Origin: Cupriavidus pauculus
GTDB lineage: Bacteria > Pseudomonadota > Gammaproteobacteria > Burkholderiales > Burkholderiaceae
DNA: 64,000 bases
Direction of reading: 5' to 3'
Assembly (NCBI RefSeq): GCF_022179805.1
Contig: NZ_BPUO01000016.1
Span: forward strand, 62,001-126,000
Shown here: positions 1 through 64,000 of the stretch, in pieces
How positions within the stretch are numbered: position 1 is the first letter of the stretch
Layout of the letters: each line of letters starts with the position of its first letter
Notes under the pieces: model-generated
Databases searched by the model: none
What the model saw: only the letters and a program-made list of their open reading frames with translations
Told to the model about the DNA's origin: nothing
Translations under genes and position numbers: made by a program

Positions 1-594
1 GTATTCCCGCCGGTCAAGTCCAAGCAGCATGAGGCGGGCGTGAAGTACGACGCCGGTTCGTTCGGCTCGACGCTGGCGTTCTTCCAGATCGAGCAACCGA
101 TCGGCACGACGCAAGCCAACAACGTGTTCGGCCTGCAGGAACTGCGCAACCGTGGCGTGGAACTGAGCGTATTCGGCGAGCCGCTGCGTGGCGTGCGCCT
201 GCTGGGTGGTGTGTCGTATATCGATTCGGCGTACCAGAACACCGGCAATCCGCTGACCGAAGGCAAGAAGGGCGTGGGCGTGCCGAACTACACCGTGACG
301 CTGAGCGGGGAGTATGACCTGCCGTTCCTGGCGGGCGGTACGATGTCGGCCCGCTACATCCAGACCGGCCGCCAGTACGCGAATCCGACGAACACGATTG
401 CACTGCCGTCGTGGAACCGCTTCGACCTGGGTGCGCGCTACGCCTTCAAGGCATCGCAGATGCGCTACACGCTGCGCGCGGCCGTGGAGAACGTGGGCAA
501 CAAGGACTATTGGGCTGGCGTTTCGACGTCGAACAATACGCTCTTCATTGGCAATCCGCGTACCTTCAAGGTATCGATGACGGTCGACTATTGA
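1..594 (+). CDS. TonB-dependent outer-membrane receptor, C-terminal part
   Basis: The frame is open from the first base, so only the last 197 residues of the barrel are present; plug domain, TonB box and signal peptide lie outside. Alternating polar/hydrophobic beta strands and phrases typical of siderophore receptors are visible (RNRGVELSVFGEPL, VTLSGEYDLPF, WNRFDLGARYAF, VENVGNKDYW). The protein ends in an aromatic residue (SMTVDY), as expected for BAM-dependent barrels. It probably takes up a ferric siderophore or similar chelate at the outer membrane; the ligand cannot be told. Its stop overlaps the 3' end of the convergent AraC gene by 7 bases. Confidence 0.88.
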   Translation, partial: VFPPVKSKQHEAGVKYDAGSFGSTLAFFQIEQPIGTTQANNVFGLQELRNRGVELSVFGEPLRGVRLLGGVSYIDSAYQNTGNPLTEGKKGVGVPNYTVTLSGEYDLPFLAGGTMSARYIQTGRQYANPTNTIALPSWNRFDLGARYAFKASQMRYTLRAAVENVGNKDYWAGVSTSNNTLFIGNPRTFKVSMTVDY

Positions 595-1472
595 AGTAGC
601 GACTGTTGTGCCTGCTCCGCGCGCAGCCAGTCGCGCGGAGACTGGCCCACCCGGGCCAGGAACACACGTGACAGGGCCGACGGATTGGCATAGCCCAGTT
701 CGTCGGCCAGCAGCTTGAGCGGCGCGCCATCGCGCAGCCTTGCCTGCGCCAGGCTCACGCGCCAGTCGGTCAGGTAGTCGGCCGGCGTCTGGCCGACAAT
801 ATCGCGGAATGCCGTGGCGAATGCGCTGCGCGACATGCCCGCGCAAGCCGCCATCGTTTCCAGATTCCAGCTATCTCCCGGTGCGTCATGCATGGCCACC
901 AGCGCTCGTGCCAGGCGCGGATCGGAGAGACCCGTGATCAGCCCCGGCTGGATGCCGACCTGCGCGGGATGATCGAGCATCCACCGCAGCAACTGGATTA
1001 CCACCACTTCAAACAGCCGGTCGGCCAGCAGGCGCTGACCGCACCGCACGCGCTCGGTCTCGGCGAACAGCAATGACAGGGCGGGCGCCAGGCCCGGCAC
1101 ATCGGCCAGCGGCAGCACGATCAGCGGCGGCAGGGCGCGGGCCAGCGGATTGCGGGCGCCGCCGGCAAACTCCAGCGTCGCGCACGAGAACTGCGAGCCT
1201 TCGGCCGGCGGGTTGTGAAACGTATGGAGGACTGGACGCGGATAGAACAGCAGCGACGGCTCGCGGATGTCCAGGCGCCGGGGCAATCCCTTGGCCTGAT
1301 GGGTGATGCTCATCTCGCCTTCGCGCATCACGTGCAGGAATCCACGGTCGGGCTCATGGAATCGGGTAATGCCACACAGCGGTCCGGTATGGAACAGGTG
1401 CGCCTGGATGCGGAAGCGCTCCAGCAGCGAGGACAGGCGGTCGATGGGCGGCGCGGCGCTGACGGAGGTCAT
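588..1472 (-). CDS. AraC-family transcriptional regulator (cupin_6 sensor)
   Basis: A 294-residue regulator. The N-terminal half resembles the AraC cupin_6 ligand-binding domain (RFRIQAHLFHTGPLCGITRF at the start, then YPRPVLHTFHNPP). The C-terminal part (about residues 190-290) holds two helix-turn-helix motifs, with NLETMAACAGMSRSAFATAF and LGYANPSALSRVF as the recognition regions. The ATG at 1472 was chosen because the sensor domain begins directly after it; the longer upstream frame reads antisense through the AhpD-like gene. It is divergent from that gene (132 bp gap) and convergent with the TonB receptor, so either could be its target. The inducer is unknown. Confidence 0.88.
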   Translation of the reverse strand: MTSVSAAPPIDRLSSLLERFRIQAHLFHTGPLCGITRFHEPDRGFLHVMREGEMSITHQAKGLPRRLDIREPSLLFYPRPVLHTFHNPPAEGSQFSCATLEFAGGARNPLARALPPLIVLPLADVPGLAPALSLLFAETERVRCGQRLLADRLFEVVVIQLLRWMLDHPAQVGIQPGLITGLSDPRLARALVAMHDAPGDSWNLETMAACAGMSRSAFATAFRDIVGQTPADYLTDWRVSLAQARLRDGAPLKLLADELGYANPSALSRVFLARVGQSPRDWLRAEQAQQSLLQ

Positions 1473-1604
1473 GGCTGGATGAATTGGTATGTTTCCTGGA
1501 CGAATGGTATCCCATCGTACGCCGGTAGCGACCATAGTGGAACCCATGGACGGCGACGTCCTGACCTCGATCCCGAGCAAACACCTCATCAAGGAGATTC
1601 CATC

Positions 1605-2150
1605 ATGACCGCACGTATCCCCGTTCCCGAACCCAAGACCGCCCCCGCAGGCAGCCAGGCCGCGCTGGCCCAGATCGAGGGTGCCTTTGGCGGCGTTCCG
1701 CAGATGTTCCGCGCCGTATCGAATTCGCCGGCTGCACTGCAGTCGATGTGGGGCGCCTTTGGCGCGCTTGGCGGTGGCGTGATTCCTGCCAAGCTCGGCG
1801 AGCAGATCGCCGTGGCGGTGGCGGACCGCAATCGCTGCGAATACTGTCTGGCCGCCCATACGGCGCTGGGCCGCAAGGCGGGCGCATCGTCAGCCGAGAT
1901 GACGGCGGCGCAAGCGGGCCAGTCCGACGATCCGAAGACCGCCGCTGCCCTGGCGTTTGCACTGCAACTGGTGGAGGCGCGTGGCCAGGCATCGGATGCC
2001 GACGTCGCACGGCTGCGTGAGGTGGGCTTCAACGACGGAGAAATCGTCGAGATCGTGGCGCACGTCGCGTTGAACCTGTTCACCAACTACATCAACGTGG
2101 CATTCAATGTGCCGGTCGATTTCCCGGCAGTGAAGCTGAACGCGCGCTAA
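1605..2150 (+). CDS. Carboxymuconolactone decarboxylase / AhpD-like protein
   Basis: A 181-residue protein of the AhpD-like superfamily. The redox motif CEYCLAAH (CxxCxxxH) with an upstream Glu is the proton-relay/thiol site of alkylhydroperoxidase-type members, so a peroxide- or disulfide-reducing role is likelier than lactone decarboxylation. An AAGGAG Shine-Dalgarno at 1591-1596 places the start at 1605. It stands alone after a divergent AraC gene, which may regulate it, and is followed by a strong terminator. The physiological substrate is not visible from sequence. Confidence 0.88.
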   Translation: MTARIPVPEPKTAPAGSQAALAQIEGAFGGVPQMFRAVSNSPAALQSMWGAFGALGGGVIPAKLGEQIAVAVADRNRCEYCLAAHTALGRKAGASSAEMTAAQAGQSDDPKTAAALAFALQLVEARGQASDADVARLREVGFNDGEIVEIVAHVALNLFTNYINVAFNVPVDFPAVKLNAR

Positions 2151-2175
2151 GCGGTCACGCGCACTCGCCCAAGCA

Positions 2176-2208
2176 AAATGGGCCGCCCTCGCGGGCGGCC
2201 CATTTTTT
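2176..2208. terminator. Rho-independent terminator, bidirectional
   Basis: A perfect 13-bp stem (AAATGGGCCGCCC paired with GGGCGGCCCATTT) with a 4-base loop is followed by a T6 tract on the plus strand and preceded by an A run, so it can also act on the minus strand. It separates the AhpD-like gene from the convergent HAD gene. Confidence 0.9.
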
Positions 2209-2235
2209 GTTGCATCACAACATGACGGTTTCAGG

Positions 2236-2886
2236 TCAGGCGTAAATGACCGCCGGTTCCAGTTGCTTGCCCGTCAGGCTAGCCACGGCGATGGCCATGG
2301 CTTGTTCGCGCGCTTCGGCAGCGGCCGGGGCCGGCATGAAACGCTCCGGCTCGTCGCGTGCCAGGCGTTGCAGGTGGCGCAGCTTGGCCTTGAGGCCCGG
2401 CTCCACGCGCGAATCCGGCGTGACGGTGGACGGGCAGGCCACGCCCAGGATGTCGAGCGCCTGACGGAAGTTGTCCACGGTCAGGCCTTCAGCGGGATCC
2501 ACCTGTACCAGGCGGGCGCGTTGGGCATCGGTGAACGAGGCGGCCGGGGCGGTCGACACGATGACCCAGGCGCCGGGCGCCGCGTGCTGGCTGAACCAGG
2601 CGTCGATCTCGGCGCCATGGCCACCGGCCACGGCCGGCGTCATGCCTTCCACCTGCAGATCCAGTTGCTGGAAGATCGCGGCGGGCGTGCCACGGCGCCA
2701 GGCATCCGACACCACCACGCGGGCACCGGCAATACCGAACAGGCGGCGCAGGAAACCGAGGGCGATGGGATCGAAAAACCTGACATCCCGCAGGGTTCCC
2801 GTGTTTGGCGTACCGCCCAGGCGGGCAGCGGAGCGGTCCGAATACAGGACGCCGGGTACGTCCAGCATGATCAGGCGTTCAGTCAT
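2236..2886 (-). CDS. HAD-like protein with lost catalytic residues
   Basis: A 216-residue protein matching the HAD domain found in RNA-repair-type proteins (HAD_SAK family) in its opening (RLIMLDVPGVLYSD), a VVSDAWRR segment for motif II, and a closing RLVQVDPAEGLT segment. The nucleophile Asp9 is present. The acid/base Asp two residues later is Pro (DVPGV instead of DVDGV), and the Asp-rich motif IV before the final segment reads WVIVSTAPA. Phosphatase activity is therefore doubtful and a binding or regulatory role is possible. It is monocistronic, and its 5' gap of 336 bp holds a perfect palindrome. Confidence 0.72.
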   Translation of the reverse strand: MTERLIMLDVPGVLYSDRSAARLGGTPNTGTLRDVRFFDPIALGFLRRLFGIAGARVVVSDAWRRGTPAAIFQQLDLQVEGMTPAVAGGHGAEIDAWFSQHAAPGAWVIVSTAPAASFTDAQRARLVQVDPAEGLTVDNFRQALDILGVACPSTVTPDSRVEPGLKAKLRHLQRLARDEPERFMPAPAAAEAREQAMAIAVASLTGKQLEPAVIYA

Positions 2887-3222
2887 GATTTTTCGTGGTC
2901 AATCGGTGATGGGATGAATCAAGCGTATCCGGGTTTCGCGTGAGAAAGTCGACACAAAGTGTGCGTAAGTGCAACAGTTTTGTAACTTGCTGACGGGACT
3001 CGTAAATACCGGTTACGGCTTGGATCCAAGTGTTTCGCGTGGACACATCTGCCTTGCCTGGGCTGGGTTTGCGGCCTGCACTGGCTTGCGGAAATCGCCG
3101 TAATGCACGCCTCAACGGGTGGTGAACGAGAGCGGTTGACAGGAAATTGAAAGGAAATGTTCACGCGGTTGATTCAGGTGCCTGTGCGCATCGAATCCAC
3201 CTCGGATCGCCGGCCTGCCCGG
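2887..3222. other. Intergenic region, 336 bp
   Basis: No convincing gene is seen. It should hold the promoter of the HAD-like gene (leftward), but no clear -35/-10 pair stands out. It contains the perfect palindrome at 3019-3030, a small ACAC-AAA-GTGT repeat near 2952, and an isolated plus-strand TTGACA at 3135-3140 without a good -10. Confidence 0.6.
3019..3030. promoter_or_regulatory. Perfect palindrome CTTGGATCCAAG
   Basis: A 12-bp perfect palindrome about 135 bp upstream of the HAD-like gene. Size and symmetry fit a dimeric repressor operator, and TTGGATCCAA-like cores occur at operators of GntR/FCD-family repressors, but no such regulator lies next to it here. Confidence 0.35.
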
Positions 3223-3423
3223 TCAGGTCTTGCGCAGTAAACGCATTTCGAAATGCTCGAAAGCGTATTGGCATGTAATGCCACAGAACAGGTCAGCGCG
3301 GCCCACCGGCTGCTCGCAGGCATGGCAGGTGCCGCAGGGCTTGAGCCTGGGTGCCCAGTCGCGGCCAGCTGCATCGAAATCTTCCTGGAACGATGTGTCG
3401 TCATCCGCTGCCTTGCGTAGCAT
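3223..3423 (-). CDS. Small Cys-rich (zinc-binding-like) protein
   Basis: A 66-residue basic protein. The C-terminal half has CGTCHACEQP followed by FCGITC, a CxxCxxC-x(n)-CxxxC spacing that suggests a small zinc knuckle or treble-clef fold. The start at 3423 is supported by GGAGGA about 6 bases upstream, so it looks like a genuine gene despite its size. No family name is recognised. It is divergent from the EAL-CBS-GGDEF gene across 330 bp. Confidence 0.6.
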   Translation of the reverse strand: MLRKAADDDTSFQEDFDAAGRDWAPRLKPCGTCHACEQPVGRADLFCGITCQYAFEHFEMRLLRKT

Positions 3424-3753
3424 GCATGTCCTCCGCGCTTTCCGTCCGTTTCGGCTTGATCCCGGCTTCCCGCCGGCCACGTGCGTGGCCTTGGCCCGAA
3501 CGGCCATGCTAACGGCCAAAGACCATCCGGCGAATCGGATCTCCATGAATTACGGCGTTTGAAGCGCCAAGCTGAAGCACTGCCATCGCGGCCGACTTGT
3601 GCTGCAATGCAGCGAACCTGTCATACGGAGGACACACTTTTGCCCTGCAATGGCGCGCTTCACATGTGTGCCTGAATTGCAAAGTCGTGCTCAAGCTTGC
3701 TTGGGGTCGGCCGTTATCAAGCAGGTGGCCTGCCATCCGTCAGAAATCGCTTC
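3424..3753. other. Intergenic region, 330 bp
   Basis: Space between the divergent small Cys-rich gene and the EAL-CBS-GGDEF gene. It should contain both promoters. No strong promoter, repeat or additional ribosome-bound frame could be identified. Confidence 0.5.
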
Positions 3754-5589
3754 ATGTTTACCGTTGCCCCCGATCCGGCTGCGGCCCGAGAGGCCGTGCG
3801 ACCACCACCGCTGCACGCGGTGTTCCAGCCTATCGTGACGCTGGCAACGGGTGAGATGCTGGGCTACGAGGCCCTGATCCGCGGCCCGGCCGGTTCCATG
3901 TACGCCTCGCCCGATGCGCTGTTCCGCATGGCGCAGGAAACCGGCATCACGGTGGCCCTGGAAATGGCCGCCGCGCGCACCGCGCTGGCAACGTGGGCCA
4001 CGCTGAGACTGCATGGCAAGCTGTTCCTGAACTTCAGTCCTTTGACGCTGCGCCATCTGCTCGATCGCGGTGGGCGCGCCATGGCGTCGCTGCTGGGCCT
4101 GGACGGGGCGCAGGGTAGCGGGGCACGTATCGCGCCATCGCGGGTCGTGATCGAAATCACCGAGCAGACTGCCGTTGGCGAGGCGGCCAGTTTTGCGCAG
4201 GTGATGGCGGTGCTCAGCGACCTGGGCGTGCAATACGCGCTCGACGATTTTGGCACCGGGCACGCCAACCTGGACCGGCTGGCCGAACTGATGCCGCAGT
4301 TCGTCAAGATCGACAAGGCCCTGGTGCGAGACATTCACCGCAACTCGCGCCAGCTGGAGGTCTTGCGCGCGGTGCTGAACCTGATGCATGCGCTCGGCGG
4401 CCGGGTGATCGCGGAAGGCATCGAGACCGCAGAGGAATTGGCACTGGTCAGGGACCTGGGTGTGGCGGCGGGGCAAGGGTACTTCCTTGGTCGTCCCGCC
4501 GCGCAACCGTCCGCCGAAATTTCAGCCGAGGTGCGCACCGTGCTGGCATCGCGGCAGATCGCGGTGTTTCCGCAGACCCTGCGCACGGGCTGGTCGGGCA
4601 TGACGGCCGGGCAATTGCTGCAGCCCATGCCCGCGGTTGGCGCGGATACGTCGAACAACGACGTGCTGGCACGATTCCATGAACGTAGCGACCTGCACGC
4701 CATGGCCGTGGTCGATAAAGACCAACGGCCGGTGGCGCTGATCAATCGGCAGAATCTGATTGATCGCTATGCGACGCCTTTTCATCGCGAACTCTATGGT
4801 CGCAAGGCGTGCATCACGATGGCGAGCCCCGACCCCGTCTGTTTCGATCGCCGTACTACGCTGGAGGAAATGGCCCAGCATGTTGCCGGTGCGTCGTCGC
4901 GCGGACTGGCGGACGGCTTCGTGATCACCGAACAAGGCCGCTACGTCGGCCTCGGCACGGGTACCGACTTGCTGCGCGCGATTACCGATGTGCGGATGGA
5001 AGCCGCGCGCTACGCCAACCCGCTGACGTTCCTGCCCGGCAATATCCTGCTGAACCAGCATATCGATCGCCTGATCGAGGCGCGCAGCTCGTTCCAGGCC
5101 TGCTATGCCGACCTCAATCATTTCAAGTCCTTCAACGACCACTATGGCTACTGGAAGGGCGATGAACTGCTAAAGGGCGCGGCGGCGGTGCTGGCGCAGG
5201 CATGCGATCCGGCCCGCGATTTCCTGGGCCATATCGGTGGCGACGATTTCCTGGTGCTGTTTCAGGGAGACGACTGGGAAGCGCGCATGCGCGACGCGAT
5301 GACCCGATTCAACGATGGCGCTCTGGCCATGTATACGGCGTCAGACCGTGTGGCGGGCGGTATCCAGGGCGAGGACCGCTATGGACGTCCGATGTTCTTT
5401 CCACCCGTGACCATGGCGGTGGGTGTCGTCCATGTGGGCGTCGAGGCCATGTCCGCGTGGGGGCTCGGCAGCCAGCAGGTTGGCGCTGCCGCGGCGTTGG
5501 CCAAGCGCCGGGCGAAGGGGCTGCCCCAGGGCGTGGCGTATGTCGACATCGCCGATCTGGCCGCCCGAGGTGAGCTGGACAGTCAATGA
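3754..5589 (+). CDS. EAL-CBS-GGDEF signalling protein
   Basis: A 611-residue cyclic-di-GMP protein with an N-terminal EAL phosphodiesterase domain (about 20-260), a CBS pair (about 290-420) and a C-terminal GGDEF domain (about 435-600). The EAL domain keeps the usual metal/catalytic residues: YEALIRG (Glu39), LNFSPL, IEITE, DDFGTG, VKIDK, AEGIET. The cyclase signature is GGDDF (495-499) and no RxxD inhibitory site precedes it. Net phosphodiesterase activity with GGDEF/CBS sensing is plausible. ATG at 3754 is preferred over a TTG 57 bases upstream. The last 7 bases overlap the convergent response-regulator gene. Confidence 0.9.
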   Translation: MFTVAPDPAAAREAVRPPPLHAVFQPIVTLATGEMLGYEALIRGPAGSMYASPDALFRMAQETGITVALEMAAARTALATWATLRLHGKLFLNFSPLTLRHLLDRGGRAMASLLGLDGAQGSGARIAPSRVVIEITEQTAVGEAASFAQVMAVLSDLGVQYALDDFGTGHANLDRLAELMPQFVKIDKALVRDIHRNSRQLEVLRAVLNLMHALGGRVIAEGIETAEELALVRDLGVAAGQGYFLGRPAAQPSAEISAEVRTVLASRQIAVFPQTLRTGWSGMTAGQLLQPMPAVGADTSNNDVLARFHERSDLHAMAVVDKDQRPVALINRQNLIDRYATPFHRELYGRKACITMASPDPVCFDRRTTLEEMAQHVAGASSRGLADGFVITEQGRYVGLGTGTDLLRAITDVRMEAARYANPLTFLPGNILLNQHIDRLIEARSSFQACYADLNHFKSFNDHYGYWKGDELLKGAAAVLAQACDPARDFLGHIGGDDFLVLFQGDDWEARMRDAMTRFNDGALAMYTASDRVAGGIQGEDRYGRPMFFPPVTMAVGVVHVGVEAMSAWGLGSQQVGAAAALAKRRAKGLPQGVAYVDIADLAARGELDSQ

Positions 5590-6356
5590 TCGGCGAAGGC
5601 GCCGATGCTGATCAGGTGTGGATTTCGATTGGCGGTCAGCTCGGCGCGCGCCGCGCTGTCCAGGACGTCGAGCCGGTAACCCTGGGCGTATACCACCGTG
5701 ATGGTGACGCCTGTGTCCGCGCAGAGGTTGAGGGTGCGGCGCATGCGCGACACCAGACCGGCCAGCGCACGCGACGACGCCGGCAACGCGTGGCCCCAGA
5801 TGGTGTTCTCGATGCGCTGGGTGGCCAGGATGCGGCCCGCGTTGGCGAACATCAGCATGGCGAGGTCGAACTCCTTGGGCGTCATCGGAATGCGTTGCCC
5901 ATGCAGCGTGGCGAATCGTCCAGGATTGTTGAGTTCGTAGGCACCGGCGCGCACGGGAATGTTCGCGCGCAGCCGGGTGCCGGCCATGCGCCGGCGTAGC
6001 GCCGCAAGGCGCGCCAGCAGCACGCGGGCATTGAGTGGTCGCACGATGTAGTCGTCGGCGCCCGCATCGAGCGCCTCCACCATGTCATCGTCGTCGCTTT
6101 CGTTCGAGAACATGACGATCGGCACATCGCGATTGCGCACTGCGCGAACCGCGCGAACGACGTCGATGGCTGAGATGTCGGAAAGATCGCGATCAATCAG
6201 AAGCATGTCGTAGCTGTCATGCCCCAGGCCGTGGATCAGGTCGCGACCGGCCTGGAAAAGGCTGCATTGGAATCCTGCAATGGCAAGCAGGTCCTGCATG
6301 GGATGGAGGGGGGAGTTGCTGCTGGCGAGCAGCGCAATATTGGTTCTGGCAGTCAT
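5583..6356 (-). CDS. OmpR-type response regulator with degenerate receiver
   Basis: A 257-residue protein with an N-terminal receiver-like domain (about 1-125) and a C-terminal OmpR/PhoB winged helix (MTPKEFDLAMLMF to VYAQGYRLDVLD). The phospho-acceptor Asp survives in LLIDRDLSD, but the acidic pair normally near residue 10 reads ASSNS and the conserved Lys in DDY-x-x-KP is Arg (DDYIVRPL). It may therefore work without canonical phosphorylation. No histidine kinase is nearby. Its tail-to-tail overlap with the c-di-GMP gene means transcription of one crosses the end of the other. Confidence 0.85.
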   Translation of the reverse strand: MTARTNIALLASSNSPLHPMQDLLAIAGFQCSLFQAGRDLIHGLGHDSYDMLLIDRDLSDISAIDVVRAVRAVRNRDVPIVMFSNESDDDDMVEALDAGADDYIVRPLNARVLLARLAALRRRMAGTRLRANIPVRAGAYELNNPGRFATLHGQRIPMTPKEFDLAMLMFANAGRILATQRIENTIWGHALPASSRALAGLVSRMRRTLNLCADTGVTITVVYAQGYRLDVLDSAARAELTANRNPHLISIGAFADH

Positions 6357-6736
6357 ACGACACTATCAAACGGGCGAAATGCATTGAATCGGATTAACTC
6401 GACGCAGCGTATCGGCCGCCCATGGACGCAACAATCGGCGTTTTCTTAAATGGGACAGTTCGCGCGTGGCCGACGGGGTTCCGGAACCGGCCGTCGTTAT
6501 CCACAGTTTTTGTGGATAACCAGGGCGGCCGAAGGCGAAACGGTGGCGCGGGCGGGCGCCGGATCGGCGTGACTAAAAAATAGGCAGCAGCGTGGTTGTG
6601 GGCTGGCAGTGGGTGGGAGCCAGGGATGCCGCCACCGGGTTGGGGCAAGTTGATGCGCCAAAGTGACGCGCTATGCCAGAATACGGGTCATCGTGTCCGC
6701 CCGGTTGGCGTCGTCAATTTTCGTCGTCAGTTGCCT
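6357..6736. other. Intergenic region, 380 bp, with paired DnaA boxes
   Basis: Divergent spacer between the response regulator and cardiolipin synthase genes. No gene is seen. The centre holds two perfect inverted DnaA boxes (6497-6505 and 6511-6519). Confidence 0.6.
6496..6520. promoter_or_regulatory. Inverted pair of perfect DnaA boxes
   Basis: TTATCCACA at 6497-6505 and its complement TGTGGATAA at 6511-6519 face each other across 5 bases, making one long inverted repeat with arms GTTATCCACA/TGTGGATAAC. Each arm equals the strong E. coli R-type DnaA box. There is no dnaA, repA or parAB gene in the window, so this is more likely a DnaA-titration or DnaA-regulated site than an origin, though it could also be a simple hairpin. 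Confidence 0.55.
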
Positions 6737-8170
6737 ATGCTCAGTCCTAGCGTGATTGCCGCGGTCGTTCTCGCGTTTCATTTCGTCGGCATCATCGCGG
6801 CGCTGCATGCCGTGATGACCGTGCGCACGGCGCCTGGCGCCATTGCGTGGGCCGGCTCGCTGGTGATGATGCCGTACTTCACCATCATCCCGTACCTGAT
6901 ATTCGGGCGCAGCCGCTTCGCCGGCTACGTCAACGCGCGCCGCTTCAACGACGACCGGCTGCGCGAGATCCGCCACGGCATGACCTCGCAGGATCGCCAG
7001 GCGCTAGCCGCCAACGTGGTGGCGATGCCGGAGCAGGCCTGCATGCGGGCGCTGCCCAGCCTGACCGGCATGCCGTGCCTGATGAACAACGACGTGCGGT
7101 TGCTGGTCAACGGCGACGCCACGTTCGAGGCCATCTTCGCCGCCATCGATGCCGCCAGAGAGCAGGTGCTGGTGCAGTTCTTCATCGTTCACGATGACGA
7201 ACTCGGGCAGGCCCTGCAGCAGCGCCTTTGCGCGCGGGCGCAGGCGGGCGTCAAGGTCTATTTCCTGTACGACAGTATCGGCTGCCACGCGCTGGGACGC
7301 AGCTACGTGCGGGTGCTGCAGCAGGCCGGCGTCGAGGCGCGGCCGTTTTCCACACATCCCGGCTTCGTCAACCGCTTTCAGCTCAACTTCCGCAACCACC
7401 GCAAGCTCGTGGTGGTGGACGGCGCGCAGGCGTTCGTGGGCGGGCACAACGTCGGCAACGAATACCTGGGAAAGAAGCCGCCGCTGGCGCCGTGGCGCGA
7501 CACGCATATCGCCATTCGCGGCGCGGCGGTGCTGGACCTGCAGATGGCGTTTGCCGAAGACTGGTACTGGGCCGCGCGCGAGGTGCCATACCTGATGACA
7601 TCGCCACCCGGCCACGTCGGCGACATGGTGTGCCAGGTCGTGCCATCGGGTCCGGCCGATGCCCAGGAGACCTGCTCGTTGTTCTTCGTCGAGGCCATCC
7701 AGTCCGCCACGCGCCGGCTCTGGATGACGTCGCCATACTTCGTGCCCGACGAGGCCGTGTTTGCCATGCTGCGGCTGGCCGTGCTGCGCGGCGTGGATGT
7801 GCGCATCCTGATTCCATCGCGGCCCGATCACCTGGTGGTCTACGGCGCGTCCACCATCTATGCGTACCAGGCCGTGCGCGCGGGTGTGAAGGTCTACCGC
7901 TACCAGCCCGGCTTCCTGCACCAGAAGGTGATCCTGATCGACGACGAAGCGGCCGCCGTGGGCACGGCCAACCTGGACAACCGGTCCTTCCGCCTGAATT
8001 TCGAACTGATGGTGATGACCGCCCATCCAGCATTTGCCGCCGACGTGGCACGCATGCTGGAAGCCGACTTCGCGCAGGCCCACCGGATCGGGCCGGACGA
8101 TTTCCTGAACTCGCCGGCTTTCCTGCGTGTGGCGATGCACGTGGCCAAGCTGTTCGCGCCCATCCTCTAG
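6737..8170 (+). CDS. cls: Cardiolipin synthase (phospholipase D superfamily)
   Basis: A 477-residue membrane enzyme that condenses phospholipids to cardiolipin. Two N-terminal membrane segments (IAAVVLAFHFVGIIAALHAV and IAWAGSLVMMPYFTIIPYLI) precede two PLD domains with complete HKD motifs: HRKLVVVD at 221-228 and HQKVILID at 395-402, followed by GTANLDNRSF. Length and layout match bacterial ClsA-type enzymes. The ATG at 6737 is the first start directly before the membrane segment; its ribosome site is weak. It is monocistronic. Confidence 0.93.
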   Translation: MLSPSVIAAVVLAFHFVGIIAALHAVMTVRTAPGAIAWAGSLVMMPYFTIIPYLIFGRSRFAGYVNARRFNDDRLREIRHGMTSQDRQALAANVVAMPEQACMRALPSLTGMPCLMNNDVRLLVNGDATFEAIFAAIDAAREQVLVQFFIVHDDELGQALQQRLCARAQAGVKVYFLYDSIGCHALGRSYVRVLQQAGVEARPFSTHPGFVNRFQLNFRNHRKLVVVDGAQAFVGGHNVGNEYLGKKPPLAPWRDTHIAIRGAAVLDLQMAFAEDWYWAAREVPYLMTSPPGHVGDMVCQVVPSGPADAQETCSLFFVEAIQSATRRLWMTSPYFVPDEAVFAMLRLAVLRGVDVRILIPSRPDHLVVYGASTIYAYQAVRAGVKVYRYQPGFLHQKVILIDDEAAAVGTANLDNRSFRLNFELMVMTAHPAFAADVARMLEADFAQAHRIGPDDFLNSPAFLRVAMHVAKLFAPIL

Positions 8171-8242
8171 CCGGCGCCGTGTTCCCGAAGCAACGTGCAA
8201 GGCACGCGATGCCACGCGCTGGTCACTCCCGAAGGCAGAAAC

Positions 8243-8299
8243 TGGCAGGATTTGTGTACACTGTCTACTATTAGTCGAAGAAGAGTGGACGACGTCCAC
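8243..8299 (+). promoter_or_regulatory. Promoter and palindromic operator of the TetR gene
   Basis: A sigma70-like promoter TGGCAG (8243-8248), 17-bp spacer, TACTAT (8266-8271) is followed by a perfect 15-bp palindrome GTGGACGACGTCCAC (8285-8299). The palindrome sits between the likely transcription start and the ribosome site of the TetR gene, the expected place for an autorepression operator. Confidence 0.5.
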
Positions 8300-8311
8300 A
8301 TGGGAGTGGAT

Positions 8312-8959
8312 ATGAACCGTACAGTCGCCGCAACACCTCCCACACGCACCACATACCGCCATGGCGACTTGCGCCGCGCCTTGCTGGAAGCGGGTATCGA
8401 CCTGGCGCGCGAAGGCGGCCCCGATGCCATCGTGCTGCGCGAAGCCACGCGCCGCGCGGGGGTGGTGCCGAATGCCGCTTACCGCCACTTCGCCAGCCGG
8501 CAAGACCTGCTGCAGGCGGTGCGCGCCTCGGCGCTCTCCAGCCTGGCCATGGCGATGGAGTCCGAACTCGATTCGATCCCGCTGGAAGCCAGCTCGCCGG
8601 ACCGCGCGCGCGCAAGCCTGCGCGCGGTGGGCATGGGTTACCTGAAGTTTGCGCTGTCTGAGACCGGTCTGTTTCGCACGGCGTTTTCGGTGCCGGACGA
8701 CGTGGAGGCCGATGTCGATCCCGCCAAGGCGGGCAACAGCGGGCTGAATCCGTTCGAGTTGCTCGGGTCCGCGCTGGACCGCTGGGTCGACGCCGGCCTG
8801 CTTGCGGCGGATCGTCGTCCGGGCGCCGAATACATTGCCTGGTCCGCCGTGCACGGCCTCGCTGTCCTGCTGATCGACGGCCCGCTACGCAGCCGCGCGA
8901 AAGAGCAGGCCAACGACATCGGGGAGCGGCTGCTGGAGACGGTGGCGCGGGGGCTATAG
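8312..8959 (+). CDS. TetR-family regulator (WHG-type C-terminal domain)
   Basis: A 215-residue repressor. The opening YRHGDLRRALLEAG and the HTH LREATRRAGVVPNAAYRHFASR are typical of TetR proteins with a WHG-type effector domain. GGGAG at 8302-8306 favours the ATG at 8312 over the in-frame ATG at 8300. It has no adjacent same-strand partner: upstream is cardiolipin synthase, downstream a convergent LacI gene. It probably regulates itself through the palindrome in its leader; the effector is unknown. Confidence 0.88.
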   Translation: MNRTVAATPPTRTTYRHGDLRRALLEAGIDLAREGGPDAIVLREATRRAGVVPNAAYRHFASRQDLLQAVRASALSSLAMAMESELDSIPLEASSPDRARASLRAVGMGYLKFALSETGLFRTAFSVPDDVEADVDPAKAGNSGLNPFELLGSALDRWVDAGLLAADRRPGAEYIAWSAVHGLAVLLIDGPLRSRAKEQANDIGERLLETVARGL

Positions 8960-8995
8960 CCGGCAATCGGCTCCCCCCGAAAATGTCCCAACGGA

Positions 8996-10114
8996 TCACG
9001 CCCGGCTGATCCGGCTGCTGTCGCGCACTACAAGCTCGCATGGAATCTCACGACGTTGCGGCGATTGCTTGCCCTCGCCATCGCCCAGGGCGGCCACGAC
9101 GATCGCCATGCTCTGCGCGCCAATCGCATAGGGGTCTGGCCGCACGGTCGTCAATGCAGGGGTGGTGACCAGGCCAAGCGGCATGTCGCCGAACCCCGCC
9201 ACGGCCAGCGAATCAGGTACGTGAAGTCCGTGCGCGGGCGCGCTCAGCATGGTGGCGATGGCCATGTTGTCGTTGCCGAATATCACGGCCTGCGGCCGCC
9301 TGCGCAAAGGCAATGCCGCGATGTCCGCCAAGAGTTCGCGTGCCGCGGCGATATCGTCCTTGGCATTGGCGCGCCAGATATCGGGCTTCAGCCCGGCGTC
9401 GCGCATGGCGCCCGCATAGCCCTCGGCACGGCGAGCGGCGCGTCCGTCTTCGGTTGCGCCGTTCAACGCAAAGCGTATCCGCTGCGCACCCTGGGCGATG
9501 AAATGCAGCGCCTGAGAGATACCCACTTCGGTCTGCGAAAAACCGACCTGGTGGAACGGGCGTTCGGTCATGACTTCCCACGCCTCCACAATCGGAATCC
9601 GTAGCCTGGCCAGCAGGGCTTCGGTATCGGGTGCGTGATCGTTCCGGGTCAGGATCATCGCGCGCGGGTGCCATCCGGCGAAGGTCCGCAGCGCACGGGT
9701 TTCGGATTCCAGCGAGAAATGGCTGTTGGCCAGCAGCAGTTGCAGCGCGTTTTCCTCGGCCACGTCCATCATGCCGCGCACCATGTCGGCAAAGGTCGGG
9801 CTGGTTACGTTCTGCATGACCGCGCCCACCACGCCGCCTTGAGCGGTGGCCAGGATGCGGGCCACCTGGTTCGGCACGTAGCCGGTTTCCGCGATGATGC
9901 CGGCGAGCCTGTCGCGCAGGACATCGGATACCTTGTGAGGCGCGTTGAAATACCGCGATACCGTTACCGACGAAACGCCTGCCAGGGCCGCCACGTCATG
10001 CACGGTGTACGTCCCCGAGCGAGGCCGCTGAGCGCGGCGCTTGGGCGGGTCGGGCGATTCGGAAGCGGGTGTCGATGATTTTTCGCGGGCTGCGGGCATG
10101 CCATTGGTTTTCAT
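8996..10114 (-). CDS. LacI-family regulator, cassette A
   Basis: A 372-residue LacI/GalR repressor. The HTH (about 36-57) reads TVHDVAALAGVSSVTVSRYF, followed by a periplasmic-binding-protein-like sugar domain. It is closely similar along its length to the LacI of cassette B (GWHPRAMILTR versus GWHPRALILTR; FHQVGF in both), with nearly the same recognition helix. Start at ATG 10114 rather than the longer frame. It is divergent from the Bug-aldolase-dehydratase operon, and two 16-bp GntR-like operators lie between them, so local repression relieved by a sugar acid is likely. Confidence 0.92.
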   Translation of the reverse strand: MKTNGMPAAREKSSTPASESPDPPKRRAQRPRSGTYTVHDVAALAGVSSVTVSRYFNAPHKVSDVLRDRLAGIIAETGYVPNQVARILATAQGGVVGAVMQNVTSPTFADMVRGMMDVAEENALQLLLANSHFSLESETRALRTFAGWHPRAMILTRNDHAPDTEALLARLRIPIVEAWEVMTERPFHQVGFSQTEVGISQALHFIAQGAQRIRFALNGATEDGRAARRAEGYAGAMRDAGLKPDIWRANAKDDIAAARELLADIAALPLRRRPQAVIFGNDNMAIATMLSAPAHGLHVPDSLAVAGFGDMPLGLVTTPALTTVRPDPYAIGAQSMAIVVAALGDGEGKQSPQRREIPCELVVRDSSRISRA

Positions 10115-10170
10115 GATGGACGTCGCGTCCGGGTTGACGGCGGAGCGCCGCCGCTCGTACACTGCCCGCT

Positions 10171-10186
10171 ATGTTACCGGTTTCAT
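10171..10186. promoter_or_regulatory. LacI/GntR-type operator, cassette A site 1
   Basis: ATGTTACCGGTTTCAT matches the E. coli GntR-type palindrome ATGTTACCGGTAACAT at 14 of 16 positions. It lies 57 bases upstream of the LacI start. The centres of sites 1 and 2 are 35 bp apart. Confidence 0.7.
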
Positions 10187-10205
10187 TTCCATTTTGCATC
10201 TCGAA

Positions 10206-10221
10206 ATGGTAGCGGTAACAT
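10206..10221. promoter_or_regulatory. LacI/GntR-type operator, cassette A site 2
   Basis: ATGGTAGCGGTAACAT matches the same palindrome at 14 of 16 positions. It lies 45 bases upstream of the Bug receptor start. With site 1 it could allow looping or paired repression of both divergent genes. Confidence 0.7.
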
Positions 10222-10265
10222 TAGTAAAAATGCGGCCGACGAGCCGCTGTTCCCGGAGACATTTC

Positions 10266-11234
10266 ATGTTCGCTTTCCGCCGTGCGGTGGTTGCCGTTGC
10301 CACGCTCCTTTCCACGACAGCCACGTATGCCGCGTGGCCCGACCATCCCATTGTCATGGTCGTCCCACAGCCGCCCGGCGGCGCCGCAGACGCCTTTGCG
10401 CGGCCGTTCGCGCAGATGCTGGGGCAGCGCCTGGGCCAGACCGTGGTGGTTGAAAATCGCGCGGGCGCCAACGGTAATATCGCGGCTGCGTACGTGGCGC
10501 GCCAGCAACCGGCCGATGGCTACACGATCTTTTTTGGCTCGGTGAGCACGCTGGCGGTCAATCCGCATCTGTACAAGAGTCCCGGCTTTGACCCGTTCAA
10601 GGATTTCCAGCCGCTCACGCTGACCAACCAGACGCCCAACGTGCTGGTGGTCAATGCTGCGGCGCCGTACAAGACCGTTGCCGACGTGGTGGCCGCCGCC
10701 AAGGCCAAGCCCGGCACCATCAACTTCGGGTCCGCCGGCAACGGCAACACCATGCACCTGACCGGCGTGCTGTTCCAGGCCCGCACCGGTACGTCGCTCA
10801 CGCACGTGCCGTACAAGGGTGGACCGGCCGCCCTGAACGACGTGCTGGCTGGCCAGATTCCGATGATGTTCCACAACCTGAACGCGGTGCTGGCTTACGA
10901 AAAGGCGCACAAGGTGCGCATCCTGGCGGTGGCCGACGACAAGCGCGCGGCGTTGCTGCCGGGCGTGCCCACCATGAAAGAGGCCGGCGCACCGGGTGTG
11001 GTGCAGGTGCCGTGGAGCGGCATGCTGGTGCGATCCGGTACGCCGCAGCCGGTGGTTGACCGGCTGGTGCGCGAGATGGCTGCCATCCTCAAGAGCCCGG
11101 AGTTCCGGGGCAAGCAGGAAGAGCAGGGCACCGAGGTGCTGTCGTCGACGCCAGCGGAATTCGAGTCGCGGCTGAAGTCCGACTACAACGCCATGGGCGC
11201 GCTGATCAAGGCAGGCAACGTTTCACTCGACTGA
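10266..11234 (+). CDS. Bug/TctC-type periplasmic receptor, cassette A
   Basis: A 322-residue extracytoplasmic solute receptor with a Sec signal peptide ending near TATYAAW. Bug hallmarks are visible: VVPQPPGGAADAFARPFA, VVENRAGANGN, HVPYKGG, QIPMMFHNL. It should bind a carboxylate, here probably a sugar acid, in the periplasm. It heads an operon with aldolase and dehydratase genes and is a close paralogue of the Bug at 18793. No TctA/TctB membrane partner is encoded nearby. CGGAGA precedes the ATG. Confidence 0.92.
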   Translation: MFAFRRAVVAVATLLSTTATYAAWPDHPIVMVVPQPPGGAADAFARPFAQMLGQRLGQTVVVENRAGANGNIAAAYVARQQPADGYTIFFGSVSTLAVNPHLYKSPGFDPFKDFQPLTLTNQTPNVLVVNAAAPYKTVADVVAAAKAKPGTINFGSAGNGNTMHLTGVLFQARTGTSLTHVPYKGGPAALNDVLAGQIPMMFHNLNAVLAYEKAHKVRILAVADDKRAALLPGVPTMKEAGAPGVVQVPWSGMLVRSGTPQPVVDRLVREMAAILKSPEFRGKQEEQGTEVLSSTPAEFESRLKSDYNAMGALIKAGNVSLD

Positions 11235-11273
11235 GTGCCCGTGACCCCCTCTCGCAAAGACAATAGGACAGAC

Positions 11274-12071
11274 ATGCCCCCGCACAATCGATTCAAGCAA
11301 GCACTAAGCGAAAAGCGCGCCCAGGTGGGCCTGTGGTCGACGCTGCCATTTCCCTATGTATCCGAACTGATTGCCGGCTCGGGCTTTGACTGGCTGCTGC
11401 TGGACACCGAGCACACCGCCAGCGATCCGGTCATCATGCAGCAACAGTTGCAGGCGGTTGAGGCCGGCTGCATGGGCGTGACGTCGGCGGTCGTACGGCC
11501 GGCGTGGAACGACACGGTGCTGACCAAGCGCTACCTCGACATCGGGGCGCAGTCGCTGCTGTTCCCGTTCGTGCAGAACGCCGAAGAAGCAGCGGCGGCG
11601 GTGGCTGCCACGCGCTATCCGCCGCAAGGCGTGCGCGGCATGGGCGGCACTATGCGCGCATCGCGCTTTGGACGTGACGCGCAGTACGTGGCCGAGGCGG
11701 CCAACGAACTGTGCGTGCTGGTGCAGCTGGAAACGGAAGAGGCGCTCGAAAGCCTGGAGCAAATTGCCGCCGTGGACGGCATCGACGGCATCTTCATCGG
11801 ACCGGCGGACCTGTCGGCAAGCATGGGTGTGGCCGGCGACGTCAACCATCCGCGCGTGCGCGCGGCCATCGACCGTGCCATCGGCCGCATCCTGGCGTGC
11901 GGCAAGGCGCCGGGGCTGCTGATGCTGGACGAGACGCGCGCGCAGGAATGCCTGGACCTTGGCGCGCTGTTCGTGGCCGTGGGTACCGACCAGGTGATCC
12001 TGCGCAAGCACGCCGACGCGCTGGCCGAACGATTTCACCGTGGCCCCGGCGTAACCCGGGCCGCATACTGA
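11274..12071 (+). CDS. HpcH/HpaI-family class II aldolase, cassette A
   Basis: A 265-residue metal-dependent aldolase of the 2-keto-3-deoxy-acid type (HpaI / 2-keto-3-deoxy-L-rhamnonate aldolase). Family residues are present: DTEHT (base His), VVRPAWND (Arg), QLETEEAL (metal Glu) and IGPADLSAS (metal Asp). It would split a 2-keto-3-deoxyaldonate into pyruvate and an aldehyde. Its position between the Bug gene and an aldonate dehydratase-like gene supports this. The sugar chain length cannot be told. Confidence 0.9.
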   Translation: MPPHNRFKQALSEKRAQVGLWSTLPFPYVSELIAGSGFDWLLLDTEHTASDPVIMQQQLQAVEAGCMGVTSAVVRPAWNDTVLTKRYLDIGAQSLLFPFVQNAEEAAAAVAATRYPPQGVRGMGGTMRASRFGRDAQYVAEAANELCVLVQLETEEALESLEQIAAVDGIDGIFIGPADLSASMGVAGDVNHPRVRAAIDRAIGRILACGKAPGLLMLDETRAQECLDLGALFVAVGTDQVILRKHADALAERFHRGPGVTRAAY

Positions 12072-12104
12072 GCGCACGAACCGATTCACCGGAAGACAAT
12101 ACGT

Positions 12105-13871
12105 ATGTCCCAGCAAGAGAAACTCAAACGCCGCAGTGTCGAGGACCTGCGCAGCCAGCGGTGGTTCGCCAGCGACGACATCCGCGGGTTTGCCCACCGC
12201 CAGCGTATGCAGCAGCAGGGCCTGGCCCGGGAAGCCTTCATGGGCCGGCCAGTGATTGGCATCATCAATACCTGGAGCGAACTGTCGCCTTGCCATGCGC
12301 ACCTGCGGGAGCGCGCCGAATCGGTCAAGCGCGGCGTGCTGCAGGCAGGCGGCTACCCGCTGGAGCTGCCCGCACTGAGCCTGGGCGAGGTCATGGTCAA
12401 GCCGACCACCATGCTGTATCGCAACCTGTTGTCCATCGAGGTGGAAGAGCTGCTGCGCAGTCTGCCTCTGGACGGCGCGGTGCTGATGGGGGGCTGCGAC
12501 AAGACGCCGCCCGGCTTGATGATGGGCGCGTTCTCGATGGACCTGCCGGTCATCTTCATGCCGGCCGGCCCGATGCTCAATGACCGCTACAAGGGCGCCG
12601 CAGTCGGCGCCGGAACGCACACCAAGAAATACTTTGCCGAGTATTCGATCGGCAACCTCACGCAGCCGGAGTGGGTCGACATGGAAGCCCGCATGACGCG
12701 CTCCGTGGGCACCTGCAACACGATGGGCACGGCCAGCACGATGACGGCCATCGTCGAGGCGCTGGGGTTCTCGCTGCCGGGTGCGATGAGCATTCCGGCC
12801 GTCGACGCCGGTCACAGCCGCATGGCCTGGCAGTGCGGCATGCGCATTGTCGACATGGTCTGGGAAGATCTTCGACCGTCGCAGATTGCCACCAAGGCCG
12901 CCTTCCTCAACGCCGTGGCGGTCTATGCGGCGCTGGGCGGATCCACCAACGCGGCCGTGCATCTGCCGGCCATGGCAGGGCGGGCTGGTGTGCAGCTAGA
13001 CCTGGACGAGATCGATGCCGTGGCGCGCAAGGTGCCGGTGATCGCCAACCTCTATCCGTCCGGCGAACGGCTGATGGAAGACTTCCACTATGCGGGCGGC
13101 CTGCCGGCGGTGCTGAAGAAGATCGCCAGCCACCTGGCCCTCGACGCGCTGACCGTCACTGGCCAGACGCTGGGCGAGAACATTGCCGCGTGGGATTGCG
13201 ACGATGACGGCACGGTGCTGGACCTGGACCAGCCGCTCAAGGCCGGTACGGCGGAGTGTCCCGAGGCGGGCCTGGCGCTGGCGGTGGTGCGCGGCAACCT
13301 GTGCCCCGACGGCGCGGTGATCAAGCCGTCCGCGTCCAGTCCGGAGTTGTTGCGCCACGAAGGGCGTGCGCTCGTATTCGATTCGAATGCCGAGATGTTC
13401 GCGGCCATGGATGATCCCGACCTCGACGTCGATGCGTCGACGGTGCTGGTCTTGCGCAATGCGGGTCCGATTGGCGGTCCCGGCATGCCCGAGTGGGGAA
13501 ACCTGCCGATCCCTAAGAAGCTGCTCCGCGAAGGGGTGCGCGACATGCTTCGCATTTCCGACGGTCGCATGAGCGGCACGCACTACGGCACCTGCGTACT
13601 GCACGTGGCGCCGGAATCGGCCGTGGGCGGTCCGCTGGCGCTGCTGCGCACTGGCGATATCGTTCGGCTCGATATCGGCGAGCGGCGGCTGGACATGCTC
13701 GTATCCGACGAGGAACTCGCCGCGCGGCGCGCCGCGTGGCAGGCCCCGCCGGCGCCGTATGCGCGCGGCTACGGGCGCATCTTCCAACATGAGGTGACTC
13801 AGGCCAATCAAGGCTGCGACTTCGCCAGCCTAGCCGGCTGCGCGCCGATCCCGGAGCCGCCGATCTACTGA
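12105..13871 (+). CDS. IlvD/Edd-family sugar-acid dehydratase
   Basis: A 588-residue iron-sulfur dehydratase. The likely cluster ligands are Cys63 (SPCHAH), Cys131 (GGCDKTPPG) and Cys204 (VGTCNTMG), spaced as in [2Fe-2S] L-arabinonate/D-xylonate dehydratases; the SDGRMSG signature with the catalytic Ser lies near residue 490. In this operon it most likely converts an aldonate to the 2-keto-3-deoxyaldonate used by the preceding aldolase, rather than acting in branched-chain amino acid synthesis. It is the last gene of cassette A and is followed by a perfect hairpin. Confidence 0.92.
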   Translation: MSQQEKLKRRSVEDLRSQRWFASDDIRGFAHRQRMQQQGLAREAFMGRPVIGIINTWSELSPCHAHLRERAESVKRGVLQAGGYPLELPALSLGEVMVKPTTMLYRNLLSIEVEELLRSLPLDGAVLMGGCDKTPPGLMMGAFSMDLPVIFMPAGPMLNDRYKGAAVGAGTHTKKYFAEYSIGNLTQPEWVDMEARMTRSVGTCNTMGTASTMTAIVEALGFSLPGAMSIPAVDAGHSRMAWQCGMRIVDMVWEDLRPSQIATKAAFLNAVAVYAALGGSTNAAVHLPAMAGRAGVQLDLDEIDAVARKVPVIANLYPSGERLMEDFHYAGGLPAVLKKIASHLALDALTVTGQTLGENIAAWDCDDDGTVLDLDQPLKAGTAECPEAGLALAVVRGNLCPDGAVIKPSASSPELLRHEGRALVFDSNAEMFAAMDDPDLDVDASTVLVLRNAGPIGGPGMPEWGNLPIPKKLLREGVRDMLRISDGRMSGTHYGTCVLHVAPESAVGGPLALLRTGDIVRLDIGERRLDMLVSDEELAARRAAWQAPPAPYARGYGRIFQHEVTQANQGCDFASLAGCAPIPEPPIY

Positions 13872-13887
13872 TCTGCCCGGACCACGA

Positions 13888-13920
13888 TGCAAGAAGGCCC
13901 GTCTAGCGGGCCTTCTTGCA
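13888..13920. terminator. Perfect 14-bp hairpin, probable terminator
   Basis: TGCAAGAAGGCCCG pairs perfectly with CGGGCCTTCTTGCA around a 5-base loop between two convergent genes. No T tract follows on either strand, so termination may be weak or the hairpin may protect 3' ends. Confidence 0.6.
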
Positions 13921-13965
13921 GATGCGGCCCTGCCAATGGCTGGGCCGTTTTCGTTTCGGTTGGCG

Positions 13966-15120
13966 TCAGAGGCCGCTTTGATCGAGTGTCACGGCGAATT
14001 GATCCAGCGCCGCGAGATCGGGCAAAACGCCGAACCCTGGCGCATCGCCCAGGCGCACGCAGCCATCCTGCAGGTGCATGACCGAAGCCGCCATCATGTC
14101 GCGCAGCGGGTTTGGATTAGCGTCGACTTCGACGAGCCCTTCGCCACCGGCGGCCGTTTTCAGGTGAAGCGACGCCACCAGTCCGATTCCGGCGCCGAGC
14201 CAATGGGGGCAATACCATTTGCCGGCGGCATGCGCGCGGCGCGCAACGTCGATGCAGCCGCTCAGGCCGCCCCATTTGCCCGCATCCGGCTGGATGATCG
14301 ACATGCCCGGCTGGGCGATGAAGTCATCGTACTGCGCCAGGCTGATCAGATTCTCGCCCCCGGCAAGCCGCAGCGGCTGTTCGCCGGCCAGTGCCGCCCA
14401 CGTCTGCGGCGGGGCATCGGCGCGCACCGGCTCCTCCATCCAAAAGAGGTTGAACGGTGCCATCCGGTGGCCAGCCGCGACGGCTTCCGTGGCGGTCCAG
14501 GCCTGATTGGCATCGACCATCATCACGGCGTCGTCGCCGAGCGCGTCGCGCATGTTGCGAAGGTTGGCGACATCGCGCTCCGCGCCAAAGCCGACCTTGA
14601 GCTTGAAGGCGCGATAGCCTTCGTCGCGCTTGGCGAGCGCCAGCTTCTCGGGTTCGGTGGGGTTGATCCCCGATGCATAGACCGGCACGTCCCAGGCTGT
14701 CTCACCGCCGAGCGCACGCCATGCCGGCACACCGGCGCGGCGTGCGAAGAGGTCCCACATCGCCATGTCGATGCCGGCGGCGATCTGGTGCAGCGGGCCC
14801 GGTTCGCCAGTCTGCAGCATCAGGACGGCAAAACGGTCGAGCATGGCTTCCCATGCCTGCCGTGGGTGGTTCCACGTCTGGCCCATGATGACGGGACGGC
14901 CATAGGCCAATGCCAATCGTGCGCGATGCTCGGCGCCGACGGTCGGAAAGTTGCACCACACCTCGCCCCAGCCTTCGGCACCGTCCTTGTCGCGCAGCCG
15001 CAGCAATACAGCGGGCCGATCGTGCATGATGCCGAACGACGTCTGCACCGGTGGGACGGCCGGCGCACGGAACACATAGGCATCAAGGCTTTCGATCTGG
15101 ATGGGCTGTCCGGTCATCAT
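13966..15120 (-). CDS. Mandelate racemase/muconate lactonizing enzyme family protein
   Basis: A 384-residue enolase-superfamily enzyme. Ordered catalytic signatures are present: FKLKVGFG (KxK base), MVDANQAW, WMEEPV and AGGEN (three acidic Mg ligands), then CPHWLGAG (His). The KxK-plus-His set fits the mandelate racemase subgroup of acid-sugar dehydratases and racemases. The start is the ATG at 15120, which overlaps the stop of the upstream aldehyde dehydrogenase (ATGA), implying translational coupling. It probably feeds the same acid-sugar pathway as the flanking cassettes; the substrate is unknown. Confidence 0.88.
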   Translation of the reverse strand: MMTGQPIQIESLDAYVFRAPAVPPVQTSFGIMHDRPAVLLRLRDKDGAEGWGEVWCNFPTVGAEHRARLALAYGRPVIMGQTWNHPRQAWEAMLDRFAVLMLQTGEPGPLHQIAAGIDMAMWDLFARRAGVPAWRALGGETAWDVPVYASGINPTEPEKLALAKRDEGYRAFKLKVGFGAERDVANLRNMRDALGDDAVMMVDANQAWTATEAVAAGHRMAPFNLFWMEEPVRADAPPQTWAALAGEQPLRLAGGENLISLAQYDDFIAQPGMSIIQPDAGKWGGLSGCIDVARRAHAAGKWYCPHWLGAGIGLVASLHLKTAAGGEGLVEVDANPNPLRDMMAASVMHLQDGCVRLGDAPGFGVLPDLAALDQFAVTLDQSGL

Positions 15121-16571
15121 GCGATCCCCGCCATGCACACGTATTTGATTTCGAGATAGTCCTCGATGCCGTACTTCGAGCCCTCGCGGCCCATGCCCGA
15201 CTGCTTCACGCCGCCGAACGGCGCCATTTCATTGGCGATCAGGCCGCTGTTGACCCCGACGATGCCGGCCTCGATGGCTTCGGACACGCGCCACACGCGG
15301 CCCATGTCGCGCGCGTAGAAATACGCCGCCAGGCCAAACTCCGTATCGTTTGCCATGGCGATGACTTCCTGCTCGGTCTCGAAGCGGAACAGCGGCGCCA
15401 GGGGGCCGAACGTTTCCTCGGTCGCCACCTTCATCGACTGGGTGGCATTGGCCACCACCGTCGGTTCGAAGTACTGTCCGCCCAGCGCGTGGCGCCGGCC
15501 GCCCGTGAGCACGCGCGCGCCCTGATCCAGCGCATCGCGGATATGCTCCTCGACCTTTTCCACCGCAGCCATGTCGATCAGCGGGCCTTGCGTCACGCCC
15601 GCCGCGGTGCCCGGGCCCACACGAAGCGTGTTGACGCGCTCGGTCAGCTTGCGCGCGAATTCATCGTGCACACCGGCCTGCACGTAGATGCGGTTGGCGC
15701 AGACGCAGGTCTGGCCGGCGTTGCGGAACTTCGAAATCATTGCGCCCTCGACGGCGGCGTCCACGTCGGCATCGTCGAACACGATGAACGGCGCGTTGCC
15801 GCCCAGTTCCATCGACATCTTCTTAACGCCATCGGCGGCTTCGCGCAACAGCCAACGGCCCACTTCTGTGGAGCCGGTGAACGTGATCTTGGCCACCAGC
15901 GGATTGCGGCTGAATTCCTCGCCAATCGCGCGGGCATCGCCCGTGACCACCGAGAACACACCGGCGGGAACGCCGGCGCGCAGGGCTAGCTCCGCCAGCG
16001 CCAGCGCGGACAGCGGGGTCTTCGACGCAGGCTTGAGCACCATGGTGCAACCGGCCGCCAGCGCGGGGCCGGCCTTGCGTGTGATCATGCCGTTGGGGAA
16101 GTTCCACGGCGTGATGGCGGCACAGACACCCACGGGCTGCTTCATCACGACCACGCGGCTACCCGCGTTGGCTGGCGGCATGAGGTCGCCATAGACGCGC
16201 TTCGCTTCCTCGGCAAACCATTCGAGATAGGCGGCGTTGGCCAGGATCTCGCCCTTGGCCTCGGACAGCGGCTTGCCCTGTTCGGCGGTCAGGATCTGCG
16301 CGAGGTCGTCGGCATGCTCCACCACGAGTTCGTACCAGCGGCGCAGGATCGCGGCGCGCTCCTTTCCCGTGCGCGCGCGCCAGGCGGGCAGGGCACGGTG
16401 CGCGGCTTCAATGGCCTGCCTGACTTCGTCCACGCCCAGCCTGGGCACGGTGGCCAGCGAAGCGCCATCGGCGGGGTTCTGCACGCCAATGGTCCGGCCA
16501 TCGCGGGCCGCGATCCATTCGCCGCCAATCAGGCATTGCGTGCGTAGCAAGGACGTATCGTTCAACTGCAT
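15117..16571 (-). CDS. NAD(P)-dependent aldehyde dehydrogenase (succinate-semialdehyde type)
   Basis: A 484-residue aldehyde dehydrogenase, GabD-like in wording (ITPWNFPNGMITRK, GSTEVGRWL, MELGGNAPF with general-base Glu, NAGQTCVCANR with catalytic Cys). Full length for the family. It lies between two sugar-acid cassettes and is coupled to an acid-sugar enolase gene, so the likely job is oxidising the aldehyde (glycolaldehyde, lactaldehyde or a ketoacid semialdehyde) released downstream of the aldolases. GGAGA precedes the start. Confidence 0.92.
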   Translation of the reverse strand: MQLNDTSLLRTQCLIGGEWIAARDGRTIGVQNPADGASLATVPRLGVDEVRQAIEAAHRALPAWRARTGKERAAILRRWYELVVEHADDLAQILTAEQGKPLSEAKGEILANAAYLEWFAEEAKRVYGDLMPPANAGSRVVVMKQPVGVCAAITPWNFPNGMITRKAGPALAAGCTMVLKPASKTPLSALALAELALRAGVPAGVFSVVTGDARAIGEEFSRNPLVAKITFTGSTEVGRWLLREAADGVKKMSMELGGNAPFIVFDDADVDAAVEGAMISKFRNAGQTCVCANRIYVQAGVHDEFARKLTERVNTLRVGPGTAAGVTQGPLIDMAAVEKVEEHIRDALDQGARVLTGGRRHALGGQYFEPTVVANATQSMKVATEETFGPLAPLFRFETEQEVIAMANDTEFGLAAYFYARDMGRVWRVSEAIEAGIVGVNSGLIANEMAPFGGVKQSGMGREGSKYGIEDYLEIKYVCMAGIA

Positions 16572-16630
16572 GGGAGTCTCCGTTCGGGTAGGGCTTTCAG
16601 GCTTTTCTTCGCAACCGGGCCGGTGCTGTG

Positions 16631-17695
16631 TCAGCCGGGTGTGAGCCGGCTACTCTCGCGCACGATCAATTCGCAAGGTAGCAACGCACGGCCAGGCGCT
16701 GGGGTGGGATCTTGCGGGGCGGCGAGCATGCGCAGCACGGTGCGGGCCGCCATCTGGCCAATCTGGTAGCGGGCCGGGCGCAGCGTGGTCAGAGCCGGTT
16801 TCAGGCGTACGGATATCGGCGCATCGCCAAAACCGGCCAGCGCGCAATCGCAGGGCAATACCAGGCCGCAGTCGTCGGCGTGCAGGATCGCGCCGGCGGC
16901 CATGTTGTCGTTGGCGAAGATGATCGCCTGCGGACGATCCGCGCGCGGCGCGGCGGCCAGGGCGGTCATCGTGCGTGCGCCCGCTTCGAAGTCGTCTTCG
17001 ACGTCGGCAACCTGGACATCGGCGGCCAGACCGGCGGCGGTCATCGTGGCCGCATAGCCCTGGGCGCGCTGGGCCGCCCGGAAGTCCTCGCCGATATGAG
17101 GCAGAACAAAGCGCACGCGGGTGGCGCCTTGCTCCAGGAAGTGGTGGGCCAGTTGCGCGCCGGTTTCGGCATGAGGAAAACCAACCTGGTGGAACGGGCG
17201 GTCGTCGACGAAGCCCCAAGCTTCCACCACGGGAATATCCAGTGCGGAAAGCATGGCTTCGGCCGCCGGCGTATGGTCGTCGCGCGTCAGGATCAGCGCG
17301 CGCGGATGCCAGCCAACAAAGGTACGGATGGCGTTCTCTTCCAGGGTCTGCGAGTACTGCGCGTTGGCCAGCAGCAGCTGCAGCCCCGAGGCCTGCAGTT
17401 CATCGGTCATGCCCTTGACCAGGTCCGCGAAGGTCGCACTGGCAATGTTCTGCATCACCGCACAGACCACGCGGCCACGGCCGGAGGCAAGGCCGCCCGC
17501 TACCTGACTGGGCACGTAGCCAATACGCTCCACGATCTCGCGCAGCCGTTCGCGCACCGCTACCGACACCTTCTCGGGGTTGTTGAAGTAGCGCGATACC
17601 GTGATCGACGACACGCCAGCAAGCGCGGCAACGTCGTGGATCGTGTGGGTGGATGCCTTGCGGCGGGATGCACGGGGCGGGGGAGCGTCTTTCAT
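16631..17695 (-). CDS. LacI-family regulator, cassette B
   Basis: A 354-residue LacI/GalR repressor with HTH TIHDVAALAGVSSITVSRYF, strongly similar to the regulator of cassette A. ATG at 17695 was preferred; a GTG nine bases upstream is possible and both have weak ribosome sites. It is divergent from the hydroxyacid dehydrogenase-Bug-aldolase operon, with two GntR-like operators between. It lies 59 bp from the aldehyde dehydrogenase start on the same strand, so that gene may be co-transcribed with it. Confidence 0.92.
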   Translation of the reverse strand: MKDAPPPRASRRKASTHTIHDVAALAGVSSITVSRYFNNPEKVSVAVRERLREIVERIGYVPSQVAGGLASGRGRVVCAVMQNIASATFADLVKGMTDELQASGLQLLLANAQYSQTLEENAIRTFVGWHPRALILTRDDHTPAAEAMLSALDIPVVEAWGFVDDRPFHQVGFPHAETGAQLAHHFLEQGATRVRFVLPHIGEDFRAAQRAQGYAATMTAAGLAADVQVADVEDDFEAGARTMTALAAAPRADRPQAIIFANDNMAAGAILHADDCGLVLPCDCALAGFGDAPISVRLKPALTTLRPARYQIGQMAARTVLRMLAAPQDPTPAPGRALLPCELIVRESSRLTPG

Positions 17696-17743
17696 GGTTT
17701 TCACGGATGGCTAGAGCACGATGCGAAACTCTATCATTCGCCA

Positions 17744-17759
17744 ATGGTACCGGTAACAG
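17744..17759. promoter_or_regulatory. LacI/GntR-type operator, cassette B site 1
   Basis: ATGGTACCGGTAACAG matches the GntR-type palindrome ATGTTACCGGTAACAT at 14 of 16 positions. It lies 49 bases upstream of the LacI start in the divergent promoter region. Confidence 0.72.
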
Positions 17760-17772
17760 TCACCGGTAACAT
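17757..17772. promoter_or_regulatory. LacI/GntR-type operator, cassette B site 2
   Basis: CAGTCACCGGTAACAT matches the same palindrome at 13 of 16 positions and overlaps site 1 by three bases, giving a 13-bp repeat of CACCGGTAACA-like cores just upstream of the dehydrogenase ribosome site. Confidence 0.6.
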
Positions 17773-17801
17773 CCGTGATTTCACCTAGGAAGCCCTGCAA
17801 C

Positions 17802-18740
17802 ATGACGCGCCCGATCCTGCTTGTCGTAACGCCTTTTGCACCCGACGCGCTGAGCGTGCTGCGTGACGATTTCGATGTGGTCGACTGGCGCACATTGGCC
17901 GATCCCGTGGATTTCCTGGCGCGGCAGGGCGGCCATGTGACGGCAATGATCACAAATGGCATGGCGGGCGTGCCGGCAGCGTGCCGCGATGCGCTACCCA
18001 ATCTCGCGGTGATCGCCTGCAACGGTGTCGGGTACGACGCCATCGTGGTGCCTTGGGCCACGGCGCGAGGCATCCGCGTGACGAACACGCCCGACGTCTT
18101 GTCGGCGGACGTCGCGGACGTGGCGCTGATGCTGGCGCTGGCGGCGTTTCGCCGGCTGCCGCAGGCCGACCGCTTCGTGCGCGAAGGGCAATGGCTGACG
18201 GGACCGTTTCCGCTGGCGCGCCGCTTCTGGGGCAGCCGGGTCGGCATCGTGGGCCTGGGCCGCATCGGTCGGCTCATTGCCCGCCGGGCCCACGCTTTCG
18301 ATACGGAGATCGGCTACAACGGCCGCAGCCGTCAGGACGTGCCGTACGCATACTTTGCCGACGTGCGGGCTCTGGCGGAATGGGCCGACGTCCTGATCGT
18401 TGCCACGCCCGGCGGCCACGGCACGCACAAGCTGGTGGGCCGCGACGCACTGCAGGCGCTGGGACCCGACGGTGTGCTCGTGAATGTGGCGCGCGGTTCG
18501 GTAGTGGACCAGGCCGCGATGATCGACGCGCTGCGCGATGGTTCGCTCGGCGCTGCCGGACTGGACGTCTTCGAAGACGAACCAGACGTGCCAGCGGCGC
18601 TGCGCGAATGCGAGCGCGTGGTGCTCACCCCGCATATCGCCAGTGCCACGATGCAGACCCGCCACGCGATGGCGCAACTGGTTGTCGACAACCTGTCGCG
18701 CCACGCGCGCGGGCTGCCCCTGGCAACGCCGGTCAACTAG
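17802..18740 (+). CDS. D-2-hydroxyacid dehydrogenase, cassette B
   Basis: A 312-residue NAD(P)-dependent dehydrogenase. The Rossmann motif is VGLGRIGRLIARRA, and catalytic Arg (VNVARGSV), Glu (DVFEDEP) and His (LTPHIASAT) are all present, as in glyoxylate/hydroxypyruvate reductases. First gene of cassette B, under the divergent LacI operators. In a sugar-acid pathway it could reduce glyoxylate, hydroxypyruvate or a 2-ketoaldonate. Confidence 0.9.
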   Translation: MTRPILLVVTPFAPDALSVLRDDFDVVDWRTLADPVDFLARQGGHVTAMITNGMAGVPAACRDALPNLAVIACNGVGYDAIVVPWATARGIRVTNTPDVLSADVADVALMLALAAFRRLPQADRFVREGQWLTGPFPLARRFWGSRVGIVGLGRIGRLIARRAHAFDTEIGYNGRSRQDVPYAYFADVRALAEWADVLIVATPGGHGTHKLVGRDALQALGPDGVLVNVARGSVVDQAAMIDALRDGSLGAAGLDVFEDEPDVPAALRECERVVLTPHIASATMQTRHAMAQLVVDNLSRHARGLPLATPVN

Positions 18741-18792
18741 CCGTCCGCCATTCCCCCGCCCATTCCTGAAAAATACAGAAGGAGACATCGCC

Positions 18793-19788
18793 ATGAATCG
18801 CAGGAACCTGCTTCGCCGCACTGTGGCCGGCATGGCGGCATGCGTCACGCTGGCATTGCCGCTGCACTCGGTGGCCGCGGACCCCGCCTATCCGAACCGC
18901 CCCGTCACGTTCGTGGTGCCGTATCCGGCCGGCGGCGTGGCTGACCAGTTTGCCCGCGCGTTTGCCAATGCACTGAGCGAACGGCTGGGCCAGCCCGTGG
19001 TGATCGACAACCGCGCGGGCGCCAACGGCAATATCGGCTCGGCGTTCGTGGCGCGGCAGCAACCGGCTGACGGCTACACGCTGCTGCTCGGCTCCACGAG
19101 CACGCTTGCCATCAATCCGCATCTGTACGCGAGCATGGGCTACGACCCGATCAAGGACCTGCAGCCCGTCACGCTCACGCACCAGATGCCGAATGTGCTG
19201 CTGGTCGGCGCGCAAACGCCATACAAGACCGTGGCCGATGTGGTGACGGCGGCCAAGGCCCAGCCGGGGCGCATCGACTACGGATCTGCCGGCAACGGCA
19301 ACACCATGCACCTGGCTGGCGTGATGTTTGAAAAGCGCAGCGGTACCCGCCTGGTGCACGTGCCGTATAAGGGCGGTCCGCCGGCCCTGATGGACGTGCT
19401 GTCCGGACAGATTCCCATGATGTTCAACAACCTGCCGGCGGTGGTGACCTACAAGAACGCCGGCAAGCTGCGTGTGCTGGCCGTGGCGGATACCAAGCGG
19501 TCAACCGTCCTGGCCGATGTGCCGACGTTTGCCGAGGTCGGCGTGCCCGATGTGGTGTCGGTGGTCTGGAACGGCATTCTGGTACGGCGCGGCACGCCGC
19601 CGGCCATTGTCGAGCGGCTCAACAAGGAAATGCTCGCCATCCTGCAATCGCCGAAATTCCGTCAGCCGCTGGAGCAGCAGGGCTACGAAGTGCTGTCGTC
19701 TTCGCCCGCACAATTCGAGGCCTTGCTGAACAAGGACTCGGCGGCCATGGGCAAGCTCGTCAAGGACGCCGGCATCAAGCTGGACTGA
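18793..19788 (+). CDS. Bug/TctC-type periplasmic receptor, cassette B (first)
   Basis: A 331-residue receptor with signal peptide (NLLRRTVAGMAACVTL, cleavage near SVAAD). It shows VVPYPAGGVADQFARAFA, IDNRAGANGNIGSAFVARQQ and VPYKGGPPALMDVLSGQIPM. It is visibly homologous to the cassette A receptor over its whole length (shared RAGANGNI, VARQQPADGYT, GSAGNGNTMHL, GQIPMMF), so the two probably bind related ligands. AAGGAG lies 8 bases before the ATG. Confidence 0.92.
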   Translation: MNRRNLLRRTVAGMAACVTLALPLHSVAADPAYPNRPVTFVVPYPAGGVADQFARAFANALSERLGQPVVIDNRAGANGNIGSAFVARQQPADGYTLLLGSTSTLAINPHLYASMGYDPIKDLQPVTLTHQMPNVLLVGAQTPYKTVADVVTAAKAQPGRIDYGSAGNGNTMHLAGVMFEKRSGTRLVHVPYKGGPPALMDVLSGQIPMMFNNLPAVVTYKNAGKLRVLAVADTKRSTVLADVPTFAEVGVPDVVSVVWNGILVRRGTPPAIVERLNKEMLAILQSPKFRQPLEQQGYEVLSSSPAQFEALLNKDSAAMGKLVKDAGIKLD

Positions 19789-19861
19789 GCACCCGACGGC
19801 CCGCGCAAACACTCCATCACCAACCAGATTTTAACGACTTCACCATTTCAAGAGACCCAAC

Positions 19862-20671
19862 ATGCCCGCACCCAAGGACCTTCTTGCCAATCCCTTCCGC
19901 GACCGTCTGAGCCAGGCCGGTGTTCCCCTCGGCACCTGGTTGATGTCCGGTACTTCCAGCACGGCCGAGGCCATGGGCCGCGCCGGCTTCGAGTGGTTGG
20001 TCGTCGATCTGGAACACGTGCCGCTCGACGAGCGCGAGATTCTGAACGTGCTGCAGGCGATTGCCGGCACCGACGCCACCCCGATCACGCGTCTGGCTGC
20101 CAACGATCCGGTGCTGTTCAAGCGCGCGCTGGACCTGGGTGCGCAGACTGTGATGGTGCCGTTCGTGGACAGCGCCGAAGCCGCGCGCCGCGCCGTGTCC
20201 TATGCAAAGTACCCGCCCGAAGGCATCCGGGGCTTCGCGGCAGTGCACCGCGCCAGCGGCTACGGCACCGCGCCGGACTACGGCAAGCGGGCGAACGACT
20301 CGGTCTTCACGATCATCCAGCTGGAAACGCCGCAGGCCGTGTCGTCGCTGGAGGAAATCGCCGCCGTGCCGGGCGTCGACGCGCTGTTCCTGGGGCCAGG
20401 CGACCTGGCGGCCAACCTCGGTCACATCGGCAATATCGCGCATCCGGAAGTGCAGGCCGTGATCGTCGACGTTGCGCGCCGCTGCAAGGCCATCGGCAAG
20501 CCCTGCGGCATCGTGGGGCCGACGCCCGAGATGGTGTCGCAGTTCGTGGCGCAGGGCTACGCGTTCGTCGCCGTGGCGTCGGACATGGGCATGATGATGC
20601 GGCAGGCCAACGCCTTCATCCAGGCCATTCGTCCGGCCATCGCCAAGGGCTACGACGGCGGCGTGTACTGA
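19862..20671 (+). CDS. HpcH/HpaI-family class II aldolase, cassette B
   Basis: A 269-residue aldolase, paralogue of the enzyme at 11274. Active-site segments are VVDLEHVPLD (His), ITRLAAND (Arg), IIQLETPQAV (Glu) and LFLGPGDLAAN (Asp). It should cleave a 2-keto-3-deoxy acid to pyruvate and an aldehyde. It sits between two Bug receptor genes. Cassette B has no IlvD-type dehydratase of its own; the enolase-type enzyme at 13966 or the cassette A enzyme may supply its substrate. Confidence 0.9.
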   Translation: MPAPKDLLANPFRDRLSQAGVPLGTWLMSGTSSTAEAMGRAGFEWLVVDLEHVPLDEREILNVLQAIAGTDATPITRLAANDPVLFKRALDLGAQTVMVPFVDSAEAARRAVSYAKYPPEGIRGFAAVHRASGYGTAPDYGKRANDSVFTIIQLETPQAVSSLEEIAAVPGVDALFLGPGDLAANLGHIGNIAHPEVQAVIVDVARRCKAIGKPCGIVGPTPEMVSQFVAQGYAFVAVASDMGMMMRQANAFIQAIRPAIAKGYDGGVY

Positions 20672-20744
20672 CACGCTTTTCGATCCGTCCGTTCCACATG
20701 GGGCCGCCAGAGCCCCTCCAGAAAACACTGCAAGGAGACTCCCG

Positions 20745-21728
20745 ATGCAACGTCCAGCTTTACGTCCGCCGCGCCGGTTGCCGCGCGCCATGCTTGCCTG
20801 CCTGGCAACGGCGGCATGCCTGATCTCGCTCCCCGTGGTCGCCGAGGGCGGCTATCCCGCCAGGCCGGTGACGCTGGTGGTGCCGTTTGGTCCCGGCGGA
20901 ACCTCTGACATCATGGCCCGCATCCTCGAACGCAGGATGACCGAAACCATGGCCGCCTCCATCGTCGTGGACAACAAGGCGGGCGCGGGCGGTGCCATCG
21001 GCATGTCACAGCTGATGCGCGCCAAGCCCGACGGCTACACGGTTGGCTTGTCGGTGATCGGCCCCGAGGTACTGCAGCCGGCCATCCGCAAGACGGGCTA
21101 CAGCTACAAGGACTTCGATCACATCTGCGGTACCTACGCCGTGCCGCTGATGATGATGGTGACCAAGGACTCGTCGTTCAAGAGCGTGGCGGACGTGATG
21201 GACTATGCGCGCCGGCATCCCGAAAAGCTTGCGTATGGTTCGTCCGGGCCGGGTACGCTTCTGCACCTGTCGATGGAGATGCTGCTCGCCAAGGCGAGTG
21301 CCAAGGGCCTGCACGTGCCGTACAAGAGTTCGGGCGAGATGGTGACAGGCATGCTCGGCAAGCAGATCATGGTGTTCAACGAGACGCCGACCGTATCGAA
21401 GCAGTATGGACTGCGCCCACTGGCGGTGTTTGCCGACCGGCGTCTGCCGGGCTATCCGGATGTCCCCACCGCGGCGGAAGCCGGCTTTCCCGTGCAGGCC
21501 ACCATCTGGGGCGGGCTGATCGCACCGAAGGGTCTGCCGGCGCCTGTGCTGGGCAAGCTTGAGAGCGCCTGCCGCCAGGTGCTGGCAAGCCCCGCATACC
21601 GCGCGGATGCCGAGCGGCTGGAGACACCGCCCGAGTACAAGGATGCGAAGGCGTTTGCCGCGTTCGCCCAGCGCCAGTCCGAGATCTACGGCAAGCTGAT
21701 CGCCGACCTCGATCTGGCGGACAAGTAG
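20745..21728 (+). CDS. Bug/TctC-type periplasmic receptor, cassette B (second)
   Basis: A 327-residue receptor with a signal peptide of AMLACLATAACLISLPVVAE type. Bug motifs VVPFGPGGTSDIMARILE, VVDNKAGAGGAIG and HVPYKSSGEMVTGML are present, but it clearly belongs to another subgroup than the two cassette receptors (short segment ending DLDLADK). It is followed 17 bases later by a TauE-type permease. AAGGAG lies upstream of the ATG. Confidence 0.9.
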   Translation: MQRPALRPPRRLPRAMLACLATAACLISLPVVAEGGYPARPVTLVVPFGPGGTSDIMARILERRMTETMAASIVVDNKAGAGGAIGMSQLMRAKPDGYTVGLSVIGPEVLQPAIRKTGYSYKDFDHICGTYAVPLMMMVTKDSSFKSVADVMDYARRHPEKLAYGSSGPGTLLHLSMEMLLAKASAKGLHVPYKSSGEMVTGMLGKQIMVFNETPTVSKQYGLRPLAVFADRRLPGYPDVPTAAEAGFPVQATIWGGLIAPKGLPAPVLGKLESACRQVLASPAYRADAERLETPPEYKDAKAFAAFAQRQSEIYGKLIADLDLADK

Positions 21729-21745
21729 CGATAGGGACGGATCTG

Positions 21746-22525
21746 GTGGATTTGCTCGCATTCGCGCCGATTGAAGCGATGCTTCAGGCGCCTGCAACGA
21801 CGCTGTACTTCCTGCTGTGCGTGGCAGTGGCCACCTATGTGCAGACGCTGACCGGCTTTGCCTTCGGCCTGGTCCTGCTCAGCCTTGTGGCCACGTTCAA
21901 GCTGGCCTCCGTGGCCGATGCGGCCAACACGGCCAGTGTGCTGACGCTTGTCAATGCGCTGGCATTCTTCCGCACCGAGCGCCAGGCGCCGCCGTGGCGG
22001 CAGATGCGCCCCGCGCTGATCACCAGCTTGCTGACAGTGATGTTGGGGGTGCTGATGCTGGGGTGGATGCACGACCATGCGGCGTCGTGGCTGGAGACCG
22101 CGCTCGGCATCGTCATCGTGCTGTGCGCGGTCAGCCTGGTTGCGCGCCGGCAGCAGGCGGAGCACGTGGGTCCGCCACGCGGGTTTGCGATGGCGGGCGC
22201 GCTGTCGGGGCTGATGGGCGGGTTGTTCGGTACGTCGGGCCCGCCGATCGTCTTCTATCTGTACCGGCAGCCGCTGGCCACCGATGTCGTGCGGAGGGCG
22301 CTGCTGGTCATGTTTGCCAGCAATGCCAGCTTGCGGCTGCTACTCGTGGTGCTCTCCATCGGCATGTCGGCGCATGCATTGCTGCTGTGTCTGCTTTCGG
22401 TGCCGATCGTTCAACTGACCACACGCCTGACGCTGAAAGCGCCGCCGCCCGTTCCTCCGGGCGTCATGCGCCCCTTGGTTGCCACACTGCTGGCGTTGTC
22501 GGGCGCCGCCATGATCTTCAGGTAG
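21746..22525 (+). CDS. TauE/SafE-family membrane permease
   Basis: A 259-residue integral membrane protein of about eight helices, with the TauE/SafE duplication pattern (QTLTGFAFGLVLLSL in the first half, ALSGLMGGLFGTSGPPIVFYL in the second). Family members move organic anions or sulfur compounds. It starts at GTG 21746, eight bases after an AGGGA, close behind a Bug gene; it may export or import the acid handled by cassette B. It is the only dedicated transporter gene in either sugar-acid cassette. Confidence 0.86.
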   Translation: MDLLAFAPIEAMLQAPATTLYFLLCVAVATYVQTLTGFAFGLVLLSLVATFKLASVADAANTASVLTLVNALAFFRTERQAPPWRQMRPALITSLLTVMLGVLMLGWMHDHAASWLETALGIVIVLCAVSLVARRQQAEHVGPPRGFAMAGALSGLMGGLFGTSGPPIVFYLYRQPLATDVVRRALLVMFASNASLRLLLVVLSIGMSAHALLLCLLSVPIVQLTTRLTLKAPPPVPPGVMRPLVATLLALSGAAMIFR

Positions 22526-22540
22526 GCGGCGCCCGGCCCT

Positions 22541-24838
22541 TCAGGTGGCGGCTTCGGTCGCCACCTCGGCAGCCTGCGCGACCTTCGCCGGCTTGCCCTT
22601 GCCCCGTTCCGCCCCCTTCAACCCCGCCAGTACCTTCTCCGGCAGGAACGGCACCGAACGCAGCCGCACGCCGACGGCCGCGAATACTGCGTTGGAGATG
22701 GCGCCCGGAATAGTGGCCGGTGCCATTTCGCCGGCGCCCCAGGGCGTTGCCTCGGGGCGGTCGATCAGGCTGATGTGGATGTTGGGCACGTCCGGGAAAC
22801 GCAGGATCGGGTAGCTGGCCCAGTCCACCGACGTCACGCGGTGCGTGTCGAAATGCAGCTCCTCCATCATGACCCGGCTGACGGTCTGCACGATGCCGCC
22901 CTCGATCTGGTTGCGCGTGCCGTCCGGGTTGATGATCTGGCCGCAGTCGTGGCTGCACCAGACGTCGGTCACGCGCACGTGGCCGTCCTTGCGGTTGACG
23001 GCCACCTCCAGCACCGTGGCCACATAGGTGCGGTCGTTGTCGTACCGCACGAATGCCAGCCCGCGGCCGCGTACCACGTCGCGCGGATCGCCCTTGCGGC
23101 GGATGGCCCGGGCCGCCCTGGCGTCCCAGCCCGACAGCTTTGCCACGTCCTCCAGCACGGCGCGGGCGCGCGGGTCGGGCAGGTAGTCCAGGCGCCATTG
23201 CAGCGGATCGGCGCCGGCGGCCATCGCCAGTTCGTCGAAGAACGCCTCGTTGGCAAAGGCGTTCTGCAGCCGCCCCGGCGAGCGCAGGTGGGCGGTACGG
23301 AACGCGCTATCGGTCAGCCGGTAGACCTTGGTGCTGACGTTCGGCAGCGTGTACAGCACGTCGGCGTTCTTGGAGATGTTGCCGGTGACATAGGCGGGCC
23401 GCTGGATACCCGAGGTGACCGTGGCCAGCAGCGGGAATTCGGCGATTGATCCCTTCTGCGTGGCCACGAAGAATTCGGACTGCCAGGCCACCGGACGCTT
23501 CTGTGCGTCCAGGCCGCCCTTGAGGTCGATGGCAGTCGGCGGGCTCTTGGGATCCCAGCCGTGCTCGTCGGCCCGCATCCACTGCACGCGCACGGGCGCG
23601 CCGGCCAGTTGCGACACCAGCGCCGCGTCGGCCGAGCAATCCTCGTGACCATTGCGGCCATAGCAGCCGGCACCGTCCAGGTAGATCAGGCGCACCTTCG
23701 CCTTGTCCAGGCCCAGCGTCAGCGCGATTTCGCCTTGCAGCGAATGCGTGGACTGCGCGGCCGACCAGATCGTGCACTGGCCGTCGCGGAAGTCCGCCAC
23801 GGCGCAGGCGGGGCCAATCGATCCATGCGTGTGCGGCGGGAATTCGTAGGTGGCTTCCAGCCGTTGCGCCGCACTGGCAAGCGCGGCGGCCGCATCGCCC
23901 CTGCTGGCGGCGGTTTCCACGTTGCTGACTGGCAGGCGGCGCCAGTAAGCATAGAGGTTGGCCTGGTCGGGGAAGTGGGTCGGGTCGTTCCATTCGACCT
24001 TGAGCAGACGCGCGGCCTTGATGGCGCCCCATTCGCTGGGGCTGAGCACGGCCAGGAAATCCTGCTTGCGGACGATGCGCACGCCGGGCAGGGCGCGGAT
24101 CGACGTTTCGTCCACGCTGACCAGCTTTGCGCCGGGGCCGGCCGGGCGGATCACGCGCGCATGCAGCATGCCGGGTAGCCGGAAGTCCTGCATGAACGTG
24201 AACTGGCCGGTGACCTTGCCCGGTATGTCCACACGCTTCACGTTTTTGCCCACCACCTTATGCTGGGCCGGCGGCTTCAGCGGAACCTTGGGGTCCAGCG
24301 CTACCTGCAGCGGCTTGCCGGCTACCAGCTCGCCATAGCCGATCCGGCGATCCCCGCCAGCAGTGGCGATGACGCCGTCGGCGGTTATCAGGCTGTCCGC
24401 ATCGACCGACCATTGCGCTGCCGCCTTGCCTACCATTGCGCGGCGTGCGCACGCGGCGGCGCGCCGCAACGTGGCGCCGCCGTCCTGGATGGTCAGGCTG
24501 CCGGCCGTCTGGCCCTGGTCGAGCGTCAGCAGCGTGTCGCCCATGATCATGTCCACCTGACGGAAGCTCACGTCGAGCTCCTCGGCCACCATCTGCGCCA
24601 GCGCGGTGCGCGCGCCGGTGCCCAGGTCGACCTTGCCGCTATAGACCGTGACGCGGCCATCCGGACCGATGGCCAGCCACGCATCGACCTCGCCCTTGGC
24701 CGTCGATGCCTTGGTGACGGTCTGGCCCGCGGCGTCTACGGCCGTGACCGATTGCGCCAGCGCCGTCGAAGCCCGGTTGGGCAGGGTGAACGAAACCAGC
24801 AGCCCGCCGCTGCCCTTGAGGAATGTGCGACGGTCCAT
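22541..24838 (-). CDS. Molybdopterin-binding subunit of xanthine dehydrogenase family (IorB-like)
   Basis: A 765-residue large subunit of a molybdenum hydroxylase. It begins with a Tat signal (MDRRTFLKGSGGLLVSF) and shows family segments such as GKVDLGTGARTALAQMVAEE, TAGSLTIQDGGATLRRAA, GKVTGQFTFMQDF and GAGCYGRNGHEDCSADAALV. Paired with a 2Fe-2S subunit, as in isoquinoline 1-oxidoreductase and periplasmic aldehyde oxidases; the c-type cytochrome subunit sometimes found is absent. Its start is one base after the stop of the small-subunit gene. It likely oxidises an N-heterocycle or aldehyde; substrate unknown. Confidence 0.9.
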   Translation of the reverse strand: MDRRTFLKGSGGLLVSFTLPNRASTALAQSVTAVDAAGQTVTKASTAKGEVDAWLAIGPDGRVTVYSGKVDLGTGARTALAQMVAEELDVSFRQVDMIMGDTLLTLDQGQTAGSLTIQDGGATLRRAAACARRAMVGKAAAQWSVDADSLITADGVIATAGGDRRIGYGELVAGKPLQVALDPKVPLKPPAQHKVVGKNVKRVDIPGKVTGQFTFMQDFRLPGMLHARVIRPAGPGAKLVSVDETSIRALPGVRIVRKQDFLAVLSPSEWGAIKAARLLKVEWNDPTHFPDQANLYAYWRRLPVSNVETAASRGDAAAALASAAQRLEATYEFPPHTHGSIGPACAVADFRDGQCTIWSAAQSTHSLQGEIALTLGLDKAKVRLIYLDGAGCYGRNGHEDCSADAALVSQLAGAPVRVQWMRADEHGWDPKSPPTAIDLKGGLDAQKRPVAWQSEFFVATQKGSIAEFPLLATVTSGIQRPAYVTGNISKNADVLYTLPNVSTKVYRLTDSAFRTAHLRSPGRLQNAFANEAFFDELAMAAGADPLQWRLDYLPDPRARAVLEDVAKLSGWDARAARAIRRKGDPRDVVRGRGLAFVRYDNDRTYVATVLEVAVNRKDGHVRVTDVWCSHDCGQIINPDGTRNQIEGGIVQTVSRVMMEELHFDTHRVTSVDWASYPILRFPDVPNIHISLIDRPEATPWGAGEMAPATIPGAISNAVFAAVGVRLRSVPFLPEKVLAGLKGAERGKGKPAKVAQAAEVATEAAT

Positions 24839-24839
24839 G

Positions 24840-25313
24840 TCAGGCCTCCTTGGCTGCGGTGTCGGCGGCGCGCTGCACGGCCTTGATGATGCGCGTGTGC
24901 GTGCCGCAGCGGCACAGGTTGCCGGCCAGCGCATCGCGGATCTGGGTTTCCGACGGCTTCGCGTTCTGCGCCAGCAGGCCCACCGACGTCATGACCATGC
25001 CGTTGATGCAGTACCCGCACTGCGCGGCCTGCTCGTCGATAAACGCTTGTTGCACCGGGTGCGGCTTCTCAGGTGTGCCCAGGCCTTCCAGCGTGGTCAC
25101 GCGGGCATCGCCAACCGAGGCCACCGGCAGCACGCACGACCGCGTGGCCACGCCGTTGAACAGCACCGTGCAGGCGCCGCACTGGCCCAGGCCGCAGCCG
25201 AACTTGGGGCCGTGCAGCGCGAGGTTGTCGCGCAGCACGTAGAGCAGGGGGGTATCGTCGTCGACGTCCACGGCATGCTGCTTGCCGTTGACCTGAAGCT
25301 GGTAGGTGGGCAT
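24840..25313 (-). CDS. 2Fe-2S subunit of xanthine dehydrogenase family (IorA-like)
   Basis: A 157-residue electron-transfer subunit with two 2Fe-2S clusters. The plant-ferredoxin-type site is GCGLGQCGACTVLFNG plus a later Cys (SCVLP); the C-terminal site is CGYCINGMV and CRCGTH. Full length for the family. First gene of the two-gene molybdenum hydroxylase operon, divergent from a D-2-hydroxyacid dehydrogenase. It lacks its own export signal, as is usual; it is presumably carried by the Tat-targeted large subunit. Confidence 0.93.
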   Translation of the reverse strand: MPTYQLQVNGKQHAVDVDDDTPLLYVLRDNLALHGPKFGCGLGQCGACTVLFNGVATRSCVLPVASVGDARVTTLEGLGTPEKPHPVQQAFIDEQAAQCGYCINGMVMTSVGLLAQNAKPSETQIRDALAGNLCRCGTHTRIIKAVQRAADTAAKEA

Positions 25314-25393
25314 GGGGTCTCCTTGTTGTTATCGTGCGGCACGGGGGCGGCGCAGCCTCGAATCTAGGCCAGCCACGGCGCGCCGAATAGCGT

Positions 25394-25414
25394 CATTTCC
25401 ATGGGATGGAAATG
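25394..25414. promoter_or_regulatory. Perfect inverted repeat CATTTCCAT-N3-ATGGAAATG
   Basis: Nine-base perfect arms around GGG, placed in the 187-bp divergent gap between the molybdenum hydroxylase operon and the D-2-hydroxyacid dehydrogenase, 80 to 86 bases from either start codon. The size fits an operator for a dimeric regulator acting on both directions; no regulator gene is adjacent. Confidence 0.6.
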
Positions 25415-25500
25415 CAGGCTGTTGTGACGTGGTTTTCTTCCTACACTGGGCGGACCCGTTAACCGGCCGGGCCTCCCGGCCATGGCCCGAGGCATCTTCC

Positions 25501-26478
25501 ATGCGCATCGCGATTCCCGACGACTACCAGGACTGTGTACGGACCCTCGACTGCTTTGCGCGGCTAAACGGCCATGACGTGCGGATCTATCACGACAACG
25601 TGAAGGACATCGACGCACTGGCCGCCCGGCTGGCCGACGCCGAGGCCATCGTGCTGACGCGCGAACGCACGGGCATGACCCCGGCCTTGCTCGACCGCCT
25701 GCCGCGCCTGCGGCTGATCAGCCAGACCGGCAAGGCGGCGGGACACATCGATCTGCGCGCCTGCACCGAGCGCGGCATTGCGGTGGCCGAAGGCAGCGGC
25801 TCGGGCGCGGCCACGGCCGAACTGACATGGGCGCTGATGCTGGCCAGTCGCCGGCATCTGGTGGCCGAGGCCAACCGGCTGCGCGCGGGTCAGTGGCAGG
25901 GGTTTCTAGGCCAGCAACTGCGCGGGCAGCGGCTAGGTGTCTGGAGCTATGGCCGCATTGGCAAGCAGGTGGCCGGGTTTGGCAAGGCGTTTGGCATGCA
26001 GGTCTGGGTGTGGGGCCGCGAAGGCTCGACGGCCGATGCGCACCAGGACGGCTTCGAGGTGGCGCCGTCGCGCGAGGCATTCTTCGCGCAGAGCGATGTG
26101 GTCAGCCTCCATATCCGGCTCAATGCCGATACCGAAGGCATCGTGACAGCCGACGATCTGGCGCGCATGAAACCCACAGGGCTGATCGTCAATACGAGCC
26201 GCGCGGAACTGATCGCGCCCGGCGCACTGGTCGATGCGCTGCGGGCCGGGCGGCCAGGCTTTGCCGCCGTGGATGCCTATGAACGCGAGCCCGTGCTGTG
26301 TGCCGACGATCCGCTGCTGGCGCTCGACAACGCGTTGTGCACGCCCCATATCGGCTTTGTCGAAAAGGACAACTACGAAGCCTACTTTGGCGGCGCCTTC
26401 GACAACATCAACCGGTTCTTTGCTGGCGAACCCGTGACCTTGGCCAATCCGGAAGTCATGGTGCGATTGCGGGGCTGA
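25501..26478 (+). CDS. D-2-hydroxyacid dehydrogenase (phosphoglycerate dehydrogenase-like)
   Basis: A 325-residue dehydrogenase. Catalytic Arg (NTSRAELI), Glu (DAYEREPV) and His (CTPHIGFV) are retained. The nucleotide-binding loop reads WSYGRIGKQVAGFG, so the first Gly of the usual GxGRIG is Ser, a variation seen in some members of this clade. It is monocistronic and divergent from the molybdenum hydroxylase genes across a perfect inverted repeat, suggesting shared regulation. It may act on the hydroxy- or ketoacid product of that pathway. Confidence 0.86.
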   Translation: MRIAIPDDYQDCVRTLDCFARLNGHDVRIYHDNVKDIDALAARLADAEAIVLTRERTGMTPALLDRLPRLRLISQTGKAAGHIDLRACTERGIAVAEGSGSGAATAELTWALMLASRRHLVAEANRLRAGQWQGFLGQQLRGQRLGVWSYGRIGKQVAGFGKAFGMQVWVWGREGSTADAHQDGFEVAPSREAFFAQSDVVSLHIRLNADTEGIVTADDLARMKPTGLIVNTSRAELIAPGALVDALRAGRPGFAAVDAYEREPVLCADDPLLALDNALCTPHIGFVEKDNYEAYFGGAFDNINRFFAGEPVTLANPEVMVRLRG

Positions 26479-26586
26479 TCCCGGCAAGCTGCCGGGCATC
26501 GACGGAATATTCAGGGGACACTCCCTTGGGATGGTTCGTGCGCGATCCGCATGGACCGTCCCATTTTTTTGGGAGCCCGCCATCAG

Positions 26587-26952
26587 CTACTTCGCCTGCC
26601 GCCCCCGCAGCGCCTGGCTGGCGCCCGTATCCACCAACTTCTGCTTCCACGCGGAAAACACCGTATCCAGGCAGTTGGCGTTGTCGCAGGCATCACGCTG
26701 GCGGCGGAAGGTATCGATATCGGCCTGGCTGATCACGCCGGCCTTGAGCAGGCGCTGCTGGTCGGCGTAGATGCGCTGGTATCCAATCGAGAACAGCGCG
26801 CTTTCGCAAATGATCTGGCTGGCCCGCGTGGCGGGCGCCTCGCAGGCGATGTCGCTGGCGTGGGCGACGCACGCGAAAACGGCGCCGATGACGGCGATGG
26901 CGCCGCGAATCTGGGCGTGAAAGCAGGGGTGACGGTTTGGCATGACGCGCAT
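26587..26952 (-). CDS. Small exported protein, DUF1311/LprI-like
   Basis: A 121-residue protein with a signal-like N terminus (IRGAIAVIGAVFACVAHASD) and four Cys in the mature part (ACEAP, IICES, DACDNANC), resembling the DUF1311/LprI fold that includes lysozyme inhibitors. The Tyr/Asp-containing segment YQRIYADQQRLL fits that family. An internal ATG at 26943 is an alternative start. Convergent with the preceding dehydrogenase. Function in the envelope is inferred only. Confidence 0.6.
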   Translation of the reverse strand: MRVMPNRHPCFHAQIRGAIAVIGAVFACVAHASDIACEAPATRASQIICESALFSIGYQRIYADQQRLLKAGVISQADIDTFRRQRDACDNANCLDTVFSAWKQKLVDTGASQALRGRQAK

Positions 26953-27116
26953 TTTACGCCGGCAACCCCAACCCCTGATCCGTGCCTCTTAAGCAACAGA
27001 TTTGACGTATACGTGATGTAAGCTCAACGATCCAGTGCGTTACGGTTACAATCTACACGTTTACTTACAAAAACTAGTCTTGGCAGAACAGCGAGACATA
27101 GCAGGAGCGGGGAGTT

Positions 27117-27713
27117 ATGCGGGTTTTTGCATCTTTGCTGTTGACGACATTTTTTGGCCTGGCAGGATGCGCTCAGACGCCCGCCGACCAGCTGGCGCCG
27201 CGCTCGCAGACCGTACGGCTCTGCAATGGCAATGCCTGCACCGAGCAGGATCGCCGCGTATCGACGCTGCCGCCCGAAGTTACGACCGAAGCCGACCGCC
27301 GCATGCAGGCTCTGGCCAAGGTGGCCGAGAACAATCCCAACGCTGCCTATGACCTGGGCCTGCGCCTGCTGCGCGGCGACGGCGTGGAGCGCAACAGCTA
27401 CCAGGCGCTGGAATGGATGCGCAAGGCCGGCGACAACGGCCACGTACAAGCGCAACTGGCGCTGGGCCGGATCTACCTGATGGGCTTCGAGGAACTGGGC
27501 TCGGACCCGGCCGAAGCCGAAGCCTGGCTGACCCGTGCTGCCGCCAAGGGCAACAAGGAAGCCGCCGCCCTGATTCCGCAGGCCCAGGCCGCGAAGAAGG
27601 ACGAGCAGGCAGCGTACCGGGTGCGCGAAGCCTATCGCACGACCTGGGCCGGCTGGTACGGCGGCTACCCGTACTACTACGTATGGGGCGCCTCCGGCTG
27701 GTACCAGCGCTAG
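27117..27713 (+). CDS. Sel1-repeat lipoprotein
   Basis: A 198-residue predicted lipoprotein with lipobox LAGCAQ near residue 18. Two Sel1/TPR-like repeats are visible (AAYDLGLRLLRGDGVERNSY then AQLALGRIYLMGFEELG with AEAWLTRAAAKGNKEAA). The C terminus is rich in Tyr/Trp/Gly (WYGGYPYYYVWGASGWY). GGAGCGGGGAG before the ATG supports the start. It probably scaffolds an envelope complex. The next gene also encodes a lipoprotein on the same strand. Confidence 0.82.
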   Translation: MRVFASLLLTTFFGLAGCAQTPADQLAPRSQTVRLCNGNACTEQDRRVSTLPPEVTTEADRRMQALAKVAENNPNAAYDLGLRLLRGDGVERNSYQALEWMRKAGDNGHVQAQLALGRIYLMGFEELGSDPAEAEAWLTRAAAKGNKEAAALIPQAQAAKKDEQAAYRVREAYRTTWAGWYGGYPYYYVWGASGWYQR

Positions 27714-27728
27714 TTCGGCGCTAATTCT

Positions 27729-27754
27729 GCGCTGGTTCAACGCTGAACCGGCGC
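27729..27754. repeat. Hairpin between the two lipoprotein genes
   Basis: GCGCTGGTTCA pairs with TGAACCGGCGC (one G-T wobble) around ACGC. There is no T tract; it may be a weak terminator or an mRNA processing element between the Sel1 and CsgG-like genes. Confidence 0.4.
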
Positions 27755-27824
27755 TAGATCGGCGCCCCCCGAACTTCTTCTCTTCTGTAGTTTCCCTCTC
27801 TTCCGTCAACAGGAACGCGTTTTC

Positions 27825-28652
27825 ATGCCCAAGATGACTTCTTTGCGCGCGGCTGCAATGGCCGCCACCCTGGTTCTGGCTGGTTGTGCCAACCCCGCGG
27901 GCGGCCTGATCAGCACCGGCACGGCACCTACGGCCGCCACCGGCGCCGCTGGCGGCGCCACCAGCGTCAATGCCAACCAATCGCTCGAGCGCTGCGACAA
28001 GCCGCTGGGCACGCTGGCCGTGGACGATGGCCGTGGCAAGGAATGGTATGCAAGCTTTGGCGCAGCCACCAAGATCACGACCATCGAGCCGCTGATCCGC
28101 CTGGCGGTGCAGCAGTCGAACTGCTTCGTGATCACGTCGGTGGGCAACAACCGCACGGAAAGCAAGCTGTCGAACATCACCGACAAGCAGCGCAATTCCG
28201 GTGAGTTCCGCGCAGGGTCGAAGCAGCAGAAGGGCCAGCGCGTGGCAGCCGACTACTACATGGAGCCGGCGATCATCATCGACAACGACTCCACGGGCCA
28301 ACTGGCCGCTGGCGTCGGCAGCATGTTCGGCAGCGTTGGCGCGCTGGTGGGCGGTGCCATGCAGAGCAAGGCTTCGGTCGTGACGCTGACGATGTTCGAC
28401 ATCCGCTCGGGCGTGCAACTGTCGATCTCCGAAGGCAATGCCACGGCCACCAACTTCGGTGCGGCCCTGGGCGCCTTTGGCGGCGGTGCGGCTGGCGGCC
28501 TGGGCGGCTTCTCGCGTACGCCGGAAGGCAAGGCCACCGTGGCCGCCTTCATGGACGCCTACAACAACATGGTGGTCTCGCTGCGCAACTACAAGGCGCA
28601 GGAAGTCAAGGGCGGCCTGGGTCGCGGCGGCCAGCTGAAGGTCGGTTCGTAA
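27825..28652 (+). CDS. Lipoprotein, CsgG/HfaB-like
   Basis: A 275-residue lipoprotein with lipobox VLAGCAN near residue 20. The middle part (IEPLIRLAVQQSNCFVIT to GQRVAADYYMEPAIII) resembles the CsgG/HfaB family of outer-membrane assembly lipoproteins. Two Gly/Ala-rich hydrophobic stretches (GVGSMFGSVGALVGGAM and FGAALGAFGGGAAGGLGGF) are unusual and could be membrane-active. It follows the Sel1 lipoprotein gene at 112 bp. A specific secretion role is not shown. Confidence 0.62.
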   Translation: MPKMTSLRAAAMAATLVLAGCANPAGGLISTGTAPTAATGAAGGATSVNANQSLERCDKPLGTLAVDDGRGKEWYASFGAATKITTIEPLIRLAVQQSNCFVITSVGNNRTESKLSNITDKQRNSGEFRAGSKQQKGQRVAADYYMEPAIIIDNDSTGQLAAGVGSMFGSVGALVGGAMQSKASVVTLTMFDIRSGVQLSISEGNATATNFGAALGAFGGGAAGGLGGFSRTPEGKATVAAFMDAYNNMVVSLRNYKAQEVKGGLGRGGQLKVGS

Positions 28653-28706
28653 GCAGGCGCCGCCTGCTGTCCGGACGGCTGCCGCAAGCAGCCAGCCGGG
28701 CAGCGG

Positions 28707-29786
28707 CTAGTCGCCTCGCGTGCCGCCGATCCGCCGCGCGAGCCAGGGGCCAACCAGCACGACGGAAAACAGTCGAAGCGTCTGGGTGGCCACCACGAAG
28801 TTCATGTCGGCGTTGGTGCCCAGTGCGATGGCGACCACCGATTCCACGCCGCCTGGCGACGTCGCCAGGTAGGCAGTCAGAAAGCTGACCCGGCTGATGG
28901 CCGAGACCAGCCACGCCGAGGCGGCACACAGCGCCATCATTGCCACGATGGCGGCCAGCATGGTTGGCAATGACGCCACCAGCGGCCGCAAGAGGTCGCG
29001 CCGGAACTGCAGCCCGATCGTCCATCCCAGAATCGCGAAACAGCAGGCCAGCAGCGCGGGTGGCACCACCAGGGGCACCGCCGGGACAGCCGTCACCCAT
29101 GCCGCACCGAGGGCCATCGGCACCAGGAACGCTCCGGCAAGAATCCGGAAACGCCTGCCGATCCAGCAGCCCAGCAAGGCGATGGCGATGGCCGCAAGCA
29201 TTCCCCACTGACCAGACTGAGCGGATTGCCCCAAGGGCCGAACGACCGCCGCGATTCCAGCGCCGGCCGGGTTTGCCGCCACCTGCGCATCGACGATCGC
29301 ATGGGCCACCAGGGGGCCGGTCACCACCACCAGCACGACGCGCAGGTACTGCATCAGCGATACCAGAATGCCGTCGCCGCCGTTTTCCTTCGCAATCGCG
29401 CCCATGATCGATGCCGCGCCGGGCAGGCTGCCCCAGGCGCCCGTGGTACCGGGCAGCGGGGCGTAGCGCACCAGCAGCCAGCCCACCACGGCGGCGCTGG
29501 CAATCGTCGATGCAACGCCCAGCAGCACCAGCCCGTCCGAAGCCGCTTCCAGCAACTCCGCAAGGTGGAGCGTGCCGGCGATGGCCGTGCCCATCATTGC
29601 TTGCGCGACTGCCGTCAGCGCCGGACGGATGCGCAGACGCACATCCAGGAATCCGGCCGCCATGGCGCAGGCCATCGCCGCCACCAGCACGCTGGCGGAG
29701 GCGATCACGGGTTGCAGCAGATAGCTCAACCCGATCGTACAGAGCAGCAAAGAGGTCCAGTGCAGGGCGCGGCTTGCTATTGCCAT
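28707..29786 (-). CDS. AbrB-family membrane protein (putative transporter)
   Basis: A 359-residue protein with about ten membrane helices and the two-fold repeat of the AbrB/ammonia monooxygenase-like family; GSLPGAASIMGAIAKENGGDG and YLATSPGGVESVVAIALGTNAD are the conserved pair of half-repeat signatures. The ATG at 29786 is used; a GTG at 29804 is also possible. Often found beside tricarboxylate-type receptors; here it lies 72 bp downstream of a Bug gene on the same strand, so it may belong to that operon. Transport role is inferred. Confidence 0.82.
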   Translation of the reverse strand: MAIASRALHWTSLLLCTIGLSYLLQPVIASASVLVAAMACAMAAGFLDVRLRIRPALTAVAQAMMGTAIAGTLHLAELLEAASDGLVLLGVASTIASAAVVGWLLVRYAPLPGTTGAWGSLPGAASIMGAIAKENGGDGILVSLMQYLRVVLVVVTGPLVAHAIVDAQVAANPAGAGIAAVVRPLGQSAQSGQWGMLAAIAIALLGCWIGRRFRILAGAFLVPMALGAAWVTAVPAVPLVVPPALLACCFAILGWTIGLQFRRDLLRPLVASLPTMLAAIVAMMALCAASAWLVSAISRVSFLTAYLATSPGGVESVVAIALGTNADMNFVVATQTLRLFSVVLVGPWLARRIGGTRGD

Positions 29787-29858
29787 GGTTGTTTGGCGTG
29801 ACACGGAAGGTGGCTCAGCCGCCGGATTCTATCCCGTGATCGCGCAGGCGCGGGCGAG

Positions 29859-30824
29859 TCAGTCCAGCTTGATGCCGACCGTCTTGACGACCTTTTCCCA
29901 CTTCTGGGCGTCGCGGTTCACCAGTTGCGTGAACTCGACCGGACCCAGCGCGCTCGGCTCCATGCCCTGCTTGGCAATCGTCTCGCGGATCGACGGTTGC
30001 GCAATCACGGCCGCGATTTCCTGGGCCAGGCGGTTGACCGTCGGCATCGGCGTGCCGCCCGTCGTGAACACGCCGTACCACGACACCACCTCATAGCCGG
30101 GCACGCCGGATTCGGCAATGGTCGGTACGTTCGGCATGGTTTCCACGCGCTTGGTGCTGGTCACGGCCAGGATGCGCACCTTGCCCGAATCGACGCCGGC
30201 CTTGGCCGACGGCAGGCTGGCAAACGTCATCTGTGCCTGGCCAGCCATGACGTCCTGCATTGCCGGCGCATCGCCGCGATACGGGATATGCGTGATCGAA
30301 ACCCCGGCCATGCTCTTGAACAACTCGGCCGACAGGTGCGAGATCGTGCCGTTGCCCGGCGACGTGACATTAAGCTTGCCCGGATGGGCTTTGGCATAGG
30401 TCAGCAGTTCCTGCACGTTCTTGACGGGCAGGTCGTTGTTCACCACCAGCGCGTTGGCGGACTTTGCCACCAGCGACACCGGCTGCACGCCCTTCACGGG
30501 GTCGTAGGGCAGCTTGCTGTAGATGGACGGCGCAATGGCCTGTCCGCCGACCGAACCCAGCAGCATCACCGAACCATCGGGCTTGGCGCGTGCCATCTCG
30601 GCGGTGGCCAGCGTGCTGCCGCCGCCCGGCTTGTTTTCCACCACGAGCGTGGTCTTGGTGTTCAGCTGGAGCTGGGTGGACACCGTGCGGGCGATGACAT
30701 CGTTGCCGCCGCCCGGTGCAAAGCCGACCAGCATGCGCAAGGGGCCCGGCGGCAATTCCTGGGCGATGCCATGGCCGGCGGCCAGGGCGAGCGCGAGAGC
30801 GGGGACGATCTTGGAAAACGCCAT
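29859..30824 (-). CDS. Bug/TctC-type periplasmic receptor of the opine-oxidase-like operon
   Basis: A 321-residue receptor with signal peptide MAFSKIVPALALALAAGHG. Segments LVGFAPGGGNDVIARTVS, VVENKPGGGSTLATAEMAR and HIPYRGDAPAMQDVMAGQ are typical. It follows the flavoprotein heterotrimer genes on the same strand after 121 bp and presumably binds the substrate of that enzyme, or its product, in the periplasm. No TctA/TctB partner is present; the AbrB-type membrane protein is the nearest candidate. Confidence 0.92.
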   Translation of the reverse strand: MAFSKIVPALALALAAGHGIAQELPPGPLRMLVGFAPGGGNDVIARTVSTQLQLNTKTTLVVENKPGGGSTLATAEMARAKPDGSVMLLGSVGGQAIAPSIYSKLPYDPVKGVQPVSLVAKSANALVVNNDLPVKNVQELLTYAKAHPGKLNVTSPGNGTISHLSAELFKSMAGVSITHIPYRGDAPAMQDVMAGQAQMTFASLPSAKAGVDSGKVRILAVTSTKRVETMPNVPTIAESGVPGYEVVSWYGVFTTGGTPMPTVNRLAQEIAAVIAQPSIRETIAKQGMEPSALGPVEFTQLVNRDAQKWEKVVKTVGIKLD

Positions 30825-30945
30825 GATTGATTCTCGAAAAGGTAATGAAGGAGTGCTCTCAGGATGTCTGTCGCTGTGCTGGTCCAACTGGCGGAACGCG
30901 GCATGCGCCGGTTCTCGCTCGTTTTTTATCTGTGCGTGCCACGGG

Positions 30946-32418
30946 CTATTTCTTGAACCGCACCACGGCGTCGTGCGATTGCTGGGTCTGCGGCAGCGTG
31001 GCGATTTCGCCAAGCGTCACCGGCTTGGTGGGAAACCGCAGCCGGTAGTAGCCCACGTCGCGTGGATGGCGCTGCTGTTCGTCGGCAATCAGTTCGGTCA
31101 CCGTCAGCCCGCAGAAGCGGCCCTGGCACGGACCCATGCCGCAGCGCAGAAACGCCTTCAACTGGTTCGGGCCCTGGCAGCCGATGCGCGCGGCGTGGCG
31201 CACCTGTTCGGCGGTGGCTTCCTCGCAGCGGCACACAATGGTGTCGCCCACCGGGCGGCGAAACTGCGCCTGCGGGCGGTACAGCACCTCGAAGAACTCG
31301 CGGCCGCACGTGGCGCGTGCCAGTGCCGCCTGATGCGGCGACGCCTTGCCGTTGCGCGTGGGCGTGTCGATACGGCCCAGCGCGGCGGCGGCATGCACAG
31401 CCGCAATGCGGCCCCGGTGTTCGGCCGCCACGGCACCCGCGATGCCCGCGCCGTCGCCGGCAATGCTCACGTGCGGCACCGACGTGGCGCCCCACGCATC
31501 GACCATCGGCTCCCAGCAGTCCTGGCGTTCGTTCCAGGCATGCTCGACGCCGACCGCGCGCGACAGGTTGGTGTTGGGCACCACGCCCTGGTGCAGCAGA
31601 AGCTGGTCGATCGCGATGGTGCGCTGCTGGCCTGCAGTTTCGTAACGCAGTTCGGCAACCTGGCCGTTGGTGCCCGCGATGGCTTCAAGCGCGCTCACGC
31701 CGCTGATGATGGGCACGGCCTTGCGCACCGCGCGCAGCAGCTTCAGGCCCTTGCCCAGGTAGGGCGACCGCAGGAAGCTCCACGCATGTGGCAGCGCCTG
31801 GCGCCATTGCCCCGGTGCGGTGGTTTCCAGGATCGCTTCGAGCTTCACGCCGGCGTTCAGGTACTGCCACGCCAGCAAGTAGAGCAGCGGGCCGCCGCCA
31901 GCCAGCACGGTCCGGCCCTCGGGCACCACGCCCGACGTCTTCAGCAGGATCTGCGCGGCGCCGGCCGTCATCACGCCCGGCAAGGTCCAGCCCGGAATCG
32001 GGAACGGCCGTTCCTGCGCGCCAGTGGCCAGGATGATGTGGCGGCAGTGCAGCAGTGCGGCCTGCGGGTCCTGGCCGGGATGGGCCACCGAGTAGGCTAC
32101 CTCGTAGCCGCCGTCCGAGCCGCCGGCTTCCGCGTCGCGCGCATTGATCGACCACACGGTTGCCGCCGACAGATGACGTGCGCCGCTTTGGGCGAACGGT
32201 TCCAGCAGGCTCATGCCGTGCCAGTAGTCCTGGCCCAGGATCGCGCGATTGCGCACGGGCGTGCTGCCGATCGCGCGGTAGATCTGTCCGCCCGGGGCCG
32301 GTTGTTCGTCGATCAGCACCGTCGATACGCCAAGGCCGGCGGCCTCGGTGGCCGCGGCCAGGCCGGCGGGACCCGCGCCGATCACGAGCAGGTCGCAGGT
32401 TGCGATATCGGGGTTCAT
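30946..32418 (-). CDS. FAD/NAD-binding alpha subunit, opine oxidase / D-hydroxyproline dehydrogenase type
   Basis: A 490-residue flavoprotein. The N-terminal Rossmann motif is VIGAGPAGLAAATEA, followed by QPAPGGQIYR, ATGAQERPFPIPGW and AGGGPLLYLLAWQYLNAG. A BFD-like 2Fe-2S module closes it (CRCEEAT, then CGMGPCQGRFC). It matches the alpha subunit of HcnB/OoxA/D-hydroxyproline dehydrogenase-type enzymes. ATG at 32418 overlaps the stop of the 2Fe-2S gene (ATGA), so expression is coupled. The amine or imino-acid substrate is unknown. Confidence 0.88.
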   Translation of the reverse strand: MNPDIATCDLLVIGAGPAGLAAATEAAGLGVSTVLIDEQPAPGGQIYRAIGSTPVRNRAILGQDYWHGMSLLEPFAQSGARHLSAATVWSINARDAEAGGSDGGYEVAYSVAHPGQDPQAALLHCRHIILATGAQERPFPIPGWTLPGVMTAGAAQILLKTSGVVPEGRTVLAGGGPLLYLLAWQYLNAGVKLEAILETTAPGQWRQALPHAWSFLRSPYLGKGLKLLRAVRKAVPIISGVSALEAIAGTNGQVAELRYETAGQQRTIAIDQLLLHQGVVPNTNLSRAVGVEHAWNERQDCWEPMVDAWGATSVPHVSIAGDGAGIAGAVAAEHRGRIAAVHAAAALGRIDTPTRNGKASPHQAALARATCGREFFEVLYRPQAQFRRPVGDTIVCRCEEATAEQVRHAARIGCQGPNQLKAFLRCGMGPCQGRFCGLTVTELIADEQQRHPRDVGYYRLRFPTKPVTLGEIATLPQTQQSHDAVVRFKK

Positions 32419-32723
32419 GCCGTTACCTCGCGTGCGCCAAGCTGGCGCTCCACGCGCATGCCGTCGTGCACGCGCGCCATGCATGCCTGCTGGTTCGGGC
32501 GGCCGTCGATGCTGACCAGGCAGTCGTAGCAGACGCCCATCATGCAATACGGCCCGCGCGCGGCGCCGGAGACGGCAGTGTCGCGGCATGCCACCACACC
32601 GGCCGCGAACAGCACCGCGGCCACGCTGTCGCCCTCGCGGCATTCCAACGTCGCGCCATCCACGGTGACCCGTACCTTGCGTTCGGTCGATTGCATGACC
32701 GCCGCGTCAATTCTTCTGAACAT
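32415..32723 (-). CDS. 2Fe-2S gamma subunit, opine oxidase / D-hydroxyproline dehydrogenase type
   Basis: A 102-residue ferredoxin-like subunit (HcnA type). The cluster ligands are in VVACRDTAVSGAARGPYCMMGVCYDCLVS and a downstream Cys in QACMARV. It links the FAD-containing alpha and beta subunits. GGAG precedes ATG 32723; the gene overlaps the end of the beta-subunit gene by 17 bases and the start of the alpha gene by 4, a tightly coupled arrangement. Confidence 0.88.
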   Translation of the reverse strand: MFRRIDAAVMQSTERKVRVTVDGATLECREGDSVAAVLFAAGVVACRDTAVSGAARGPYCMMGVCYDCLVSIDGRPNQQACMARVHDGMRVERQLGAREVTA

Positions 32724-33846
32724 GGAATCTCCGGGTCGAAAAGGTGTCCAGCTCGGGCGCGAGCGCGCCGGCGGCAATCATGGGGGCCAGGTTCATCGCG
32801 TGCGTGGCGGCCAGCGTCACGCCGCTATGGCAGGTGACAATGAACGCGCCGAGGTGCGTCGCCGATTGTTCGTAGACCGGGAAACCGTCCTTGGCCCGTA
32901 CCCGAAGCGCGGACCACGCGCGCACCGCGCGCACGTCACGCAACGCGGGCAGCGTACGCACCGCACGGTCGGCCAGAGTCGCCAGCACGGGCAGCGTGGT
33001 GACCTGGTCGTTGTAGCCGGCGTCTTCCTGGGAATCGCCGACCAGCCAGCTCCCTTCGTCGTTCTGGCGCAGCGTCACCATCGGCGTGTCCAGCAGTCGG
33101 CGCGTGCGTTCGAGCACCAGGATCTGGCCGCGCTGCGGCGCCATCGGCAGGTCGATGCCGACCATCGCGCCCAGGTCACCGTTGCGCAGCCCGCCGGCCA
33201 GCACGACCTTGCGTGCGCGCACCTGGCCGTTGGGCGTGCTCAGCACGAACTCGCCGTTCGAGTGCTGGACGATATCGGTCACGCCATGGTGGGGCAGGTA
33301 CTCGACGCCGCTGGTGCTGAACGCGGTATGGAATGCGCGCAGCAGCTTGAGCGGATTGACGATGCCGTCATGCGGAGTCCAAATCGCGCCGGTCACGTCG
33401 GGGCCCAGGCCGGGCACCAGCGATGCTGCCTGATGGTGATCGAGCAGCTTCCATTCGTAGGGCTCGACGCCCGGCTGCGACATGAGCGTATTGACCCACG
33501 CCAGCCGCGCCTCCACCTCGTAGTCGCCCATCAGCGGAGTGAGGCCGCCTTTCTGTTCCAGCGCCACGTCGATGCCGGTCTCGCGCATCAGGTCGGCCGC
33601 CAGCCGGGGCCACAGCCGCGTGGAGTTCAGCGTCCACTGACTGTACGCGCCCATGCCGTAGCCCTTGCTCTGCAGCCAGACCAGGCCGAAGTTACCGCGC
33701 GACGCACGCAGCGCGATGTCGCCCTCGTCCAGCACGGCAATCGACCCGGCGCGCTCGCGCAGGCCATAGGCCACGGCGGAACCGACCAGGCCACCGCCCA
33801 CGACGGCCACATCGAATACCGGGAATCGGGATGTGGAGGCCACCAT
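32707..33846 (-). CDS. FAD-dependent D-amino acid oxidase-like beta subunit
   Basis: A 379-residue DAO-family flavoprotein (HcnC/OoxB type). It opens with VVGGGLVGSAVAYGLRERAG and VLDEGDIALRASRGNFGLVW and ends with TCHSGVTLAATHAMNLAPMI. It would carry the substrate-oxidising site of the trimer, acting on a secondary amine such as an opine, D-proline or hydroxyproline derivative. GGAGG lies upstream of ATG 33846. First gene of the operon, directly downstream of the LysR gene and a canonical LTTR box. Confidence 0.88.
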   Translation of the reverse strand: MVASTSRFPVFDVAVVGGGLVGSAVAYGLRERAGSIAVLDEGDIALRASRGNFGLVWLQSKGYGMGAYSQWTLNSTRLWPRLAADLMRETGIDVALEQKGGLTPLMGDYEVEARLAWVNTLMSQPGVEPYEWKLLDHHQAASLVPGLGPDVTGAIWTPHDGIVNPLKLLRAFHTAFSTSGVEYLPHHGVTDIVQHSNGEFVLSTPNGQVRARKVVLAGGLRNGDLGAMVGIDLPMAPQRGQILVLERTRRLLDTPMVTLRQNDEGSWLVGDSQEDAGYNDQVTTLPVLATLADRAVRTLPALRDVRAVRAWSALRVRAKDGFPVYEQSATHLGAFIVTCHSGVTLAATHAMNLAPMIAAGALAPELDTFSTRRFHVQKN

Positions 33847-34009
33847 CAACGGTGCCTCCGGCAGGGAATGTGCGGGCCTTGGGCCCTGCTGGAAATCATG
33901 TGGGGTACTCGCAAGAATCGTGACATCACGCGGCCTGCGGGCCGGTGTGTCGGTGCGAACGAGTATGCGGAGCGCGCACCCCAGGCGCAAATACGAGTCT
34001 GTCAGGCGC

Positions 34010-34028
34010 CCATACGGAAACCGTATGG
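34010..34028. promoter_or_regulatory. Canonical LysR-type box ATAC-N7-GTAT
   Basis: CCATACGGAAACCGTATGG is a perfect 8-bp inverted repeat around AAA and contains ATAC-N7-GTAT, the classic T-N11-A LTTR site. It lies 164 bases upstream of the beta-subunit start and just after the stop of the lysR gene, so it is the likely activation site for the operon. Confidence 0.75.
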
Positions 34029-34035
34029 GGTGGTC

Positions 34036-34938
34036 TTACAGGGTGCCGGGCAGGGATACCGTTTCGGCGGCAATGCACTCGGTCATGCGCTCGATGAAGC
34101 GGTCCACAAGCACGTTGGCAGGCCGGTTGCGGGCCAGCAGCAGGTAACTGACAAATGGAATACGCGGCCGGAACGGGCGGACCACCACCTCGGCGGTGTG
34201 CAGGCGCGCCACCAGCGGATTGACGATGCCCACGCCCAGGCCCAGTCCGACCATCTTGCAGATGGTGGCGCCGTAGGGGGTCTCGAAGTGCATCACGCGC
34301 CGGTCGTCGCTGGCGAATGCCGCATCCACGGCCGCGCGCAGGCCGTCGCCGTGGCTCATCGAGATAAAGGACTCGCCCGCCAGGTCGGCCGGCGTGATGA
34401 CATCGAGCGCGGTCAGGCGGTGACCGGGTGGCAGTACGCAGCAGCCGGACAGCTCGGCAATCGGCTGGGCCTCGGTAACGGCGGCCGGCGGCAGGAACGA
34501 GACGAGCCCGAGATCGGCATAGCGGCTGCCCACGCTGTCGGCCACCAGTTGCGTGCTGCCGGTTTCCATGGCGACGTTGACGTCGGGATGGTCGGCATGG
34601 AACCGCTGCAGCACCAACGGCAGCACCGTCATCGCCAGCGATGGCACCGAGGCGATGCGCAGCCGGCCCTTGCCAAATTGACGGATATTGCGCGCGGCAT
34701 CCTTCAGGGCGTCGAGCCCGACGAACGCGCGGTCGACTTCACGCAGAAAGGCCAGGCCTTCCTCGGTGGGCACCAGACGGCCCGCGTTGCGAGTGAACAG
34801 CGTCAGGCCCGTGGAGTACTCAAGCTGGGCGATCAGCCGGCTTACGTTTGGCTGCGATGTATATAGCTCGGAGGCCGCGGCGGTCATCGAGCCCGAACGC
34901 ATCACGGCCTGGAATGCGCTGATTTCCTTGAATTTCAT
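34036..34938 (-). CDS. LysR-family regulator (OccR-like)
   Basis: A 300-residue LysR-type regulator. HTH: ISAFQAVMRSGSMTAAASEL and TSQPNVSRLIAQLEYSTGL. Its wording resembles opine-catabolism regulators of the OccR/NocR group, which agrees with the opine-oxidase-like operon transcribed in the same direction downstream. Two direct copies of CCGTATGG occur in its own upstream region and one inverted pair lies before the operon, suggesting auto- and operon regulation by the same protein. Confidence 0.9.
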   Translation of the reverse strand: MKFKEISAFQAVMRSGSMTAAASELYTSQPNVSRLIAQLEYSTGLTLFTRNAGRLVPTEEGLAFLREVDRAFVGLDALKDAARNIRQFGKGRLRIASVPSLAMTVLPLVLQRFHADHPDVNVAMETGSTQLVADSVGSRYADLGLVSFLPPAAVTEAQPIAELSGCCVLPPGHRLTALDVITPADLAGESFISMSHGDGLRAAVDAAFASDDRRVMHFETPYGATICKMVGLGLGVGIVNPLVARLHTAEVVVRPFRPRIPFVSYLLLARNRPANVLVDRFIERMTECIAAETVSLPGTL

Positions 34939-34984
34939 GCCTGGGTCCTGGCGCCTGGAACGAATTTGCGATGGTATAGCAAAT

Positions 34985-35023
34985 CCGTATGGATGCCGCC
35001 GGCAAACGAGCTATGCCGTATGG
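34985..35023. promoter_or_regulatory. Two direct CCGTATGG half-sites upstream of lysR
   Basis: CCGTATGG at 34985-34992 and 35016-35023, spaced 31 bp (about three helical turns), equals one arm of the LTTR box at 34010-34028. Position upstream of the LysR start (34938) fits autoregulation. Confidence 0.55.
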
Positions 35024-35038
35024 GGTGAGGCTGGAATG

Positions 35039-35698
35039 TCAGGAATCCGACGGAGGATGCCAGAGCATGTCGCGCAGCGGGGCGCGCTGGCGCCAGCCAA
35101 GCTGTTCCAGCATGGGGGACTCGTAGAAGGCGGGTACCGGCCCCAGGCAGAGCAGGCCAAACGGCTTCGCGCCGTCGGGCAGGCCAAGTTCGCGCGCCAG
35201 GGTATCGGGATCGAACATCGAGACCCAGCCCAGGCCCAGGTTTTCGGCACGCGCGGCGAGCCAGAGGTTCTGCACGGCGCACGCGGCTGAGGCCCAGGCC
35301 ATTTCGGCCGGCATGCTGCGGCGGCCGAAGACGGTGCCGTCGTCGGGGGCCAGGATCACGGCCAGCAGTTCGGCGCAGTCGCGGATGCCCTCGACCTTCA
35401 GGCGCAGGAACTCCGCTGCACGCTCGCCCAGGGCCTGTGCCGTGGCCTGCCGTTCGGCTTCCACCAGTGGTGCCAGGCGGGCGCGCCAGTCCGGTGTGCT
35501 CAGGCGCATGAAGCGCCAGGGCTGCATCAGACCCACGGACGGCGCCTGGTGCGCCGCCTGGAGCAGGCGCTCCAGCTGGTCGTCGGGTAACGGGGGGCCG
35601 GGCGTGAAATGACGACAATCGCGCCGTAACGCAATGATGCGGTACAGCGCGGCGCGTTCGTCGTCGTCGATGTGAGGGTCGCGCCCGATGTCTGCCAT
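35039..35698 (-). CDS. bluB: 5,6-dimethylbenzimidazole synthase
   Basis: A 219-residue nitroreductase-fold enzyme that cleaves reduced FMN to make 5,6-dimethylbenzimidazole, the lower ligand of cobalamin. Family segments: RRDCRHFTPGPPLPDDQLERLL, HQAPSVGLMQPWRF, GLGWVSMFDPDTLARELGLP. The start at 35698 precedes MADIGRDPHIDDDERA. It lies 37 bases downstream of the proQ-like gene on the same strand and may share its promoter. No other cobalamin gene and no cobalamin riboswitch is visible. Confidence 0.88.
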   Translation of the reverse strand: MADIGRDPHIDDDERAALYRIIALRRDCRHFTPGPPLPDDQLERLLQAAHQAPSVGLMQPWRFMRLSTPDWRARLAPLVEAERQATAQALGERAAEFLRLKVEGIRDCAELLAVILAPDDGTVFGRRSMPAEMAWASAACAVQNLWLAARAENLGLGWVSMFDPDTLARELGLPDGAKPFGLLCLGPVPAFYESPMLEQLGWRQRAPLRDMLWHPPSDS

Positions 35699-35735
35699 GG
35701 CGAGGGCGGCCGGCGGCCAGCGCCTGCCGGGAGAA

Positions 35736-36407
35736 TTACTCGGGCTGGCTCGGTTGCGCTTCGGGAGCGGCGGGCGGCACGTCGGCTGCGGCTTCGGGCT
35801 GTGCCGCGGCTTTTGCCTCGGGTTGCGCCTGAGGCTGGGCTTGCTGCGGCGTCTGCGGCTTGCCGGCGGCGTCCTTGTTCTTGGCCGCTTCCTGCTTGGC
35901 GCGTCCGGCACGCAGCTGGCGGCCACGGGCGGCATCGGCCGCCGTGACTTCGCCCGCGGGCTGGCCGTTCAGGTCCAGCCGTTGCGCGCCTTCGGTCAGG
36001 CATGCCCAATAGCGGGCGCCACGGCACCACGTGCGAATGGCGTCACGCAGCTCGGCCTCGTTCAGGCCCAGTTCGGTCGCCTGGGTCATGAGATCGTCGA
36101 AGATGCCGACCTTGAGCGGCACCTTGGGCGCGGGATTCTTCGGGAATACGGCCGGGAAGCGCTTCTGCAGCTTGCCGATATTGCGAACCACCGGATCGAC
36201 TGGCGTTGCCGGGGCGGCCTTGGCCGCTGCCGGGTTCGGCTTGCGTGCCCCCTGATTCGGCTTGGACGTCGCCGGTTTGGCCTTGCCCGTTGCCGGACCG
36301 GCCTTGGACGGCGCAGGCCGGCCACGCGGCGGTGCCTTGGCGCGCGCCTCGTTCTTTGCCTGTTCGGCCAATTTTGCCTTCAATGCTGCCAGTTGTTCGA
36401 AACCCAT
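35736..36407 (-). CDS. ProQ/FinO-family RNA-binding protein
   Basis: A 223-residue RNA chaperone. The ProQ/FinO domain spans about residues 70-140 (LQKRFPAVFPKNPAPKVPLKVG, then LRDAIRTWCRGARYWACL). It is flanked by a Lys/Pro/Ala-rich N-terminal arm and a Gln/Pro/Ala-rich acidic C-terminal tail, both low complexity. It should bind structured sRNAs and mRNA 3' ends. A TATAAT promoter lies 28 bases upstream. Confidence 0.9.
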   Translation of the reverse strand: MGFEQLAALKAKLAEQAKNEARAKAPPRGRPAPSKAGPATGKAKPATSKPNQGARKPNPAAAKAAPATPVDPVVRNIGKLQKRFPAVFPKNPAPKVPLKVGIFDDLMTQATELGLNEAELRDAIRTWCRGARYWACLTEGAQRLDLNGQPAGEVTAADAARGRQLRAGRAKQEAAKNKDAAGKPQTPQQAQPQAQPEAKAAAQPEAAADVPPAAPEAQPSQPE

Positions 36408-36434
36408 TGCTCTAGCCCAGTCAAACGTCGCGGG

Positions 36435-36462
36435 ATTATAGCGTGGATGCCGCCAGGGTCAG
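36435..36462 (-). promoter_or_regulatory. Promoter of the proQ-like gene
   Basis: On the minus strand CTGACC (-35), 16-bp spacer and a perfect TATAAT (-10, positions 36440 to 36435) precede the start codon at 36407. Confidence 0.6.
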
Positions 36463-36517
36463 CCGACAGTGCCCAAATTGGCGCAGCGGGGGGTTTCACC
36501 CCGGGGATCGACGCACG

Positions 36518-36554
36518 AAAAAAAATGCCACGCGGCGGGGATCCGCGTGGCATT
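36518..36554 (-). terminator. Rho-independent terminator of the acyltransferase gene
   Basis: A 12-bp perfect stem (AATGCCACGCGG/CCGCGTGGCATT) with a 7-base loop is followed on the minus strand by T8. It lies in the 312-bp gap 36408-36719, which otherwise holds only the proQ promoter and no gene. Confidence 0.88.
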
Positions 36555-36719
36555 CAAGACAATGAGAACAGGGGAGGGGTCAGCCCTGAGCTCGATTGGG
36601 TCTCCCGCATTGCACGGGCGAGAGGCAGTGTAAGGAGACGATTCTGATTCGAGAATCGGAATACTCTGAAAAGCGATCAGACAAATCCGAGTGAATCCCG
36701 GCGTCCGTCAGAGCACTCG

Positions 36720-37724
36720 TTAGTCGCGTTTCAGGCTCTCGATATCCTGGTCCTTGGCCTGCCACTGCTGCGCCAGCCAATGGTGAAACGCCGAGCGGAA
36801 CGCGGCGTCGCCGGTGTAGTCGCCGGCGCAGAAGTGCTCGGGGATCTCCACCTGGTGGATTCTCACGACGATGCGGCCCGACCGGCCACAGGCCAGGTCC
36901 CAGAAGCTGGGCACGCCATCGGGATAGACGATCGTCGCATCGATCATCGAGCGGAACTGCCCGCCCATGGCATTCAGCGTCGTGGCCAGCGCACCGGCGC
37001 GGGGCTTGAGCAGATGGCGATACGGTGACGATTGGGTCAGCCGCCTGCCTTCCGAGAACCGCGTGCCCTCGACAAACACCATCACGCTGGTGGGCACCAG
37101 CTTGAATTTCTCGCAGGCCTTGCGGGCGGTGTCCTGGTCCTTGCGCCCCTTGGCCGGGTTGCGGCGCAACTGGGCCTTGCTGTAGCGCTTCATGAACGGG
37201 AAGTCCAGCGCCCACCAGGCCAGGCCGATCACCGGCACGTAAAGCAGTTGCTGCTTCAGGAAGAACTTCAGCAGCGGAATGCGTTTGTTCAGCACGCGCT
37301 GGAGCACGAAGATGTCCACCCACGTCTGGTGGTTGCAGTTGACCAGGTACCAGTCGTCCGGCCGCAAGCCGGTGTTGCCTTCGATATCCCAGATATCGGG
37401 TTGCAGCCGCGTGATCCACTGTGAATTGCGCGAAATCCAGCCGGTGGCGATGCGGTTGAGCCACGGATCGACGCGCCGACGCACCGCCGGGAATGGCAGG
37501 CACAGCTTGAGCAGGGCCAGCGGCACGATGGGTACGAAACACAGCACCGTGTTGGCTGCCAGTAGCGTCGCCCCAAGCACACCGGTCAGCCAGCCCAGGC
37601 GGCGCCGTGGGCGTGCCCGGGGCGGGGAGGGTTCCGCAGCGGAAACAATGTGGGAGGACAGATTGGGCGACGGGGGCGACTGGGGTGTCGAGGGCGCAAA
37701 GGTAGAGGGAGGTGTCGAATTCAT
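36720..37724 (-). CDS. 1-acyl-glycerol-3-phosphate acyltransferase-family protein
   Basis: A 334-residue PlsC-like acyltransferase. One or two membrane segments near the N terminus (TGVLGATLLAANTVLCFVPI) precede the catalytic NHQTWVDI (HX4D) and the substrate motif VFVEGTRFS. Length and spacing match the YihG/long PlsC group. It acylates lysophosphatidic acid or a related lysolipid at the inner membrane. Monocistronic, with its own strong terminator. Confidence 0.85.
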   Translation of the reverse strand: MNSTPPSTFAPSTPQSPPSPNLSSHIVSAAEPSPPRARPRRRLGWLTGVLGATLLAANTVLCFVPIVPLALLKLCLPFPAVRRRVDPWLNRIATGWISRNSQWITRLQPDIWDIEGNTGLRPDDWYLVNCNHQTWVDIFVLQRVLNKRIPLLKFFLKQQLLYVPVIGLAWWALDFPFMKRYSKAQLRRNPAKGRKDQDTARKACEKFKLVPTSVMVFVEGTRFSEGRRLTQSSPYRHLLKPRAGALATTLNAMGGQFRSMIDATIVYPDGVPSFWDLACGRSGRIVVRIHQVEIPEHFCAGDYTGDAAFRSAFHHWLAQQWQAKDQDIESLKRD

Positions 37725-37808
37725 GCCCGCAATTTTGCGAGCGCGAACCCTCTCTCTGTTTGTCCCTGATCAAGTTGGGACCGTTAGATCTAAATAATCA
37801 ACGATGAA

Positions 37809-38387
37809 TCAACGATCTGTGGGCGCAACGTGCTTGGGGATGCCCTTGTCGAGGAAGGCCGCGATCTCCGGGTCGCGGTGACGGATATCCCACTCGCCGG
37901 CCGCCACCTTGGTGAAATTCTCGGTGCAGAGCTGCGTGACGACGTCGGGTTCGCCGTGTTCCAGCGCCACGCGCATCACGTCCACCTGCTGGTTGGTGAA
38001 GCTCTCGACCAACATGGCATTCTGGGTCAGCAATTCCTGGTCGGCGCGCCGCGCGTCCTCGGTGGCGCCGTTGGCCGCCGTATTCTCCAGTCGCGCGTGG
38101 TAATACCTGGCCGTCTTCAGGTGCGCGGCATTATTCGCCTGCCATTGCCGCCAGGCCGTTTCCACCTTGGTACGGGTGCGCGGCGCATGTTGTCCGCAGA
38201 AATCGGCCACATTGCGCAGGATGGCCTCGTCCAGCAGCGGCACCAGGCCGGCGGAGATTTCCAGTTCGCTGCGGGCCTCGTGCCGAGGCGGTGGCGCGGG
38301 CGAAGCCGGCTCTTCGTTGGAGCAGGCCGCCACGATAAGGGCCACGCCCATGGCAAATGCCTTCGGCATGGTTTTGAAGCCGGACAT
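37809..38387 (-). CDS. Predicted lipoprotein of unknown function
   Basis: A 192-residue protein with lipobox IVAACSN near residue 22 and a Pro-rich linker. The mature part is mainly helical and charged (FCGQHAPRTRTKVETAWRQW, later VVTQLCTENFTKV) with two Cys that could pair. No family is recognised. Divergent from the MFS transporter across 179 bp. Confidence 0.65.
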   Translation of the reverse strand: MSGFKTMPKAFAMGVALIVAACSNEEPASPAPPPRHEARSELEISAGLVPLLDEAILRNVADFCGQHAPRTRTKVETAWRQWQANNAAHLKTARYYHARLENTAANGATEDARRADQELLTQNAMLVESFTNQQVDVMRVALEHGEPDVVTQLCTENFTKVAAGEWDIRHRDPEIAAFLDKGIPKHVAPTDR

Positions 38388-38566
38388 CCGTCACCCTCGA
38401 ATCATGAATCGCAGCATTCTACTTGGCGGCGGCAGGTGGCCTGTCCATTTTGCGAGGGTGGCCGGCGGAAATGCGAAGGACGCGGGCGTCCGGCTCCGGC
38501 AGACTATGTTCCCATTGCGCCACGCATTACCAGAACAAGCGCAAATCCATCAGGGAGACACCCTTC

Positions 38567-39802
38567 ATGCATACCAATACATCGCCGACCCCGCCGGTCA
38601 GCCAGCCGGCGGCCGAGGACCACCCGCTGCAGGTGATCCTGCTGCTGAACGTCGGCCATGCGCTCGACCACCTGTTTCTGCTGATTTTCGCCACGGCCGT
38701 TGGCACCATCGCCGCCGAATTCGGCTTTGCCCGCTGGGAAGACCTGATGCCCTACGGCGTGGGCGCGTTCTTCCTGTTCGGGCTGGGATCCGTGCCATCG
38801 GGCCGACTCGGCGACCTGTGGGGCCGCCGGCAGATGATGCTGGTGTTCTTCTTCGGGCTCGGCGTCGCGGCCCTGCTGGCCTCGCTGGCGCAGGGGCCAT
38901 GGCAACTGGCGGCCGGGCTCGGCCTGATCGGGCTGTTCGCGTCGATCTATCACCCGGTGGGCATTCCGATGCTGGTGCAACGCGCCCGGCGCCCAGGTTC
39001 GGCCATCGGGCTGAACGGGCTGGCGGGCAACCTAGGCGTGGCCGGCGCGGCGCTGCTGACCGGCTTCCTGGTGCAGGCATGGGGCTGGCGCGCGGCATTT
39101 GCCGTCCCCGGCGTCATTTCCATTGTTTGCGGTGTCGCCTTTGCGCTGCTTTGCGCGCCACAGGGCGCCGCGCCGGGGCGCGGCCGCAAGCCGCCGCAGG
39201 TGGTATTGCCGCCCCGGTTGCTGGCCCGCGCGCTGGTGGTCATGACGGCGGCGGCCGTCACGGGCAGCCTGTTGTTCAACTTCACCACCAACGGCAACAC
39301 GCAATTCCTGACGGAACGGTTCAACGGCCTGATCGATGATCCGGCAATGATCGGCGTGCTGCTGGCCGTGATCTACACGCTGGCGTCATTCACGCAGGTG
39401 GTGGTGGGCAAGCTGATCGACCGCGTGCCGCTCAAGCGGCTCTACATGGGCCTGGTGCTGGCGCAGATTCCCTGGCTGGTCCTGGCCGCGCTGGCCAGCG
39501 GCTGGTGGCTGTTCGTCGCGCTGCTGGGCGCCATGGTGTGCATCTTCGGCAGCATTCCGTTTACCGACGCGATGATCGTGCGCTACGTCGATGACAGCGT
39601 GCGGTCGCGCGTGGCCGGCATGCGGCTGGCGGTGTCGTTCGGCATCAGCTCGCTGGCGGTCTGGCTGCTCGGGCCGGTGGTCAAGGCATCGAGCTTTGCC
39701 TCGTTGTTCCTGGCCATGGCCTGCATCGCCGCCTGCACCGCGATGGTGGTGCTGTTGCTGCCATCGGAGGCGGCAGCCTCGGCACCCGAGCCGGGACGTT
39801 GA
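38567..39802 (+). CDS. MFS transporter
   Basis: A 411-residue major facilitator with about twelve helices. The loop 2-3 signature reads GRLGDLWGRRQMM, and LIDRVPLKRLYMG is its counterpart in the second half. The N-terminal segment NVGHALDHLFLLIFATAVGTIA resembles the fosmidomycin-resistance/Fsr-like group, but substrate is unknown. AGGGAG lies before the ATG. Monocistronic. Confidence 0.85.
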   Translation: MHTNTSPTPPVSQPAAEDHPLQVILLLNVGHALDHLFLLIFATAVGTIAAEFGFARWEDLMPYGVGAFFLFGLGSVPSGRLGDLWGRRQMMLVFFFGLGVAALLASLAQGPWQLAAGLGLIGLFASIYHPVGIPMLVQRARRPGSAIGLNGLAGNLGVAGAALLTGFLVQAWGWRAAFAVPGVISIVCGVAFALLCAPQGAAPGRGRKPPQVVLPPRLLARALVVMTAAAVTGSLLFNFTTNGNTQFLTERFNGLIDDPAMIGVLLAVIYTLASFTQVVVGKLIDRVPLKRLYMGLVLAQIPWLVLAALASGWWLFVALLGAMVCIFGSIPFTDAMIVRYVDDSVRSRVAGMRLAVSFGISSLAVWLLGPVVKASSFASLFLAMACIAACTAMVVLLLPSEAAASAPEPGR

Positions 39803-40008
39803 AGCTCCAGTCGGATCGCGCGGATATCAGACAAACACCTACCGAAAAGAAAGGCACGTGGCAGTGGGTGCATTGAGGGCCTCTGCCTATACTGCTTTTC
39901 TGTAATGCACGGGGCACGCCCATGCAGTACACGTCACGCACCGGCATAAGACGCCCAGATGGCTAAACGTCATCGGTGCATCCCGCGATCCGATATGGAG
40001 CCAACAAC

Positions 40009-40362
40009 ATGAAATATCCGTTCATCATCGCTCTCGCCGCCGCCACGCTCGCAGGCTGCGCCACGTCGCCCTATACGCCACCGCCCACGCCAACCACGAA
40101 GGCCGTTGGTGAAAGCAAGCTGGCGCCCAAGGCCGCAGCACAGTGCATCGGCCAGAAGTGGGCCGACGCCACCAACCAGCAGGTCTGGATGCAGTACATG
40201 CTGGCCAACGACCAGGCTTTCGACGTCTATGTGCCGGGCCAGCAGCCCCCGGCTGGCGCCGCCGCCGTGGTGCGCAAGTCGCCGAACGGCCCGGGATCGT
40301 GGCTTGGCTACCGTGGCCAGGACAGCGGCAATGCGATGGCGGCCCTGAGCAGTTGCCAGTAA
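40009..40362 (+). CDS. Small lipoprotein of unknown function
   Basis: A 117-residue lipoprotein with lipobox TLAGCATS near residue 17, a Pro/Thr-rich linker and a short mature domain (AAQCIGQKWADATNQQVWM to GNAMAALSSCQ) with two Cys likely forming a disulfide. TGGAG eight bases upstream fixes the start at 40009. No family is recognised. Confidence 0.65.
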   Translation: MKYPFIIALAAATLAGCATSPYTPPPTPTTKAVGESKLAPKAAAQCIGQKWADATNQQVWMQYMLANDQAFDVYVPGQQPPAGAAAVVRKSPNGPGSWLGYRGQDSGNAMAALSSCQ

Positions 40363-40387
40363 GCGCGCGGCTGCACCGGCAGAATAG

Positions 40388-40414
40388 AAAAACGGGCAGC
40401 CAGGGCTGCCCGTT
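40388..40414. terminator. Terminator between convergent genes
   Basis: A 10-bp stem AACGGGCAGC/GCTGCCCGTT with loop CAGG; on the minus strand it is followed by a T5 run, serving the fatty-acid hydroxylase-family gene. On the plus strand the following bases are only weakly T-rich. Confidence 0.75.
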
Positions 40415-40440
40415 CTTGTCTCCATCCACCTCCTTTTGTC

Positions 40441-41373
40441 TTACTGCGCCACCGCCATCTCGCCTTCCACCGGCTGCTGCTGACGTTGTTGCAGGCGTTG
40501 CTGTTGCCGAAGTTCCTCGGTCGTCGTGCCCTTGCCGTCAGGTGCCCAGCCCGGGGGCATCAACAGGTAGCCAATCGCCTTGAGCGGGTTGCCTGCGGCC
40601 ATCATGTCCTTGCCCAGGCTGATCCAGTGTTCGAACTGGTTGACCAGCGGGTTGTGCGTGGTGGTGGGGTGTACCAGGCCGAAGCGGCAAGGCTCTTCCT
40701 CGCGTTCTTCCACGTAGGTGCCGAACAGGCGGTCGAAGATGATCAGCACGCCGCCGTAGTTGGCATCGAGGTAGTCCAGGTTCGAGGCATGATGCACGCG
40801 GTGGGCCGACGGGGTGTTGAACACGTACTCGAACCAGCCCAGCTTGGGAATCCAGGTGGTGTGCAGCCAGAACTGATACAGCAGGTTCAGGCTCAGCGTG
40901 GCCAGTACCACTTCGGGACGCACGCCCAGGAAGACCAGCGGTGCGAAGAAGATGGCGTTGCCCGTGATCTTGCCGGTCCAGCCCAGGCGGTAGGCGGTGC
41001 CCAGCGTCAGCTCATTGGGCGAGTGGTGCACGGCGTGCGTGGCCCAGAAGAAGCGGATGCGGTGCGACGCGCGGTGGTACCAGTAGTAGCAGAATTCCTG
41101 TCCGATGAAGAGCAGCAGCACGGCCAGCGCGGAGTTGATCTCCACCGTGAAGAGCCGGTGTTGCCAGGCAAACGCGAAGATCGGCGTGGCCAGCGACAGC
41201 GGCAGCAGCACCATCAGCTTGCGGCCGATCATGTCCACCAGCGACAGGCCCATCTCGTGCCAGGGGTAGGTCTTGCCTTCGCGGCGTGCCTTGCGGGCCA
41301 GGAAGAACGCTTCGACCATCGAAGCGGCCACCACGAATCCGGTGGCGAGGAGCGTGAGCTTGTGGAGTTGCAT
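40441..41373 (-). CDS. Sterol desaturase / fatty acid hydroxylase family protein
   Basis: A 310-residue membrane di-iron enzyme. Histidine clusters WYHRASH, THAVHHSPNE and SAHRVHHASN lie between hydrophobic segments in the family order. The C-terminal tail is Gln-rich low complexity (QQQRLQQRQQQ). It probably hydroxylates or desaturates a lipid; substrate unknown. Monocistronic, terminated by the hairpin downstream. Confidence 0.86.
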   Translation of the reverse strand: MQLHKLTLLATGFVVAASMVEAFFLARKARREGKTYPWHEMGLSLVDMIGRKLMVLLPLSLATPIFAFAWQHRLFTVEINSALAVLLLFIGQEFCYYWYHRASHRIRFFWATHAVHHSPNELTLGTAYRLGWTGKITGNAIFFAPLVFLGVRPEVVLATLSLNLLYQFWLHTTWIPKLGWFEYVFNTPSAHRVHHASNLDYLDANYGGVLIIFDRLFGTYVEEREEEPCRFGLVHPTTTHNPLVNQFEHWISLGKDMMAAGNPLKAIGYLLMPPGWAPDGKGTTTEELRQQQRLQQRQQQPVEGEMAVAQ

Positions 41374-41728
41374 GATCGTCCTTTCAGGTTTGGCGGTGAC
41401 GCTTTGGAGCGGTGTGTCGCTGCGTCGGTGAGCCAACTGTAGTGGGCGACCTGCCACGGCGCCATGTGGGAAGTATGTCGCCGTGTGTCATGTCCAGGAA
41501 AGCCTTGCCAGATAAGAGTTTGCGGGAATTAAGGAAGGGTTTCCAGACGCCCGGCGACATAATTGCCAGGTTGCGCAGAAGGCGCCTGGAATCGCGCCCG
41601 GCGTCGTGACATCGGACGAAATATTTCCTGGCTGGCATACGGCGGCCGCGTTTTCCATACTCGGTTCACCGCGCCATCACGGACGCGAAACACCGATCAC
41701 CCGATCACCCCGACCCGAAGGATGCAAG
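41374..41728. other. Intergenic region, 355 bp
   Basis: Divergent gap between the fatty-acid hydroxylase-family gene and the DUF4410 gene. A weak plus-strand promoter TGGCAT (41633-41638), 17-bp spacer, CATACT (41656-41661) could serve the DUF4410 gene. Nothing else was identified. Confidence 0.4.
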
Positions 41729-42493
41729 ATGCAAAACGCTTTCCACACCATCGCCGCCCAGGCCCGCCGCCTGACCATTGCCGCAGTTGCCACCGGCGCG
41801 ATGCTGGCCGCAGGCTACGCCAACGCCGGAGTGACCGGCATCGACCACACGGGTCTGCTGGAAACGGTGCAGGCCGACGTCATCTACGTGCATGCCTTTC
41901 ACGCCGATGCCGGCCAGGTGCAGCTCGATGGCGGCATGATGCAGAAGGTCAAGACCATGGCCACGGGCGGTTCGGCGGCCAGCGAGCAGACGGCGGCGGC
42001 CGCCGAGGCGCAGGAACAGGTGGCCAGTGAAATCGTCCGCACGCTGCGCGCCAAGGGGCTGAATGCAGTGCGCTCGGACGATGCGCCTCCGGCGAACGTC
42101 AACGCCGTGATCGTCGACGGCGATTTCCACAAGATCGACGAAGGTAGCAGCCGTCGCCGTCTGCTGATCGGCCTGGGCGCCGGCAAGAGCCAGGTGGTGA
42201 CGCAGGTGCGTATCTCTTACCAGCCGGCCCATGGCGTGGCGGTGCCGCTGCAGAGCTTCCAGGCCGATGCCGACAGCGGACATGTGCCTGGCGTGGCCGA
42301 GACGGCAGGGGTGGGCGCGGTGGCCGGTCATGTGGCAGTGGCTGCCGCAGCCGGCACGGGCGCGCACGGCGTATCCGAAGTCAGGCACGACACGATCCAT
42401 GCCGACGCCACGCGCCTGGGCGACACGATCGGCAAGCAGGTGGCCGCGGCCAGCGAGGTGGAAGGATGGATGGCCGTGCGCCCGGCCATCTGA
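41729..42493 (+). CDS. DUF4410 exported protein
   Basis: A 254-residue protein with an N-terminal signal (LTIAAVATGAMLAAGYANA). The DUF4410 signature is visible around IVDGDFHKIDEGSSRRRLLIG and LGAGKSQVVTQVRISYQ. An Ala/Gly-rich segment near the end (GVGAVAGHVAVAAAAGTG) could be membrane-embedded. Function of the family is not known. Convergent with the type II NADH dehydrogenase-like gene. Confidence 0.75.
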   Translation: MQNAFHTIAAQARRLTIAAVATGAMLAAGYANAGVTGIDHTGLLETVQADVIYVHAFHADAGQVQLDGGMMQKVKTMATGGSAASEQTAAAAEAQEQVASEIVRTLRAKGLNAVRSDDAPPANVNAVIVDGDFHKIDEGSSRRRLLIGLGAGKSQVVTQVRISYQPAHGVAVPLQSFQADADSGHVPGVAETAGVGAVAGHVAVAAAAGTGAHGVSEVRHDTIHADATRLGDTIGKQVAAASEVEGWMAVRPAI

Positions 42494-42514
42494 TAGTAGG
42501 GTGGTCGCGGGATG

Positions 42515-43777
42515 TCAGCCCTTGGGGTTCAAGGGCTTGAGCACAGGAGGGCGCTGCAGGTCTGGCGCCGCCGCGGCCAGGATATCGGCGCGATTGCCGT
42601 TGCGTGGCGGGTAGATCCGCTCACGGTTGATCACGTTCTTGGTGGCCTTGGCCTGTTCGCCCTGCGCCACCACCACGCGGTCCCAACCCTGGGCGTACAC
42701 GGCGCCGGCCGGTCCCAGATCGATGATGTTGGTGTACCAGTCGATATCGAGCGCCAGCATGTCGTGGCCGAACAGTTCGCATACCGCGTTGTAGCCGGCA
42801 AAGCGGCCCATCGGCCGGGCGTGCTGGCACGACATCACCGATGGATGCTCGCCATCGATCAGCGCATGGGCGACATCGCCCGCCGCGAACACATCGGGCA
42901 CGCCTTCCACACGCATGAACGCATCCACGAACAGCCGGCCCTGCGCGTCGTGCTCGGCCGCGATACACGCCGTCAGGTCGTTGGCGCGCATGCCGGCGCA
43001 CCAGACCACGGTGGCCGTATCGATATGGGCGCCGTTGGACAGCGTGATGCCGGTGGTGTCCAGCGCGGTTACCGACACGCCCGGCATCAGCTCGATGCCC
43101 AGCGCACGGCACGCCTGCTCGATCACCGGCTGGGCGCCGCCCAGGTGTGCGGCGATGACGGCGTTGCTATCGACCAGCAGCACGCGCACTTGTGCTTCCG
43201 CATTGGGCGCGCCGCTGGCGCGCGCCACGGCGCGCAGCCGGTCGGGCAGTTCGCAACCCAGTTCCACGCCGGTGGCGCCGGACCCGATCACCACCGCCGT
43301 GTACTGGCCCGGGCGCGGCGCCAGCGTGGGCAGCGCCTCGATATGGCGCTGCAGGCGCAGCGCTTGGGCATAGGTGTCGATGTCGAACGAGCGGATGTCC
43401 ACGTCGGGCAGCGGCGGGCGCACCAGTCGGCTGCCGCTGGCCAGCACCAGCTTGTCGTAGGGCAGGGTGGCGGAGGGCTGCCCAACCATGTCCACGCGCA
43501 CCAGGCACTGCCGCGTGTCGATATCGGCCACATTGCCGACCACCAGTTCCACGCCGATGGGGTCCAGCACCTCGTGCAGCGGCACCAGCGTGGGCGCCAG
43601 GTCCGCTTCGTAGTTGCGCACGCGAATGCTGTGCTGGTCGTCACGATTGACCAGCGTGATGCTCACGGGTTTGTCCAGTTGGTCCGCCATGCGTGCTGCT
43701 GCGGCGGCGGCCCAAAGGCCCGCAAAGCCACCGCCGATGACCACAATGTTCTTCACTTCGGGTTTCTTCAGGATCAC
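42515..43777 (-). CDS. Type II NADH dehydrogenase-like FAD oxidoreductase
   Basis: A 420-residue pyridine nucleotide-disulfide oxidoreductase of the NDH-2 group, with FAD motif VVIGGGFAGLWAAAAAA, NAD motif VVIGSGATGVELGCEL and the FAD-closing VFAAGDVAHALI. It would oxidise NADH to quinone or another acceptor at the membrane surface without proton pumping. It starts at GTG 43777 with no clear ribosome site. It is 36 bp downstream of the PhnD-like gene, so it may be the last gene of that operon. Confidence 0.85.
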   Translation of the reverse strand: MILKKPEVKNIVVIGGGFAGLWAAAAAARMADQLDKPVSITLVNRDDQHSIRVRNYEADLAPTLVPLHEVLDPIGVELVVGNVADIDTRQCLVRVDMVGQPSATLPYDKLVLASGSRLVRPPLPDVDIRSFDIDTYAQALRLQRHIEALPTLAPRPGQYTAVVIGSGATGVELGCELPDRLRAVARASGAPNAEAQVRVLLVDSNAVIAAHLGGAQPVIEQACRALGIELMPGVSVTALDTTGITLSNGAHIDTATVVWCAGMRANDLTACIAAEHDAQGRLFVDAFMRVEGVPDVFAAGDVAHALIDGEHPSVMSCQHARPMGRFAGYNAVCELFGHDMLALDIDWYTNIIDLGPAGAVYAQGWDRVVVAQGEQAKATKNVINRERIYPPRNGNRADILAAAAPDLQRPPVLKPLNPKG

Positions 43778-43813
43778 GTGGTCACCACGGGAAGGGGAAC
43801 GTAGCTGAAGATC

Positions 43814-44620
43814 CTAGCGAATTTCGGCGTACCCGTCTTCCTGTGCCGCCGCAGCCGCCAGGTCCCGGTAAGCTGCCACGTCGGGGCGGTCGAAGCGTTC
43901 CACCAGCACGGCTTCAAGCAATGGCTCGTAGTCCGGGCCGCCATGCAGGGTGCATAGTCGTTCAATCAGCACGTCGCGCTCGGCCTCGGGCAGCGTTGCC
44001 GAGGCCACCAGCAGCGGATTCGGTGTCCACGGCGTGCAGGCGATGGTCTGCAGACCTTCCAGCAGCGCCGGATCATGCCGGCGCACGAGATCGAGAAAGT
44101 AACTGTCCAGCGCGGTGACGTCGATCTGCCGGTCGCGCAGCGCCGTCAGCGCGCGCATGGGTGTATCGAGCGGGCCGACGGATTCGGCGAACAGCGCCCC
44201 GCGTTCCCGCGCATACGGCGCCAGCAGTTGCCGCGCGGCGTGGTAGCCCGACTGCGAATGCCGGGCCATCCAGCCAAAGCGGCTGTCGAAGGTGTCCTCG
44301 ACCTTGTGCCAGCCGCTGTCTGCCCGCACCAGCAGTTCGCTGCGGTAGCGCGCCTGCCCACCATAGGCGTCCGGCGATGGCACGGGCGCCACCAGTGGGA
44401 CCACGGGCGCCACGCCCTGTGCGAATGGCAGCCCGCACATGAAGCCGCAGACAAGATCGGGCCGCTGCCATAGCGAAGGCAGCGGCGCGGGCCACGCAAA
44501 CGGCACCACCTCCACCGGCCACGCCAGGTCCGCGAACACGCGCGTGAACAACGCCTGCCACGCGGCGGTGACCGCCGGCGTGGCGTTGTACATGCGGAAC
44601 GACGCGATGCCGGCCGTCAT
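43814..44620 (-). CDS. PhnD-like substrate-binding protein without signal peptide
   Basis: A 268-residue protein with the two-lobed PhnD/phosphonate-binding fold suggested by IASFRMYNATPAVTAAWQAL, SLWQRPDLVCGFMCGLPFA, WMARHSQSGYHAARQLLAP and ALRDRQIDVTALDSYF. The N terminus goes straight into the domain with no signal peptide, so it should be cytoplasmic. Its ATG follows the stop of the ornithine cyclodeaminase-like gene by one base (TGACATG on the coding strand), implying coupled translation. A sensor, carrier or enzyme-partner role is possible; ABC permease genes are absent. Confidence 0.75.
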   Translation of the reverse strand: MTAGIASFRMYNATPAVTAAWQALFTRVFADLAWPVEVVPFAWPAPLPSLWQRPDLVCGFMCGLPFAQGVAPVVPLVAPVPSPDAYGGQARYRSELLVRADSGWHKVEDTFDSRFGWMARHSQSGYHAARQLLAPYARERGALFAESVGPLDTPMRALTALRDRQIDVTALDSYFLDLVRRHDPALLEGLQTIACTPWTPNPLLVASATLPEAERDVLIERLCTLHGGPDYEPLLEAVLVERFDRPDVAAYRDLAAAAAQEDGYAEIR

Positions 44621-44621
44621 G

Positions 44622-45626
44622 TCAGGCAAAGCGCAAGGTCTGGCCCAGCCCCTTTGCGCGCGCCTTGGTCAGCATCGCGTGGCCCAGTGCGATGTCGGTG
44701 GTCGACAGGCCCCGGTGCCAGAACAGGATGGTCTCGTCGTCGCGCTCGCGGCCCGGCTTCAGGCCCGCCACGATTTGCCCAAGCTCGGCGTGCAGGTTTT
44801 CCTCGTTCAGGCGGCCGCTGTCCACATGCTCGCGCAGCGCGCCAAACGGCAGGCCCTTGCGGCACTGGCCCCAGTCGTCCACCACCATCTTGCTCATGAT
44901 GTCGGTCAGCGACAGCTCCACGGCGCTCATCGTGCCGTAGGGAATCACCAGCGCGCCGGGCTTGATCCATTCGGTCAGCAGCATCGGCGTGGGCTTGGGC
45001 AGGCGCGATGCCTCCACCACGATATCGGCGCCCCGCACGCACGATTCCCAGTCCTCGGTCACCGTCACCGGCTTGCCCAGGTCGCGCGACAGCCGTGCGG
45101 CAAACGCATCGCGGCTTTCGGGCCGGCGCGAATGCACGCGGATCTCGTCGAAATCGAACAGCGAATCGAGCAGGCGCACGTTCCAGTACGACGTGCCGCG
45201 CGCGCCGATGTGCGCCAGCACCTTGCTGCCCTTGCGCGCCAGATGCCGGGCACCGAGCGCGGTCACGGCGCCGGTACGCATGTCGGTGATCGCGGTGGCG
45301 TCGATCACGGCCAGTGGCGTGCCGTTGTCGGGATCGAACAGGTTGAGCAACGCCATCTCGGACGGCAGGCCCTGCTTGTAGTTGTCGACGTAGTCGGACA
45401 CCACCTTCACGCCCGCCACATGCAGCGGCTTGATAAAGCCCCGCAGCACGTTGAAGTGCCCCTTGTCCGACGATTCCGGTACCAGGTGCACGCGCGGTTC
45501 GATCACGGTTTCGCGGCGGCCCTGCGCGGCCAGCGCGGCCTCCACCGCAGCCAGGATTTCCGCGTCGGTCAGCGCCAGTTCGGCAACGTCGGGGCCGTTC
45601 AGGTAGGTCAGGTACAGCTCTTTCAC
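44622..45626 (-). CDS. Ornithine cyclodeaminase/mu-crystallin family enzyme
   Basis: A 334-residue NAD(P)-dependent enzyme of the OCD/ketimine reductase family. Family segments are KVVSDYVDNYKQGLP, DATAITDMRTGAVTALGARHLA, LAHIGARGTSYWNVRLLD and EASRLPKPTPMLLTEWI. Start is GTG 45626, supported by AAGGAG. Usual reactions are ornithine to proline or imine reduction; the Bug receptor immediately upstream in the operon suggests an imported acid or amino-acid-like substrate. Confidence 0.88.
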   Translation of the reverse strand: MKELYLTYLNGPDVAELALTDAEILAAVEAALAAQGRRETVIEPRVHLVPESSDKGHFNVLRGFIKPLHVAGVKVVSDYVDNYKQGLPSEMALLNLFDPDNGTPLAVIDATAITDMRTGAVTALGARHLARKGSKVLAHIGARGTSYWNVRLLDSLFDFDEIRVHSRRPESRDAFAARLSRDLGKPVTVTEDWESCVRGADIVVEASRLPKPTPMLLTEWIKPGALVIPYGTMSAVELSLTDIMSKMVVDDWGQCRKGLPFGALREHVDSGRLNEENLHAELGQIVAGLKPGRERDDETILFWHRGLSTTDIALGHAMLTKARAKGLGQTLRFA

Positions 45627-45636
45627 GGGGGTCTCC

Positions 45637-46620
45637 TTACTGCAGTGGGGGAATGTTGGCGCGATGCACGATGGCGCGCCATTTCGTGGTTTCCGTGGCG
45701 ATGGTCTCGCCGAACGCCTGCGGCGTGCTGCCCACGGGCTCCAGGCCCAGTGCGTCGAGCTTCTGCTTGACGTCGGGGTCGCGCAGCACCGTTGCCACAT
45801 CCTTCTGCCATTTGCGCACCACGCTCTCTGGCGTGCCCTTGGGCGCCACCAGCCCGTACCACGACGTCACGTCGAAACCGGGATAGCCCGATTCGGCGAC
45901 GGTCGGCACGTTGGGCAGTTGCTGCAACCGGTGCGGGCCGGCCACGGCCAGCGCGACGAGCTTGCCCGTGCGCACATGCTGCAGCACCGTGGAAATACCG
46001 CCGAACATCATCTGTACCTGGCCGCCCAGTACGTCGTTGAGCGCCGTGGCCATGCCGTTGTACGGCACGTGCACGGTCTTGACGCCGGCTTCCAGATTGA
46101 GCAGTTCGCCAGCCAGGTGCGCGCCGCTGCCATTACCCGGCGACGCGAAATTGAGCTGGCCCGGATGAGCCTTGGCATAGCCGACCAGTTCCTTGAGCGA
46201 GCGCGCCGGCACCGATGGATTCACCACCAGCACGTTGGGCGACGACGCCAGCATCGTCACCGGCACGAAGTCGCGCGTCTCGAAATTGAGCTTGCGGAAC
46301 AGGATGGGATTGACCGTCAGGTTGCCGGCTGGTGCAAGCCCCAGCGTGTAGCCGTCGGGCGCGGCGCGCGCCACGGCTTCCATGCCGATGTTGCCGGCGG
46401 CACCGGGCTTGTTGTCGACGAGCACGGGTTTGCCCCATTGCTCTGACAGCTTCTGTCCCACCAGTCGCGGCAGCGAATCGGCTACGCCACCAGCGGCAAA
46501 CGGCACCACGATCCGCACGGGCCGCGCGGGATAGTCGTCAGGCTGCGCCTGGGCGGCGAGCGGCATGGCCGCCAGCAGCGCGACGATGGCCGGTACGGCC
46601 AACAACTTCTGAAAGGCCAT
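45637..46620 (-). CDS. Bug/TctC-type periplasmic receptor of the cyclodeaminase operon
   Basis: A 327-residue receptor with signal peptide LLAVPAIVALLAAMPLAAQA. Motifs VVPFAAGGVADSLPRLVG, VDNKPGAAGNIGMEAVAR and VHVPYNGMATALNDVLGGQ are clear. An in-frame GTG at 46647 with GGGGAG upstream is an alternative start adding nine residues. First gene of an operon with the cyclodeaminase-like gene 10 bp later; divergent GntR gene and repeated operators suggest substrate-controlled expression. Confidence 0.92.
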   Translation of the reverse strand: MAFQKLLAVPAIVALLAAMPLAAQAQPDDYPARPVRIVVPFAAGGVADSLPRLVGQKLSEQWGKPVLVDNKPGAAGNIGMEAVARAAPDGYTLGLAPAGNLTVNPILFRKLNFETRDFVPVTMLASSPNVLVVNPSVPARSLKELVGYAKAHPGQLNFASPGNGSGAHLAGELLNLEAGVKTVHVPYNGMATALNDVLGGQVQMMFGGISTVLQHVRTGKLVALAVAGPHRLQQLPNVPTVAESGYPGFDVTSWYGLVAPKGTPESVVRKWQKDVATVLRDPDVKQKLDALGLEPVGSTPQAFGETIATETTKWRAIVHRANIPPLQ

Positions 46621-46721
46621 GGCCGGCCCCTGTACATAACGGTTCACGCAGAACTCCCCGTGTTCAATTGCACCCCATGACCCTGTCAGGCTGCCGCGCG
46701 TCCTTGTCTTGGCGCCCGACT

Positions 46722-46765
46722 TGTATAGACTGATCTTAAAGAAGCTGTCTGATACTGTATAGACA
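46722..46765. promoter_or_regulatory. Two TGTATAGAC boxes, HutC/GntR-type operators, over the Bug promoter
   Basis: TGTATAGAC at 46722-46730 and TGTATAGACA at 46756-46765 are direct repeats 34 bp apart in the 314-bp divergent gap 46621-46934. The second is a near-palindrome like HutC-group sites (TGTATATACA). On the minus strand CAGACA, 18-bp spacer and TATACA form a promoter for the Bug operon that overlaps the first box. Nothing else was seen in this gap. Confidence 0.65.
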
Positions 46766-46934
46766 ACTTTTCGCATATGGGAAAGCGGATTTCTCATAAG
46801 ATGCGAAACCGCACGCGCATGGTGCCGATGGCACAGGCGCAGTGCGCGCCCATGCGCGAGCCACGGCACTTTTCACCGTCGCGGGTCGTGTGGGGTTTTC
46901 TCAACGCCATAGCCCTGCCATTCGTGGAGCCTGC

Positions 46935-47672
46935 ATGCCAGCCCGTCCGAGCCCGCAACCCGTCGATCCGGCCACGCCCGCTTTCCAGCGCATCAAGGAC
47001 TACGTGCAGGAGCAGATCGCGGCCGGCGTATGGCGCGAGGGCGATGCCATCCCGCCCGAACTGAAGCTGGCGGATACCTTCGCGGTCTCGCGCATGACCG
47101 TCAATCGCGCGCTCAACGAGCTGGAGGCCGAACAGGTGCTGGTGCGGCGCAAGGGCGCGGGCACGTTCGTGGCGCAGCAGCGCTACCAGGCCACGGTGGT
47201 GGAGATCCGCAGCATCGCCGAGGAGATCCGCGCGCGCGGGCATCGGCATCGCAGCAGCCTGTACCGGCTGGAACGGCAGCGCGCCACGCGCAGCCTGGCC
47301 AGCCAGTTCGGCGTGGCCGAGCGCAGCACGCTGTTTCACTCGGTCATCCTTCATTACGAAAACGACGAGCCGATCCAGGTGGAAGACCGCTGGGTCAATC
47401 CCGCGCTGGCGCCAGACTACATGGAAGCCGATTTCGGCACGATCACGCCCAACGAGCACCTGATGCACGTGGCGCCGCTGCAGCGCGCCGAGTACCAGAT
47501 CGAGGCGCTGCTGCCCGGCGCCGAGGTGGCCGAGATGCTGGCCATCGAGCCGGCTGAGCCGGCGCTGGTCTTGCGCCGGCGCACGTTCTCGCGCGGCGCG
47601 GTGGCGTCGGTGGTGGTGCTCTGGCACCCGGGTAACCGCTACCGGTTTGGCGGGGCGCTGGGACAGGCGTAG
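46935..47672 (+). CDS. GntR-family regulator, HutC subfamily
   Basis: A 245-residue repressor. The winged helix (about 15-80) includes IPPELKLADTFAVSRMTVNRAL and LVRRKGAGTFVAQQ; the C-terminal UTRA effector domain includes TLFHSVILHYENDEPIQVEDR and ALVLRRRTF. GGAG precedes ATG 46935. It is divergent from the Bug-cyclodeaminase-PhnD operon and very probably represses it through the TGTATAGAC boxes; the inducer may be an amino-acid derivative, as in histidine utilisation. Confidence 0.9.
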   Translation: MPARPSPQPVDPATPAFQRIKDYVQEQIAAGVWREGDAIPPELKLADTFAVSRMTVNRALNELEAEQVLVRRKGAGTFVAQQRYQATVVEIRSIAEEIRARGHRHRSSLYRLERQRATRSLASQFGVAERSTLFHSVILHYENDEPIQVEDRWVNPALAPDYMEADFGTITPNEHLMHVAPLQRAEYQIEALLPGAEVAEMLAIEPAEPALVLRRRTFSRGAVASVVVLWHPGNRYRFGGALGQA

Positions 47673-47690
47673 CGGTTTGGTGTGGCTGTG

Positions 47691-47722
47691 TTCCCCTCTC
47701 CCGCATCGCGGGAGCGGGGAGA
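47691..47722. repeat. Intergenic palindromic element
   Basis: CTCCCGC-ATC-GCGGGAG extends outward to CCCCT/CGGGGA, giving an almost continuous 12- to 13-bp stem. No T tract follows on either strand. It looks like a REP-type intergenic palindrome of the C-rich kind often seen in Burkholderiales. Confidence 0.5.
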
Positions 47723-47838
47723 AACATGGCGGTAGAGGGGAGAAAGTGAACACCAGGCGAATTCCCTGCGCGAAGACTGTCTAAGCTTTAACTACCGGCC
47801 CGCACGCGGGCCTGGCAGGGCAAGCGGGAGACAGGAAA

Positions 47839-48348
47839 ATGGTAGCGATGCGCGGAACGCTGCGGGTGGCACTGGCCGGAATCGCCCTGACATTGGGCGG
47901 CTGTGTGGCGTATCCCGGCTATGACGTAGGGTACGGCTCCTACTACGGGGACTATTACGGCGGCACCTACAGCTCGGCCTACGCCGGCTATCCCGCGTAT
48001 TCAGGTTATCCCGGATATGCCACCTACTCGGGCTACTCCTACGGCAGCTATCCCTATGGCTACCCGTACGGGTACACCGGCTGGCCCGTGTACAGCAGCG
48101 TCTGGCTGGGCTACGGCTGCTGCGGGTATCGGGGTTACTACGGATATCGCGGCTACTACGGCTATCGAGGTGGCTATGGCGGCTACCGTGGTTACTACGG
48201 TTACCGGGGCGGCTATGGCGGCGGCTACCACGGCGGTTATGGCGGTGGCTACCACGGCAGCTACGGCGGCAATTATCAGGGTGGCTACGGCGGCGGCTAT
48301 CGCGGGGGATACCGTGGTGGTGGCAGAGGCGGCGGCAGGGGACGCTAG
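47839..48348 (+). CDS. Tyr/Gly-rich repetitive lipoprotein
   Basis: A 169-residue protein with lipobox LTLGGCVAYP near residue 22. Nearly all the rest is low-complexity Tyr/Gly: first YGSYYGDYYGG/GYPAYSGYPGY repeats, then GYRGYYGYRGGYGG repeats, then GGYHGGYGG units, ending RGGGRGGGRGR. A CC pair interrupts the middle (YGCCGY). Such composition suggests a disordered, aromatic- and arginine-rich surface-exposed chain. Function unknown; a second ATG nine bases downstream is possible. Confidence 0.7.
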   Translation: MVAMRGTLRVALAGIALTLGGCVAYPGYDVGYGSYYGDYYGGTYSSAYAGYPAYSGYPGYATYSGYSYGSYPYGYPYGYTGWPVYSSVWLGYGCCGYRGYYGYRGYYGYRGGYGGYRGYYGYRGGYGGGYHGGYGGGYHGSYGGNYQGGYGGGYRGGYRGGGRGGGRGR

Positions 48349-48389
48349 CGTCCGGCGCGCGGCGACCGCAAGGGCCGCCGCGTGGCGCG

Positions 48390-48809
48390 TCATGGCAACT
48401 GGCGTAACTGGCCGATGACCGACATCAGCCGGCCATGCGCCACCGTGACCGATGTCTCGTCCTGCAGCGCTTCCTGATAGCGTTTGCGAAACGATTCATC
48501 GCCTAGTTCGGAAAACAGCTTCTGCGTGGCACCGGCCACGGCGCGGCAGGTTTCGTCGTGATGCTCGTCGCCATCGAGTTCTTCGTCGATCTCGATGATG
48601 AGGCGCGACAACGGATCGAGCCAGCGGAAGAACGACTCTTCTGTCACCAGTTGCACGAACTGTCCCGCGGGAATCGGGCCATGCAGTCTTTCATACTGGC
48701 CGCGGTCATATCCGATGACCTCCTTGTGGACCTGGAGCAGTGCCGCCCGCAAGGCACGTAGCCCCGAGCGGCGGGTTTCCTGGGTAGCAAGGAACTGTTC
48801 GCTGGGCAT
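48390..48809 (-). CDS. Conserved-looking protein of unknown function
   Basis: A 139-residue acidic, helical protein without signal or membrane segment. Distinctive segments: QVHKEVIGYDRGQYERLHGPI, FFRWLDPLSRLIIEIDEELDG, DEHHDETCRAVAGATQKLF. Start at 48809 is chosen because GGAG lies six bases upstream; ATG codons at 48815 and 48836 are alternatives. No family recognised. Confidence 0.6.
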   Translation of the reverse strand: MPSEQFLATQETRRSGLRALRAALLQVHKEVIGYDRGQYERLHGPIPAGQFVQLVTEESFFRWLDPLSRLIIEIDEELDGDEHHDETCRAVAGATQKLFSELGDESFRKRYQEALQDETSVTVAHGRLMSVIGQLRQLP

Positions 48810-49148
48810 GCCCATCTCCACTTTTCCTCTGTTCATGGGGCAGGCCGTATCGACATGACCTCGGGCGGCTCCTCCCGGGGCCACCACTCACCCGCCCGTT
48901 GTTATCGGAAACACACGTACACGCACAATGGCATGCCCGGTGTGCAAGTCAGTATAGGCAGCGGCATGGCCCCAATCTAGCGCGCCCGCCTAGCGAAATA
49001 CCCGTATTGCGGCCCTGCGGCAAGCGATGCAGGCCATGTGGTAGGCGACTCGCGCCTGCGTCCACATTGCGGTGCAGCGAGCGTGAATAACGCTAGCGTG
49101 AGAGGGTCGGGACTGTCAGCGACAGTTCAGCGACAGGTCAGCCGCAGG
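48810..49148. other. Intergenic region, 339 bp
   Basis: It contains the start region of the leftward unknown gene and, at its right end, most of an 11-bp tandem repeat that runs into the end of the nuclease gene. No other gene or promoter could be supported. Confidence 0.5.
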
Positions 49149-49170
49149 TCACCGTGAGGTCAGCCGCATC
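49116..49170. repeat. 11-bp tandem repeat, five units
   Basis: Five consecutive 11-base units related to TCAGCGACAGG (49116, 49127, 49138, 49149, 49160); the first two differ by one base, the last three diverge more. The array covers the stop codon and the last few codons of the endonuclease/phosphatase gene. Confidence 0.7.
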
Positions 49171-49907
49171 CGTGCCAGCAACGGCAAGTGATCGGATGCC
49201 AGCCGCGACAGCGGACTGCGATGACTGGTCACGGCCACCAGGTGCGCGCGCGGCGAGGTCCAGATGCGGTCAAGCGCCAGGAACGGCGCGCGCGACGGAA
49301 ATGTCGAGACATGGGGCGTGCGCTCGAAGTAGGCATGCAGCCAGCGCAGCGGACGCCCCCACAGGAACCACTCGTTGACATCGCCGAGCAGGATGGTGGG
49401 CTGCTTCGGCGCTTCGGCCAGCGCGGTCAGCAACCGGCGCACCTGCCAGCGGCGCTCACCTGGGCGCAGGCCCAGGTGGGTGGCGATCACGCGCAGCGCG
49501 AACGTGCCCGATTCGATGGCATTGCATTCGAGTTGGGCGTCGATGGCACCACGCGGTTCGCACCCCTTCACGCTCAGGTCGATATGCCGCACGCTGGCGG
49601 GCGGGTAGCGCGTCAGCAGCGCGTTGCCGTAGTCGCCGTCGTCGCGCACCAGCGTCGGTCCCGGAATCGCGTGCAGGCCAGTGTGCTGGGACAGAAAGCG
49701 CAGCATGTCGAAGCCGGTGCCGCGCGTTTCCACCTCCTGCAGCGCGATCATGTCGGCACGCAGTTCGTTGATGACCTCGCAGATGCGCTTGGGCACGAAG
49801 TGGCCGTCGGTGCCGATGCCGCCGTGGATGTTGTAGCTCGCCACCTTGATGTCGGCATGCAGCGGCATCTCGTGGTGGATACCCGGCGTCTCACGTGGGG
49901 CATTCAT
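49149..49907 (-). CDS. Endonuclease/exonuclease/phosphatase family protein
   Basis: A 252-residue EEP-fold enzyme. Catalytic segments: ASYNIHGGIG (Asn), ALQEVETR (Glu), THLGLRPGERRWQ (His), LLGDVNEW (Asp/Asn) and SDHLPLLARM (Asp-His). Its ATG overlaps the stop of the PLD-VTT gene (ATGA), so the two are translationally coupled; the pair probably acts on phospholipid or phosphodiester substrates. Its 3' end lies in an 11-bp tandem repeat. Confidence 0.88.
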   Translation of the reverse strand: MNAPRETPGIHHEMPLHADIKVASYNIHGGIGTDGHFVPKRICEVINELRADMIALQEVETRGTGFDMLRFLSQHTGLHAIPGPTLVRDDGDYGNALLTRYPPASVRHIDLSVKGCEPRGAIDAQLECNAIESGTFALRVIATHLGLRPGERRWQVRRLLTALAEAPKQPTILLGDVNEWFLWGRPLRWLHAYFERTPHVSTFPSRAPFLALDRIWTSPRAHLVAVTSHRSPLSRLASDHLPLLARMRLTSR

Positions 49908-52111
49908 CGTGCGCCCTCGCTGGAAGGGGTGCCGCCGCACTCAGGATGACCGGGGTGCGTGCCGAGGCCCGTGTGCGGATGCGCAGCCCGGCTGCGCCGT
50001 TGGCGGCGCCGCCGCAATGCCCACCACAGCGCGGCCGGCACCAGCAGCACCAGAGCCAGCAGCGCAACCGTGGCGGGCTGCGGATCGCGCGCCACGGCCG
50101 CGATGCGGTCCACCAGCGACGCCGACACGATGATGCCCGGCGACATGCCGATGGCCGTGCCCAGCAGGCAATCGCGCAGCCGGATGCGCGACGCGCCCAC
50201 CACCAGGTTGACCAGCGTGAACGGCGCCACGGGCACCAGCCGCAGCACCACCATCGCCAGCACGCCATGCTGGCTGACCTGCTGGCTCAGGCGGTTCAGG
50301 CGCCGGCCGCCAAAGCGTTGCACGGCATTGCGCCCGAGCATCCGTCCGACCGTATAGGTGGCGGCAGTGCTCATCACGGTGCCGGCCAGCGCAATCGCGC
50401 CGCCATACAGCGGCCCGAACACCACCACGGTCAGCACGATCATGACGGTCACCGGAAACAGCGCCAGCCCACCCGCGACGAACGCGCCGATCATCGCCAG
50501 TGGAGCTAGCGGCATGTCATCGACGCGCTGCACCAGCGCCAGCAGATGCCGGAAGTCGGCCCACTCGCGCAGCGGCGTATAGCGCCAGGCAAAGGCTACG
50601 CCGGCCACGAGCAGCACAAACACCACCAACATCGCCACGCGGCTGGCCACGTGCGGCTGCGCGTCGGGGCTCACGAATTGGGCTATCACGTTTTCGGCGT
50701 CGATGGGCTCCATCGGGTCCAGCAGCGTGGCGTCGGGCAGCGCAGCGTCGATATCGTCGGGCACGCTCGGCGCGAACGGCTGCAGCGTACGCCCCTCGGC
50801 GCGGTACAACGCGGACAGCGCGTCGTTCAGGCGCGGCTGCGTGGCGAGTACATCGTCCAGTTCGTCGGGCGAGACCGCCAGGTGCTCGCACAGCAGACGG
50901 TTGCGCATGGCCCGGATCGCCGCCGCCATGCGCGCGTCGCCCAGCGATTCGAGCACGAGGTTGCACTCGGTATCGAGGCCGAACGAGCGGTTGCTCAGGT
51001 TGGCGGACCCAATCGTGAGCAGGCGGTCGTCCACGGCCATCACCTTGCTGTGCACGTTGACGCAGGCGTCGCCCAGATCCGGCACATGCGGACAGTAGAG
51101 CTGGAAGCGCCCCTGCGCATCGACCGCACGCAGGCCGCGATACAGCCGCGCACGCAGCACGCCCATGCTGGCTTCTTCAAGCCAGCCGCTTTCGGTGCGG
51201 CGCGATACCAGCGCGATGTCGGGGCCGTCGGGCTTGCACAATTGCCCGGCGAACGCATCGGCAATCAGCTCGGAACTGAAGTACTGGTTTTCCAGGTACA
51301 CGCTGTCGCGCGCGGCGGCGATGGCATCGGTGTAGAGCGTGCGAATTTCGCTGATGGCCGGAGCGTCGTTGTGCGCCGGAAAGGTGCGGCTGATGCCGAT
51401 GCGCACGTCGGTGATGTCCGGCGCCACCTGCTCGGGCCACGGATCGGTGCGTTGGGCGGTCGGCACGCGCGGGCGTCGGCCCGTGGCGCGCAGCCATCGC
51501 TCGGCCGCTAGCTCGCCCAGGGCACGCGCGGCCGCGCCATCGACCATGCACTGCACGTCATGGAACGGGGTATAGGGCTTGCCGTCGGGGTCCACGCGGC
51601 GCGGATCGTCGGCCAGGTGATGGTGGGTGTCCCAGCGGCGAATGGTCAGGTCCAGCCCGCCGACAAAGGCCACGCTGTGATCGACGACCACCACCTTCTG
51701 GTGATGCGAGGCGCCCACTGGATGGTTGCCGTCCAGGCAGAAGGACAGGCGCCGGTGCGTCTGCCAGTGCTCCTTGGCGGACGGCAGGAATTCGCGTTCG
51801 AGCGCGAACACCATCGCATAGTCCCAGCTCAGCACATAGATGCGCAGCCCACGGCGACGCCGGCACAGCGCGTTGAGAAAGTCGCGCAGTTCGGCCGGCA
51901 GGCCATCGGTGGGTTCGTCGGGCAGCAGCCGCATGCGGCTGTCGATGTCCCAGCCGAGGATGAAAATGCTGTGTTCGGCGCGCGCCAGCGTCTGGCGCAG
52001 CGCGGGAAAGTACGCGTCGGCATCCACCAGCATGGAAAACCGTTCGCACGGCTCCACACGCCAGCAGTTGTGGCCGGGCTTCAGCAGGGAGGATTCGGCT
52101 TCGTTCGTCAT
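49904..52111 (-). CDS. Phospholipase D-VTT domain fusion protein
   Basis: A 735-residue protein. The first two thirds carry two PLD domains with complete motifs HHQKVVVVD and HSKVMAVDD (plus GSANLSNRSFGLDTE). The last third is a VTT/SNARE-associated (DedA-like) membrane domain of several helices, with ALFPVTVMIVLTVVVFGPLYG and RLVPVAPFTLVNLVVGAS. It likely makes or remodels phospholipid at the membrane. ATG 52111 is preferred over a TTG 21 bases upstream. Confidence 0.88.
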   Translation of the reverse strand: MTNEAESSLLKPGHNCWRVEPCERFSMLVDADAYFPALRQTLARAEHSIFILGWDIDSRMRLLPDEPTDGLPAELRDFLNALCRRRRGLRIYVLSWDYAMVFALEREFLPSAKEHWQTHRRLSFCLDGNHPVGASHHQKVVVVDHSVAFVGGLDLTIRRWDTHHHLADDPRRVDPDGKPYTPFHDVQCMVDGAAARALGELAAERWLRATGRRPRVPTAQRTDPWPEQVAPDITDVRIGISRTFPAHNDAPAISEIRTLYTDAIAAARDSVYLENQYFSSELIADAFAGQLCKPDGPDIALVSRRTESGWLEEASMGVLRARLYRGLRAVDAQGRFQLYCPHVPDLGDACVNVHSKVMAVDDRLLTIGSANLSNRSFGLDTECNLVLESLGDARMAAAIRAMRNRLLCEHLAVSPDELDDVLATQPRLNDALSALYRAEGRTLQPFAPSVPDDIDAALPDATLLDPMEPIDAENVIAQFVSPDAQPHVASRVAMLVVFVLLVAGVAFAWRYTPLREWADFRHLLALVQRVDDMPLAPLAMIGAFVAGGLALFPVTVMIVLTVVVFGPLYGGAIALAGTVMSTAATYTVGRMLGRNAVQRFGGRRLNRLSQQVSQHGVLAMVVLRLVPVAPFTLVNLVVGASRIRLRDCLLGTAIGMSPGIIVSASLVDRIAAVARDPQPATVALLALVLLVPAALWWALRRRRQRRSRAAHPHTGLGTHPGHPECGGTPSSEGAR

Positions 52112-52243
52112 GGCGAACGGTTTGCCGCGCAAGTTTCGTACCGGTCGCGCGGGCGCGCGGTGCCGTGGGGTATGGCGGCACGCTGGGTGTGCCCCGAGTG
52201 TGCCCCGGGTGTGCCGCTTACTTGCCTTTGTAAAAGTTGCCAG

Positions 52244-53011
52244 TCAGGCGGCGGCTTGGCGCCAGGCACCGGGCGGCTTGCCGAAGCGGCGCGCGAAGGC
52301 TCGGGTAAAAGTGGTCTGGTCGGGGTAGCCGACGGCTGACGCGATGTCGGCCAGCGGCATGGCATCGGCCATCAACCATTGCACGGCCTGGTCCAGGCGC
52401 AGGCGCGTCTGGTAGCCATGGGGCGTGTCGCCGAATGCCTCGCAGAACAGCGTGTGAAAGCGGCGCGGACCCCAACCGATGCGCGCGGCAAGCTGGTCCA
52501 CGCGCAGCGGCGTGGAAAGGTGAGCACGCATGTAGCGGTCGATGGCGGCCACCGGAAAATGCGCCGCATCGAACTGCCGCTCATCGACGCCCAACAGCGT
52601 GGCCAGCCCGCCTGCCAGCGTGGCCGCCTGCTGCCAGGCATGCTGGGCGACGAACGTCCCCGAGGCCTGCTGCGCGGTGGCCAGGCGCCGCACATCGGTG
52701 GCGAATTTGGAATCCATGGAGAACGTGCGCGGTCGGGCCATCAGCCGCGCGGGCAGCGCCACGGAACTGGCGGGAAAGTCGGCCACGAGCTGCAGGTTGT
52801 CGGTCAGGCCGCTGCACAGGTGATGATGGCCCGCCGGAATGACGAGCCCGTGCGTGCCGTCCACGCGGTAGGCATGGCCGTCGATCTCGAGTTCGATCTC
52901 GCCATCCACGCCGAACAGCAACTGGTGATAGTCGTGCGCATGGCCGAATGGCCGCCGCTGGTAGCGGCGTGGTTCCACAAGCGGCGAGGCGTGCTCAACG
53001 AGCTTCGGCAT
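52244..53011 (-). CDS. AraC-family regulator with cupin sensor
   Basis: A 255-residue regulator with an N-terminal cupin (RPFGHAHDYHQLLFGVDGEI, GLVIPAGHHHLCSG) and a C-terminal AraC DNA-binding domain (LAARIGWGPRRFHTLFCEAF, IASAVGYPDQTTFTRAFARRFG). Its start overlaps the end of the EamA gene by 17 bases in the same direction, so the two form an operon and it may regulate that transporter. Confidence 0.9.
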   Translation of the reverse strand: MPKLVEHASPLVEPRRYQRRPFGHAHDYHQLLFGVDGEIELEIDGHAYRVDGTHGLVIPAGHHHLCSGLTDNLQLVADFPASSVALPARLMARPRTFSMDSKFATDVRRLATAQQASGTFVAQHAWQQAATLAGGLATLLGVDERQFDAAHFPVAAIDRYMRAHLSTPLRVDQLAARIGWGPRRFHTLFCEAFGDTPHGYQTRLRLDQAVQWLMADAMPLADIASAVGYPDQTTFTRAFARRFGKPPGAWRQAAA

Positions 53012-53903
53012 GACGCGGTTTTCCGTGGGTCTGGCACAGCCAGACCCCGATGCCGGCAACGCCCATGCCCAGCCACTGGATGGGCCCGAGGCGGTCGCCG
53101 AACAGCAGCGCGGCCTGCACGGCGGCCAGCGGTGGGGCCAGGAACATCAGCGCTGCGGCATTGGCGGCCTGCCCACGGCGCACCAGGCTCAGCAACAGCC
53201 ACGTGCCGATGCCCGACAGCACCACGGCGGCCCACGCCAGCGACGCAAACAGCGTGGGGCCCGCTTCCCAGCGCAACGCACCAAAGCCGCCCGACGCACT
53301 GACCACCACGCCGGCCACGAGCATCGCCCCGGCGTTCTGCCAGGCCGAGCTGGCGCGGATATCCGCGCGGGCAATCGAGGTTTTCTGGAGCAGGGTTCCC
53401 ATCGTGATCGACACAATCGCAAGCACGCCAACCAGCACGATCCACGGAGACACCGCGTGCGGCGCGCCGGCCTGCATGGCTGGCAAGACTACCAGACCGA
53501 CACCCAACGCGCCCAGGCCCAGTCCGCGCCAGGTACGCGACGAAGGTTGCTCCTTGAGCAGCGGAATGGCAAGCAACGCGGTCAGCAGCGGCTGCAGCGC
53601 ACCCAGCAGCGCCATGATCGACGGCGACAAGCCGTGCGCCACCGCGCCATAGCCGGCGCACAAATAGATGCCCTGCATCAGCGCGCCCGCCAGCAGATGG
53701 CGCGGCACCTCGGCCAGCGGCGGCCACGCGGCGCGTCCGGCGGTGGCCACCACGGCGAACATCAGGGTGGCCAGCGCAAAGCGCGCGAGCAGGAACAGGC
53801 TGGTGTCGGCCACCGGCACCACGGCCTTGCCGACGATAAAGCCGGTGGACCAGATCAGGACGAAGGCCATGGCAGGCAGCCAGGCGGGAAAGGGGCGCGA
53901 CAT
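52995..53903 (-). CDS. EamA/DMT-family transporter
   Basis: A 302-residue drug/metabolite transporter with ten helices and two EamA repeats (LIWSTGFIVGKAVVPVADTS; LSGIGTWLLLSLVRRGQAAN). Probably exports an amino acid or similar metabolite from the cytoplasm. First gene of a two-gene unit with the overlapping AraC regulator. Confidence 0.88.
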   Translation of the reverse strand: MSRPFPAWLPAMAFVLIWSTGFIVGKAVVPVADTSLFLLARFALATLMFAVVATAGRAAWPPLAEVPRHLLAGALMQGIYLCAGYGAVAHGLSPSIMALLGALQPLLTALLAIPLLKEQPSSRTWRGLGLGALGVGLVVLPAMQAGAPHAVSPWIVLVGVLAIVSITMGTLLQKTSIARADIRASSAWQNAGAMLVAGVVVSASGGFGALRWEAGPTLFASLAWAAVVLSGIGTWLLLSLVRRGQAANAAALMFLAPPLAAVQAALLFGDRLGPIQWLGMGVAGIGVWLCQTHGKPRHAEAR

Positions 53904-54068
53904 CGGAGGCAGCTTGGAAGCGGAATGCAGACGGTTTTCTGGAAATTGCCCGGCAGCGTAACGCGCCGGCTGGCCGCTGTCTTGGCAAATCCTGCATTGC
54001 GGGGGCAGGTCAGCGTGCTAAGGTGACGGCCCGCCAGCACGGCCGCCGCCACTTTGGGTTCCAATCTG

Positions 54069-54581
54069 ATGCCAGCTACCCCGCAACAACGCCTGATCGA
54101 CGAACTTGGCCTGATTCCGCACCCCGAAGGCGGCTTCTACCGCGAAACCTTCCGCGACGCGGCCGTGGTGACGCGTGCCAGCGACGGCGCCCAGCGCTCG
54201 GCATCGACGGCGATCTACTACCTGCTGTGCGACGACGCGTATTCGGCCTGGCATCGCATCCAGGCGGACGAGGCGTGGCATTTCCACGCCGGCGACCCCA
54301 TCCACGTGCATTGGCTGACGCCCGACGGCACGCTTGCCACGCATCGGCTCGGCAATCCGCTGCTGCAGCCGGGCACCGTTTTCCAGGCCGCAGTGCCAGC
54401 CGGCTGCTGGTTTGCCGCCGAGCGCGTACCGAGCGCCGGCGCCGAGGAAGGCTTCGCCCTGGCAGGGTGCACGGTGGCACCGGGCTTCGAGTTCAGCGAA
54501 TTCGAACTGGCCGACGCAGCCGCGCTGGCGGCGGCGCATCCGGCGCATGCCGATCTGCTGAAGCGGCTGGCCAGCCGCTAG
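54069..54581 (+). CDS. Cupin-fold DUF985 protein
   Basis: A 170-residue cupin of the DUF985 (Cupin_5) family: LGLIPHPEGGFYRETFRD, STAIYYLLCDDAYSAWHRI, DEAWHFHAGDPIHVHWL and GCWFAAE. The His-rich motif could bind a metal. ATG 54069 is used; a TTG 15 bases upstream would add five residues. Biochemical role of the family is unsettled. Convergent with the following LysR gene. Confidence 0.85.
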   Translation: MPATPQQRLIDELGLIPHPEGGFYRETFRDAAVVTRASDGAQRSASTAIYYLLCDDAYSAWHRIQADEAWHFHAGDPIHVHWLTPDGTLATHRLGNPLLQPGTVFQAAVPAGCWFAAERVPSAGAEEGFALAGCTVAPGFEFSEFELADAAALAAAHPAHADLLKRLASR

Positions 54582-54589
54582 CCTCGCGG

Positions 54590-55465
54590 TTACGCGTTGT
54601 TCCTGACCTGCGTGCGCAGGTAGTCGACCACGCGCGCCACGCGCGGCGGCAGCGACCACTCGGAACGGCGGATCAGCCAGAGCCGGTCGATGACCGGCGC
54701 TTGGCAGTCGAGCACCTTGATACGGTCTTTTTCCACGAACGCCTGGCGCGCGTAGCGCGGGGTTACCGTGAAGCCGAAGCCGCGCGCCACCGGTTCCAGC
54801 ATCAGGCTGACCTGGTTGCTGAAGCCCCGGCACGGCAGCGTATGCACGCCCGGGTTGCCCGGATAGTGCCGGCTCAGCAGGCGGTTGGCCATGGCCTTGC
54901 CGTCCGGGTGGTCGACAAAACCGATGCGCTCCAGGTCTTCCCAGCCTTCCACGTTTTCGCTGGCCGGGAACACCAGCTCCAGCGGCTCCTCGCTGAACGG
55001 GCTCGCTTCCAGGCGCGGATCGTCAGGCTTGAGCGACACCAGGCCTACATCAAAACGGTTCTGCAGCACGCCTTCCAGCACCTCGGCGTCAGGCGCGAAG
55101 CGGTGACGGATGATCAGGCCCGGCGTCGTGGCCTGCAGGTCCAGCAGGCGCGGATACAGGAACAGGCCGATGCTGCCGGGCGTGATCAGCCCGACTACGC
55201 CGCTTTCCGCATCGTTGCTGAGCCGTGCGCGCAGGCGGTCGTTGGCCACTTCCATATCGCCGCAGTACTCCAGCAGCGCCTTGCCGGCCGGCGTCAATTC
55301 CAGGGCGCGGGGCCGGCGGATCAGCAGCGGACCCAACGCTTCTTCCAGATGACGGATGTGCTGGCTCACGGCGGCCTGCGTCAGGCCAAGCTGGTCGGCG
55401 GCGCTGGTGAAGCTGCCTACCTGGGCCAGCATGGCGAACGAACGCAGCCATTGAGGGTTGAGCAT
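54590..55465 (-). CDS. LysR-family regulator of the OYE gene
   Basis: A 291-residue LysR-type regulator with HTH FAMLAQVGSFTSAADQLGLT and QAAVSQHIRHLEEALG, and an effector domain from about residue 90. It is divergent from an old-yellow-enzyme reductase gene with 94 bp between, the standard arrangement for a regulator and its target. A TAATAT/TATAAT promoter pair and an inverted repeat lie in the gap. Confidence 0.9.
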   Translation of the reverse strand: MLNPQWLRSFAMLAQVGSFTSAADQLGLTQAAVSQHIRHLEEALGPLLIRRPRALELTPAGKALLEYCGDMEVANDRLRARLSNDAESGVVGLITPGSIGLFLYPRLLDLQATTPGLIIRHRFAPDAEVLEGVLQNRFDVGLVSLKPDDPRLEASPFSEEPLELVFPASENVEGWEDLERIGFVDHPDGKAMANRLLSRHYPGNPGVHTLPCRGFSNQVSLMLEPVARGFGFTVTPRYARQAFVEKDRIKVLDCQAPVIDRLWLIRRSEWSLPPRVARVVDYLRTQVRNNA

Positions 55466-55500
55466 AATGAACTCTTATTAAGACGATAACGCGCAGACGG

Positions 55501-55529
55501 TTTTCATTATAGCGACGGATCGCTAATAT
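55501..55529. promoter_or_regulatory. Overlapping divergent promoters with TAGCGA-N4-TCGCTA repeat
   Basis: Plus strand: TTTTCA (55501-55506), 17-bp spacer, TAATAT (55524-55529) for the OYE gene. Minus strand: TATAAT at 55511 to 55506 for lysR. A perfect inverted repeat TAGCGA-N4-TCGCTA (55510-55525) sits across both, the expected place for the regulator to bind. Confidence 0.6.
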
Positions 55530-55559
55530 CGCTGCATCGCAACACGGATAGATTCGATC

Positions 55560-56672
55560 ATGACTACGCCTGCACTTTTCACCCCGTTCACGCTCAAGGA
55601 TGTGACACTGCGCAACCGTATCGCGGTGCCGCCGATGTGCCAGTACAGCGCCATCGATGGCTTCACTAACGACTGGCATCTGTCGCACTACGCGGGCCTG
55701 GCCCGTGGCGGCGCCGGACTGGTGATCGTCGAGGCCACGGCCGTGTCGCCGGAAGGCCGGATCTCCCCGGGATGCACGGGTTTGTGGAATGACGAGCAGG
55801 CCGTCGGCATGGCCCGTATCGCTGAAGCCATCAAGGCTGGCGGCGCGGTGCCCGGCATCCAGATCGCCCACGCCGGGCGCAAGGCCAGCGCCAACCGCCC
55901 GTGGGAAGGCGACGACCATATCGCCGAAGACGACGCCCGTGGCTGGAAGACCATCTCGCCGTCGGCCAAGCCGTTTGGCGCGAACCTGGGCAAGATGCCC
56001 GAGGCGATGACGCAGGACGATATCGCCCGCGTCCAGGCCGATTTCGTGGCCGCCGCCAAGCGTGCCCGCGATGCCGGCTTCCAATGGCTGGAGCTGCATT
56101 TTGCGCACGGCTACCTGGCGCAGAGCTTCTTCTCGGTGCATGGCAACGAGCGCACCGACGCCTATGGCAATGACGCCATTGGCCGTGGCCGCTTCCTGCT
56201 GGAAACGCTGGCCGCCGTACGCGAAGTCTGGCCGCAAAACCTGCCGCTGACCGCGCGCTTCGGTGTGATCGAGTACGACGGCAACGACGAGCAGACGCTC
56301 AAGGAATCGATCGAACTGGTTCGGGCCATGCGTGAAGGCGGCCTGGATATGCTGAACGTCAGCGTCGGCTTTTCCACGCCCAATGCGCAGATCCCCTGGG
56401 GTCCAGCATTCCTGGCACCGGTGTCCGAGCGTGTGCGCCGCGAAGCCGGCCTGCCCGTGGCGGCGTCGTGGGGCATCGACGACCCCGTGGTGGCCAACCG
56501 CGTGGTCGAAGAAGGCCAGATGGACCTGGTGATGGTGGGCCGCGCGATGCTGTCGAACCCGCACTGGCCGTACCAGACCGCCATGAAGCTCGGCCTGGAG
56601 CGCCCGTCGTGGACGCTGCCCGCACCGTACGCGCACTGGCTGGAACGCTATCGCGTGATGTCGGCGGCCTGA
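55560..56672 (+). CDS. NADH:flavin oxidoreductase, old yellow enzyme (YqjM/XenA-like)
   Basis: A 370-residue FMN ene-reductase of the thermophilic-like/YqjM class: IAVPPMCQYSAIDGFTNDWH (with the class Cys), IQIAHAGRKAS (HxxR substrate pocket), LELHFAHGYLAQSF, SVGFSTPNAQIPW and MVGRAMLSNPHWPYQ. It reduces activated alkenes with NAD(P)H, in xenobiotic or electrophile detoxification. Divergent LysR regulator probably induces it. Confidence 0.92.
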   Translation: MTTPALFTPFTLKDVTLRNRIAVPPMCQYSAIDGFTNDWHLSHYAGLARGGAGLVIVEATAVSPEGRISPGCTGLWNDEQAVGMARIAEAIKAGGAVPGIQIAHAGRKASANRPWEGDDHIAEDDARGWKTISPSAKPFGANLGKMPEAMTQDDIARVQADFVAAAKRARDAGFQWLELHFAHGYLAQSFFSVHGNERTDAYGNDAIGRGRFLLETLAAVREVWPQNLPLTARFGVIEYDGNDEQTLKESIELVRAMREGGLDMLNVSVGFSTPNAQIPWGPAFLAPVSERVRREAGLPVAASWGIDDPVVANRVVEEGQMDLVMVGRAMLSNPHWPYQTAMKLGLERPSWTLPAPYAHWLERYRVMSAA

Positions 56673-56702
56673 TATCAGGCTGACACCAACACGCTGGCCG
56701 GC

Positions 56703-58169
56703 TCAGAACGATCCGACCAGCGTGCCCAGCGCGATCACTGCGGCCAGGGCCAGCAATGGCCCGACGATGCCGACCATCACGATGCCGCCGTAGCTTTGCC
56801 GGTGCGTGGCGCCGCAGACGGCCAGCAGCGTCACCACGGCGCCGTTGTGCGGCAGCGTATCGAGCGTGCCGGCGCTCATCACCGCCACCCGGTGCAGCAC
56901 GGCCGGGTCGAGTCCGATGTCGATGGCACGGCTCAGGTAGACGCCGCCGAGCGCGTCGAGCGCGATGGTCAGGCCGCCCGAGGCCGAACCGGTCAGCGCC
57001 GACAGCACGTTGGTGGCCACGGCCAGCGATACCAGCGGGCCGCCTTCGATCGACAGCACCCAATCCCGCACCACTGCAAAGCCGGGCAGGGTGGCCACCA
57101 CCGCGCCAAAACCCACCAGGCTGGCCACGCTGAGCACTGGCAGTGCCGCCGCGTGCGCGCCGGCGCCCATGGTTTCGCGCAAGGCCGGCAGGCGGCGCCA
57201 GTTCAGCACCACCAGGCAGACAATGGCCGCCGTCAGCGCGACGATCACCGACCACACCCCGCCCACGGCCTGCAGCGACGTGCCGCCCCATTCCGGCAGT
57301 TGCAGGTAATCCCCATTGAGACGCGGCACGATGAACAGGCTCATGGTCAGGTTCACGGCCACCACCACGACCAGCGGCAGCAAGGCCACCCATGCGCCGG
57401 GCGCTTCGGCACTGCGCTGGCCGTGCAGCGCCTCGGCCGGGTCGAATTCATGGGCGGTGCTGGCGCGCTCGCGGATCAGCGGCCGCTCGGCCACTTCCTC
57501 GGGGTTTGCCGCCATGTCGGCCGCCGCGTCCGCGCCATAGCCCTCGCCGTTGCGGCGCGCGGTGTCTTCGCAGCGCGCCAGCCACCACATGCCGAACGCC
57601 AGCATGACCAGGCTGGCGACGATGCCCAGCCCCGGCGCCGCGAACGGCGTGGTGCCGAAGAACGGCATCGGAATCGCGTTCTGGATGGCCGGCGTGCCGG
57701 GCAGCGCCGACATCGTGAACGTCGACGTACCCAGCACGATGGCCGCCGGCATCAGCCGGGGCGGGATATCGGCCGCACGGAACAGCGCGTGGGCCATCGG
57801 CGCCAGCACAAAGAACGCCACGAACAGGCTGACGCCGCCATAGGTGAGCAGCACGCCGGCCAGCACCACGGCCAGCATCGCGCGCTGGGGCCCCAGCGTG
57901 CGCGTCATCCAGTCGGCAATGGCCGTGACCGATCCGCTGTCGTCCATCAGCTTGCCGAACAGCGCGCCAAGCAGAAACAGCGGGAAGAACTGCGCCACAA
58001 AGCCGGCGGCCGTGCCCATGAAGGTCTGCGTCCAATGGGCCAGCAGCGGCTGGCCGGCCGTGGCGGCGGCCAGCAGGGCGGCGGCGGGGGCGATCAGCAG
58101 GATGCTCCAGCCACGGAACGCCATCCAGATCATCGCCGCCAGGGCGATGACGATGCCTAGCAGGCCCAT
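56703..58169 (-). CDS. GntP-family permease
   Basis: A 488-residue membrane protein of about twelve helices from the GntP/ion-transporter superfamily (FPLFLLGALFGKLMDDSGS; LGTSTFTMSALPGTPAIQNA; SASGGLTIALDALGG; AGTLDTLPHNGAVVTLLAVC). Members import gluconate, other hydroxy acids or ketone bodies. A cytoplasmic loop around residues 220-260 is acidic. Its start lies 3 bp after the stop of the patatin-like gene, so they form an operon. Confidence 0.87.
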   Translation of the reverse strand: MGLLGIVIALAAMIWMAFRGWSILLIAPAAALLAAATAGQPLLAHWTQTFMGTAAGFVAQFFPLFLLGALFGKLMDDSGSVTAIADWMTRTLGPQRAMLAVVLAGVLLTYGGVSLFVAFFVLAPMAHALFRAADIPPRLMPAAIVLGTSTFTMSALPGTPAIQNAIPMPFFGTTPFAAPGLGIVASLVMLAFGMWWLARCEDTARRNGEGYGADAAADMAANPEEVAERPLIRERASTAHEFDPAEALHGQRSAEAPGAWVALLPLVVVVAVNLTMSLFIVPRLNGDYLQLPEWGGTSLQAVGGVWSVIVALTAAIVCLVVLNWRRLPALRETMGAGAHAAALPVLSVASLVGFGAVVATLPGFAVVRDWVLSIEGGPLVSLAVATNVLSALTGSASGGLTIALDALGGVYLSRAIDIGLDPAVLHRVAVMSAGTLDTLPHNGAVVTLLAVCGATHRQSYGGIVMVGIVGPLLALAAVIALGTLVGSF

Positions 58170-58172
58170 GGC

Positions 58173-59213
58173 TTATACCTCCTGCAGCAGTTCGTCGAGA
58201 TCGAACGAGGATCGCCGACCGAGCGCGTCGCCGTGCTCAAGCAGGAACTGGTCGGCCGCCGCGCGGCCTTCGTCGCGCAGCAGGCACAGGAACGGCCATT
58301 CGGCGTTCATCTTCGACGACGTGCCGAACTCGGCCATGCGCTCGCTGGCAATGCGATGGATGCGCATGCCTGCCCACAGCGCGCCTTCGGTATCGCCGGG
58401 ATCGGCCACGCGCTGCAGTAGCGCGATCATGCGCAGTTCCTTGAGCAGCACGGCGTTGAACGAGATCTCGTTGACCCGGCTGAGGATGTCGCGCGCGCTG
58501 CGCGGCACGCCGGCGCGGGCCACGGGGTTGATCTGCACCAGGATCGTGTCGCGCGACCTGCATTCGCGCACCAGCGGCGTAATGGTGGGATTGCCGGCGT
58601 AGCCGCCGTCCCAGTACGGCACGCCGTCGATCTCCACGGCCTGGAAGACCGTGGGCAGGCAGGCCGACGCCAGCAGCACGCTGGCCGTGACCTCGGCATT
58701 CTTGAACACGCGGCCACGCCCGGTTTCGACATTGGTGGCTGTGACGAACAGATGGATCGGCGCCTGCGCCAGCACGTCGAAATCGATAGTGGCCTGCAGC
58801 ACCTCGGCCAGCGGATTGCTCCCGGCCTTGTTCAGGTCATAGGGTGACCACAGGCGCGCCGCCAGGTCGGCGGCCACGAACAGCGGGGAATTGTCGAGCG
58901 TCCAGCGGCCCAGGATCACGTCCAGCGGGGTACGCCGGAACGGGCTGAAGCGCGCGGCGTCGGATACACGGTGCCAGAAGTCCTCCAGCGCCTGCCGTGC
59001 CCCGACGGCCCCGCCCAGCGCGTGGCCGTGCACCAGCACCGCGGCATTCATCGCCCCGGCCGACGTGCCCGAGATGCCGTCTATCTCCAGCCACGGCTCC
59101 TCGAGCAGGCGGTCCAGCACGCCCCAGGTAAAGGCCCCGTGGGCGCCGCCGCCCTGCAATGCCAGGTCCACCAGCAGCGGCCCACGTGTTGCGGTCTTGC
59201 CATCCTCGTTCAT
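58173..59213 (-). CDS. Patatin-like phospholipase family protein
   Basis: A 346-residue patatin-fold hydrolase. Oxyanion loop LQGGGAHGAFTWG, nucleophile elbow GISGTSAGAM (GxSxG) and the dyad Asp in YWDGGYAG are all intact. It cleaves lipid or polyester esters in the cytoplasm. The tightly linked GntP-type permease suggests a hydroxy-acid or 3-hydroxybutyrate connection, and a TGCAGTGCAAC motif occurs in its promoter region; both are inference. Confidence 0.87.
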   Translation of the reverse strand: MNEDGKTATRGPLLVDLALQGGGAHGAFTWGVLDRLLEEPWLEIDGISGTSAGAMNAAVLVHGHALGGAVGARQALEDFWHRVSDAARFSPFRRTPLDVILGRWTLDNSPLFVAADLAARLWSPYDLNKAGSNPLAEVLQATIDFDVLAQAPIHLFVTATNVETGRGRVFKNAEVTASVLLASACLPTVFQAVEIDGVPYWDGGYAGNPTITPLVRECRSRDTILVQINPVARAGVPRSARDILSRVNEISFNAVLLKELRMIALLQRVADPGDTEGALWAGMRIHRIASERMAEFGTSSKMNAEWPFLCLLRDEGRAAADQFLLEHGDALGRRSSFDLDELLQEV

Positions 59214-59267
59214 CCGACGCCCCCGAAGGTGAGATACGTGAGGTACAAGCCGCTCTATTATTTGTTG

Positions 59268-59278
59268 TGCAGTGCAAC
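59268..59278. promoter_or_regulatory. TGCAGTGCAAC motif upstream of the patatin gene
   Basis: TGCA-G-TGCA core (59268-59276) about 55 bases upstream of the patatin-like start. TGCA-rich sites of this kind are reported targets of the polyhydroxybutyrate regulator PhaR; binding here is only suggested by sequence resemblance and gene context. Confidence 0.35.
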
Positions 59279-59309
59279 TTCAGCAAGCTGGATTTTTCGT
59301 CTCTCCCGT

Positions 59310-60485
59310 TTACTCGATGATCTGGAACTGGTCGAAATACGCCTCGTTGAGCGTCAGGCCGAGCCCCGGCAGGTGGTCGTCGAGCTGCAGGTAGCCGTTG
59401 TCCGGCGCCGGTTCGCCCTTGAAGATGTAATAGAACAGTTCGTTGCCCACCTCCACGTCGTGCACCGGGAAGAATTCCGACATTGGCGACGCCGTGGACG
59501 CCATGGTCAGGTGGTAGTTGTGCATCTGCCCGGCGTGGGGGATCACCGGCACCGACCAGGCCTCGGCCATCGCGTTGATCTTCTGGGCGGCGGTGATGCC
59601 GCCCACGCGGTTGGTGTCGTACTGGATCACGTCGACGGCGCGGCGCTCCAGCAGGTCCTTGAAGCCGTATGACGTGAATTCGTGCTCGCCGCCCGAGATC
59701 GGGAACGGGCTCATCTTCTTGAGTTCGGCATAGCCCTCAATATCGTCGGCGATGACCGGTTCTTCCAGCCAGCGCGGATTGAATTCGGCCAGCCGCGGAA
59801 TCATGCGGCGCGCGTATTCGAGCGTCCAGCCCATGTAGCACTCCAGCATGATGTCCACGCCATCGCCCACCAGTTCGCGCAGCAGCCGCACCTGCTCCAG
59901 GTTCTTGAGCATGCCGGCCGGGCCGTCCTTGGGGCCATAGCCGAAGCGCATCTTCATGGCCGTGAAGCCCTGGTCCAGGTAGCGCTGGGCTTCGCCCAGA
60001 AACGCGTCGCGGTCGTCGTTGTTGTAGAGCTTCGACGCGTAGCACCAGATCTTTTCCTTGGTGCGGCCGCCCAGCAGCTTGAATACGGGTTTGCCCGTGG
60101 CCTTGCCCATCAGGTCCCACAACGCGATATCCACGGCCGAGATGGCCGCCATGCCGATTCCCTTGCGCCCCCAGGCGTGGGTGCGGCGATACATCTTCTG
60201 CCACAGGTATTCGTTGTCGAACGGGTCCTGGCCGGTCACGATCGGCGCCAGGTACTGGTCAACGATCTGCTTGGCCACGCGCGGCGCCAGTGCGCAGTTG
60301 CCGATGCCCACGTGGCCGTCGTCGGTTTCCACCTCGACCACGAGCCAGTCGTGGAAGCGGAACGACCCCATGGCATCGCCCCGGTCGAACAGGATGTCGG
60401 TGGCGTTGGTGCAGAAATGGGCCTGCGGCGGCACCGTCTTGCCTTTCCATTCAAAGACGCGGGCGCGGACGTTGGTGATTTTCAT
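59310..60485 (-). CDS. L-rhamnonate dehydratase-like enolase-superfamily enzyme
   Basis: A 391-residue acid-sugar dehydratase. The opening [80 protein letters not shown] and [11 protein letters not shown] match the RhmD subgroup, with acidic Mg ligands and the C-terminal His. It should dehydrate a 6-carbon or related aldonate to its 2-keto-3-deoxy form. Last gene of a Bug-PdxA2-dehydratase operon. Confidence 0.88.
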
Positions 60486-60515
60486 GGCGAGCTTCCTTGG
60501 TCGATGGCGGAAAGG

Positions 60516-61553
60516 TCAGGCGGCATGGGCGGCGTCGGCCAGCCGGCGCGCACCCATCTGGCAGGCCAGGTGGAACGCCTGCAGCGTGGCGCCAGGGTTG
60601 GCGCGGCCCTGTTGCGTGATGTCGAACGCGGTGCCGTGCGCTGGGGTGGTGATCGGCACGGGCAGGCCGCCCTGCACGGTCACGCCGCGCGAGAAGCCCA
60701 TCAGCTTGATGCCGATCTGGCCCTGGTCGTGATACATCGTGACGATGGCGTCGAACTGGCGCTGCTCGGGGCCGCCCTGCACCTTGAGAAAGATCGTGTC
60801 GGCCGGGAACGGGCCCTGTGCCGCCACGCCACGCGACTGGGCTTCAGTCACGGCCGGGCCGATCACGTCGATTTCCTCGCGGCCAAACGCACCGTGGTCG
60901 CCGTTGTGCGGGTTCAGTCCGCAGACGGCGATGCGTGGCGTGACCACGCCCGAGCGCCGCAGCGCATGGTCGATCAGGTCGATGGCGTCGCGCACACGCC
61001 CCGGGGTGATCAGCGCGGGCACTTCCTTGATGGCCACGTGCGAGGTCACGCGCGACGTCCACAGGCCGTCGAGCACATTGAACTCGCAGAACGGCCCCTG
61101 GTAGCCGAGCTTTTCGGCAAACCAGTGCAATTCGTCGTTATGGCCCATGCCGGCTGCGTGCATCGAACTCTTGTTCAGCGGGCCGAAGAGGATGGCGTCG
61201 GCATGGCCGGCCTGCGCCAGCGTGACGGCCACCTGCAGCGTGCCCAGACAATAGCGGCCGCCGTCGGCGGTGGCTTCGCCGCGCTGGTAGGCGGGTTGCT
61301 CGGGCAGGTTCCAGTGATACAGGCGCGGGCCGTGCTCGGTGCCCTGGAAGTCGGGCCGCTCCACTTCGGGTAGCTGCAGCGACACACCGGCCACTTCCAT
61401 GCCGCGCCGCCATTCCTCGCGGTCGGCAATCAGCAGGATGCGCGCCTGCGCGGCGGCTGGGTCGGCCAGCAGCCGGGCGATCAGTTCGGGGCCGATGCCG
61501 GCGGGATCGCCAAGCACCATGGCAATGCGGGGACGTTGGGTGATGGTGGTCAT
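60516..61553 (-). CDS. pdxA2: 4-hydroxythreonine-4-phosphate dehydrogenase family (PdxA2-like)
   Basis: A 345-residue NAD-dependent dehydrogenase of the PdxA family: VLGDPAGIGPELIARLLAD, ILFGPLNKSSMHAAGMGHND, CGLNPHNGDHGAFGREE (metal His) and TMYHDQGQIGIKLMGF (metal His). In acid-sugar operons PdxA2 members oxidise phosphorylated four-carbon acids such as 4-phosphoerythronate or threonate. The DUF1537-type kinase that usually makes that substrate is not in the window. Two bases separate it from the upstream Bug stop. Confidence 0.85.
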   Translation of the reverse strand: MTTITQRPRIAMVLGDPAGIGPELIARLLADPAAAQARILLIADREEWRRGMEVAGVSLQLPEVERPDFQGTEHGPRLYHWNLPEQPAYQRGEATADGGRYCLGTLQVAVTLAQAGHADAILFGPLNKSSMHAAGMGHNDELHWFAEKLGYQGPFCEFNVLDGLWTSRVTSHVAIKEVPALITPGRVRDAIDLIDHALRRSGVVTPRIAVCGLNPHNGDHGAFGREEIDVIGPAVTEAQSRGVAAQGPFPADTIFLKVQGGPEQRQFDAIVTMYHDQGQIGIKLMGFSRGVTVQGGLPVPITTPAHGTAFDITQQGRANPGATLQAFHLACQMGARRLADAAHAA

Positions 61554-61555
61554 GG

Positions 61556-62545
61556 TCAGTCCAGTTTGACGCCGAGTTCGGCGATCAGCTTGCCGTAGCG
61601 CGCATATTCGCTGCGCGAGAAGGCGTCGAATTGTGCGGCGTCCATCGTGCCGGCTACCGCGCCCACGTCGCCAAGCCGGCGGATGGTGTCGGGATCTTTC
61701 ATCACCTGCGCCATGGCCGCGCTGATCCGTTGCAGCGTGGCCGGTGGCGTACCGGCGGTGGCGTAGACGCCGTACCAGGTATTGGCCTGGATCTCGGGCA
61801 CGCCGGCTTCCTTCAGCGTCGGCACGTTGGGCAGCAGCGCCGAGCGCTTGTCGGACGTCACGGCCAGCGCGCGCAGCTTGCCGGCCTTGATGTGGTTGAT
61901 CACGGACGGCATGGTCTCGAAGCTCATGTCGACCTGGCCGCCCATCAGGTCCACCAGCCCGCTGGCGCTGCTCTTGTACGGCACGTGCAGCATCTTGCCG
62001 TGGATCTGGTACGCAAACGCGGCCGCCGCCAGGTGCTGGGTGCTGCCGACGCCCGACGAGCTGTAGCGGTATTTGTCCGGATTGGCCTGGATCTGCGCGA
62101 CCAGCGTCCGGGCGTCCTGGACCGGCAACTGGTTGTTGACCACCAGTACGTTCGGCACCTGGGCCACCAGCGCCACCGGGGCCAGGTCCTTGAGCGGGTT
62201 GAACTGCAGCTTGAGCAGATGCGGCGCGATGGCTTGCGACGTGGACACGCCCATCAGCAGCGTGTTGCCGTCGGGCGTTGCCTTGGCCGTGATGTCGGCG
62301 GCGATGGTGTTGGACGCGCCGGGGCGGTTATCCACGACCACCGGCTGCTTGAGCAGCGCGGACAGTTTCTCGGACACGATGCGCGCCATGATGTCGGTGC
62401 CGCCGCCGGGCGCCGCGCCTACCATCATGCGGATCGGGCGTGCATCGTCGGCGTGGGCGGCGGGCGCCGCCAGACCCATCCACGCGACCCCTGCAACTAC
62501 GCCGGCAACTACGCCGCCCAGGGCGCCAGCCTTCCATGTCTTCAT
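61556..62545 (-). CDS. Bug/TctC-type periplasmic receptor of the rhamnonate-like operon
   Basis: A 329-residue receptor with an unusually long, repetitive signal segment (GGVVAGVVAGVAWMGLAAPA). Bug motifs: MVGAAPGGGTDIMARIVSE, VVVDNRPGASNTIAADI, HVPYKSSASGLVDLMGGQ. First gene of the leftward operon with PdxA2- and RhmD-like enzymes; divergent from the DapA-family gene by 263 bp. No permease partner is encoded nearby. Confidence 0.92.
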   Translation of the reverse strand: MKTWKAGALGGVVAGVVAGVAWMGLAAPAAHADDARPIRMMVGAAPGGGTDIMARIVSEKLSALLKQPVVVDNRPGASNTIAADITAKATPDGNTLLMGVSTSQAIAPHLLKLQFNPLKDLAPVALVAQVPNVLVVNNQLPVQDARTLVAQIQANPDKYRYSSSGVGSTQHLAAAAFAYQIHGKMLHVPYKSSASGLVDLMGGQVDMSFETMPSVINHIKAGKLRALAVTSDKRSALLPNVPTLKEAGVPEIQANTWYGVYATAGTPPATLQRISAAMAQVMKDPDTIRRLGDVGAVAGTMDAAQFDAFSRSEYARYGKLIAELGVKLD

Positions 62546-62711
62546 GTTCGTCTCCGTCGATAGGCAGTCTACGCTGCATGACGGCCACTATACGGACCAC
62601 AGTGCGTGGCGAAAACTGAGCATTTCTGAAGCGGCGATAAGCTCCGCTGATATGCGGGTTAACGTGCGGCGGGCACGACCAGGCCGGGCCGGCGCGGCGG
62701 TGCGGTGGCGA

Positions 62712-62758
62712 GCGATCACCGCAGGCGATCACCGTATAGGCAGGATTCAATAGGCAGG
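62712..62758. repeat. Nested direct repeats in the Bug/DapA promoter gap
   Basis: GCGATCACCG occurs twice (62712-62721, 62725-62734; 13-bp period) and ATAGGCAGG twice (62736-62744, 62750-62758; 14-bp period) just upstream of the DapA-family gene. They could be binding sites for an unlinked regulator of the divergent operons. Confidence 0.4.
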
Positions 62759-62808
62759 CAGCCCGGCCGGCCCGTATATTGGGCGGCACATCACAACGAG
62801 GAGACAGC

Positions 62809-63729
62809 ATGACCACGCCCGTGTATCGAGGAGTGTTCCCCGTGGCGCCGACCATCTTCGACGCCGGCGGCGAACTCGACCTGGACGGCCAGCGCCGCTG
62901 CATCGACTTCATGATCGATGCGGGGTCGCACGGCATCTGCATCCTGGCCAACTTCTCGGAACAGTTCGTGCTGACCGACGACGAGCGCCAGCGCCTGATG
63001 ACCACCGTGCTCGACCACGTGGCGGGACGCGTGCCGGTCATCGTCACGACCACGCATTTCAGCTCGCGCATCTGCGCCGACCGTAGCCGCGCCGCGCAGG
63101 AGGCGGGTGCCGCGATGGTGATGGTCATGCCGCCGTACCACGGCGCCACGATCCGGGTGCCGGAGCGCGGGATCTACGACTTCTTCGCCACGGTGTCGGC
63201 CGCCATCGACATCCCGATCATGATCCAGGACGCGCCGGTCAGCGGCACCACGCTGTCGGCACCGTTCCTGGCGCGCATGGCCCGCGAGATCGCCAATGTG
63301 TCGTACTTCAAGATCGAGGTGCCGCAGGCGGCGGCCAAGCTGCGCGAACTGATCGAACTGGGCGGGGATGCCATCGTCGGCCCCTGGGACGGCGAGGAAG
63401 CCATCACGCTGATGGCCGACCTGGAGGCGGGCGCCACCGGGGCCATGACAGGGGCCGGCTACCCGGACGGCATCCGCCAGATCCTGGACACCTGGCAGGC
63501 CGGCGACACCGAGGGTGCCGCCGCCCGCTACCAGCAATGGCTGCCGCTGATCAATCACGAGAATCGTCAATGCGGCCTGGCCGCGGCCAAGGTGCTGATG
63601 CAGGAAGGCGGCGTGATCCGCTCGGACGCCGTGCGCCACCCGCTGCAGCCGATGCACCCGGCCACGCGGGAAGGGTTGCTCAGGGTGGCGAGGCGGCTGG
63701 ATCCGCTGGTGTTGCGGTGGGGGCGCTAA
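62809..63729 (+). CDS. DapA-family aldolase/dehydratase (2-keto-3-deoxy acid type)
   Basis: A 306-residue member of the dihydrodipicolinate synthase/NAL superfamily. The Schiff-base Lys is in VSYFKIEV. At the position of the usual catalytic Tyr (YNVPG in DapA) the sequence reads IMIQDAPVSG, so Gln replaces Tyr, pointing away from true DapA and toward 2-keto-3-deoxyarabinonate dehydratase-like enzymes. It is divergent from the rhamnonate-like operon and would process its 2-keto-3-deoxy product. GAGGAG precedes the ATG. Confidence 0.85.
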   Translation: MTTPVYRGVFPVAPTIFDAGGELDLDGQRRCIDFMIDAGSHGICILANFSEQFVLTDDERQRLMTTVLDHVAGRVPVIVTTTHFSSRICADRSRAAQEAGAAMVMVMPPYHGATIRVPERGIYDFFATVSAAIDIPIMIQDAPVSGTTLSAPFLARMAREIANVSYFKIEVPQAAAKLRELIELGGDAIVGPWDGEEAITLMADLEAGATGAMTGAGYPDGIRQILDTWQAGDTEGAAARYQQWLPLINHENRQCGLAAAKVLMQEGGVIRSDAVRHPLQPMHPATREGLLRVARRLDPLVLRWGR

Positions 63730-63734
63730 GTCCG

Positions 63735-64000
63735 CTATGCATCCCGACGGCCGCCTTTGACGCGACCGATCATGTCCTGGACATCCTGGCTTGCGTTGGC
63801 CGTATACAGGGCGATGTCGGGATGGTCGTCAGCAAAAACTCGAAAAATCTGATCTGCGAACGCCTGGCCAATAGACCCCACGCCGTCGAAATCAAAGATC
63901 ACGATCTTGAAGAGGTCGACGCGGGCTAGCAGCCGTTTGGCTTGCGAGCGGGAGATCAATTCATCGTCGCCATACTTGGCGAGGGTGACAGGCACGATAG
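63735..64000 (-). CDS. STAS-like domain protein (DUF4325), C-terminal part
   Basis: The C-terminal 87 residues plus the edge codon of a protein whose upstream part lies beyond the window. ELISRSQAKRLLARVDLF, FDFDGVGSIGQAFADQIFRVF and VQDMIGR match the STAS-like DUF4325 domain, which is usually preceded by a histidine-kinase-like ATPase domain. The frame is open to the last base, so the ATPase half may lie outside. It ends 5 bp from the convergent DapA-family gene. Confidence 0.8.
   Translation of the reverse strand, partial: IVPVTLAKYGDDELISRSQAKRLLARVDLFKIVIFDFDGVGSIGQAFADQIFRVFADDHPDIALYTANASQDVQDMIGRVKGGRRDA

Follow-up and report, generated by a model that had tools for sequence, protein, structure and literature searches.

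Phosphonate-binding-protein-like folds, the ornithine cyclodeaminase (OCD) family, HutC regulators and Bug receptors are all known. The pocket of AioX, as given in the passages of PMC5908839 that deal with it, comprises Tyr88, Cys106, Tyr131, Ser161, Ser163, His192 and Asp210, with arsenite linked to Cys106. The relevant passages of PMC5343134 place an ornithine cyclodeaminase in the HypR regulon. The two genes that concern us here are often annotated separately, as a 'PhnD/SsuA/transferrin family substrate-binding protein' and an 'ornithine cyclodeaminase family protein'. The combination described below is provisionally new: among the matches listed from the open-access literature (titles and the starts of abstracts), none linked HutC or ergothioneine to an OCD together with a PF12974 protein that lacks a leader.

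We analysed a stretch of 64,000 nucleotides from Cupriavidus pauculus, called the window throughout. The locus is laid out as follows.

42515–43777, same strand as PhnDc: NDH-2-like FAD oxidoreductase, 36 bases past PhnDc
43814–44620, minus strand: PhnDc, a leaderless PF12974 binding protein of the AioX type, 268 residues
44622–45626, minus strand: OCD/mu-crystallin-family enzyme, 334 residues, GTG start
45637–46635, minus strand: Bug/TctC receptor (PF03401, 256 bits) with a hydrophobic leader
46722–46730, plus strand: first putative core of a HutC-type operator, TGTATAGAC in TTGTATAGACTG
46756–46764, plus strand: second putative core of a HutC-type operator, TGTATAGAC in CTGTATAGACAA, 34 bases away from the first
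46935–47672, plus strand: HutC-type GntR/UTRA regulator (TIGR02018), divergent from Bug-OCD-PhnDc

The enzyme gene starts with the GTG at 45626 and stops at 44622–44624, and the PhnDc ATG lies at 44618–44620; the single base between the two genes that the first-pass annotation had reported is borne out by these coordinates. For Bug, an ATG at 46620 (MAFQKLL...) is a likelier start than that of the annotated frame. The NDH-2-like gene is left out of the unit because the gene 3' of PhnDc varies among relatives. Six Bug/TctC-like frames in the 64-kb window fall into one sequence cluster by single linkage.

We propose, with a probability of roughly 0.55, that Bug-OCD-PhnDc and the divergent HutC paralogue form a portable side module of histidine utilization (hut), in which PhnDc is a cytosolic partner of the OCD enzyme.

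Fold, export signal and pocket of PhnDc

The first-pass annotation had assigned a phosphonate-binding-protein-like fold to PhnDc. Indeed, the protein matches PF12974 with 80 bits (cut-off 27), and a confident AlphaFold2 model (pLDDT 95.6, pTM 0.92, 47-row alignment) matches the AioX, ArrX and PhnD chains. The likeness to PhnD holds for the fold but not for the nearest sequence profiles, which are those of AioX and ArrX: among solved chains, a profile search gave 155 bits for AioX, 131 for ArrX, 57 for PA3383 and, further down, 50 for PhnD. Fold alone barely tells them apart, because the VIA Z-scores of the model are close (ArrX 26.7, AioX 26.6, PhnD 25.5). PhnDc misses the cut-offs of both TIGR03431 (20.5 bits, cut-off 261) and TIGR01098 (30.7 bits, cut-off 112), and the NMT1/THI5 family was not among the Pfam and structure matches listed.

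PhnDc appears, from its sequence, to stay in the cytosol rather than being exported. Its open frame has 284 codons, 16 above the 268 counted from the ATG, and the single extra start is a TTG three codons upstream, so that there is no room for a leader. Moreover, residues 1–3 of the model align to the start of the solved AioX, ArrX and PhnD chains, which argues that PhnDc is the mature domain alone. Starts in relatives had been chosen nearest the expected N-terminus, and we therefore inspected upstream starts there as well. In 45 of 57 PhnDc rows, the window row included, no further start was found 8–60 codons upstream; among the other 12, only L186, which belongs to another clade, has an upstream start yielding a hydrophobic N-terminus. 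The maximal 12-residue hydrophobicity within the first 32 residues is 0.93 for the window protein and 0.42–2.14 (mean 0.92) for the 32 rows of its type, compared with 1.78–2.81 for nine exported binding proteins from these loci, a range that PhnDc of L182 (2.14) overlaps. These calls combine upstream starts with a simple hydrophobicity measure and use no trained predictor. A hidden leader in PhnDc was rejected in view of the 284-codon frame and the scan of 57 rows, and the earlier claim that the protein has no signal peptide survives a deliberate search for one upstream and in frame. Leaderlessness looks general across the PhnDc subfamily (57 rows, a set that omits L054, L175, L178 and rows below 136 bits). 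The export signal expected of a PhnD-type ABC receptor is, as far as sequence goes, missing from the window protein.

The pocket is largely retained. AioX Cys106, Tyr131, Ser161, Ser163 and Asp210 correspond to C62, Y92, S122, S124 and D172, so the window protein has five of the seven pocket residues, Tyr88 and His192 being replaced by Pro44 and Pro154. Across 47 aligned rows the equivalents of Cys106, Ser161 and Asp210 are present in every one, that of Ser163 in 46 and that of Tyr131 in 43; C62, S122, G125 and D172 are invariant in 52 rows. Every one of the 32 rows of the window's type (29 from loci with both PhnDc and OCD, plus L151, L177 and L179) has Pro or Ala at the His192 site, and the Tyr88 site is Pro in the 23 OCD-linked rows examined. 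Retained pocket residues together with an altered His192 site point to an anion-type cleft with one systematic change.

A second leaderless clade, separated from the window's with support of 100/100, has the pocket His in 25 of 25 rows. A gene of the fatty-acid-desaturase family lies within 3.5 kb in 20 of these 25 (L050, L051, L052, L144, L152–L156, L159, L161–L167, L169, L185 and L186). The window's own genome contains one such desaturase-linked copy, L050.

Could PhnDc be an enzyme in its own right, a binding-protein fold turned catalyst whose own step would rely on Cys62 or Asp172 for catalysis? Periplasmic-binding-protein folds have become catalysts in MqnA, MqnD and THI5, and both the lack of a leader and the four residues invariant in 52 rows would suit such a role. 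Since PhnDc accompanies OCD, desaturase genes or lyases, it is just as likely to catalyse its own reaction in series as to form a subunit. We know of no enzyme in PF12974, and the equivalent residues bind ligand in AioX, a sensor, in the part of PMC5908839 that describes them. On balance we regard a catalytic PhnDc as unlikely, yet worth serious attention.

The OCD enzyme and its pairing with PhnDc

The window OCD matches PF02423 with 189 bits (cut-off 24) and aligns over its whole length to solved members of the OCD/mu-crystallin family: the archaeal alanine dehydrogenase 1omo, the pyrroline-2-carboxylate reductase 6t3e and the putative ornithine cyclodeaminase 4m54. Four solved chains match at E 1e-30 or better; one of them is 4m54, which we take to be SbnB, a family member that oxidatively cleaves an N-substituted amino acid. 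The best NCBIfam match, alanine dehydrogenase, reaches 180.8 bits against a cut-off of 409, and the other 18 matching models also stay under their own cut-offs, so that the scores support neither ornithine cyclodeaminase proper nor another named equivalog. Orthologues are 68–96% identical to the window enzyme (74–96% within Cupriavidus), a far stronger conservation than PhnDc shows. In alignments the enzyme retains Arg45, Lys74 and Arg117, the α-carboxylate binders of the family. This retention weakens a reading of OCD as a reductive desulfonase of 2-sulfo-urocanate. The second Rossmann strand is followed by an Arg-Arg pair, which suggests that the enzyme uses NADP(H). We also considered a part in D-/L-histidine conversion, by analogy with DauA/DauB. 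A structure model of the enzyme (pLDDT 79.3, 11 rows) was poor and was left out of the analysis.

The two genes travel together. PhnDc of the window's clade occurs in 22 of 36 Cupriavidus genomes (the window's own and 35 others; the copy of G028, one of the 22, is split), OCD orthologues occur in the same 22, and by coordinates the two lie side by side in all of them. Two arrangements are found: that of the window, HutC | Bug-OCD-PhnDc, with PhnDc 63–80% identical to the window protein, and LysR | OCD-PhnDc-Bug, with PhnDc about 35–39% identical. Beyond the genus, the pair recurs in distant soil bacteria. Among the 29 loci with both genes, 28 have them on the same strand with gaps of −4 to +21 bases (27 loci measured, Martelella taken from annotation), among them Cupriavidus, Polaromonas, Rhizobium, Martelella, Terrarubrum and a Comamonadaceae plasmid; the genes lie apart in Paracoccus. 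A Bug receptor is found near PhnDc and OCD in relatives as well. The gene-neighbourhood survey that the first-pass annotation had called for thus finds the pair conserved.

OCD orthologues are sparse in wider samples: 11 of 398 genomes phylum-wide, six of these from one genus, and two of 300 in an order-level sample. PhnDc adjoins OCD in four of the 11 phylum-wide genomes. At eleven OCD loci (six genomes of one alphaproteobacterial genus, Rhizobium CC-CFT758, Rhodobacteraceae M382, Paraburkholderia PGU19, a Streptomyces plasmid and G341) no PhnDc was seen in the stretch fetched, which argues that OCD does not always need PhnDc.

Three loci need a word on scoring. In the Cupriavidus locus L049 (G028:C1:1541549-1542336), two overlapping frames make up a split PhnDc beside an open OCD frame, and the locus was counted as lacking PhnDc in the row set. 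L184 was scored without PhnDc in the row set and in one tree, and a PhnDc was later found in its cluster; L179 was scored without OCD in the row set and in the other tree, the first part of its OCD being missing. On a plasmid of Azospirillum B510, L184 (L184:114-9973) has OCD and PhnDc clustered with a MIO-less lyase (GADD), a desaturase gene and ABC genes of the dipeptide type, an assembly close to that of Terrarubrum (L089).

The first-pass annotation had also stressed that the operon has no ABC genes. This is true of the window unit but not of the clusters in Rhizobium, Martelella and G622, which do contain them. The receptor of these clusters is a separate one; in Rhizobium and Martelella it bears a leader and is of the OpuAC type, for which reason PhnDc was rejected as the ABC receptor of such clusters. 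What was essential in the earlier reading, a leaderless fold genetically coupled to OCD rather than an exported transporter receptor, is supported, since relatives with ABC genes bring another receptor. Substrate channelling, co-catalysis and sensing, which the first-pass annotation had suggested, stay candidate roles. Taken together, co-occurrence, gene order and the retained pocket support PhnDc as a predicted cytosolic partner of OCD.

Neighbouring lyases, HutC and histidine utilization

The analysis covered 21 OCD loci from beyond Cupriavidus, near copies among them (six from one genus, two from close Rhizobium). Of these, 19 contain a lyase gene of the HAL (aromatic-amino-acid-lyase) family; none was seen in the Terrarubrum and G341 stretches. 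The A-S-G triad of such lyases forms MIO. It is absent from 16 of the 19 neighbouring lyases, which have GAAD, GAGD, GEAD, GADD or GASD instead, and present in three (Paracoccus, Comamonadaceae and G205). Ergothionase, in the portion of PMC13405746 that covers it, is a trimethylamine-releasing lyase without MIO. For each of three lyases beside OCD that we tested, ergothionase 6s7j is the best solved match, with 342 against at most 176 bits in Polaromonas, 267 against 239 in Rhizobium and 240 against 228 in L145; the margin is wide for Polaromonas only. In both trees that were built, Polaromonas branches as the sister of the window group.

OCD directly adjoins a MIO-less lyase (GAGD, GAAD or GASD), with no PhnDc seen in the stretch, in L145–L149, L176, L180, L181 and L183, which come from Alphaproteobacteria and one Streptomyces plasmid. 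A second type of MIO-less HAL homologue, with GYLTH at the cofactor site, occurs at L142:15478-17112, L158:14226-15719 and L186:9856-11352, and each of these loci also contains a PhnDc.

OCD and PhnDc may instead belong to an already published breakdown pathway of ergothioneine or of ergothioneine sulfonate (one for the sulfonate is cited in PMC13405746), with the window carrying a derived copy. The 6s7j matches and the 16 lyases without A-S-G speak for it, as do a YeiH-type exporter in Rhizobium, Polaromonas and Paracoccus and betaine-type transporters nearby. The window genome tells against it: no MIO-less lyase was found there, both of its lyase matches having A-S-G, as have three of the 19 neighbouring lyases. 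Among the matches listed from the open-access literature, moreover, none joined OCD with ergothioneine. Lyase matches occur in 37 of 40 Cupriavidus genomes, at 43 places; of the 30 places fetched as loci, 29 have GASGD and one, in G018, has GEAD, and beyond these the motif was read at the place in G000. With only G018 among the 40 having a MIO-less lyase in the matches read, a betaine substrate is no simple fit to the genus. Given GASGD in 29 of 30, we did not take up ergothioneine as a substrate for the window itself, and membership of the wider pathway remains doubtful to us.

The HutC-type regulator and the operator-like motif it shares with the hut locus are the strongest functional clue, and one that was absent from the first-pass annotation. 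The regulator passes TIGR02018 (HutC; 292 bits, cut-off 220) and misses the narrower PRK14999 (227.5 bits, cut-off 424); it is a paralogue with 38% identity to the canonical hut HutC. The core TGTATAGAC occurs twice in the window, against 0.03 expected, both times in the divergent intergenic region. The 12-base pattern YTGTATAGACWR has four copies in the 6.8-Mb genome, all at the window unit or the canonical hut locus: two at the unit and two at the hut locus, of which one lies between canonical hutC and HAL and the other precedes the ABC genes. A reversed-pattern control gave one match. The pattern was built from three of the four sites, so its rarity and the fourth site carry the weight. Paired sites 34 bases apart recur in L031, L033, L035, L036 and L037, and single ones in L032 and L034, before HAL in L090, and in L150; one-mismatch variants lie near HutC in L182, L088 and L091. 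Scanning stretches near HutC in L086 (Rhizobium) and L158 did not turn up the motif. From its location we regard it as a putative HutC operator.

Gene order leads to the same pathway. A Comamonadaceae plasmid has ABC-HutC-HAL-HutU-[OCD-PhnDc-Bug]-...-HutD-HutI-HutF-HutG, an order repeated in G205, and the hut operon of the window genome has this order minus OCD-PhnDc-Bug, with 51–87% identity gene by gene. A plasmid of Rhodococcus, an actinobacterium, carries OCD (a fragment)-PhnDc-Bug-HAL-ABC. The Bug-OCD-PhnDc unit therefore looks, by sequence, to be part of the HutC (histidine-utilization) regulon, an assignment new here. Against the hut module stands the second Cupriavidus arrangement, whose regulator is LysR and not HutC.

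We can outline how such a module might work. The HutC paralogue would repress from the two operators until released by a urocanate-like inducer, as knowledge of HutC suggests. Bug, going by its family, would bind a histidine-related compound in the periplasm and pass it to a TctAB permease encoded elsewhere. The OCD enzyme, probably dependent on NADP(H), would then act in the cytosol on an α-amino or α-imino acid form of the compound, for example by oxidative release of an α-N substituent or by reductive amination, as its family and carboxylate-binding residues suggest. The PhnDc cleft (Cys62, Tyr92, Ser122, Ser124, Asp172) may accommodate an anionic substrate or intermediate, with the protein working alongside OCD, and the product would enter the hut pathway, whose operon bears the same motif. 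A histidine altered at the α nitrogen would be a substrate that suits both A-S-G and MIO-less settings. More tentatively, the unit could be a dedicated HutC-controlled route for modified, perhaps α-N-substituted, histidines, with PhnDc as a substrate-holding OCD subunit whose pocket was re-tuned from His to Pro or Ala.

Alternatively, PhnDc might bind the inducer in the cytosol and, as a sensor, signal to the local regulator, much as periplasmic AioX does to its kinase. Its nearest kin, AioX and ArrX, are sensors; in Paracoccus the HutC gene shares one base with that of PhnDc, and in L158 HutC adjoins a PhnDc belonging to the other clade. The same PhnDc clade, however, occurs with HutC, with LysR or, in the Terrarubrum stretch, with neither, and HutC and LysR proteins sense ligands themselves; we consider a sensor quite improbable. 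That PhnDc is a relic ABC binding protein, its leader and function lost, is hardly credible: one Cupriavidus copy (G028) is split between two frames and PhnDc diverges faster than OCD, but dN/dS is 0.17–0.26 (four pairs), the pocket is retained over 57 rows and the leader is absent subfamily-wide.

Comparison with known systems

Should the subunit reading be right, a periplasmic receptor fold would have been co-opted into a cytosolic enzyme. A mis-named transporter part becomes a candidate enzyme partner. The pair gains a testable home, in the histidine-utilization regulon and in clusters with MIO-less lyases, with a reach over Alpha- and Gammaproteobacteria (Burkholderiales included, in the GTDB sense) and actinobacterial plasmids. 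The pocket difference distinguishes the two leaderless clades, and a short substrate list follows.

PhnDc resembles AioX and ArrX, which sense arsenite and arsenate in the periplasm, over its whole length (VIA Z 26.6–26.7). Unlike them, it has no leader, and there is no sensor kinase or response regulator among its window neighbours, which are OCD, Bug, HutC and the FAD oxidoreductase. With PhnD and PtxB, ABC receptors for phosphonate and phosphite, it has the fold (VIA Z about 24–25.5) and a serine pair in common. It differs from PhnD in lacking a leader, in the absence of ABC genes from its unit and in having Cys62 where PhnD has Gly65, according to the passage of PMC5908839 that gives this residue. 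With the other leaderless clade, near fatty-acid-desaturase genes, it shares the PhnDc superfamily and the CGxP motif. The members of the HutC regulon named in the relevant passages of PMC5343134 do not include OCD, PhnD-like or Bug genes. The window unit nevertheless has in common with the hut regulon a HutC-type regulator and a rare motif, and in the Comamonadaceae plasmid OCD, PhnDc and Bug lie inside a hut operon.
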